A DNA stretch of 28,701 nt from a virus: IMG/VR virus record IMGVR_UViG_3300031957_002655, positions 1-28,701 of that record; one strand, 5' to 3'. Below are positions 1 to 28,701 of this stretch, in pieces. Within the stretch, counting starts at the first letter, position 1. The number at the start of each line of letters is the position of its first letter. Below the pieces are notes generated by a model. The model ran no database searches, was not told the origin of the DNA, and saw only the letters and a program-made list of their open reading frames with translations. A program made the translations under genes and the position numbers.

Positions 1-31
1 TGATCCTTTCATAGTATTGTTCACTATCCAT
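1..31 (-). CDS. Unknown protein, N-terminal fragment cut by left window edge
   Basis: An ATG at 31-29 (minus strand) overlaps the TAA stop of the preceding gene as TAATG. It is preceded by a GGGAG ribosome-binding site six bases upstream. The only readable residues are MDSEQYYERI before the window ends. The overlap and the good ribosome site make a real, translationally coupled gene likely. Its function cannot be told from ten residues. Confidence 0.55.
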   Translation of the reverse strand, partial: MDSEQYYERI

Positions 32-237
32 TAAAATCTCCCTGATTCTTGTTTTAATTGATCCCACTTTTGGGCCATTTCTTTTACAATCAGTTCTAAA
101 TCTTGGATACGTTTACGGTTTTCGTCTATAAATTTCTCGATTTCTAAATTTGTTTCTGTTTCTGTTAAACCTTTCAGCCTAGAGCGTTCATAACTTCTAC
201 TTAATTGCTTAGTTAGCCACATCCTAACGTACTTCAT
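31..237 (-). CDS. Small charged coiled-coil protein, unknown function
   Basis: This 68-residue protein is rich in Glu, Lys and Arg. It begins with a basic helix (about residues 1-25, several Arg) followed by a heptad-like stretch from about residue 28 to 62, so a coiled coil is likely. No signal peptide or membrane segment is present. The start at 237 lies 14 bases inside the end of the small terminase gene and has GGAG nine bases upstream. The next gene downstream starts on its stop codon. The tight packing suggests a role connected with packaging or early expression, but no family was recognised. Confidence 0.6.
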   Translation of the reverse strand: MKYVRMWLTKQLSRSYERSRLKGLTETETNLEIEKFIDENRKRIQDLELIVKEMAQKWDQLKQESGRF

Positions 238-760
238 CGCTTTTAACTCCTAGCTCTATTTCAACACCATTTCTTTTTTTAATAACGTAAGGTTTAACGT
301 TAACGGATACTTCATTGTCTTTATGCATTTGTAAGATTTTAGATAATAAGTCTAGGGCCCTTGTTTTGTCATGTAATTTCACTTTAGCATTCACCGATTT
401 ATCGGTTTCATTTACTGTAAATTCAGATATGGCCCTTTTGGCCGATTCTGAAACTGTGCTAAAGTCTTTAATCTCAAAACCACTCGGACCAAATCTACCT
501 AGATCTTCAAGGTTGGAAAAAGCCACTGAACATATTTCTTCTACAATACGCTCTTTTAAAGCCATTTTTGTGTCAGCAAATGCCTTTGCTCTAGCTTCGA
601 TTTCTTTTTTTATATGTGGTTTTTTCAATAGCTGATAGCCATACATCGCTGGATTAGCCTTGAATCCTGCCTCTTCTGCTGCTCTTTTAGCATTGAAGTG
701 AACCATATAACTCTCTACAAATGCCGCTTGCTGAGCGGTAAATTTGCTTACATTTCCCAT
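224..760 (-). CDS. terS: Terminase small subunit
   Basis: The protein (178 aa) resembles the Terminase_2 family of small terminase subunits, which recognise the packaging site and regulate the large subunit's ATPase. The N-terminus holds the typical helix-turn-helix layout: FTAQQAAFVESYMVHFNAKR, then an Ala/Glu-rich helix with the AGFKANPAMYGYQLLKKP pattern (about residues 8-48). The remainder is a charged helical region for oligomerisation and a basic C-terminal tail with IKKRNG. A weak AGG lies seven bases before the ATG at 760. The stop is TAG. The gene sits about 26 kb from the large subunit at the other end of the window. If the genome is circular or permuted, the two could be closer than they look. 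Confidence 0.85.
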   Translation of the reverse strand: MGNVSKFTAQQAAFVESYMVHFNAKRAAEEAGFKANPAMYGYQLLKKPHIKKEIEARAKAFADTKMALKERIVEEICSVAFSNLEDLGRFGPSGFEIKDFSTVSESAKRAISEFTVNETDKSVNAKVKLHDKTRALDLLSKILQMHKDNEVSVNVKPYVIKKRNGVEIELGVKSDEVR

Positions 761-820
761 AAAACTACCTATATGATTGAATGCCCATTACTAATCATTG
801 GTTTTTACCTAATTTTTATC

Positions 821-1237
821 TTAATTATAAATGTAAACGTAGCAATCAAAGTCCTCAACCGCACCTTCTGCTTTTTGTGCTTCTACTTTGAATACGTGCC
901 TATCGTCAAAGCCTAAAAAATCGCAAACTGTGTCTTCTGCTGGTTTGATTCTATTTGATACGTCTAATTTTTTGGGTGTGTTTGATTTTTTTACATATAG
1001 TCGTTTTGAAGGAAATCTAAATATAAACTTTAAATGAACCTTAGCCCCTAATAAATTGTGTTCGATTTCCTCTCTCACTTCAACCAAATGGGGCCTATTG
1101 AGAACAGCCCACATCATTGCTGAGGCCTTGAACTTTTTCAAAGCTTGACTTGATACCCGTTTACGACCAACTGTTGCATAACATTGATTAACAGACGGTG
1201 GCATGGGCATTTTTTCCAGCTTCCCTAGAAGGATCAT
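821..1237 (-). CDS. rusA: RusA-like Holliday junction resolvase
   Basis: This 138-residue protein fits the RusA family of dimeric endonucleases, which cut Holliday junctions during phage recombination and packaging. The N-terminal strand ends in MPPSVNQCY (about residues 12-20), the usual RusA opening. The catalytic block KKLDVSNRIKPAEDTVCDFL followed by GFDDRHV and a conserved VEAQK (about residues 88-124) carries the acidic residues expected at the active site (Asp in LDVSN, Asp-Asp in FDDR). Length is normal for the family (about 120-140 aa). The start at 1237 keeps the full first beta strand; an internal ATG at codon 10 is possible. The gene is divergent from the replication module. Confidence 0.85.
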   Translation of the reverse strand: MILLGKLEKMPMPPSVNQCYATVGRKRVSSQALKKFKASAMMWAVLNRPHLVEVREEIEHNLLGAKVHLKFIFRFPSKRLYVKKSNTPKKLDVSNRIKPAEDTVCDFLGFDDRHVFKVEAQKAEGAVEDFDCYVYIYN

Positions 1238-1319
1238 GGTGGTATATAGCCCATAGAAGGATTGGCCCTTGCGCTAACAAGGGCACTCACTCACTCATCA
1301 CTAGTATAGCGGATTTGCA
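1238..1319. promoter_or_regulatory. Divergent intergenic region with a 7-bp inverted repeat
   Basis: The short space between the divergently transcribed resolvase and replication initiator must hold start signals for at least one direction. It contains a perfect inverted repeat, GCCCTTG at 1265-1271 and CAAGGGC at 1278-1284, with six bases between the arms. A run of CACT/CTCA repeats follows at about 1285-1297. No U-tract follows the hairpin on either strand, so it does not look like a terminator and is better read as an operator or leader hairpin. A TATAGC-like -10 element near 1305 is only suggestive. Confidence 0.4.
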
Positions 1320-2177
1320 ATGAAACATGAAATAACTAAGATTTTCAACCTCTTTGAGGGTGATATTACAAGCGCGGCAATGTATGTTCATTTAATCACC
1401 CTTCTCAATGCTAATGCGCGAATGCGCATTTCTCTGTCTGAGGTTTCCAAAAAGACAGGGTTTAGTCGCCAAAAAGTTAGGTCAATATTGTCCCGCCTTC
1501 AAGAAATTGGTGTCGCCAAAGTTTTTTTTCTACCTGGAATAGGTGCCGAAATCGAGTTAGACCATGGGTTACTTGTTCAATTTGTTACAGGTGCTATAAC
1601 ATTTCTTACCGGACCTGTTCAATTTCTTACCGGACCTGTAAAGAATATTACCGGACCTGTTCAAAATGTTACAGGTTTGACAAGTATGTCAGTTTCGAGC
1701 ATACCTAAGTTAATACCTTTAGTTAATTCCTCCTCCATAAGCCCAACGACTAAAACAACGGCTAAGTTAGAGACTAAAACAAAGTCTAAGACTAAGTCAC
1801 GGCGGAAGATGAAACCTAGATCAATCCCCCCAGAAGTTAAAGAGCTAGCCAAGGAATGGTATGACTGGGCACTCACCAAAGGCACCACCAGCCGGTACAA
1901 CCTAGAAAAGTTTGAAGACGCTATCCTAGCCATGACCAAGGGCACCCAGAAGACCTTCGAAGACATCAGGAATATGTTTGAATTTATTAAGTCAGACGAG
2001 AAGGATGAAGGCTTTTGCTACGCTGAAAACTTCATTTCACCTTGTACCTGGAAGAAGGAATGGGCCAATGGCTTAAGCAAGATGGACAACGCATTCAAAG
2101 AAATGAAAAGACGTAAATTTCAGTCTGAAAATGAGAAACCAAAGATTACCCAGGAGAATATCTCTAATTTCTTTTGA
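1320..2177 (+). CDS. Winged-helix replication initiator (lambda O-like role)
   Basis: This 285-residue protein has an N-terminal winged-helix domain: MYVHLITLLNANARMRISLS, then EVSKKTGFSRQKVRSILSRL as the helix-turn-helix (about residues 21-64) and a wing. Residues 89-120 are a repeat (TGPV and variants) encoded by five DNA iterons. A Ser/Thr/Lys-rich linker (about 125-165) follows, then a helical C-terminal domain (about 168-285). The next gene is a DnaC-type helicase loader. That order, with iterons inside the initiator gene, matches lambda O and P. The likely job is to bind the iterons, open the origin and hand the host helicase to the loader. No sequence family beyond winged helix was recognised. 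The ribosome site is weak. Confidence 0.75.
   Translation: MKHEITKIFNLFEGDITSAAMYVHLITLLNANARMRISLSEVSKKTGFSRQKVRSILSRLQEIGVAKVFFLPGIGAEIELDHGLLVQFVTGAITFLTGPVQFLTGPVKNITGPVQNVTGLTSMSVSSIPKLIPLVNSSSISPTTKTTAKLETKTKSKTKSRRKMKPRSIPPEVKELAKEWYDWALTKGTTSRYNLEKFEDAILAMTKGTQKTFEDIRNMFEFIKSDEKDEGFCYAENFISPCTWKKEWANGLSKMDNAFKEMKRRKFQSENEKPKITQENISNFF
1585..1681 (+). repeat. Five iterons at 21-bp spacing: putative replication origin
   Basis: Cores start at 1585, 1606, 1627, 1648 and 1669, exactly 21 bp apart, or two helical turns. The middle three are identical, TTACCGGACCTGT. The outer two are shorter, degenerate TTACAGGT units. The repeats lie inside the initiator gene and follow its winged-helix coding part. 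Downstream (about 1690-1800) the top strand is rich in A and purines (repeated CTAAAAC and CTAAG units), as expected for a melting region beside iterons. This parallels the lambda origin, where iterons lie inside gene O. Origin function is inferred. Confidence 0.7.
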
Positions 2178-2268
2178 TTGAATCATCGAACGGAATAGTT
2201 TAATGGAAGGAGAATCAGGGGGCTGCCACACCCCCAAACAAGTAACCCCATTGCCAAGGAGTATCTCG

Positions 2269-3072
2269 ATGAGTGATACATATGACCCCGTGCGCCCCGA
2301 GTCAAGCGGAAAAAAGCCAACCAGAAGTTTATTAGACTGCTTGAAAGATCTACCTGATTCAGATACTAGTCCAGAAATTGAAAAAGCCCGGAAGGCACGT
2401 ATTGACGAGGACAACCGGCGTTTAGACGAAGAAATGAGGCAAAGACATAAGCTTATGGCATTTAGATCAAACACAGGTTTAACGGAAAAAGATCAAGAAA
2501 AAGGCTTTAATAACATTGTTGTGACTTCTCCTGAAATGCAAGCGGCAGTGGACTTTGCCAGCGTCTGGGATCCAACTTGCAACTTTGGTCTGTTTATCTA
2601 TGGAATGCCAGGAAACGGCAAGACTCATCTTATGAAAGCCGTAGCCATTGCTAATGCCACTTCTAAGTACCAGTTTAGGTTTAGAACTGTGTCCGATGTT
2701 ATGGACCAACTAAAGGATTGGGAAAACCGAGAGTTATACCACGAGCAACTAACCGCACCCGATGCCCTTATCCTCGACGATCTTGGCACTGAAAAGGCCT
2801 CGGAATACGAACAGAACCAATTGTTTAGGATTCTGGAACATAGAAAAGAACTTGGTAAGCATATCTTTATGACCTCTAACAAGAGAATGGACGAATTACA
2901 AAAACAATACCACCCTAGGATTTTTTCTAGGCTTGGTGAACTTATGGCCTTTTACGAGAACCTAGCACCGTCATACCGAGTCTACCTTAACCGGCAACAC
3001 GCTCAAGAAATGCAACGGCGGATACAGGAACTTAAGCAAAAACGTGGTCAAGATGAAGATCAAAAATCGTGA
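2269..3072 (+). CDS. DnaC-like AAA+ helicase loader
   Basis: This is an AAA+ ATPase of the DnaC/IstB type that loads the replicative helicase. From the start at 2269 it has 267 residues. Walker A is GMPGNGKTHL (about 112-121), Walker B is ALILDDLG (about 166-173), sensor 1 is FMTSN (about 200-204), and an arginine-finger-like RIFSRLGE follows (about 217-224). The N-terminal 80 residues are charged and helical, the usual helicase-binding part. The upstream ATG at 2203 has no ribosome site, whereas AAGGAG lies seven bases before 2269, so the later start is preferred. The pairing with the upstream initiator gives a lambda O/P-like module. No helicase gene is seen, so the host helicase is probably recruited. 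Confidence 0.88.
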   Translation: MSDTYDPVRPESSGKKPTRSLLDCLKDLPDSDTSPEIEKARKARIDEDNRRLDEEMRQRHKLMAFRSNTGLTEKDQEKGFNNIVVTSPEMQAAVDFASVWDPTCNFGLFIYGMPGNGKTHLMKAVAIANATSKYQFRFRTVSDVMDQLKDWENRELYHEQLTAPDALILDDLGTEKASEYEQNQLFRILEHRKELGKHIFMTSNKRMDELQKQYHPRIFSRLGELMAFYENLAPSYRVYLNRQHAQEMQRRIQELKQKRGQDEDQKS

Positions 3073-3095
3073 ATTAAATACGGGGGTTTGGGGCT

Positions 3096-3257
3096 ATGGA
3101 GAAAAAGATCATAAGTCTTTCTGAGGAAAGAGAAAAACGCGAAAAGGCTAGAAAAAGATTGGTCATGCCTACCAAAAACTTGGCCGATTACTTGACGTTT
3201 AAGCAGATAAGCCGAGAGGTTAAGCGGGGAAAGGCGTTGATAGCTAAAGGATATTAG
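3096..3257 (+). CDS. Small basic protein of unknown function
   Basis: An open frame of 53 residues starts at ATG 3096, 23 bases after the helicase loader, in the same direction. It is Lys/Glu/Arg-rich and helical (MEKKIISLSEEREKREKARK, then a region containing LADYLTFKQISREV). A purine stretch rich in G precedes the start but is not a clean Shine-Dalgarno. The TAG stop at 3255-3257 overlaps the TAA stop of the convergent gene on the other strand. The QISREVKRGKALIAKG pattern recalls a DNA-binding helix, but this is weak. No family was recognised. Confidence 0.5.
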   Translation: MEKKIISLSEEREKREKARKRLVMPTKNLADYLTFKQISREVKRGKALIAKGY

Positions 3258-3541
3258 GTACAGACCCCATAGAGTGAGCCCCCTGTTCTTAGGCATTTGC
3301 CACTGAAGCCACATTGAATATCATAACTACAGCTTTGACCCTTCTTATCAAGATTCCACTTAGGCTTATAAGGATCTCGATCTTTGGGTGGGTCAGGTGT
3401 ATATCGATTACCTACACAAACCCCCTTAAGATCGTAACCAGTTTTGACACATTTGGAGCCAATGTCACAATCAATGTCAAAGTTACAAGCCAATGCTTTC
3501 GGGCCTAAGAATAGCCCTATGATTAAAACTAGATACTTCAT
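3254..3541 (-). CDS. Secreted Cys-rich protein with two Cys-motif repeats
   Basis: From ATG 3541 (GGAGG upstream) the product has 95 residues. It opens with a classical signal peptide, MKYLVLIIGLFLGPKALA, ending near residue 18. The mature part carries two copies of one Cys module: CNFDIDCDIGSKCVKTG... ending GVC near the N-terminus, and CSYDIQCGFSGKCLRTGG... ending GVC at the C-terminus. A Pro/Asp-rich linker joins them. Each module has four Cys, suggesting disulfides in the periplasm or outside the cell. It is the last gene of the regulator-led minus-strand operon. A role at the cell envelope, such as superinfection exclusion or lysogenic conversion, is an inference. An upstream GTG/ATG frame extension to 3565 lacks a ribosome site. 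Confidence 0.65.
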   Translation of the reverse strand: MKYLVLIIGLFLGPKALACNFDIDCDIGSKCVKTGYDLKGVCVGNRYTPDPPKDRDPYKPKWNLDKKGQSCSYDIQCGFSGKCLRTGGSLYGVCT

Positions 3542-3551
3542 GATTACCTCC

Positions 3552-4115
3552 TTAAAAGTTCTCAAGATCTAACCATTCCGCGTCTATATCATCTTGGTCT
3601 ACTATTAAACCGTCTCTAAACGTAATCTCACACATGAACGCATTGCAAATTATTGAATCGCCAGAAAAGTCTTCCCATCGCCAGACCTCAAAAGGATCTT
3701 TTTTTGTTAATGCGTTAGGCTGACCAATTAAAGCTAAGACCTCGGCCTTGGTAGAGCCTCGACAAAGTCTGCCCGCCATGCAATTGTCTGCATTATCCCT
3801 TGGAATTTGTTCACCATTCACACCTATGATTACGTTGATATTGGTCGCGGCGTTGACTACAATGTTATTTGTCTCGTCCGAAGTCGGACCTCGTGACGAG
3901 GCATCGCCGTTTTCATCCATATCTGTGTCCTCAGTGTTTTCAGTGTTTTCAGTGGCTTGTTGCTCTTTTGGCTTCTCCTCCTCTAGAGCAACATTCTCTT
4001 CACTCTCTTGGCATTGAGTATCATAAGACTTACAGCCATCTGGTTCCTCTGGCTTGTAATCATCTGGATCAAAACCGCACCCAAACAGAAACATAATTAA
4101 AATTAAGTACTTCAT
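3552..4115 (-). CDS. Lipoprotein with BamE/SmpA-like C-terminal domain
   Basis: The N-terminus MKYLILIMFLFGCG is a lipoprotein signal with lipobox LFGC, so Cys13 would be lipidated. The +2 Gly does not favour inner-membrane retention, so outer-membrane placement is plausible. Residues about 15-95 are an acidic linker rich in Glu, Thr and Asn. The C-terminal 70 residues (GSTKAEVLALIGQPNALTKK, then a WRWED motif and ITFRDGLIV) resemble the SmpA/OmlA/BamE fold and hold two Cys pairs. AGGAGG lies eight bases upstream. The gene starts directly after the coiled-coil gene. Its leader nearly copies that of the next secreted protein. The function is unknown. Confidence 0.7.
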   Translation of the reverse strand: MKYLILIMFLFGCGFDPDDYKPEEPDGCKSYDTQCQESEENVALEEEKPKEQQATENTENTEDTDMDENGDASSRGPTSDETNNIVVNAATNINVIIGVNGEQIPRDNADNCMAGRLCRGSTKAEVLALIGQPNALTKKDPFEVWRWEDFSGDSIICNAFMCEITFRDGLIVDQDDIDAEWLDLENF

Positions 4116-4117
4116 GA

Positions 4118-4390
4118 CTAGGCCCTCCTCTGAGCTTTAAGCGTTTGGTAAACATAAGTTCCTAAGAGCTGTTCATAAACTTCGGGATAGTTAAGATGAA
4201 GTGTATCCAGATCAACTTTTTCCCTTTCGTTCTCAAATAATGCCATAAACACGTCTCCGTATTTCTTTTGAGTTTTATTGTACTTATTAAGGTCTTCAAC
4301 AAAGTACTCCCTTAATAGTTTTTCTCTCCGTTTCAACTGATTGATTTGTTCTCTGACTTCAACAAACTCTTTTGCTAATTTGCTTTTCAT
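4118..4390 (-). CDS. Coiled-coil protein of unknown function
   Basis: This 90-residue protein begins with a long charged helix (MKSKLAKEFVEVREQINQLK and on to about residue 40), followed by a mixed region rich in Tyr. The ATG overlaps the stop of the upstream HTH protein as ATGA, and the GGAGGAGAGG ribosome site lies inside that gene, so translation is coupled. No membrane segment or known motif is visible. Its place between two small DNA-binding proteins and two envelope proteins suggests early expression. Confidence 0.6.
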   Translation of the reverse strand: MKSKLAKEFVEVREQINQLKRREKLLREYFVEDLNKYNKTQKKYGDVFMALFENEREKVDLDTLHLNYPEVYEQLLGTYVYQTLKAQRRA

Positions 4391-4566
4391 CCTCTCCTCC
4401 TTTCCTGGGCCTTAACCCATTCTTGAATTGTCTCTTTTATGTATCGAATACTCCCCCCTATCTTGACATAGGGTGGACCGTTTCCTTCTTTCCTCAGCTT
4501 AGCCAACGTATAAGGTGATACCTTTAGTATTTCAGCGGCCTCTTTTTCGGTTAAATATTCAGGCAA
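4387..4566 (-). CDS. Excisionase-like HTH_17 DNA-binding protein, TTG start
   Basis: This 59-residue protein has a clear MerR/excisionase-type fold: YLTEKEAAEILKVSPYTLAK followed by LRKEGNGPPYVKIGGSIRYI and a final helix. That is the HTH_17 pattern of a helix-turn-helix followed by a wing with a G-PP-x-KIG motif. The only start candidate in frame is TTG at 4566. A TAA lies 18 bases upstream in frame, and AGGGGAG lies eight bases before the TTG. The start overlaps the end of the preceding regulator, and its own stop overlaps the next ATG. It probably acts as a transcription regulator or recombination factor; no integrase is in view. Confidence 0.75.
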   Translation of the reverse strand: MPEYLTEKEAAEILKVSPYTLAKLRKEGNGPPYVKIGGSIRYIKETIQEWVKAQERRRG

Positions 4567-4912
4567 CTTTCTTTCTCCCCTTTAAAATCATAATAAATAG
4601 GTTTTTGGCTGGGCTAATAACTATAGAATATCGTCTAAAATCAAAGCGTTTAGTACCTGTTACAGCCATAATCTCTGTTCTAGTTACTCCAATTAGATTT
4701 GCGGCCTCTTTAGCTGTTAACAATAGATTAGTCTTAGCCATCCATCTTAAAACTAAAGTCTTATTGTAACGGAAGTGCGAAACACCATTTTTGTCTATCA
4801 CCTTAGAATAAGGTGGTCCTGATCGGTTCGTTACAGTCTCATTTCTAGACCTAAGAGCTTTTAATACTCCCGCTGGTATTCCGGTTAATTTAGATGTGTC
4901 TGACGTGTTCAT
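4559..4912 (-). CDS. Putative DNA-binding regulator with two excisionase-like halves
   Basis: The product is about 117 residues from ATG 4912, preceded by GGGGAGG. The N-terminal half (SKLTGIPAGVLKALRSRN, then RSGPPYSKVIDKNGVSHFRY) and the C-terminal half (LLLTAKEAANLIGVTRTEIM, then a basic strand region) each read like a small helix-turn-helix with wing, similar in plan to the HTH_17 protein encoded next. It heads the minus-strand operon and faces a 230-bp control region, so it is the likely regulator of the divergent promoters. The GTG two codons upstream is inside the ribosome site and unlikely to be the start. Confidence 0.65.
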   Translation of the reverse strand: MNTSDTSKLTGIPAGVLKALRSRNETVTNRSGPPYSKVIDKNGVSHFRYNKTLVLRWMAKTNLLLTAKEAANLIGVTRTEIMAVTGTKRFDFRRYSIVISPAKNLFIMILKGRKKVA

Positions 4913-4979
4913 AATCACCTCCCCTCAAGAAAGGGTGGGTTTTTGGTTGCGTTCGGTTACGTGACTCTGACGTGTTCAT
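4890..4979 (-). CDS. Possible 29-residue upstream ORF (leader peptide)
   Basis: The second copy of a 25-bp duplicated start region gives a full ribosome site (GGGAGG) and an ATG at 4979. The frame opened from it begins MNTSESRNRTQ and runs 29 codons to a TAA at 4892-4890. It passes over the real regulator's ribosome site and ATG in another frame. It could be a leader peptide whose translation controls the regulator, or merely the by-product of the duplication. Composition gives no support for a folded protein. Confidence 0.35.
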   Translation of the reverse strand: MNTSESRNRTQPKTHPFLRGGDYEHVRHI

Positions 4980-4990
4980 AATCACCTCCC
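4899..4990. repeat. Perfect 25-bp direct repeat of the regulator's start region
   Basis: Positions 4899-4923 and 4966-4990 are identical and 67 bp apart. Each copy holds the ribosome-binding site, the ATG and the first four codons (MNTS) of the minus-strand regulator gene. The offset of 67 is not a multiple of three, so the two starts open different frames. Confidence 0.9.
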
Positions 4991-5148
4991 GCCGCCTTAT
5001 ATATGTCTTAACGGCATTCGGCTATAAATATTTAGCGATTTCTAGATATTTGTTGTATTACACCGGTTTTAATGGGTTATTTTTGTCATTTTTCTAGTTT
5101 AGATTTTGGTGATAAAATCCTCATATTATCACCACGAAAGGCTAAGAA
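4991..5148. promoter_or_regulatory. Divergent control region with 9-bp inverted repeat
   Basis: This AT-rich space separates the minus-strand regulator operon from the plus-strand operon beginning at 5149. A perfect 9-bp inverted repeat, TGGTGATAA at 5107-5115 and TTATCACCA at 5126-5134, sits just before the plus-strand ribosome site GAAAGG (5136-5141). It could be a repressor operator or an mRNA hairpin controlling ribosome access. A TATATA stretch near 4998-5003 could be a minus-strand -10 element. TTGTCA at 5083-5088 is a possible plus-strand -35, but no well-spaced partner is seen. Confidence 0.5.
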
Positions 5149-5475
5149 ATGGATATTAAAGAAACTAAAGAACTTGTCGGATTTGGTTTACACCTAGCTT
5201 CTGCTATTAAAGATGCTATGGATGATGGAAAGATGAATATCTTGGATTTTCCCAAATTCTTTAAAGTACTTAAAAAGCTCAAGCCAGCTTTAGACGGAAT
5301 TGAGATGATTCCATCCGAGTTAAAAGACTTGGATGATGCTGAAAAGGCTGAGTTGATGGCCGCATTTCAAGACAAATTTGATATTGGCAACGCTGATCTA
5401 GAAGCGAAAATTGAAATGGCTTTAGACGCCAGTCTTAGCTTGCTGCGTTTGGTGTTGGATTTTAAAAAAAAGTGA
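5149..5475 (+). CDS. Small acidic helical protein of unknown function
   Basis: This 108-residue, mostly helical and acidic protein opens MDIKETKELVGFGLHLASAI. It has a middle motif in which DGKMNILDFPKFFKVLKKLK is followed by PALDGIEMIPSELKDLDDAE. No signal peptide and no clear membrane span are present. A GAAAGG ribosome site lies seven bases upstream, right after an inverted repeat. The stop TGA overlaps the GTG start of the lytic transglycosylase, so the two are coupled. This suggests a partner role in lysis or entry, but the function is unknown. Confidence 0.65.
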   Translation: MDIKETKELVGFGLHLASAIKDAMDDGKMNILDFPKFFKVLKKLKPALDGIEMIPSELKDLDDAEKAELMAAFQDKFDIGNADLEAKIEMALDASLSLLRLVLDFKKK

Positions 5476-5951
5476 CTTATAACTCTGACTTCGACTTCAA
5501 GGCTTTGGTCAAGCTGTCTAATTCTGACTCCGTAAAGCACAGTCTTCTTCATGCATTGGCCAGAGCCGAGTCATCTTTGAATCCTTATGCTGCACGTTTT
5601 GAACCAAATTGGTCATATCATTATAATGTTGGTTTTTGGGCCAAAAAATTAGGCATCACAAGAGCAACAGAGCACACCTTTCAAGCCACGTCTTGGGGTC
5701 TTATGCAAGTCATGGGTACAGTTGCCCGTGAACTAGGTTTTGATAGACATCTCACTGAACTAGTAAATCCTGAATATAACGTAATTATAGCTATTCGTAA
5801 GCTTGATCTACTGTTTGAAAAATACGGTAAATTAACGGACGTTATATCGGCTTATAACCAAGGCTGGCCAAAGAAAAATGCCGATGGAACATACGCAAAT
5901 CAGCGTTATGTTGATAAGGTTTTAGGATTTGTACATAGCTCTTTTCCCTGA
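5472..5951 (+). CDS. Lytic transglycosylase (SLT, GH23-like) endolysin
   Basis: This 159-residue protein has the motifs of the soluble lytic transglycosylase fold, which cleaves peptidoglycan between MurNAc and GlcNAc. ARAESSLNPYAARFE holds the catalytic Glu at about residue 33, SWGLMQVMG is the usual GLMQ motif, and AISAYNQGW-type sequence (here VISAYNQGW) is the third. There is no signal peptide, so it needs a holin or other export if it acts as endolysin. The start is a GTG at 5472 overlapping the previous stop as GTGA. It lies outside the late operon and upstream of an ssDNA-binding-like gene, which is unusual for a lysis gene. Confidence 0.85.
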   Translation: MTYNSDFDFKALVKLSNSDSVKHSLLHALARAESSLNPYAARFEPNWSYHYNVGFWAKKLGITRATEHTFQATSWGLMQVMGTVARELGFDRHLTELVNPEYNVIIAIRKLDLLFEKYGKLTDVISAYNQGWPKKNADGTYANQRYVDKVLGFVHSSFP

Positions 5952-5985
5952 TATACAAGGGTTTGCTCAATATCTTATATATCAG
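5948..5985 (+). promoter_or_regulatory. 8-bp inverted repeat directly before a ribosome site
   Basis: CTGATATA at 5948-5955 and TATATCAG at 5978-5985 are perfect inverted arms with 22 bases between. The left arm overlaps the stop codon of the transglycosylase gene. The right arm ends one base before the GAAAGGA ribosome site of the next gene. The arrangement resembles the inverted repeat before the gene at 5149. An mRNA hairpin or operator role is inferred. Confidence 0.45.
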
Positions 5986-5999
5986 AGAAAGGATAAACT

Positions 6000-6446
6000 A
6001 TGCAAAATAACCAAAAAATTGAAAGTATTTTTGACTTTGAAATGACTGACTTCGAGACAGTGCCACAGGGCCAATATATAGGAATTTTCAAAGATGTCCA
6101 GAAAACTCACCATGATCAATGGGGAGATGGTGTTATGTTCATTTTTGAAATCGCTCAGGGTGAGTATAAAGGCCAAACGGTAACGAGGATAGGCAAACCT
6201 AGTGCTACTAAATCTAATGCCACTGGTAAGCTTATAGCAGGCATTTTAGGCCATTTTACACCCGGCCAAAAAGCTGACCTTAGACCTTTTGTAGGTAAGT
6301 TTTACAATATCCTAATGGAGCCTACACAAGGTCAAAAAACTAGAATAGGCCAAGTTTGGCAGTATAAAAGGCAACAGCAGACTATGCCTGTTAGACCTAA
6401 TACAATGGACGATCCATTCACGATTGACGATATACCGTTTAATTAA
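6000..6446 (+). CDS. Putative ssDNA-binding protein (DUF669-like) with SSB-type tail
   Basis: The 148-residue protein starts with a strand-rich domain (FETVPQGQYIGIFKDVQKTH, then GVMFIFEIAQGEYKGQTVTR). This resembles phage DUF669-type OB-fold proteins found in recombination and replication modules. After a Gln-rich stretch (about 120-133) it ends in an acidic tail, DDPFTIDDIPFN. Bacterial SSB proteins end in a very similar DDDIPF tip, which recruits partner proteins to ssDNA. The tip here has one extra residue, Asn, after PF. GAAAGGA lies seven bases before the ATG. The likely role is coating single-stranded DNA and recruiting host SSB partners. It is the last gene of its operon. Confidence 0.7.
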   Translation: MQNNQKIESIFDFEMTDFETVPQGQYIGIFKDVQKTHHDQWGDGVMFIFEIAQGEYKGQTVTRIGKPSATKSNATGKLIAGILGHFTPGQKADLRPFVGKFYNILMEPTQGQKTRIGQVWQYKRQQQTMPVRPNTMDDPFTIDDIPFN

Positions 6447-6460
6447 ATCAAGAGGCTGGG

Positions 6461-6475
6461 GTAAACAGTGTTTAC
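6461..6475. promoter_or_regulatory. 15-bp palindrome between convergent operons
   Basis: GTAAACAGTGTTTAC consists of perfect 7-bp arms around one base. It lies 15 bases after the ssDNA-binding gene. It could form a short hairpin followed by TTT (a weak plus-strand terminator) or bind a dimeric protein. No second copy was noticed in the window. Confidence 0.4.
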
Positions 6476-6485
6476 TTTGAGGCCT

Positions 6486-6528
6486 AAAAAAAGAGGACTG
6501 TGCCGGTGATCAAATAGCTCAGTCCTCT
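6486..6528 (-). terminator. Rho-independent terminator of the late minus-strand operon
   Basis: On the minus strand, GAGAGGACTG (from 6529) pairs with CAGTCCTCT (6500-6492) through a perfect 9-bp stem with a 19-base loop, followed at once by a run of seven T (6492-6486). This is the form of an intrinsic terminator for transcripts arriving from the late genes to the right. The plus strand has no U-run after the stem. Confidence 0.8.
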
Positions 6529-6578
6529 CGCTTAGCAGTCACATGCCCCTAGATATTTTATAGTATAGGATTTTTGAT

Positions 6579-6749
6579 TTATATGAAAAAAAGATAAAAA
6601 AAATGAGCCTCAGTTTTCCTATCCTTGTTTGGTTCAACCTCCGGCTTGTTTCCTGTTTGGCTTTCCTTACAAGTCCCCTGTTCGGTTTTACCCTTACATC
6701 TTTCTCGTAATTCTTTCCCTACTTGTTTCCTGCCTTCGTCCCCAAACAA
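6579..6749 (-). CDS. Doubtful short ORF or gene remnant at operon end
   Basis: Between the last clear late gene (stop at 6792) and the terminator a minus-strand frame is open from 6767 to 6579. It reads like coding sequence, rich in Glu, Lys and Gly, for example LFGDEGRKQVGKELRERCKG. No ATG lies inside it; the only start is TTG at 6749 without a ribosome site. An ATG further upstream (6785) is in frame but is cut off by TGA at 6770-6768 after five codons. It may be a small real gene with a poor start or a decayed gene. An antisense plus-strand frame over 6625-6888 seems less likely. Confidence 0.3.
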   Translation of the reverse strand: MFGDEGRKQVGKELRERCKGKTEQGTCKESQTGNKPEVEPNKDRKTEAHFFYLFFI

Positions 6750-6791
6750 ATCAAGTTCAGTTTCGGCTCAAGAAGGAATATGCATAATTAA

Positions 6792-7082
6792 TTATTTTCT
6801 GTCAATAAGTAGATCCAACTTACCTTCTATTCGGCCCAAACGTTTGTCTAAATCGCTCAATCTTAAATTAATTTCTGTTTTGGATTGATAAAATTCCAAC
6901 TTAAGCTCTGATATTTCTTCACTATTTCTAGTTGCTATTGAATGTAGGGTGGTAAGCCATACCGCACCGCCCATTAAAATCGCCAAGGCTCCCAAGGGCG
7001 CAGTCCAATTATTCAATAAAGCAGTTAAGGTATAGTCGTTTTTAAGCATATTAATCTTCGTATTAATTGGATTGATAAACAT
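6792..7082 (-). CDS. Membrane protein with C-terminal coiled coil (spanin/holin candidate)
   Basis: This 96-residue protein has one transmembrane segment (about residues 28-50, PLGALAILMGGAVWLTTLHS) followed by a long heptad helix (about 55-93, ending RLGRIEGKLDLLIDRK). One N-terminal span with a coiled-coil domain is the plan of inner-membrane spanins and of some small holin-associated proteins. Its place at the very end of the late operon, next to another single-span protein, is where lysis genes often sit. No strong ribosome site precedes either ATG (7082 or codon 12 at 7049). Lysis function is inferred, not shown. Confidence 0.6.
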   Translation of the reverse strand: MFINPINTKINMLKNDYTLTALLNNWTAPLGALAILMGGAVWLTTLHSIATRNSEEISELKLEFYQSKTEINLRLSDLDKRLGRIEGKLDLLIDRK

Positions 7083-7093
7083 GCTATGCTAGT

Positions 7094-7348
7094 TTATCGT
7101 CTTTTCCCTGCTCTATCATCTTGTTCTTTTTCCCACAAAGCTTGATCCGACCAATACTTAGGCGTTTTTTTCTTTGGCGGTGTAGAAAAAATACCTTTTC
7201 CAGGTATCACAATCTTTTTAGGACTAGGTTCTGAAGCTTTGCTAGCTTTCGCCTTTGTTACAACTTTCATTGCGTTAAAAGAATAGGCCAAAGAGGTTAC
7301 ACTAATGACCAAAGTCAAAAGGCTTATAATTATTGCTGCAATAACCAT
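7094..7348 (-). CDS. Small single-span membrane protein with basic tail
   Basis: The 84-residue protein has an N-terminal hydrophobic span (VIAAIIISLLTLVISVTSLA, about residues 2-21) and then a Lys/Pro-rich tail with PSPKKIVIPGKG and PPKKKTPKYW. It overlaps the end of the acetyltransferase gene by 19 bases. It may be a lysis-related or membrane-anchored phage protein. No family was recognised. Confidence 0.55.
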   Translation of the reverse strand: MVIAAIIISLLTLVISVTSLAYSFNAMKVVTKAKASKASEPSPKKIVIPGKGIFSTPPKKKTPKYWSDQALWEKEQDDRAGKRR

Positions 7349-7884
7349 TCATCCCTCAAGATCGATACAAGAGTACAGTTGATATAATTGCCATTGCGAT
7401 AATAATAATTACGCCTAATTCCATCTTTAGTCATTCCTATGTCTAAAAATGTTTTTAAAGCAGGATTGCCATCAAAGGTCTCACCCCAAACACAATTAAG
7501 GTTTAGGTACTTAAAAGCGTGGTCTATTAAGGTCTTTAACGCCCTTTTGCCATAGCCTTTTTTTTGGTGTTCTGGGCCTATATATAAACTAAATTCAGCC
7601 CTAGAATTGACGTTATCAATTGAAGTTAGGCCAGCACAACCAACCAGTGTAGGAAATGCTTTTGTTGTCCCTAACTCCGTTGTTCCTGGATAAATAATCG
7701 AATAAAACTTTTTATCGTGGCAACTATCCACCGAATACCAATAAGCATCATGTTGCGCCTTAGTAATAGGATCGTTTTGTCGGCACCATTTCCAAATGTC
7801 ATAGTCATTACGCCAGTGAAAGAACTGATCACGGTCGCTGTAAGTTGTATGGCCTAGATAAATGCCGTATACATGATCAATCAT
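7330..7884 (-). CDS. GNAT N-acetyltransferase (PseH/RimJ-like)
   Basis: The protein is 184 residues from ATG 7884 (GGAG six bases upstream), and the start overlaps the previous stop as ATGA. It resembles the acetyltransferase_3 branch of GNAT enzymes, which includes RimJ/RimL and the sugar acetyltransferase PseH. YLGHTTYSDRDQFFHWRND is the typical opening, AEFSLYIGPEHQKKGYGKRA carries the acetyl-CoA pyrophosphate loop (QKKGYGK), and CVWGETFDGNPALKTFLDIG follows with the usual N-x-x-x-x-x-F-x-x-x-G pattern. It lies in one transcription unit with dehydratase, aminotransferase and cytidylyltransferase genes. N-acetylation of an amino-sugar nucleotide is therefore the best guess; protein acetylation is the alternative. 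Confidence 0.75.
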   Translation of the reverse strand: MIDHVYGIYLGHTTYSDRDQFFHWRNDYDIWKWCRQNDPITKAQHDAYWYSVDSCHDKKFYSIIYPGTTELGTTKAFPTLVGCAGLTSIDNVNSRAEFSLYIGPEHQKKGYGKRALKTLIDHAFKYLNLNCVWGETFDGNPALKTFLDIGMTKDGIRRNYYYRNGNYINCTLVSILRDEWLLQQ

Positions 7885-8099
7885 TTCTGACTCCAATCTG
7901 TTTTATGCTGATAAAGCATAACCTTTTCTATAAATTCAACCAATTCCAGTTCCGTTTTTGGATATGCACCAAAGGTTTCCTTTATTAGGCTTTGATATTC
8001 GTTAACTGCCCCTTGGGCCTTCGTCTGTTTTGATTTAATTATGTTTTTCAGATCTTGAATTGATTCTACTTCTAGTTTTTTTGTTTCGATTCCACTCAT
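7881..8099 (-). CDS. Small helical protein of unknown function
   Basis: This 72-residue protein is mostly helical (TKKLEVESIQDLKNIIKSKQ, then a Tyr/Glu-rich part). GAGG precedes the ATG at 8099 by eight bases. Its first 65 bases overlap the end of the gene at 8035-8241 in another frame, and its stop overlaps the acetyltransferase start. The ribosome site and the coupling favour a real gene. Function is unknown. Confidence 0.5.
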   Translation of the reverse strand: MSGIETKKLEVESIQDLKNIIKSKQTKAQGAVNEYQSLIKETFGAYPKTELELVEFIEKVMLYQHKTDWSQK

Positions 8100-8241
8100 G
8101 ATTTAAATCCTCATAGTCCTTTATCATATCTTTAATTGCGCGTTTCATCTTATATTTAAGGCTCTGACTTCTAATTGAATTATATAAATCGTTAAGACAA
8201 TTGGTAATATCATAGATTGTTGTTCTAGTTTGTAATCTCAT
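8035..8241 (-). CDS. Small basic helical protein of unknown function
   Basis: This 68-residue, Arg/Lys/Asn-rich protein opens MRLQTRTTIYDITNCLNDLY. Its ATG overlaps the aminotransferase stop as ATGA, so it would be translated by coupling. The 3' part overlaps the next gene by 65 bases, long for this compact genome, so one of the two ends may be imperfect. No motif was recognised. Confidence 0.45.
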   Translation of the reverse strand: MRLQTRTTIYDITNCLNDLYNSIRSQSLKYKMKRAIKDMIKDYEDLNHEWNRNKKTRSRINSRSEKHN

Positions 8242-9437
8242 TTTCTAGCTTTCATTGAAAATGGGGACCTCGGTAATTCTCCTAAAAGTTTTGGCTTCGT
8301 TTTACTCATCTTTAAAATTATGTCTTTGCATGATTCAAGCGTGTTTTCTAATAAAGGTATGTGACTGTGACTTATAAACCAGGATTTACCAAACAAAATC
8401 CCAGCTAAACAAGCTTCTTGAAAAAACAAGGCAATGTTTTCTTCATTACCCTTAAATACCCCTCTAGTTGGGTATCCTTCTATGTGAAAGCTTAGTTCTT
8501 TTGAGGCCTCGTTAAATCCCTTCAGAAACTTTTCCCCAGCTTCCCAAAGTCTATCAATATGAAATTCTGGTTTAGTTCTTATAGTGTCTATGACTGCGTT
8601 ACATGCCGCTAGTGCGGTTATTTCACCGGCATAGGTTGAAGAAACAAAATAGTCATTGTCTAGTATCTCTTTAGGCCCACCAACTGCGGCTAAGGGGTAG
8701 CCGTTACCGCACGCTTTACCAATAGTTATTAAATCTGGGATCACGTTATAGTGCTTAGACACAGATAGAGACTTATATCTAAAGCCTGTAATGATCTCGT
8801 CAAAGATAAGAAGAATGCCATTTTCATCACAAATCCGACGAAGTCGGTTTAAATAATCAATTCTCTCTTTTGACGCATCAATGGCTATGGGTTCTGTAAT
8901 AATAGCCGCAACACTTAGAGGGTACTTTGTTAAATACTCCAAAGTTAAGGGCTTAATATATTCATGAGGTGGAACACCTTTGGCCGGTGGAGTAAGGCTA
9001 GTAAAAATATCTGCCCATCCATGGTAATATTCAGATAATATCACATTTCTTTCAGTATAGGCCCTAGCCATTCTTAAAGAAGCTAATGTTGCTTCTGTTC
9101 CCGTCTTTAAAAACTTCCACCTTTGGGTCCAAGAAAAACATTGCTTTAACTTTTCGGCAACTTCGACTTCGAGAATATGAGGCAAGCTAGGGCTTTTGCC
9201 TTGATGCCGATATTTCTCAACTTCTGACTCTATTAATGGATGTCCATAACCTAGAAGATTAGTGCCTAAACCGCCAGCAAAGTCTACGTATTTTTTATTT
9301 TCTGTATCAATGAGGTAAGGACCGGTTGAGGCCTTGATATGGGTTGGGTAGACTCCCTTAACGTGGGAATTCCAATGCTTTGAATTTGTAGTCGTTCCTT
9401 GCCCAATCGCATTCTCGGCCCTATTCTTATAACTCAT
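8238..9437 (-). CDS. Class III PLP aminotransferase (GSA-aminotransferase-like)
   Basis: The protein is about 399 residues from ATG 9437 (AGGA seven bases upstream; an ATG two codons earlier is too close to that site). It belongs to the class III, fold-type I PLP enzymes and is closest in pattern to glutamate-1-semialdehyde aminomutase. GTEATLASLRMARAYT binds cofactor phosphate, SEYYHGWAD stacks on the ring, and LLIFDEIITGFR carries the PLP-binding Asp near residue 213. TIGKACGNGYPLAAVGG holds the Schiff-base Lys near residue 241. Lying between a cytidylyltransferase and small genes in a sugar cassette, it probably transaminates a sugar or a sugar-like keto substrate rather than making tetrapyrroles. 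The exact substrate is unknown. Confidence 0.85.
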   Translation of the reverse strand: MSYKNRAENAIGQGTTTNSKHWNSHVKGVYPTHIKASTGPYLIDTENKKYVDFAGGLGTNLLGYGHPLIESEVEKYRHQGKSPSLPHILEVEVAEKLKQCFSWTQRWKFLKTGTEATLASLRMARAYTERNVILSEYYHGWADIFTSLTPPAKGVPPHEYIKPLTLEYLTKYPLSVAAIITEPIAIDASKERIDYLNRLRRICDENGILLIFDEIITGFRYKSLSVSKHYNVIPDLITIGKACGNGYPLAAVGGPKEILDNDYFVSSTYAGEITALAACNAVIDTIRTKPEFHIDRLWEAGEKFLKGFNEASKELSFHIEGYPTRGVFKGNEENIALFFQEACLAGILFGKSWFISHSHIPLLENTLESCKDIILKMSKTKPKLLGELPRSPFSMKARK

Positions 9438-9446
9438 AATCATATC

Positions 9447-10148
9447 CTAAACATAAAATACATTTTCCTGACCAACGTCCATTTCGGCCAAGCTCTTTTT
9501 TTTAAAAAAGTTACTTATTTTTGATTCAGCTTCGTCTAGTTCTGCCTGGGTATCGACTGATAACTTTATATCAGACATATCTAGGCGATTGAGGAAATGA
9601 CCCCTTTTTAAATGCGTAGGCTTTACCTCCCTTAACCGCACTGTTACATGTTCCTTTTCGGCCTCAGTCTTAGCCGTGCGGTTTAACCAGTTCAGAGCTT
9701 TTATACTCATTACTTCAATATCACGCCCGTCTAACTCTGTTCTTATTTTAGGGTCTACGTTTGATAAGTAATCAATATGGTTATTAACAGCTTTAAATAT
9801 ATGGTTGGTTATCATAAACCCAGTTAAAAAGGGACAATCGCCCGTTATTCGACAAATATAATCGGCCCTAAACTTAATTGCGCCATCAACATACCTTGAA
9901 AGAACATCAAATTCGTCCCCCTCAATAATGGGAATTTGGTTATAAGCCTTTTTGATTTCATCATCGTATGGGCAAAGAATAGCAACATAAACTTCTAAAT
10001 CACTTCGTCTACGTATAAAATTAGCAGAATCCAAACAAGCATTTAAAACCCATGTCAAAACTGGCTTATTATATAGTTTTGTTAGGGCCTTACCTGGCAA
10101 TCTTTGGCTAGTAGATCTAGCTTGAATACCTATTAAAACCCTAGTCAT
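9447..10148 (-). CDS. SpsF-like cytidylyltransferase (CMP-sugar synthase family)
   Basis: This 233-residue protein opens MTRVLIGIQARSTSQRLPGK, the nucleotide-binding signature of the SpsF/NeuA/KdsB cytidylyltransferases (QAR-x-x-S-x-R-LPGK). The metal-site motif RITGDCPFL follows at about residues 99-107. Such enzymes activate acidic or amino sugars with CTP. Length is normal for the SpsF branch. The gene overlaps the upstream oxidoreductase by eight bases and is followed by the aminotransferase. The stop is TAG. It would produce the activated donor for a glycosyltransferase; the sugar is not known. Confidence 0.85.
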   Translation of the reverse strand: MTRVLIGIQARSTSQRLPGKALTKLYNKPVLTWVLNACLDSANFIRRRSDLEVYVAILCPYDDEIKKAYNQIPIIEGDEFDVLSRYVDGAIKFRADYICRITGDCPFLTGFMITNHIFKAVNNHIDYLSNVDPKIRTELDGRDIEVMSIKALNWLNRTAKTEAEKEHVTVRLREVKPTHLKRGHFLNRLDMSDIKLSVDTQAELDEAESKISNFFKKKSLAEMDVGQENVFYV

Positions 10149-10815
10149 TAGTCCTTCCTAATATGGATATAACTTCCGTGCTCATATTCAATTGCTTCTG
10201 TTTCTTCTTATTTGCCTCAATCATTTCTACAACTTTGTCATGGGCGCTGTTTATGTATTCCATGTTTCCGGTTGGGTTCTGTACCCAGTCTTGAATCATG
10301 TCAACGTAGGCTTGTTCCATGTCTGCAAGCCCCAGTTCATGCCCGTTTATGGTGCATTGCCACCTAGCACTATCGGCCTTAATTTCACATTCACCCTTAG
10401 CCAAACCAATGATATTAATACAGTCCCACAAAAGGCCGTCGTTACCAGTCTTATAAAAGTTATATGAGGTTTTGCCCACAGTATCGGGCTTTGCTAGGTA
10501 TTTGTATTGGTTCACCATTCTTACGTTAGTTGGGTGTTGCCAATTCACGCTACATTTCGCAATAGGCTTTTCACATAAAATAGGAATCCCGTTAACGTAA
10601 CCATCAAAGATTTGAACGGCATCAAGGTGGGTCACAGTAGGGGTTGCAATAATTACCCCGTCTATTCCGTTATCTTTAACAAACGTTGCTTGTTGACTAA
10701 AAGAATGGTCGTTGTCCATTCCAAAAACTTCTAGGCCTAATTCTTTTTTACAAATTAGGGCGTACCTAGTCCCCATGTTTCCACTGAGACCAGAGATAAA
10801 AATCTTTTTTAACAT
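10141..10815 (-). CDS. Short Gfo/Idh/MocA-type NAD(P) oxidoreductase
   Basis: The N-terminal Rossmann fold is clear: IFISGLSGNMGTRYALICKK as the dinucleotide loop, DGVIIATPTVTHLDAV, and ILCEKPIAK with the family's catalytic EKP motif (about residues 81-85). At 224 residues it is much shorter than usual members (about 330-380), so the C-terminal substrate sheet is reduced to a small domain (about 95-224). It may be a compact phage version acting on a nucleotide sugar. It overlaps the cytidylyltransferase start and follows the dehydratase by two bases. The TAG stop is intact, and no frameshift is needed to explain the length. Confidence 0.75.
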   Translation of the reverse strand: MLKKIFISGLSGNMGTRYALICKKELGLEVFGMDNDHSFSQQATFVKDNGIDGVIIATPTVTHLDAVQIFDGYVNGIPILCEKPIAKCSVNWQHPTNVRMVNQYKYLAKPDTVGKTSYNFYKTGNDGLLWDCINIIGLAKGECEIKADSARWQCTINGHELGLADMEQAYVDMIQDWVQNPTGNMEYINSAHDKVVEMIEANKKKQKQLNMSTEVISILGRTND

Positions 10816-10817
10816 GC

Positions 10818-11684
10818 TTACCCCACTATCGGTTCAACCAGGTGCTTTAACTCTTCCAGGCTTAAACGTGGTGAATTGTCGGACCTAATACACTGTTGAT
10901 GGTCTGAGTGAAGGCATTCATGAAGCTTTTCACCTGGTCTAATACCTACAACCTCAACATCAAACTTTTTAATGCCCAAAACGTCGGCTATAGCTGTTGC
11001 CATGTCGAGGACTGGGGCCGCTTTCATGTCGGGGTAATTGACCCTTGTATTGTCACCTTTGAAGGTAAGCATGTAGTTAACAGCGTCTTCGATTCTCATC
11101 CAAAATCGAGTCATACGCCTATCAGTTATATAAACCTTGTTCTTTTCCTTTAAGGTCTTAGCAAAGAGATTAACAGCCGACCCCCTAGAGCCTACAATGT
11201 TACCCCAACGAAAGACGTTAAACTGTGTTGAGAAAGGTCCGTTTTGATTGAGGTGTAACAAATACCTTTCAGATATTGCCTTGGTCATTCCATAGACATT
11301 GATAGGTAAAACAGCTTTGTCCGTTGAAGTAAAATAAAATTCCCTAACACCGTGTTTAATTGCAGCCTGTGCCGAATTAATAGTTCCAACAATGTTAGTC
11401 GCATAAGCCTCTTCGGGGTTTTCTTCTAAAACATCAACATGCTTTAGTGCTGCAACATGAAAAACGGTCTTAATCCCTTCCATAGCCTTGTTTAAGCTTT
11501 CAGGGCTACGAATATCACCGAGTACAGTTTTAAGACCTGGGTATTTATGCCTTAGTTCATGTTGTTTAAGCTCGTCCCGACTAAAAACCACGCAATCACT
11601 CACGTCCAATTGATCTAAAAGGGCTTTGCCTAGGGTTCCAGTGCCACCAATTAATAAAACGGATCTTGTCAAAACCCCCTCCAT
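10818..11684 (-). CDS. PseB-like UDP-GlcNAc 4,6-dehydratase (short SDR)
   Basis: The 288-residue protein is an extended short-chain dehydrogenase of the PseB/FlaA1/CapD group, which makes the 4-keto-6-deoxy intermediate for pseudaminic acid and related amino sugars. The Rossmann loop is LIGGTGTLGKALL (about 11-23), VFHVAALKHVDVLEENPEEA follows, and FTSTDKAVLPINVYGMTK carries the Asp-Lys and Tyr-x-x-x-Lys catalytic residues (about D122, K123, Y131, K135). VVGIRPGEKLHE near the C-terminus is the PseB signature. The start overlaps a small membrane protein gene by 16 bases. It heads the sugar cassette. No pseudaminate synthase (PseI) gene is in the window, so the pathway here is partial. Confidence 0.85.
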   Translation of the reverse strand: MEGVLTRSVLLIGGTGTLGKALLDQLDVSDCVVFSRDELKQHELRHKYPGLKTVLGDIRSPESLNKAMEGIKTVFHVAALKHVDVLEENPEEAYATNIVGTINSAQAAIKHGVREFYFTSTDKAVLPINVYGMTKAISERYLLHLNQNGPFSTQFNVFRWGNIVGSRGSAVNLFAKTLKEKNKVYITDRRMTRFWMRIEDAVNYMLTFKGDNTRVNYPDMKAAPVLDMATAIADVLGIKKFDVEVVGIRPGEKLHECLHSDHQQCIRSDNSPRLSLEELKHLVEPIVG

Positions 11685-11878
11685 TGTATGATTGAATCTC
11701 TTTCCACAACCTCAATCTTAACCACACTAGGCCCTGATAATATTTCGGCTAATACCTCTTGTGCGGTTGCATCAGGCTTTTTCTGCTTGGATTTTTTGTG
11801 AAGTCTAAAGACTAGATAGGCTAGGGCTAAGTTCGTTAAAAAGCTTAGGCCCATGGCCAGAGTTGTAAAACTAATCAT
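11669..11878 (-). CDS. Small single-span membrane protein
   Basis: The 69-residue protein begins with a hydrophobic span (FTTLAMGLSFLTNLALAYLV, about residues 4-23). A very basic stretch (RLHKKSKQKK) and an amphipathic tail follow. The order fits a membrane protein with a cytoplasmic basic domain. It sits between the fibre gene and the PseB-like gene. It could be a holin-type protein or a membrane anchor for the sugar enzymes. No family was recognised. Confidence 0.55.
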   Translation of the reverse strand: MISFTTLAMGLSFLTNLALAYLVFRLHKKSKQKKPDATAQEVLAEILSGPSVVKIEVVERDSIIQWRGF

Positions 11879-11897
11879 ATAAAATCAAACCTATATT

Positions 11898-12977
11898 TTA
11901 AGTGTAACGACTCCAAGATATGGTAAAGCCTCTTGCACTCATATCTGTTGTGTTTGTATTTACTGGTGCAAAATCTTCTGTGATATGATCCATTCTAACT
12001 TGACCAGCTGACGTAATAATTACCATACTCATTCGATAAGTTGCAGAGGTTCTTAATCTTAATATAGCGGATACATCTGATCTTGGCCTCATCCCAGCAG
12101 GAATCAAAGCAGAGGAAATATGATTATTATCAGAATTTGCTAAGGCAAAATCACTATCCACTGACATACTGACCGTATTTCCTGATTTAGACAATCGCAT
12201 GGTTCCAGCACTAAAATCATTGTCTAAAGTTGTTGTATAATTATCTTCAATTGGGTTGATACTAAACCATTCAGTGCCATTACACATAATCGTAGCTTTA
12301 CCAAATTCACCATAAAGAATTTGTGTCGTATCACCATCAATAGTCTCAGAACCTTCACCATCAATGGTTAAAGATCCTGATGCACTATCAGCTTTGATTA
12401 TAGTTAACACGCGGCCTGTGTTATCAGCGGCCGTTGGTAAAGTCACAGTTCGAGCTGTGGTCGAAGTAGTCATTAATATAACACTGATTTCGTCTGTGTC
12501 AGTTACAGTATAATCCCCTGATTTAGCCGAAGAATAGAGTCCAAACTGTTTTATAGCCGCACCAGCCAAACCGAAGCCGGTAAACCCGCCTATGTTAAGA
12601 TCTGCACCATCGGCCGTGGACTTTACAAACTCAGTCGTTCCACCATCGAAGTAAATGGCCCCACCGTCGGTGGTGGTATTGTCCAAGGCTAAGGACTGCC
12701 AAGTCTGAGTTGCATCACCCAAGGTATTACTTGCCGCAGTCTTAGGGTCTAGGTCTGAGGCAATTCTACCAGTGACCGTGATATCGTCACTTGTGGCATT
12801 ACCCAAATTTACCGCACCATTTAAGGAAACAGTACCCGCACAAGTTAAGGCGCTAATACTAAAGTCTTTAGTTCCGTCTGAGGTGCCATCTATGATGTCC
12901 TGAAAGTTGGTATTAACTTCCGTGGCGTCGGCTGTAGTACCGTTTGAAAATGAGTATGTAACACTAATATTAGCCAT
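11898..12977 (-). CDS. Tail fibre / receptor-binding-type protein
   Basis: This 359-residue protein is rich in Ser, Thr, Gly and Asp. The N-terminus MANISVTYSFSNGTTADATE and the NFQDIIDGTSDGTKDFS segment are typical of the virion-attachment end of phage fibres. Degenerate repeats follow: LNGAVNLGNATSDDITVTGR, then SLALDNTTTDGGAIYFDGGT, as seen in beta-helical or triple-stranded fibre shafts. The C-terminal third (RMTSATYR-like and ARGFTISWSRYT at the end) looks like a compact receptor-binding tip. It follows the putative ejection-protein genes and precedes the sugar cassette. The high Ser/Thr content makes it one possible glycosylation target. Confidence 0.75.
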   Translation of the reverse strand: MANISVTYSFSNGTTADATEVNTNFQDIIDGTSDGTKDFSISALTCAGTVSLNGAVNLGNATSDDITVTGRIASDLDPKTAASNTLGDATQTWQSLALDNTTTDGGAIYFDGGTTEFVKSTADGADLNIGGFTGFGLAGAAIKQFGLYSSAKSGDYTVTDTDEISVILMTTSTTARTVTLPTAADNTGRVLTIIKADSASGSLTIDGEGSETIDGDTTQILYGEFGKATIMCNGTEWFSINPIEDNYTTTLDNDFSAGTMRLSKSGNTVSMSVDSDFALANSDNNHISSALIPAGMRPRSDVSAILRLRTSATYRMSMVIITSAGQVRMDHITEDFAPVNTNTTDMSARGFTISWSRYT

Positions 12978-14051
12978 TTATTTCTTCCCTTTCTTAGGTA
13001 CTGTTAGGCCTTTTTGTTTTTCTACTTTATCAAGGAAATCACTGTAACCGGGGTCATCAAGCATTGAGATATGAGCCGTGACTATACCGGCACCACCTTG
13101 TTTCTCAAAGGCCTCGCCAAGTATATCTAAAAACTTAACCGCACCGGTCTCTAGTTTTGAAGCTGGGCTTTCAATCAATTTAGCTAAGGCATCAAGTCTT
13201 TGGGCTACTGCCTCCTGGGAGGATAAACCTTTTTTTACCTTGTTTAAAACACCTTTAACTATTTCAGACTTACCACCACTTAGGACCGCACCTACAAGTC
13301 TAGGGCTCTTGATAGCGGTTTTGCCTATACCTCTTGCAATCGGTCCAGCTACACCAGCGGCAAGGCCTGTGACTCCACCGATAATAGCGCCTTTTTTTGC
13401 CTCTTCTAAAGTCTTTTCCTGAGCTTTACCTAGTGCGGTAACCGCACCGCCTGCCGATGCCTTACCTATCCCAGTAACACCTCTACCTATACCTTTGCCA
13501 ATTTGCTCTGGAGCAATACCAAGGATTTTACCTATAACAGACTTACCAGGAACTTTAGTTAAGGCAGATATACCACCTCTAGTCATATCAAAAAAGTTTT
13601 TGGTCGGTTTAACCATTTTTAAGGCTTTTGCTCCTACCCCAAGTTGCCCCCCAATAGGTATAGCTAAGCCTGCTACCGCACCACCAACTTCTCCTGTTGC
13701 AAATAGCTCAGGAAATTTGGCTTCGGCTAATTTGTCTCTTTCCCTTTGACCTAATAACGCTTTCTCAAATGCTGGTTTAAACTCTTTTTTACTCAAAAAA
13801 GCCTGACCTGCTGCACTAAGGCCTGCGGCTATTTCATCAGCAAAACCAAAAGCTAGGCCTTGAGCTGCACCGCGTGCGGTGGCCTCAATCTTAGTCATAG
13901 GTTCATCTTTTTGTACTTTGAGGATAGTGTTTATGTTTTTTCGATCTTCTGAAGGCAATGCCTTAAAATCAGCCTCTAATCGTAACTGACCCAAAACTCG
14001 TTTACGTTGTGCTGGATTCATTTCGACAAATTCTTTTTCTGTTACAGGCAT
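12978..14051 (-). CDS. Putative internal virion / DNA ejection protein, Gly/Ala-rich
   Basis: This 357-residue protein contains long hydrophobic Gly/Ala helices with small-residue spacing (GAAQGLAFGFADEIAAGLSA near 60-80; GGVTGLAAGVAGPIARGIGK near 220-245) between basic segments. Such sequences are typical of podovirus ejection proteins that insert into the host envelope. The C-terminal part (GGAGIVTAHISMLDDPGYSD) looks globular. It is packed directly between the fibre gene and another putative internal protein. Seven copies of the GTGCGGT word lie in this gene, the densest cluster in the window. Confidence 0.6.
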   Translation of the reverse strand: MPVTEKEFVEMNPAQRKRVLGQLRLEADFKALPSEDRKNINTILKVQKDEPMTKIEATARGAAQGLAFGFADEIAAGLSAAGQAFLSKKEFKPAFEKALLGQRERDKLAEAKFPELFATGEVGGAVAGLAIPIGGQLGVGAKALKMVKPTKNFFDMTRGGISALTKVPGKSVIGKILGIAPEQIGKGIGRGVTGIGKASAGGAVTALGKAQEKTLEEAKKGAIIGGVTGLAAGVAGPIARGIGKTAIKSPRLVGAVLSGGKSEIVKGVLNKVKKGLSSQEAVAQRLDALAKLIESPASKLETGAVKFLDILGEAFEKQGGAGIVTAHISMLDDPGYSDFLDKVEKQKGLTVPKKGKK

Positions 14052-14052
14052 A

Positions 14053-14976
14053 TTATTGTCCTATTAAGCTTCTGAATTCATCTAAATCTGATTCTAGTGC
14101 GCCCTCTGTTTCCGGCCTAGCTTCAATATCTCGTTCCAAATTTCTATTTAAAATACCAATGTCATCTAAAACAGATCTATCCTTAGGTATTAAGGTTTTC
14201 TTTTTCTTTACAGGCTCAAATTTTAAATCCAACACAACCATTTTTGGATCTAGATCTTGAGCCTTAGAAATACGCTCAAATTCTTGGTTAAAAGCCTTTT
14301 GTCTTTCTAAATGAACGTCATAGAGTTGGTCGGCCCTTCCAACAAAATCACGGCGTTGCGCTGGATTGAGTCTTTCACCTCGGAGAAGGTTATTATAAAG
14401 GTTTACAACTCTGTCAGGTATCCCAGCCGCGTTCTGTGCTGTTGCAAATTCGCCCTCTCTTACTACTGAACCAGGGTCTAGAAGTTTCATATAGTTAAAT
14501 ATTAGAGAAAGATCACCGGCTGCCGATGGCTTACCGGTGCCTACTTTTCTAACTTTTCCCACAGCTGTTGATACATCCTGGGTTATTTTAGTTTGAGGAT
14601 TTTTTAACCATTCATTTCTCAAGCTTGTTTCTTGTTTTTGTTTAAATTCTTGTGTTTCTCTCGCTTCTTTTGTTGCTTGTCTTGCTTTCTCAACCCTAGC
14701 TGCTATTTCTGCTCTAGGTAGAAAAAGTCCTCGTCTTTCCTCGCCAGGAGGGGCTAAAGAAATAGCTCCAGCTGTACCTTCTGGCACTTCCTTAAATTGA
14801 GTTGCAAATTGTCTTTCCTCAGACCTTTGTAATCTTGCTTTAGCCTCAGGCACTGATTCAAGTTCCAGCTGGGCCTTTTGAATATTGGTTATGGCCGATG
14901 CTGCTTGAAGACCACCAAGGATGACATCAAAAAGGTCGCGTTTTCTTCTAGTCGGAGCTTGAACTTGAACAGCCAT
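14053..14976 (-). CDS. Putative internal virion protein
   Basis: This 307-residue protein is mostly helical and charged. A Glu/Arg/Ala-rich N-terminal half is followed by the motif FNYMKLLDPGSVVREGEFAT and RLNPAQRRDFVGRADQLYD (about residues 165-220). I recognise this as a recurring block in phage virion proteins near the ejection-protein genes. No membrane span or enzymatic motif is seen. The gene lies one base before the next gene and probably forms part of the same virion sub-complex. Confidence 0.65.
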   Translation of the reverse strand: MAVQVQAPTRRKRDLFDVILGGLQAASAITNIQKAQLELESVPEAKARLQRSEERQFATQFKEVPEGTAGAISLAPPGEERRGLFLPRAEIAARVEKARQATKEARETQEFKQKQETSLRNEWLKNPQTKITQDVSTAVGKVRKVGTGKPSAAGDLSLIFNYMKLLDPGSVVREGEFATAQNAAGIPDRVVNLYNNLLRGERLNPAQRRDFVGRADQLYDVHLERQKAFNQEFERISKAQDLDPKMVVLDLKFEPVKKKKTLIPKDRSVLDDIGILNRNLERDIEARPETEGALESDLDEFRSLIGQ

Positions 14977-15321
14977 TTAGACTCTCCCTATTTGTTGGTT
15001 TCTCTGAGCCAAGGCCATGGCATCCTGAAAGGCCCGCCTTGTCTCTGGGAATTGTTCTGGTGGTAACGTTTGTAGAGCAGCCTGGGCCTCCGCTATGGCC
15101 CTAACAGGGTCACCAGCTAATGCCTGTTGTCTTCTAGACATGCCTGCTGTTTCAATTGATTGTGCTCTAGGTCTTTGTAGAAGACCAGCCGCAGTTTGTC
15201 CTGCGCCAGCCCCCATTAAAGCTCCTTGGGGTCCAGCTTGAGCACCAATAAGCGCGCCACCAACAGTTAATAACTTACCTAAACGGTCTTGCCTGGGTTG
15301 TAATGTAGGTTGAATAGCCAT
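14977..15321 (-). CDS. Small Gly/Ala-rich virion-type protein
   Basis: This 114-residue protein has a hydrophobic small-residue helix (LLTVGGALIGAQAGPQGALM and on, about residues 17-45) followed by a charged Ala/Gln-rich helix. It is compact and abuts putative ejection-protein genes on both sides. A membrane-active ejection component is plausible from composition and place, but no family was recognised. Confidence 0.55.
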   Translation of the reverse strand: MAIQPTLQPRQDRLGKLLTVGGALIGAQAGPQGALMGAGAGQTAAGLLQRPRAQSIETAGMSRRQQALAGDPVRAIAEAQAALQTLPPEQFPETRRAFQDAMALAQRNQQIGRV

Positions 15322-16223
15322 TAGAATATTTCTCCAAATTTCTTTACAGCCCTAGTTGTTGGCCCAAATAAAGGACTGCCTAAACTTCTAGGATCTTGAA
15401 ATGGGGAACCAAAGATTTCTCCAAATGTCCCTCCACCACCGAAGATATCGCCTATTCCTGGTATTTCACCCAAACCAAGATCATCTAACAATCCTTTGGA
15501 TGCATTTTCTAAGGCCATTCGTTTGTTGAATTCGATAGTGTCGGTATCTCTATCAAACTCACGTTCCCATTGTTTAATATTCTCGTCAAAGGCCGCTTGT
15601 TGTAGATCCATGCCCGCTTGTTGTAATTGTCTATTTAAGCGGTTTTGTTTTGCGCTAAAGGTTCTAGATAAAGACGCTTGCGACCTAGCAAATTCTTGTG
15701 CCCTCTGTCTTTCTGCTTCACTAAATTTTCTACCTTTTTGAGCTTCAAGTGCAGCAAAATCCTGAGTGCTTAGTCTTTCACCAGTCTGAAATTTACGCTG
15801 TATATCAGCCTGAGCAGCGCCGAATTCTCGTCCGACTCTAGCTTGTTCTGCTGCAAACCTTTGCGTGGCCTCTCTCTCACCCCGGCCAAATCCTCGAGCT
15901 ACTCCGGCTTGTTCTGCGGCAAACCTTTGTGCGGCCTCTCTTTCACCTCGGGCAAATTGTCTAGCCTCAGCCGCTTCTTGTCGTCTTTGTCTTTCGGCAA
16001 GTTCTGCTAAGCCAACAGTTTCCTCTGCTCTAGCTAGCCTTTGCGCGCCTCTCTCTGCGGCTTGGGCTTCTGCTCTAATCTGAGCACCAGCCCCAACTTG
16101 ACCTAGCTGGGCAAACCTTCGTCTAAGGCCTTCCTGCTCTTGTTGGGTTGCTGTTGTAGCGGCTTGTCTGGCTCTTCGTCTTAATATTTCAAAACGTTCT
16201 TTTAGTGGGTCATCGGCTGCCAT
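15321..16223 (-). CDS. Repetitive coiled-coil virion protein
   Basis: The 300-residue protein is a long Ala/Glu/Arg/Gln helix. Near residues 90-135 it holds near-identical 22-residue units built on FARGEREAAQRFAAEQAG and FGRGEREATQRFAAEQAR, with weaker copies on both sides. This predicts an extended alpha-helical rod. The C-terminus is Gly/Pro/Phe-rich (GEIPGIGDIFGGGGTFGEIF), a flexible or anchoring end. It is placed just after the nozzle protein gene and before the other low-complexity proteins. An internal core or ejection rod is the best guess. Confidence 0.6.
   Translation of the reverse strand: MAADDPLKERFEILRRRARQAATTATQQEQEGLRRRFAQLGQVGAGAQIRAEAQAAERGAQRLARAEETVGLAELAERQRRQEAAEARQFARGEREAAQRFAAEQAGVARGFGRGEREATQRFAAEQARVGREFGAAQADIQRKFQTGERLSTQDFAALEAQKGRKFSEAERQRAQEFARSQASLSRTFSAKQNRLNRQLQQAGMDLQQAAFDENIKQWEREFDRDTDTIEFNKRMALENASKGLLDDLGLGEIPGIGDIFGGGGTFGEIFGSPFQDPRSLGSPLFGPTTRAVKKFGEIF
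15841..15956. repeat. Two 66-bp-spaced tandem units in the coiled-coil gene
   Basis: Positions 15841-15890 and 15907-15956 match closely with an exact 66-bp offset and encode the 22-residue units of the rod protein. Differences are mostly silent, so this is an old internal duplication kept at protein level. Confidence 0.8.
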
Positions 16224-16225
16224 TT

Positions 16226-18124
16226 TTACCTCTTACCCTTGATGTTATAGTTAAATCTAAAGCCATGAACTTTAAACCTTTGATCTGCTGTATTTTGATT
16301 ACTAAATTTAAAGGCTATTCGTTTCCCTTTTGAGGTGCCTAAAAATATTCTTTTGTCTTCTTGGTTAGAACCACCACCCCAAGTAGCGTCACCCCAAGTA
16401 AAAGCTTGCCATAAAGTTGATTGTGGATCTAAATTTATTCTTTGAACATTACCAACACCCGAATCTGAATCTAATTTTATAATTAAATCCATAAAATACG
16501 CGCCTGGTTTATCAAAAAGTACTTGTAGAGTCCTAAAATCTTTTTGTACATCATCCTCGCCTTTGAGGCCTGAAAACTCCTTAGATTCCCAATAGGAGTC
16601 TATGGCAGTTCCTTCGTCATTGTATGACGATGTTTCAAGCTGTTTGACAAGTCCAGTTGCCGTGGATTCTCCAAAATACAATTTGTTATTATAGATAGTA
16701 AATTGAGTAGGATTAAGACCAGTATAAGGAACCCATGCACCACGTTTTCTTTTAGCCAAGTTTGATATTGAATAGTCATAGACATAAATCCTATTGTTTT
16801 CTGTGTTGCCGTCTCCATGTGTCACAGCAAGATAAAGTCTATTTTTAAAACTTATAGCGGATATATTACCTAGATATGTTTGTTGTATGTCGAACATATT
16901 AGGTTCGATCACGTCAGATTGTAGTTCTGAGCCTGCTACCGAAACAGTTAAAAACGTTGCACTTGGTTCTATCGTATCACCTTGTAAGGAAGCAAAACCA
17001 ACAAATTCACCCCCTTGTGTAGCAGGAAACATAATCCTGTTTTCATACTCAATAGCACCGTAGGGTGATTTTGATCCTAATGTTGTTCTAGCTTGAACCA
17101 CTAACCAATTAGAAGCATCAGTGTCAGGCATGTACACAATATAAGTATGTCTAGCTCCAAAGGCGACAATACCATTATCAAAAACCTCGATACCTTTTAA
17201 AAGATCACCTGAGTTATCCCCAATTCTTAAAAAGTTTGTGGCTTTAAAAACATAGGGATTTGCTAATTCTGAATACCACAAAAAGTTGCCGTTACTAACA
17301 TCATTACAAAAAAGTCTATTCTGATGTTCTTTAACAAAAGAATACTGCGGTGGAACTCCCTGATCTGTTGGGGCTTCTGCTCCTAATTCGGCATCGTCTT
17401 TGTTGTCTTCATAGGTTGTGGTTGAATTGTCGCTAATTGTATCGACAAGTAGGAACGTTGTTCCGCTTGTGACTGTTCTATATAGTTTTCTAGCATTAAC
17501 TCCATAAGACGCCGGTGCTGTTGGGATAGTGACATCAATGGAATCTGAAGTCGCGGCCAAAGTAGCGGTTGCGCTACCGACATCCCCCTCAACCACGTTT
17601 GTATTAACATAGGTCACCTTCCATCTATAGTCCCCTGTTAGAGTTCCATTCGAGGCAGTTGTTGCGGTAGGTGCCGATTGAGGTGAAGGTATGCCATGCC
17701 TAGTAAAAAGACTTCCGTCCCATTTATAAGGATTGGTCACACCTGACTGACCTATGAATAGGTAATTTTCATACTCAGCAGCACCAATTCTAACGCCTGA
17801 ATTAAACACAGATTGAGCCGATGGAATTGTCACAAATGTAGTGGACTGGAGATCGTACATATCCCCACCCCCAAAGCATACCATCGTCTCAGAGCCGTCA
17901 TTGTCATGACGTGTATAGAGTCCATCTATAATATGTGAGCCTATGGCTGAGGCTACAGACGTTGATCCTCCTCTTGTGCCTGCCGCCCCGTTTTCAAATA
18001 GAACATTGGCACAATCAGGGCTTTCATTGTCTGGAATTATAGTTTTTGCGAATTTAGTATCAAGGCCGCCGTCTAGCAGCAAACGACCAGAGGGAGGATA
18101 TGCTCTATCAAAAAACGCGGTCAT
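16226..18124 (-). CDS. Tail nozzle / head-completion stabilisation protein (P22 gp10-like role)
   Basis: This 632-residue, beta-rich protein has repeated blade-like segments (ENYLFIGQSGVTNPYKWDGS, then ENRIMFPATQGGEFVGFASL and NNKLYFGESTATGLVKQLET) as in beta-propeller tail proteins. Residues about 155-245 form an Ig-like insert with the pattern ARKLYRTVTSGTTFLLVDTI followed by DNSTTTYEDNKDD. In short-tailed phages such proteins (P22 gp10-type or T7 gp12-type) cap the adaptor and close the head channel. The start overlaps the adaptor gene as ATGA, and this adaptor-nozzle order supports the call. Assignment to one named family is not certain. Confidence 0.7.
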   Translation of the reverse strand: MTAFFDRAYPPSGRLLLDGGLDTKFAKTIIPDNESPDCANVLFENGAAGTRGGSTSVASAIGSHIIDGLYTRHDNDGSETMVCFGGGDMYDLQSTTFVTIPSAQSVFNSGVRIGAAEYENYLFIGQSGVTNPYKWDGSLFTRHGIPSPQSAPTATTASNGTLTGDYRWKVTYVNTNVVEGDVGSATATLAATSDSIDVTIPTAPASYGVNARKLYRTVTSGTTFLLVDTISDNSTTTYEDNKDDAELGAEAPTDQGVPPQYSFVKEHQNRLFCNDVSNGNFLWYSELANPYVFKATNFLRIGDNSGDLLKGIEVFDNGIVAFGARHTYIVYMPDTDASNWLVVQARTTLGSKSPYGAIEYENRIMFPATQGGEFVGFASLQGDTIEPSATFLTVSVAGSELQSDVIEPNMFDIQQTYLGNISAISFKNRLYLAVTHGDGNTENNRIYVYDYSISNLAKRKRGAWVPYTGLNPTQFTIYNNKLYFGESTATGLVKQLETSSYNDEGTAIDSYWESKEFSGLKGEDDVQKDFRTLQVLFDKPGAYFMDLIIKLDSDSGVGNVQRINLDPQSTLWQAFTWGDATWGGGSNQEDKRIFLGTSKGKRIAFKFSNQNTADQRFKVHGFRFNYNIKGKR

Positions 18125-18774
18125 GTTAGCCCCAAGTGAGTTTGTGGCAAATCATCAACATTTTGTGTTCTCTTTGGCCCGTCTACGCCTCGTCGTTTTC
18201 TTTGCCATCGTATGGCTCTTTTAACGGCCTGGTCCCATCGATTAAAATAACTTTGTGCAACATTGGTGTTGCCATCTTTCATAGCCATATGGGCTAATAC
18301 ATAGTTTACTATGTCTTTTCTATAATGTTCTGGCGTGTCCAGGTTAGCGCTACCTGTTGTTTGTAGGTTGGGCCTGTCATAGGTAAAAATTCGAATGGTA
18401 AGGCTTGCAGTTCCTGGAATGGGTCTTAAATATATTGTACGGTCCCATAATTGATAGAAGTCAGGTGTTCCTGTGTCTGTAGTATCGGATTGGGAAAGGG
18501 TAAGAGAATCATCTTCTCTAAAAGTGGAATATCTTAGTTTATTACCATCGTATTCGATTCTTTTAATAGCTATGGCTGTTGTGGGCCATGAATATTCTCT
18601 TTGGCTTGCCACTGAGGTGGTACTATAAACTTTTTCAATGACTAAGGCCTCCTCAGCAAGGATTGTTTCAGCCTCATAAATCAGGTCATAAAAGTCTGAA
18701 TCTGTAAAAAAGGTGTCGCCTGTGGCGTTGTATTTGCGCCTGGCGTCTGCTTGGATTTGGCTTGGTGTCGCCAT
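18121..18774 (-). CDS. Head-tail adaptor protein
   Basis: This 217-residue protein has the look of the gp4/gp11-type or DUF6682-type adaptors. A helical N-terminus (TPSQIQADARRKYNATGDTF, then DLIYEAETILAEEALVIEKV) is followed by a strand region with WPTTAIAIKRIEYDGNKL and FYQLWDRTIYLRPIP. A C-terminal helix (KDIVNYVLAHMAMKDGNTNV) and a basic tail complete it. Such proteins sit below the portal. Its place just before the nozzle gene fits the usual order. Confidence 0.75.
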   Translation of the reverse strand: MATPSQIQADARRKYNATGDTFFTDSDFYDLIYEAETILAEEALVIEKVYSTTSVASQREYSWPTTAIAIKRIEYDGNKLRYSTFREDDSLTLSQSDTTDTGTPDFYQLWDRTIYLRPIPGTASLTIRIFTYDRPNLQTTGSANLDTPEHYRKDIVNYVLAHMAMKDGNTNVAQSYFNRWDQAVKRAIRWQRKRRGVDGPKRTQNVDDLPQTHLGLT

Positions 18775-18777
18775 GGT

Positions 18778-19218
18778 TTAACTCCACGAAGTTGAGGGAT
18801 CACTTGCAGGCGTCCATGAGGTAGTGTCTGCACTTTCCTCAGTATAGTCTGAAATGATCTGATCTTCCCCTTCTGTCGTGTTGCCACGAAAAACGTGGTA
18901 AAACCCCGCAGAATCTATTAGTACAAGTCCATCTTGAACATTCGTTAAGGTTAAGGACTCAGCTATTGTTGGCCCTGTGTAATCTTTTATCACCGCACTA
19001 GTTAAATTTAAATCTTCGACTTCAATCAGTTTAGTAACATCAAAATTCAGGGCTGTTGTGTTGGTAATTGTCTCGGCTATAACCTTGCCGATTTCTACTA
19101 CAACGTCTTGGTTACTTCGCCAATTATCGGTACCCCAAACTAAAGTACCCCACTGAGTTGTTGGGTCAGCCGCTGAAATCAGTAGGTAATTGTTAATAGT
19201 TTGGGTGAAGTCTGCCAC
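18778..19218 (-). CDS. Virion-associated protein of unknown function
   Basis: This 146-residue protein is Thr/Asp-rich and beta-predicted. It contains Trp-based motifs near both ends (TQWGTLVWGTDNWRSNQD near residue 20; TTSWTPASDPSTSWS at the C-terminus). It lies between two head-tail genes with minimal spacing. A small tail or head decoration role is likely, but no family was recognised. Confidence 0.5.
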   Translation of the reverse strand: MADFTQTINNYLLISAADPTTQWGTLVWGTDNWRSNQDVVVEIGKVIAETITNTTALNFDVTKLIEVEDLNLTSAVIKDYTGPTIAESLTLTNVQDGLVLIDSAGFYHVFRGNTTEGEDQIISDYTEESADTTSWTPASDPSTSWS

Positions 19219-19219
19219 A

Positions 19220-19681
19220 TTAACCCACTGTTACCTTGGTCGTTACTGTGAGGGTATCACTTGCACCCTTATTAATAACTGACTCGGTATCTCGTGAGAA
19301 CATTGTACCACCTGAATTTGCAGAAAATAACCCATACTCGGCAATGGCTCCTGTTCCAGAACCTGCGGCAAATGTCGCTACAACCTCATATAAGGCTCCC
19401 GAGGTATATGTCACTGTTCCAGTATGCCTAGATAATTCCGTGCCCAAGGCGGTATTACTAACAGCTTCAGCTGTTGCATCTGTTCCGATAGCTATATATC
19501 GCATTAAGAAAGTTGATGCTGCTGTTGCTGCCGAGTTCAAAAAAGAGGCTAAAAATTCAAGGCCGTTGGTCACCACAACGTTTTTACCAGATACCTCTTG
19601 TTTAACTTTACCATCGGACCCGGTTAGAACCATGTTCCAATGGCCCGTCATTTTCACGCCACCATATGTTCTTTCATACAT
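19220..19681 (-). CDS. Virion structural protein
   Basis: From ATG 19681 the product has 153 residues. AAAGG lies nine bases upstream and just after the previous stop. The longer frame to 19717 overlaps the neighbouring gene and has no ribosome site. The sequence is beta-rich with patterns common to small phage head or tail proteins: NGLEFLASFLNSAATAASTF, RYIAIGTDATAEAVSNTALG and a final DTLTVTTKVTVG strand. The TGTG-type Ser/Thr richness fits an exposed virion protein. Specific role unknown. Confidence 0.6.
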   Translation of the reverse strand: MYERTYGGVKMTGHWNMVLTGSDGKVKQEVSGKNVVVTNGLEFLASFLNSAATAASTFLMRYIAIGTDATAEAVSNTALGTELSRHTGTVTYTSGALYEVVATFAAGSGTGAIAEYGLFSANSGGTMFSRDTESVINKGASDTLTVTTKVTVG

Positions 19682-19685
19682 AGTT

Positions 19686-20087
19686 CTATGCCTTTCGTTT
19701 CCGGCCTTTGGCTTCATTTATTGATGTTCTAGCCTCATTTTGATCATCCCATTGCTCACTATGAAGGTCAGAAGTATGTCCATCTAATTCCCATTTATTA
19801 CCCGCAACATAACCGCACGCTTGGCAAACATAAGAACCAGCCTTATGCCTATTTTGTGCGAAGTTTTTGGCCTTGGCTAAGTCTTCTTTGTCTATTCTAA
19901 GCATTTTATAGGTTTCGGGCAGTGGCCTATCATCACCACCTAAAACAATAGGGGAGAAGCGTTTTACTAGAGTTTTCGCCTAATCCTCTTCTAATTCAAT
20001 GCATTGTTTTGCTGGAACTTCGTAAAACTTGCCTGCAATTTCTTGCTTAAAAGGGTGTGTGTTATCGTTCCATACTCTGACCAACAT
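19686..20087 (-). pseudogene. C2H2 zinc-finger head-region gene interrupted by in-frame amber
   Basis: An ATG at 20087 with AGGAG six bases upstream opens a frame that would run 133 codons but meets TAG at codon 36 (19982-19980). Before it, the product reads MLVRVWNDNTHPFKQEIAGK up to ELEED. After it, the frame continues AKTLVKRFSPIVLGGDDRPL and then KMLRIDKE. The two halves together match the plan of a small phage protein I recognise (short N-terminal domain, Pro/Glu segment, then a zinc finger). The finger is C27-x2-C30-x12-H43-x4-H48 counted from the internal ATG at 19904, a classic C2H2 spacing. That internal ATG has no ribosome site. Options are a nonsense mutation, sequence error, local readthrough, or two short products. 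Confidence 0.6.
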
Positions 20088-20096
20088 AGATAGCTC

Positions 20097-20450
20097 CTAG
20101 AGTGAAATTCCTACTAAATCAAATTGGGCTGAAGTAGCAGTCATTGCGGTAGTAATTTCCACCTTGACATATTGCGCGCCCATAACTCCTACAGGAACAT
20201 AAGCCTGTGTGACCGAACTATCAATGTCTATAATCGTTGGCGTTGTAGAATCCACCTGCGACTCATGGTAAAGATTTCTGTAAGTATCGCCTGTCGCCCT
20301 TGCAACTTGCAATCTCACGTTACAACCTGAAGCCATCGTCGGGACTCCCAACAAAACACGGTCAAAGGCTTGGCCTAAATCAACTTCAGCGGTCAATGTT
20401 GACCCTGAAGCCATAGAGGCCGTATAACCCATAGATCTTTTATAAGCCAT
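20097..20450 (-). CDS. Beta-rich virion protein of unknown function
   Basis: From the ATG at 20450 (sharing TAATG with the previous stop, GGGGA upstream) the product has 117 residues. It contains GYTASMASGSTLTAEVDLGQ, an arginine-bearing ARATGDTYRN and a C-terminal VKVEITTAMTATSAQFDLVG. This is the alternating pattern of a jelly-roll or Ig-like head protein. The TAG stop (20099-20097) is followed in the same frame by the start of the zinc-finger gene. The adjacent gene order suggests a head or neck structural protein. Confidence 0.55.
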   Translation of the reverse strand: MAYKRSMGYTASMASGSTLTAEVDLGQAFDRVLLGVPTMASGCNVRLQVARATGDTYRNLYHESQVDSTTPTIIDIDSSVTQAYVPVGVMGAQYVKVEITTAMTATSAQFDLVGISL

Positions 20451-20719
20451 TAGCGTCCCCAAACAGTGAGGTAAAATACATCGCCACTAGCTACACCAGT
20501 AACGCCTATAGATCCGACTGTGCTGGTTCCTGCTGCACTTTCATTAACTCTAATAGACCATGGGCTTGAAGCCATACTTTGAGGCGCAAACGATGCTCCA
20601 TAAATATAGTCTAGACCTGTATCTATAACTTGTGTTGCGGCATCAGCCGTGCAACTTAAGATTTGAAATCTCATGTCACCAACAACACTCTCTTTTATTT
20701 TCGCGACTGTGAAAGCCAT
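20450..20719 (-). CDS. Small head-region virion protein
   Basis: The 89-residue protein begins MAFTVAKIKESVVGDMRFQI and ends SGDVFYLTVWGR, with a Ser/Gly/Ala-rich middle. This opening recurs in small structural proteins encoded near phage capsid genes. It is beta-rich without signal or membrane segments. The stop overlaps the next start as TAATG. The role may be head decoration or completion. Confidence 0.6.
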   Translation of the reverse strand: MAFTVAKIKESVVGDMRFQILSCTADAATQVIDTGLDYIYGASFAPQSMASSPWSIRVNESAAGTSTVGSIGVTGVASGDVFYLTVWGR

Positions 20720-20733
20720 TTCGATGCCCTTTC

Positions 20734-21780
20734 TTAGAAAAGTAAGCGTCTAGTATTGTGATCAGGTTTTTCAATCTGTTCTTTGCCAATATCAGACATA
20801 TTTAGTTCGTTTAAAAACATTCCAAGGGGCATCTGTGTTATAGCCCTTAAATTACCATGTGCATAAGAACCGAGAGTGCCACCCTCAGAACAATTTACCA
20901 TCCATTGACTATAAAATTTAGTTTCTGGATTATTATCTGGGATACTTAAGGCCAAATATTCAAACCAGTTTTTAAAGTTCTTATATGATGGCCAAGTAAA
21001 AACTTTGTTACCAAACACATCATGATGTGGGATAACATGCCCTCTTTTTTGGTCATATTTGGAATCCCAAGAGTGGAACTTTTGATGCGTTTTGTTATCA
21101 AAACAGAAATCGGCTCCAACCATACCGACACGATGAACGCCTAGAATAGCTTTTGCAAAATACAGACAAGCGCCTAAGACATTGCCACCATTTCCGATAT
21201 TGACATGAAAAGGTTCAATTTCCTCCATGGCTTCAAGATAGGCTTTATCTGGAACAGGCGCGGCAAAGACATAGATCTTACCTTGCCATTTCTTGAAAAG
21301 GTCGGGATGTGAACCAGTGAACGCTATTAACGTTCGATCCTTGGTTAATTTCCAGTACTCATCCTCGGACTTTTTACCGCCTTCGGATACCTCTTCAATA
21401 ACTACAGGGCCGGCATCTAGGCTCACGTAGTAATCTACCTTAACGCCTAGGTCTTCAAAAAAATGAAAGTTATGAAGACAGGAAATAAGCGGAATGTCAC
21501 CTTTGTTTAAAAGTTCTTTTCCGTTTACCCCTAGGCTTGGCCCTGAGCCGGCGCAGATTGCTACCCCGTATTTATTCTTTTGAAAAAGCTGGCCCACGCT
21601 GAATTCCTTGAATGTACCAAGGTATTCTTTGTTAGCTCTAGTATTATCAATCCAGGTTTTGCGCCATGACTCGATCGTCACCGAGTCATTGGAACAAGCT
21701 TGATTGAAGAGTTGAGCCGGCGCAACGGGTGGCTCATCAATGTAATCGTTATAGATGAGCGCAATTTCTGCTGTTCTCAC
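20734..21780 (-). CDS. Maf/DUF115-type glycosyltransferase-like protein
   Basis: This 348-residue protein carries the core of the MAF/DUF115 (MptE-like, PF01973) family. GVAICAGSGPSLGVNGKELL holds the hallmark GSGPSL, GVKVDYYVSLDAGP follows with the family Asp, and GGNVLGACLYFAKAILGVHR and GMVGADFCFD close the Rossmann-like domain (about residues 70-225). Maf proteins transfer nonulosonic acids such as pseudaminic acid to Ser/Thr of flagellin. The gene lies among head genes right after a Ser/Thr-rich head protein, and the same operon holds a PseB-like and other sugar genes. Start is GTG 21780 with GGAG ten bases upstream. Glycosyltransferase activity is inferred from family; a pterin-type kinase is the alternative. 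Confidence 0.7.
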   Translation of the reverse strand: MRTAEIALIYNDYIDEPPVAPAQLFNQACSNDSVTIESWRKTWIDNTRANKEYLGTFKEFSVGQLFQKNKYGVAICAGSGPSLGVNGKELLNKGDIPLISCLHNFHFFEDLGVKVDYYVSLDAGPVVIEEVSEGGKKSEDEYWKLTKDRTLIAFTGSHPDLFKKWQGKIYVFAAPVPDKAYLEAMEEIEPFHVNIGNGGNVLGACLYFAKAILGVHRVGMVGADFCFDNKTHQKFHSWDSKYDQKRGHVIPHHDVFGNKVFTWPSYKNFKNWFEYLALSIPDNNPETKFYSQWMVNCSEGGTLGSYAHGNLRAITQMPLGMFLNELNMSDIGKEQIEKPDHNTRRLLF

Positions 21781-21794
21781 TCTTTTAAGACTCC

Positions 21795-22262
21795 TTAGTT
21801 AGCGTTAATAAACGCTTGCCCTGAGGCTGAGGAAACAATTTCAGCCATTGCCTTACCAACAACTGGCCCATTTCCAGTTGTGTTTGAAACTGGGTAAAAC
21901 TCTCCGTCGTCCCCAAGTTCAATCAAACCACCGGCTGCAACTGTACCTGAAGTTCCACCCATTTCAACGGAGGTGAAACCTTTAGTTACAATCCAACCAT
22001 AGGTTCCTGTAGTTAAGGTCGAATGTTTAACCACTCCGACTAGGAAATCGGCTGAAGTTGTAGAAGAGACAGTTACAGAATAGCCCGTAACCGCACTTAA
22101 AATACAGCCATTACCTGGATTTATTTGTGAGTTACCAGCGTTATAGACATAACGGTAAAGTTCATCACCTACTTTACGCTCAGCACCAACCTCAACGGAG
22201 TTAGTAGCCGTAACGTTAGAAACGCCTTCGAAAAAGACTTGTTGTTCATATGGTCCAGCCAT
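21795..22262 (-). CDS. Head decoration-type protein, Ser/Thr/Gly-rich
   Basis: The 155-residue protein is encoded directly after the major capsid gene, the usual place for a decoration or stabilisation protein. It is beta-rich with long Ser/Thr stretches (TGYSVTVSSTTSADFLVGVV, then STLTTGTYGWIV and GGTSGTVAAGGLIELGDDGE), as in DUF2190-like head proteins. It is the nearest neighbour of the Maf-like gene, and its Ser/Thr content makes it a natural candidate substrate. That link is inference only. Confidence 0.65.
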   Translation of the reverse strand: MAGPYEQQVFFEGVSNVTATNSVEVGAERKVGDELYRYVYNAGNSQINPGNGCILSAVTGYSVTVSSTTSADFLVGVVKHSTLTTGTYGWIVTKGFTSVEMGGTSGTVAAGGLIELGDDGEFYPVSNTTGNGPVVGKAMAEIVSSASGQAFINAN

Positions 22263-22280
22263 AATTTATACTCCTTTTGA

Positions 22281-23450
22281 TTAGCTAGTTAGTCCAGTCA
22301 ATGCACCAAGTAGACGGTTGTTACCAGAGGTAAATGCCATCATGCTATAAATTTTGGCTACCATCACGTTCTGATCCAGAGGCTTCTGGAAAGGCTCGAA
22401 ACGCATATCCTCGTCTCTATGGACATAGAGTTTCACTACGTCCTCATTGATGAAGAAAAAGTGGTTAGCAGGAGCATGGGAATCAGCAATAACTGGTATT
22501 CCGTTGAACATAAGAGAGGAAAAACCACCCTTAGCAGTATCAGAATCTGTAAACCTTTGTTGTGGTTGCAACAAGGAGTAGTAGTAGTTGAATACCGCAC
22601 GAGGGCATAGAGCTACTGTCGGGGCCATGTTGTCTACTGTGGCATCGTTGTAGACCGCTTGAAGTGCAGACATTGAAGTAACAGTTGTAGTTGAGTCTAC
22701 GTTTGACTGCCACCAGCTGTAAGTAGATTGACTAATTCCACCTACGGTCTGGTCTGTTGCACAGAAGTCACGAAGACCAACGATAGACTTAGCATCAGAA
22801 CCATCTGAGTAAAGACCAGTTCCGATTCGGTCTAACATGGACTTTTCTGCATTCTTCATCTTTGACTTAACAAAGTTAAGTTTTGCAGCGTCACCACTGT
22901 TCTTTAGTTCGTCACTTCTCTTGATAGAGATGTTTTCATAAATTTGCTTCCAAGAGTAATCTGCAGAAGTGATTACGTCTGTGTCTGAAGTGTCAAGAGT
23001 GTCAGCTCCTGAGTACCAGCCACCAGCGCCGTTGATAGCATACTCCAACGGAACCAAAATCTGAGTACCACCGTCGATCTTGACCATAGATCTTTCTTTG
23101 ATCCGACGAAGGTAAGGGTTTGAGTCAAAAATATTATCTTCTAGCTTCGGCACATAATATTTTTCAGTGATCAGTTTGTTATCCCAAAGGCTTTTTATCC
23201 CTTGGTTCTAGACCTTGATTTAAGCCTAGCTCAGCGTACATCATCACCTACTTGAGGTGTCGGACACTCTTGGGAGGATTATATTCTTTTTCAAGGTTCA
23301 CCTCCTACGCGTTACGGTGGTTAGACTTGTTATGGTCTAACTTACCTCGGTGTTGGCGTCTCAGCTTTTCACCGATTTTGCCCGATTTGCAACACGCCTC
23401 TCAGCGTGAGGGGCCCATCAAGCCGAAATCTGATCGTATGTTAAAGCCAT
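22281..23450 (-). CDS. Major capsid protein, gene split by a group I intron
   Basis: Exon 1 is 23450-23421 (MALTYDQISA) and exon 2 is 23171-22281, beginning ITEKYYVPKLEDNIFDSNPY. Joining them gives a continuous 306-residue HK97-fold-type capsid protein with the standard N-terminus of this family (MALTY-x-x-ISA-ITEK). Without splicing the exon 1 frame meets TGA at once (GCT TGA). AAGGG lies seven bases before the ATG at 23450. Later features include the IKRSDELKNSGDAAKLNF segment and the C-terminal RFEPFQKPLDQNVMVAKIYS. The gene follows the scaffold gene and precedes the decoration protein. A start at GTG 23153, which would give 290 residues, lacks a ribosome site and the conserved N-terminus. 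Confidence 0.9.
23172..23420 (-). ncRNA. Group I self-splicing intron (249 nt, ORF-less)
   Basis: The 5' exon ends in U and the intron ends in G. The internal guide UGAUGGGCC pairs both ways: GGCC with the exon 1 end GGCU through a U-G pair (P1), and UGAU with AUCA, the first bases of exon 2 (P10). Further pairings seen are P2 CCUC/GAGG (23411-23397), P3 GUGUUG (23395-23390)/CGACAC (23262-23257) and P5 UCGGUG/CACCGA. P6 is a perfect 7-bp hairpin at 23341-23320. P7 is GCGUA (23310-23306)/UACGC (23238-23234), with a GGAGG...CCUCC hairpin between P7 and P3 as in subgroup IA. P8 is CACCU/AGGUG (sharing three bases with P3 as drawn) and P9 is AGGCUU/AAGCCU. No homing endonuclease frame is present. 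Confidence 0.88.
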
Positions 23451-23483
23451 GGTACGTCCCTTAAGATAGAGTTTAATTGTTGT

Positions 23484-24332
23484 TTAGGTATATTTGTCCA
23501 CAATCCAATTATGAAGTTGGTCCGAGGACATATTCCTATAATTTGCCGGGTAATCCATTTCACTATTACCTTTGGAAGGAGCTTGAGACGTACCAAGTAA
23601 TCCCGCCTTAGATCGTTGTTTGATATCACCCGCCATCTGTTCTTTTGCTTCGTTCCTCGCGCGTTCCACCAGTTTATCATGGTAAAAGGCCTTAAAAGCA
23701 GGTTCAAAGCGACCAATACTGTTTTGTTCAGCATAGTCTAAGACCTGTTGTTCTAAAGTCCTCCCCGTGTCTGGATCTGTTTGACTAAAGTCTATATCAG
23801 AATACTGATTTTTGACTTGGTCAACCGCACTTTGATACGCCGCATCGGCCCTTTCGGCCTTTATATTCTCAACAAAAGACTTCAGCTCGTTAAATTCGTT
23901 AAGGAATTGCGAGGGTACGCCTTGCTGTTGTAATTGCTCTGTTTGCCCTTGGTTTTGTCCTGTAATGTCAAAACGTGTTTCCCATGTTTTGTGGAGGTGA
24001 TCATTCCAATCTGGGTTTTCCTGGGCAAATTTATCAATCTCTCCATACTTCTTTTCTAATTCTAAAACATGTTGCTGTTTTTGTTCAAACTCTGTCTGCT
24101 GACTTTTTAGATCCTGCATATGTTGGGCATAATTATACCCTTGGCTGGCTCTTTTTAGAATAGTGTCCAATGGTTCTTTTATAGTCTTACCATTGGCGGA
24201 ATATTCGTATTCTTGTGTCGGCGGTTGTTCTTCTGGCGCAGATTGTAATACAGGTTCTGTTGCCTGTGTCTCTGTCTGTGCTTCACTTTGAACTTCCGCT
24301 ATCATCTGCTCTGTTGTTGGTTCTGATTGCAT
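23484..24332 (-). CDS. Head scaffolding protein
   Basis: This 282-residue protein is acidic, Glu/Gln-rich and mostly helical. After a disordered N-terminus (VQSEAQTETQATEPVLQSAP) come a small folded part (YEYSANGKTIKEPLDTILKR), a coiled coil (SQQTEFEQKQQHVLELEKKY, about 75-100) and a C-terminal region with EMDYPANYRNMSSDQLHNWI. It sits between portal-side genes and the major capsid gene, the usual scaffold position. Such proteins guide shell assembly and leave the head before DNA entry. Confidence 0.8.
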   Translation of the reverse strand: MQSEPTTEQMIAEVQSEAQTETQATEPVLQSAPEEQPPTQEYEYSANGKTIKEPLDTILKRASQGYNYAQHMQDLKSQQTEFEQKQQHVLELEKKYGEIDKFAQENPDWNDHLHKTWETRFDITGQNQGQTEQLQQQGVPSQFLNEFNELKSFVENIKAERADAAYQSAVDQVKNQYSDIDFSQTDPDTGRTLEQQVLDYAEQNSIGRFEPAFKAFYHDKLVERARNEAKEQMAGDIKQRSKAGLLGTSQAPSKGNSEMDYPANYRNMSSDQLHNWIVDKYT

Positions 24333-24341
24333 AACTAACCT

Positions 24342-24602
24342 TTACACTGGTCTTACATCTGCTGCGCCTGCTTCTTGTGGGGCTGGACCAGAAGGTGCTC
24401 TACCACCTTGCCTTGCTTGGCTTACCTCACCCACTAATTGCTCATATCCAGCCATCAATTGGTCTACTAAAGGTTTAGACTGTGGTGCAGCTTGTTGCAC
24501 ATACTGAGCTATTAATAACAGACCATTGCCAACATTTTGAAATAATTTTGCAATTTCTTGACCTTCGGCCTGCTGTTGTTGTCCTTGTTCTGGCATTGCC
24601 AT
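24342..24602 (-). CDS. Small Gln/Ala-rich protein between portal and scaffold
   Basis: This 86-residue protein opens MAMPEQGQQQQAEGQEIAKL. A hydrophobic helix (FQNVGNGLLLIAQYVQQAAP, about residues 21-40) is followed by a Gly/Ala/Pro tail. It lies one base after the portal stop. The position suggests a head-assembly helper; no family was recognised. Confidence 0.55.
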   Translation of the reverse strand: MAMPEQGQQQQAEGQEIAKLFQNVGNGLLLIAQYVQQAAPQSKPLVDQLMAGYEQLVGEVSQARQGGRAPSGPAPQEAGAADVRPV

Positions 24603-24603
24603 G

Positions 24604-26439
24604 TTAGGCTCCTTGTGCTTGTTGAGGTGGTTGTTGCGCTGCTTTCTCTGTCATTCTTTGAAGAACAGCTTCAGCATTGGGAAATTCTATACCTTTTAAT
24701 AGTTCTTCGGCATCAATGATTTGTCTGTCGTATAAAGCAAATAATTTTTGTTCTCGTTCTGCTTTGGCAAAAGGTAGACCTGAGACAGTTGAAACTTTTA
24801 CATCAAATTCTCCGGCTAGTACCCTTTCCTCGGTTTCTTTAGGCATCATTTTGCCTGTCATTTCATCTTTTTCAAGCTCTGTAATAATAACCTTGGTGAG
24901 TCTTTCGCCTTCAAATTCAACATTTTCCGTTGAGAATTTAAAATAACGCTGTCCTCCGTCTCGTCCTGTAACTCTTCTGACTCTTGGTACAGTATAGTTT
25001 CTGAGGGCGAATTGAATATATTGACGACCAAATTCACGGAGGAATGTATCCATATTACGCGTTTTTTGTCTGATTCTCGTGCGACCTGTCTCTTGTAGTG
25101 CCTCAATGGCGCGAGCCGCCGTGACCCCTGCTGGATTCGCTCCACGGGTAACCTCCTGAGAGCCTGAAACATCATCAAACCATAGTTTCATTCTATCAAT
25201 AAGTTGCATCACATAGGGTTGTAATTGCGTGCCTTCGGCTCGCCTTACTTCTGATCCAGGTTCTTTTTCTATTACCGCACCTGGAATATTAAATAGGTTA
25301 TCGGTATCAACGCCTGATTCTGTGTCCACGATCCAAATCGGGTTACCCATTAAAGTTAAAACATCTAAGGCAAAGGATACCAACTTGTTAAATATTTTTT
25401 GCGGCCCTTCCATTTGTTCAACATCGCTGATTCCGTACCATGATCTAGGATCAATGTAATTAATCAGTTTTTGGACAGGAATGGATTTGTCATCAGATTC
25501 TAATTCAGAGTCCTCTAAGACAACATTACCGGCGACTACAACCTTTCTACCTCGAGGATATTTTAATTTAGTCTCAAATACGGTCTCTTCGTCGCCATTA
25601 TCATTGGTAAATGTTTTTTCCTCTTCCACCGTATCAAGCGGGCGACACCAAAGGGTGATAACCAAAGCTTCGTCTTTGTTGGCACGGTCCGCAGAAGGCT
25701 GGCCCTCAATAACAGCTCGGTTGTCGGCTGGTGACCTGTATCTAATGTCTCTGAGATCTGTTTTTGCCGCTTCCCAAAGATCATGAAGATCGGACTTAAC
25801 AAAGCGGCCTTTTTCAGGCCATGTCTGACGTATTTTATCAAGGTTTTGTGGTTCCGCATAAATAAACCATGTCGCCTTTCTTTGTGTGTTAATATCCGAA
25901 GTTCCAGGTTCTGGATATGCGTAGATTGGCTCTAAACTTTTCCAAGTAATTTGACCTAAACCATAATCAGCTTCAGGATCAAATCCTATATGTGATAAGG
26001 CTGTGCCATAAATATGGGAATCATAGAGATTTTCTAAAAGGACATAATTCCAATCATTTCTGTCCCAATCTGAATCTACTAAATCATTTGCAAATGATGC
26101 AAAAGGAATATCCTGTGGCTCTGTTGCGATATATTCGATCCTAGGTCTGGCATCTGTCATTAAGGGGACTTGGTTTTGAATGGCTGTAAAGATTAGGTTG
26201 ATTACTTCGCTATGGCGATAGCTCGGCCTTTTTTGCCGCCATTGTTTTCCTCGGAAATCATGATAATAGTCTTTCCATCGTTCTATATAAGGCTCTCGCC
26301 ATGCCCTTGATTTGCCCATAAGTTTACGGACAAATTTAACCGTCTCTTGCTCTTCTGGTGTGGGTGTGTATTGATCGGTTATACCATCTGGATTAGGTTG
26401 TTCTCTTGGAGAATGTAAATCTTGTGGTTGTTCTATCAT
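24604..26439 (-). CDS. Portal protein (P22-like)
   Basis: This 611-residue protein forms the dodecameric ring for DNA entry at the head vertex. The N-terminal part holds AWREPYIERWKDYYHDFRGK and SEVINLIFTAIQNQVPLMTD, usual in P22-type portals. The stem region includes LINYIDPRSWYGISDVEQME and VSFALDVLTLMGNPIWIVDT. The later EVTRGANPAGVTAARAIEAL followed by RTRIRQKTRNMDTFLREFGR is a strong portal signature. A Gln/Ala-rich C-terminal tail may form a short barrel. The start overlaps the zinc-ribbon stop as ATGA. Length is typical. Confidence 0.92.
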   Translation of the reverse strand: MIEQPQDLHSPREQPNPDGITDQYTPTPEEQETVKFVRKLMGKSRAWREPYIERWKDYYHDFRGKQWRQKRPSYRHSEVINLIFTAIQNQVPLMTDARPRIEYIATEPQDIPFASFANDLVDSDWDRNDWNYVLLENLYDSHIYGTALSHIGFDPEADYGLGQITWKSLEPIYAYPEPGTSDINTQRKATWFIYAEPQNLDKIRQTWPEKGRFVKSDLHDLWEAAKTDLRDIRYRSPADNRAVIEGQPSADRANKDEALVITLWCRPLDTVEEEKTFTNDNGDEETVFETKLKYPRGRKVVVAGNVVLEDSELESDDKSIPVQKLINYIDPRSWYGISDVEQMEGPQKIFNKLVSFALDVLTLMGNPIWIVDTESGVDTDNLFNIPGAVIEKEPGSEVRRAEGTQLQPYVMQLIDRMKLWFDDVSGSQEVTRGANPAGVTAARAIEALQETGRTRIRQKTRNMDTFLREFGRQYIQFALRNYTVPRVRRVTGRDGGQRYFKFSTENVEFEGERLTKVIITELEKDEMTGKMMPKETEERVLAGEFDVKVSTVSGLPFAKAEREQKLFALYDRQIIDAEELLKGIEFPNAEAVLQRMTEKAAQQPPQQAQGA

Positions 26440-26768
26440 AGTTTAGCCCATTCCTTCGCCATTCTCTTTTCTCGTCGTTTTTCGAGCTCATTATACATAG
26501 TATCTGGTGATGTTGAACCTACTTCCTCAAGGCCTTTTTGTCTTAGTATTTGTTTTTTATGACTTTTTCCCTTAATAACACAGCCTAAAGTTGGCTCATA
26601 ATAGGGTTGCTGCATGCTAGACTTTTCAAGATTAGAAATTGCGATAAGGCGCTTAGTTTGACCTTCACCGCACTTTATACATATCTCTTTTTCATCTATG
26701 TCAGCTACGGATTTGATAACATCAAACTCATATTCACAACCTTTGCAACGGTATGGATATTGTGGCAT
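26436..26768 (-). CDS. FmdB-type zinc-ribbon protein
   Basis: The 110-residue protein starts MPQYPYRCKGCEYEFDVIKS and continues to CIKCGEGQTKRL. Two CxxC pairs (C8/C11 and C30/C33) form the zinc ribbon of the FmdB family. The C-terminal half is a basic, helical tail (NELEKRREKRMAKEWAKL). GGAGGAG precedes the ATG. Such proteins are frequent between terminase and portal genes in phages. A role in packaging regulation or DNA contact is likely but not shown. The gene contains one of the three exact AAGTGCGGT copies. Confidence 0.75.
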   Translation of the reverse strand: MPQYPYRCKGCEYEFDVIKSVADIDEKEICIKCGEGQTKRLIAISNLEKSSMQQPYYEPTLGCVIKGKSHKKQILRQKGLEEVGSTSPDTMYNELEKRREKRMAKEWAKL

Positions 26769-26783
26769 TTCTCCTCCTAAATG

Positions 26784-28088
26784 TCACCATGTCTCGTGTC
26801 TCTTGCTCCGTATAGATTTTAACCGCTTTAACTTTTGTTCTATGCTTTCACCCTGTTTAGATCTTGTATCATTTGGGGTTTTGGGCCTAAGTTTCTGTAC
26901 TCTTTTTTTAGCTATAGATACTAAACAATAACGTAAAGAGTCTAAAGAGTGATCATCTTGTTTAACCGGGTTTGGATCCTTATCATCTTGGTCGGGTTTT
27001 AAATCCTTTTCATCTGGCCAGTGATAGTTTTCAAATTCATCTAAGAGGTTGGGGCAAGAATCTTTGAAAACTTGAAACTTTGCATCTTTGATGAGGGTAT
27101 ATACTAAATCAACACCATTTTTTACGTCATTGTTTGCTGGTGATGCTGGAAGCCCTGCTCGGTTGAGTTCCTTGATTGAGCCTGGTTGATCTGGACCACA
27201 ATAAAAACGTTGAATATTCCATATCTTCTGCCTCTGTTTTAGTATTTCGACAATTTCGGATATGGTTTGTCTAGTTTGAACCACCTCAGATACTGCGATG
27301 TAACGGCCTGTGGGTAACTTAGCAATAATAGTGCAGGCAAAAGGCTGGGTATAACCCCAGTCTATGCCTGCGAACACCAGATTACTATCAGGTAGCGTAT
27401 ACGCCTTTATAACGTTTATGTCTTCATCAAAACAATCATATACCAAGCCTTCCATCTTATTCGGTCTACCGCCATACATCATGGCAAACCTGGCCGGGTT
27501 CATTGTCTTTTTAGCCTTTTCGTATTCCTCTTCTGGAAAGTAAGGATTTTCTCTAGATTCAGCCTGACAAAGGTGCACATCGTCTCTAATACCTCTTTCT
27601 GTTTCCCTTATTAATTCCTTAGCTACCCAGTTAAAGGAATAAAGAGAGGTCGTCAGAACGATAGGACATTGCTTGAATCTAGACCGCCCCTGAATATTGA
27701 CCCAAAAATAATAGGGATAAAGCCCAGCCTCATCACCCCAAATGCCATAGACATTCGTTATACCTACGATTGAGTCAGGATCTGTAGCCGTTCGACAAAA
27801 GACTTTGGCCCCGGATGAGACTTCAAATACAGCATCGGCCTTTTTATATTCACCGCAGCCTTTCATGATATCCAAAAAAGCTGGCAATGTTGCCTGTTGC
27901 ATAATTTTAAAATTAGGTGCGGTTATGATATAATTACAGTTTGGCCCTGGATTTTCATGTATCCAAAGTTTCATTTTTACCGCACCCGCTCGGGTTTTAC
28001 CCCACTGAATACCAGTTGAACATAAGGTTATGCGTTTAGTTGAGAATACAGCTTGCTCTTGTTTGTCGGTATGCGGTTCAAAAATCAC
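26784..28088 (-). CDS. terL: Terminase large subunit
   Basis: The 434-residue protein is the packaging motor ATPase with a C-terminal nuclease. The Walker A-like P-loop is STGIQWGKTRAG (about 24-35), Walker B with the catalytic Glu is GIWGDEAGLY (D119, E120), and the coupling motif is LTTSLYSFNWV (about 145-155). The RNase H-like nuclease begins at VFAGIDWGYTQPFACTIIAK (metal Asp about 243). It ends with the conserved DDHSLDSLRYCL segment. GTG 28088 is the start, overlapping the previous stop as GTGTGA. The N-terminus is short but contains everything needed for the ATPase. Full length overall. Confidence 0.93.
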   Translation of the reverse strand: MIFEPHTDKQEQAVFSTKRITLCSTGIQWGKTRAGAVKMKLWIHENPGPNCNYIITAPNFKIMQQATLPAFLDIMKGCGEYKKADAVFEVSSGAKVFCRTATDPDSIVGITNVYGIWGDEAGLYPYYFWVNIQGRSRFKQCPIVLTTSLYSFNWVAKELIRETERGIRDDVHLCQAESRENPYFPEEEYEKAKKTMNPARFAMMYGGRPNKMEGLVYDCFDEDINVIKAYTLPDSNLVFAGIDWGYTQPFACTIIAKLPTGRYIAVSEVVQTRQTISEIVEILKQRQKIWNIQRFYCGPDQPGSIKELNRAGLPASPANNDVKNGVDLVYTLIKDAKFQVFKDSCPNLLDEFENYHWPDEKDLKPDQDDKDPNPVKQDDHSLDSLRYCLVSIAKKRVQKLRPKTPNDTRSKQGESIEQKLKRLKSIRSKRHETW

Positions 28089-28701
28089 ACTCTAGTAAAT
28101 CCGTAGGCTATACAGTTAAAGGCATCAACACCCGTTGTGTCGTCTCTCACTCTTAATATGATTTTGTCACTTGTTCCAGGTCTTAAACGAATACCCCAAG
28201 GAATACCAAAGACATTTTTAAAGTCTAATACAGGTAAGTAACCTTCTGAGGTTGATTCTACATTTGAGGCCCTAAATGCCCCAGCACCATCACCAAAAGA
28301 CGGAATACCTAGGCATAACCGCACAAAGTCAAAGTTAGTTTTCAAAGCGTCGGCGATGGTTGTTGTCCCACCGTCAGTGAAATACTCAAGTTGGCAACCG
28401 TTTGTTAGTGCGGTTATGTTTCCAAACTTGTTTAAAGTTGCGGAAGCGTCAGCGATTACAAACGAAAGACTAGAAATATAAAGGTCATAGGTAGAATCGG
28501 CCTGTACCCAAAACTCAACCGCAGTAGAAGAACCATCCACTTGCATGTCATTAGACCCCGACGAAGTACCATCATCGGTCATAAACTGCCTAAATACTTG
28601 TCCCCTACCCTGGGGGGCAGGTGGGGGCAAGCCTTGGTCTTGGACATATAAAGCGTTTTCGTCAGTAACGCCTACAGCCGTGGCATTAGCGCCGCTGATT
28701 A
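28085..28701 (-). CDS. Virion-associated protein, 5' end beyond right window edge
   Basis: The frame is open to the window edge. Upstream of a TTG at 28630 it continues as GANATAVGVTDENALYVQDQ, which reads like normal coding sequence, so the gene starts beyond 28701. The visible 205 codons are beta-rich, Ser/Thr/Asp-rich (DGTSSGSNDMQVDGSSTAVE), with a C-terminal ILRVRDDTTGVDAFNCIAYG strand region. It overlaps the terminase start by four bases. A small structural or head-associated protein is likely. No family was recognised. Confidence 0.65.
   Translation of the reverse strand, partial: ISGANATAVGVTDENALYVQDQGLPPPAPQGRGQVFRQFMTDDGTSSGSNDMQVDGSSTAVEFWVQADSTYDLYISSLSFVIADASATLNKFGNITALTNGCQLEYFTDGGTTTIADALKTNFDFVRLCLGIPSFGDGAGAFRASNVESTSEGYLPVLDFKNVFGIPWGIRLRPGTSDKIILRVRDDTTGVDAFNCIAYGFTRV

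Follow-up and report, generated by a model that had tools for sequence, protein, structure and literature searches.

The window, i.e. the whole 28,701-nt stretch of viral DNA analysed here (IMG/VR record IMGVR_UViG_3300031957_002655), carries on its minus strand a major capsid gene which, as read from the sequence, opens with an ATG at position 23450 behind a Shine-Dalgarno-like AAGGGA. An earlier sequence-only reading had pointed out that the capsid frame is broken close to its start, and this is confirmed: a TGA follows directly after codon 10 (MALTYDQISA) and the frame resumes 249 nt further on, at 23171, as ITEKYYVPKLED. Excision of positions 23420 to 23172 gives a capsid protein of 306 amino acids, and the 249-nt insert itself contains neither an open frame joining both exons nor an ORF in the capsid direction. 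The features of the locus are given below in the order of transcription; percentages are paired cells in the alignment of the intron family, and R1 is the covariance model described further on.

23421–23450, minus strand: exon 1, MALTYDQISA, 30 nt, last base U (sequence; aligned with 11 intronless relatives)
23172–23420, minus strand: group I intron, 249 nt, ORF-less, terminal G at 23172 (assigned by R1 match, covariation and blastn homology)
23418–23420, minus strand: in-frame UGA stop, which is intron nucleotides 1–3 and also lies in the P10 guide strand (sequence)
23412–23424, minus strand: P1, exon GGCU (23424–23421) with guide GGCC (23415–23412), U.G at the 5' splice site (sequence; equivalents in L157, L073 and L093)
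23417–23420, minus strand: P10, guide UGAU (23420–23417) pairing with exon 2 AUCA (23171–23168) (sequence)
23379–23385, minus strand: P3, 5' strand UCGGGCA (covaries)
23370–23375, minus strand: P4, 5' strand UCGGUG with 3' strand CACCGA (23352–23347) (coordinates, covariation)
23356–23365, minus strand: P5, short, GC (23365–23364) with GC (23357–23356) (77%, double changes)
23316–23346, minus strand: P6 GGU/ACC and P6a GUUAGAC/GUCUAAC (23341–23335 with 23326–23320) (89% and 94%)
23306–23310, minus strand: P7, 5' strand GCGUA, with bulged C 23311 and G23310–C23234 as the guanosine-site pair (96.8%)
23273–23305, minus strand: P7.1, hairpin GGAGG/CCUCC between P7 and P3' (97.8%; all 5 pairs change on both sides)
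23260–23266, minus strand: P3, 3' strand UGUCCGA (covaries)
23245–23259, minus strand: P8, CACCU/AGGUG (94.2%)
23234–23238, minus strand: P7, 3' strand UACGC, with J8/7 AUGAUG before it (covariation)
23208–23229, minus strand: P9, CUAGGCU/GGUCUAG (96.6%)
23184–23205, minus strand: P9.1, CCAAGGG/CCUUUGG, followed by the conserved GAUAACA (97.7%)
22281–23171, minus strand: exon 2, ITEKYYVPKLED...LTGLTS (phrog_9953 major head protein match)

At the protein level, exon 2 alone scores 195.1 bits against phrog_9953 with a match from profile position 21, and exons 1 and 2 together score 202.4 bits from profile position 7. The joined capsid is thereby an SU10-like phrog_9953 protein matched over its full length (E = 2.3e-59, profile positions 7–327 of 329). 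In the exon 2 frame, the upstream stop is a TAG inside the insert; from there, no ATG, GTG or TTG occurs before position 23153, where a GTG is not preceded by an evident Shine-Dalgarno sequence. Unspliced RNA should therefore not yield full-length capsid. For the unprocessed virion capsid, the predicted N-terminus is (M)ALTYDQISAITEK.

Few relatives came up when exact peptides of capsid, portal and terminase were searched, which was remedied by searching IMG/VR with A3, a profile of related capsids. The relatives retrieved in this way are 50–63% identical to the window capsid and, in the alignment, uninterrupted at the same junction (L147–L156, L158 and L160; L158 and L160 are truncated downstream of it). 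As L151 and L153 look identical here, the proposed search for an intronless capsid allele returned eleven distinct examples, among them L156 with MALTYDQISG/ITERKF and L149 with MALSVDQLNA/ITEKYY (slash at the junction). The joined window protein agrees with them codon for codon at this point and, because the relatives are unbroken there, the position of the junction is established by comparison, independently of any RNA fold. A second contig, L001, shows 2 differences from the window over 6388 positions, both outside the intron, and its insert is 100% identical, which argues against an assembly error. No capsid relative was found in the prokaryote genomes searched, and hence no host is proposed.

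The RNA of the insert shows the boundary features of group I introns as they had been claimed, i.e. an exon-end U paired with G in P1 (GGCU/GGCC), a terminal G, and P10 (AUCA/UGAU). The conserved core P3-P4-P6-P7-P8 with its P3/P7 pseudoknot is likewise present, J3/4 reads AAA, and P7.1 is the extra hairpin between P7 and P3' by which subgroup IA is recognized, as also claimed. Among the stems drawn earlier, P3 and P5 to P9 hold up under covariation, P5 being short, while P2 can be drawn in two ways, CACGC/GCGUG or CCUC/GAGG. A first reading of P3 as CGUGUUGC/GUAACGCG was dropped since it leaves no space for P7, and UCGGGCA/UGUCCGA covaries. The insert folds with a z-score of −3.45 (1 of 200 shuffles folds as well); RNAfold alone does not display P7, as is expected for a pseudoknot.

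P3 to P9.1, including the P3/P7 pseudoknot, covary across 104 members of the intron family, for which 54 pairs in 10 helices were evaluated. Of 4918 pair cells, 88.5% form standard pairs, while shuffles give 61.5% and slid alignments 31–43%, a figure to be read with the fact that the alignment was fitted to the nested helices and favours those, P3 standing outside that fit. Both sides change in 50 of the 54 pairs, and the covariation score is 0.567 versus 0.153 in shuffles; none of 500 shuffles reached the observed value on any measure, and sliding abolishes the signal. The first pair of P7, the guanosine site, is G-C in 91 of 95 members. Pairing of P3 is lower overall (57% of cells), probably because many rows are misaligned in the 5' part: of the 29 rows in which P4 is perfect, 24–25 pair in P3, and four show gaps at that place.

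Model R1, a covariance model of ten intron homologues from other phages with the window left out, gives a sole match in the window, running end to end from 23388 to 23177 with 195.6 bits (E about 4e-57 by rough calibration), although R1 is not fully independent, its source sequences having first been found through similarity to the window. This is the top score among the first 85 sources scanned. Across 445 kb of related loci, mostly capsid-gene loci, the single R1 match is the real intron of L157, so that the model is specific. Together with the covariation and the unbroken relatives, this score bears out the earlier assignment of an ORF-less, group IA-like intron after codon 10. The database search for the intron that had been suggested was fruitful as well: besides L001, L157 and L073, low-stringency blastn aligns 80% of the insert at about 70% identity with other phage records, and intron-like DNA of this kind lies in unrelated genes from phages of Bacillus, Staphylococcus and Clostridioides. 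The contexts include the neighbourhood of endonuclease and helicase genes (Bacillus phage PJN02), a position adjoining a tape-measure gene (Arcanobacterium phage TPWB06), and a split DNA polymerase (Alicyclobacillus phage MMB025), where the match covers 71% of the insert at 68% identity.

In contrast, the match to Rfam RF00028 that had been proposed as a check does not exist for the window insert, neither at gathering nor at relaxed thresholds, even at E 10. On 15 loci with sister introns, RF00028 reported one intron, located elsewhere in L016, while it recovers the introns of T4 and Twort; hence, the miss reflects the limited sensitivity of that model. A match to RF00028 is a search aid, not a defining feature of group I introns. 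Matches of the insert to the c-di-GMP-I and sodium riboswitches were discarded as chance (14.4 bits against cut-offs of 35 and 40.5).

The closest intron found besides the identical L001 copy is a 259-nt member of the same family in L157, 77% identical over 212 nt, which interrupts a capsid gene 59% identical to that of the window at a different site, near codon 233 (FNG/IPIVHDSH), and has its own U and G ends, P1 (GGU/GCC) and P10 (GGAA/UUCC). In L073, a 225-nt intron follows codon 10 (MANVTTTTAA/NFIPEVW) of a gene of the unrelated capsid family phrog_267; further positions in capsid genes are after codon 17 in L093 and near codon 22 in L086, and equivalents of P1 are legible in L157, L073 and L093. 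L073, L093, L031 and L086 thus carry introns of this family within the first 10–22 codons of partly unrelated major capsid genes, for which no enrichment is claimed, as the scanning of downstream exons is biased to early insertions. Downstream exons identified as major head proteins belong to phrog_9953 (L072, L086), phrog_267 (L073, L093, L031), phrog_1005 (L045) and phrog_1328 (L032), and up to 17 of the 73 downstream exons scanned match tape-measure families. Within the family as sampled here, insertion into tape-measure and capsid genes is common. Consequently, the rarity of introns in capsid genes assumed at the outset was overstated, also in view of published cases (PMC3706429, PMC7886860). 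As a separate observation, the phrog_9953 capsid gene of L086 (4603–6277, minus strand) holds several R1 matches in series, of which two are weak, and apparent endonuclease-type ORFs lie between its exons.

Taken together, the major capsid gene of the window is almost certainly interrupted after codon 10 by a minimal, ORF-less, self-splicing group I intron. We infer that it splices and does so efficiently, that it is nearly neutral, and that it arrived by homing or recombination without an endonuclease of its own. In the late transcript, P1 would form between the guide sequence and the end of exon 1, and a guanosine bound at the G-C pair of P7 would attack behind the U of GGCU; exon 1 would next attack behind G23172, with exon 2 kept in place by P10, so that the capsid message runs through all 306 codons without a break. 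Ribosomes would be halted ahead of the core by the UGA (intron nucleotides 1–3), and splicing would be efficient enough to serve a structural gene expressed late, as demonstrated for the phage LittleE. Neither the intron nor any of the 18 proteins of the window scanned with Pfam revealed a homing endonuclease; present mobility would hence require recombination or a partner endonuclease encoded elsewhere, for which collaborative homing is a precedent.

A near-neutral, ORF-less intron is the simplest reading. It has been suggested that splicing might gate late capsid synthesis through GTP level or RNA folding, and a real intron could indeed also be exploited in that both splicing and the output of capsid depend on translation, growth state or GTP. 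We consider this improbable. The 30-nt exon 1 and the stop codon would bring an initiating or terminating ribosome onto P1 or right beside it, early insertions are seen in further capsid genes, and, according to work referenced in PMC3073962, efficient splicing of T4 introns needs translation of the upstream exon and correlates with growth state; beyond this general dependence in T4, nothing was found in support of the proposed gate. A stop codon at the splice junction, however, is a general layout of group I introns that keeps ribosomes out of the core, eleven close relatives manage without an intron, the Rfam scan found no aptamer in the insert, and the intron is not conserved at this site outside the identical contig L001. 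Similarly slight is the chance that insertion within the first ~10–22 codons of several unrelated capsid families constitutes a translation-coupled switch for late capsid output; if it did, the starting ribosome would regulate folding and splicing of the intron.

It is highly improbable that the insert is a decayed, non-splicing intron or an assembly artefact and that the true capsid start is GTG 23153: the missing Rfam match would fit, but the window holds the leading R1 score mentioned above, L001 carries the identical intron, the relatives conserve the exon 1 sequence, and this GTG has no evident Shine-Dalgarno sequence. Programmed ribosome bypassing of a 249-nt structured gap, as in T4 gene 60, would accommodate the stop codon at the start of the gap and the correct frame behind it, but is hardly credible for a gap far longer than the known bypass that comprises a full group I core with covarying P3–P9.1, U and G boundaries with P1 and P10, and homologues in unrelated genes.

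With a self-splicing intron as the preferred explanation, automatic annotation would miss the true N-terminus of the window capsid protein and would probably split many genes for tape-measure proteins, terminases and capsids. The motif GGATAAAAAGCCNNNNNGATAACA from the 3' end of the intron matches at least 120 IMG/VR stretches, indicating a broad family of short phage group I introns overlooked by the single model of Rfam, and the presence of this family in structural genes corrects the view that replication genes are the main targets of phage introns.

Two further gene groups of the window deserve mention. At 8238–11684 (minus strand), genes for a class III aminotransferase, a cytidylyltransferase, a Gfo/Idh-type oxidoreductase and a Polysacc_synt_2 epimerase stand in a row, with a GNAT gene nearby (7330–7896), and together they resemble a pathway for a nonulosonic-type surface sugar in a phage. 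A gene for an MptE-like (PF01973) protein (20734–21780, minus strand) is embedded among the virion genes and follows shortly downstream of the capsid region. This family includes the flagellin-glycosylating Maf proteins, and the PF01973 protein might use the sugar of the nearby pathway to modify a virion protein.

Among known systems, the window intron is IA-like and distantly related to the orf142 introns of Staphylococcus phage Twort, for one of which, orf142-I2, a crystal structure exists. R1 gives matches of 31.4 and 24.5 bits in Twort (AY954970, about 16973–17506), which we take to be these group IA2 introns. Twort P7 (ACGACUA/UAGUCU) aligns with that of the window (ACGCGUA/UACGCU) in the same layout including the bulged C, and both share the extra hairpin between P7 and P3', P9/P9.1 and a UAACA-type 3' end, whereas host gene and sequence differ, the latter being distant, and RF00028 recognizes the Twort introns but not the window's family. 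Splicing of Twort introns has been published (Landthaler and Shub 1999). Mycobacteriophage LittleE likewise has a group I intron inside its major capsid gene, with splicing demonstrated by RT-PCR and N-terminal sequencing (PMC3706429). That intron, however, measures about 820 bp and contains a putative homing endonuclease, as opposed to 249 nt without an ORF in the window, and gives a weak RF00028 match and none with R1; by R1 search, both the BAKA and LittleE introns fall outside the R1 family. A capsid-gene intron has also been reported for Tuc2009, and crAss-like phages carry group I introns in core genes including MCP, those in capsid genes being described as typical of the delta group (PMC7886860), although they were identified mainly by endonuclease domains and belong to a different phage order from the window. 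Set beside these systems, the window intron is a new case of a known type of genetic parasite, not a new mechanism.
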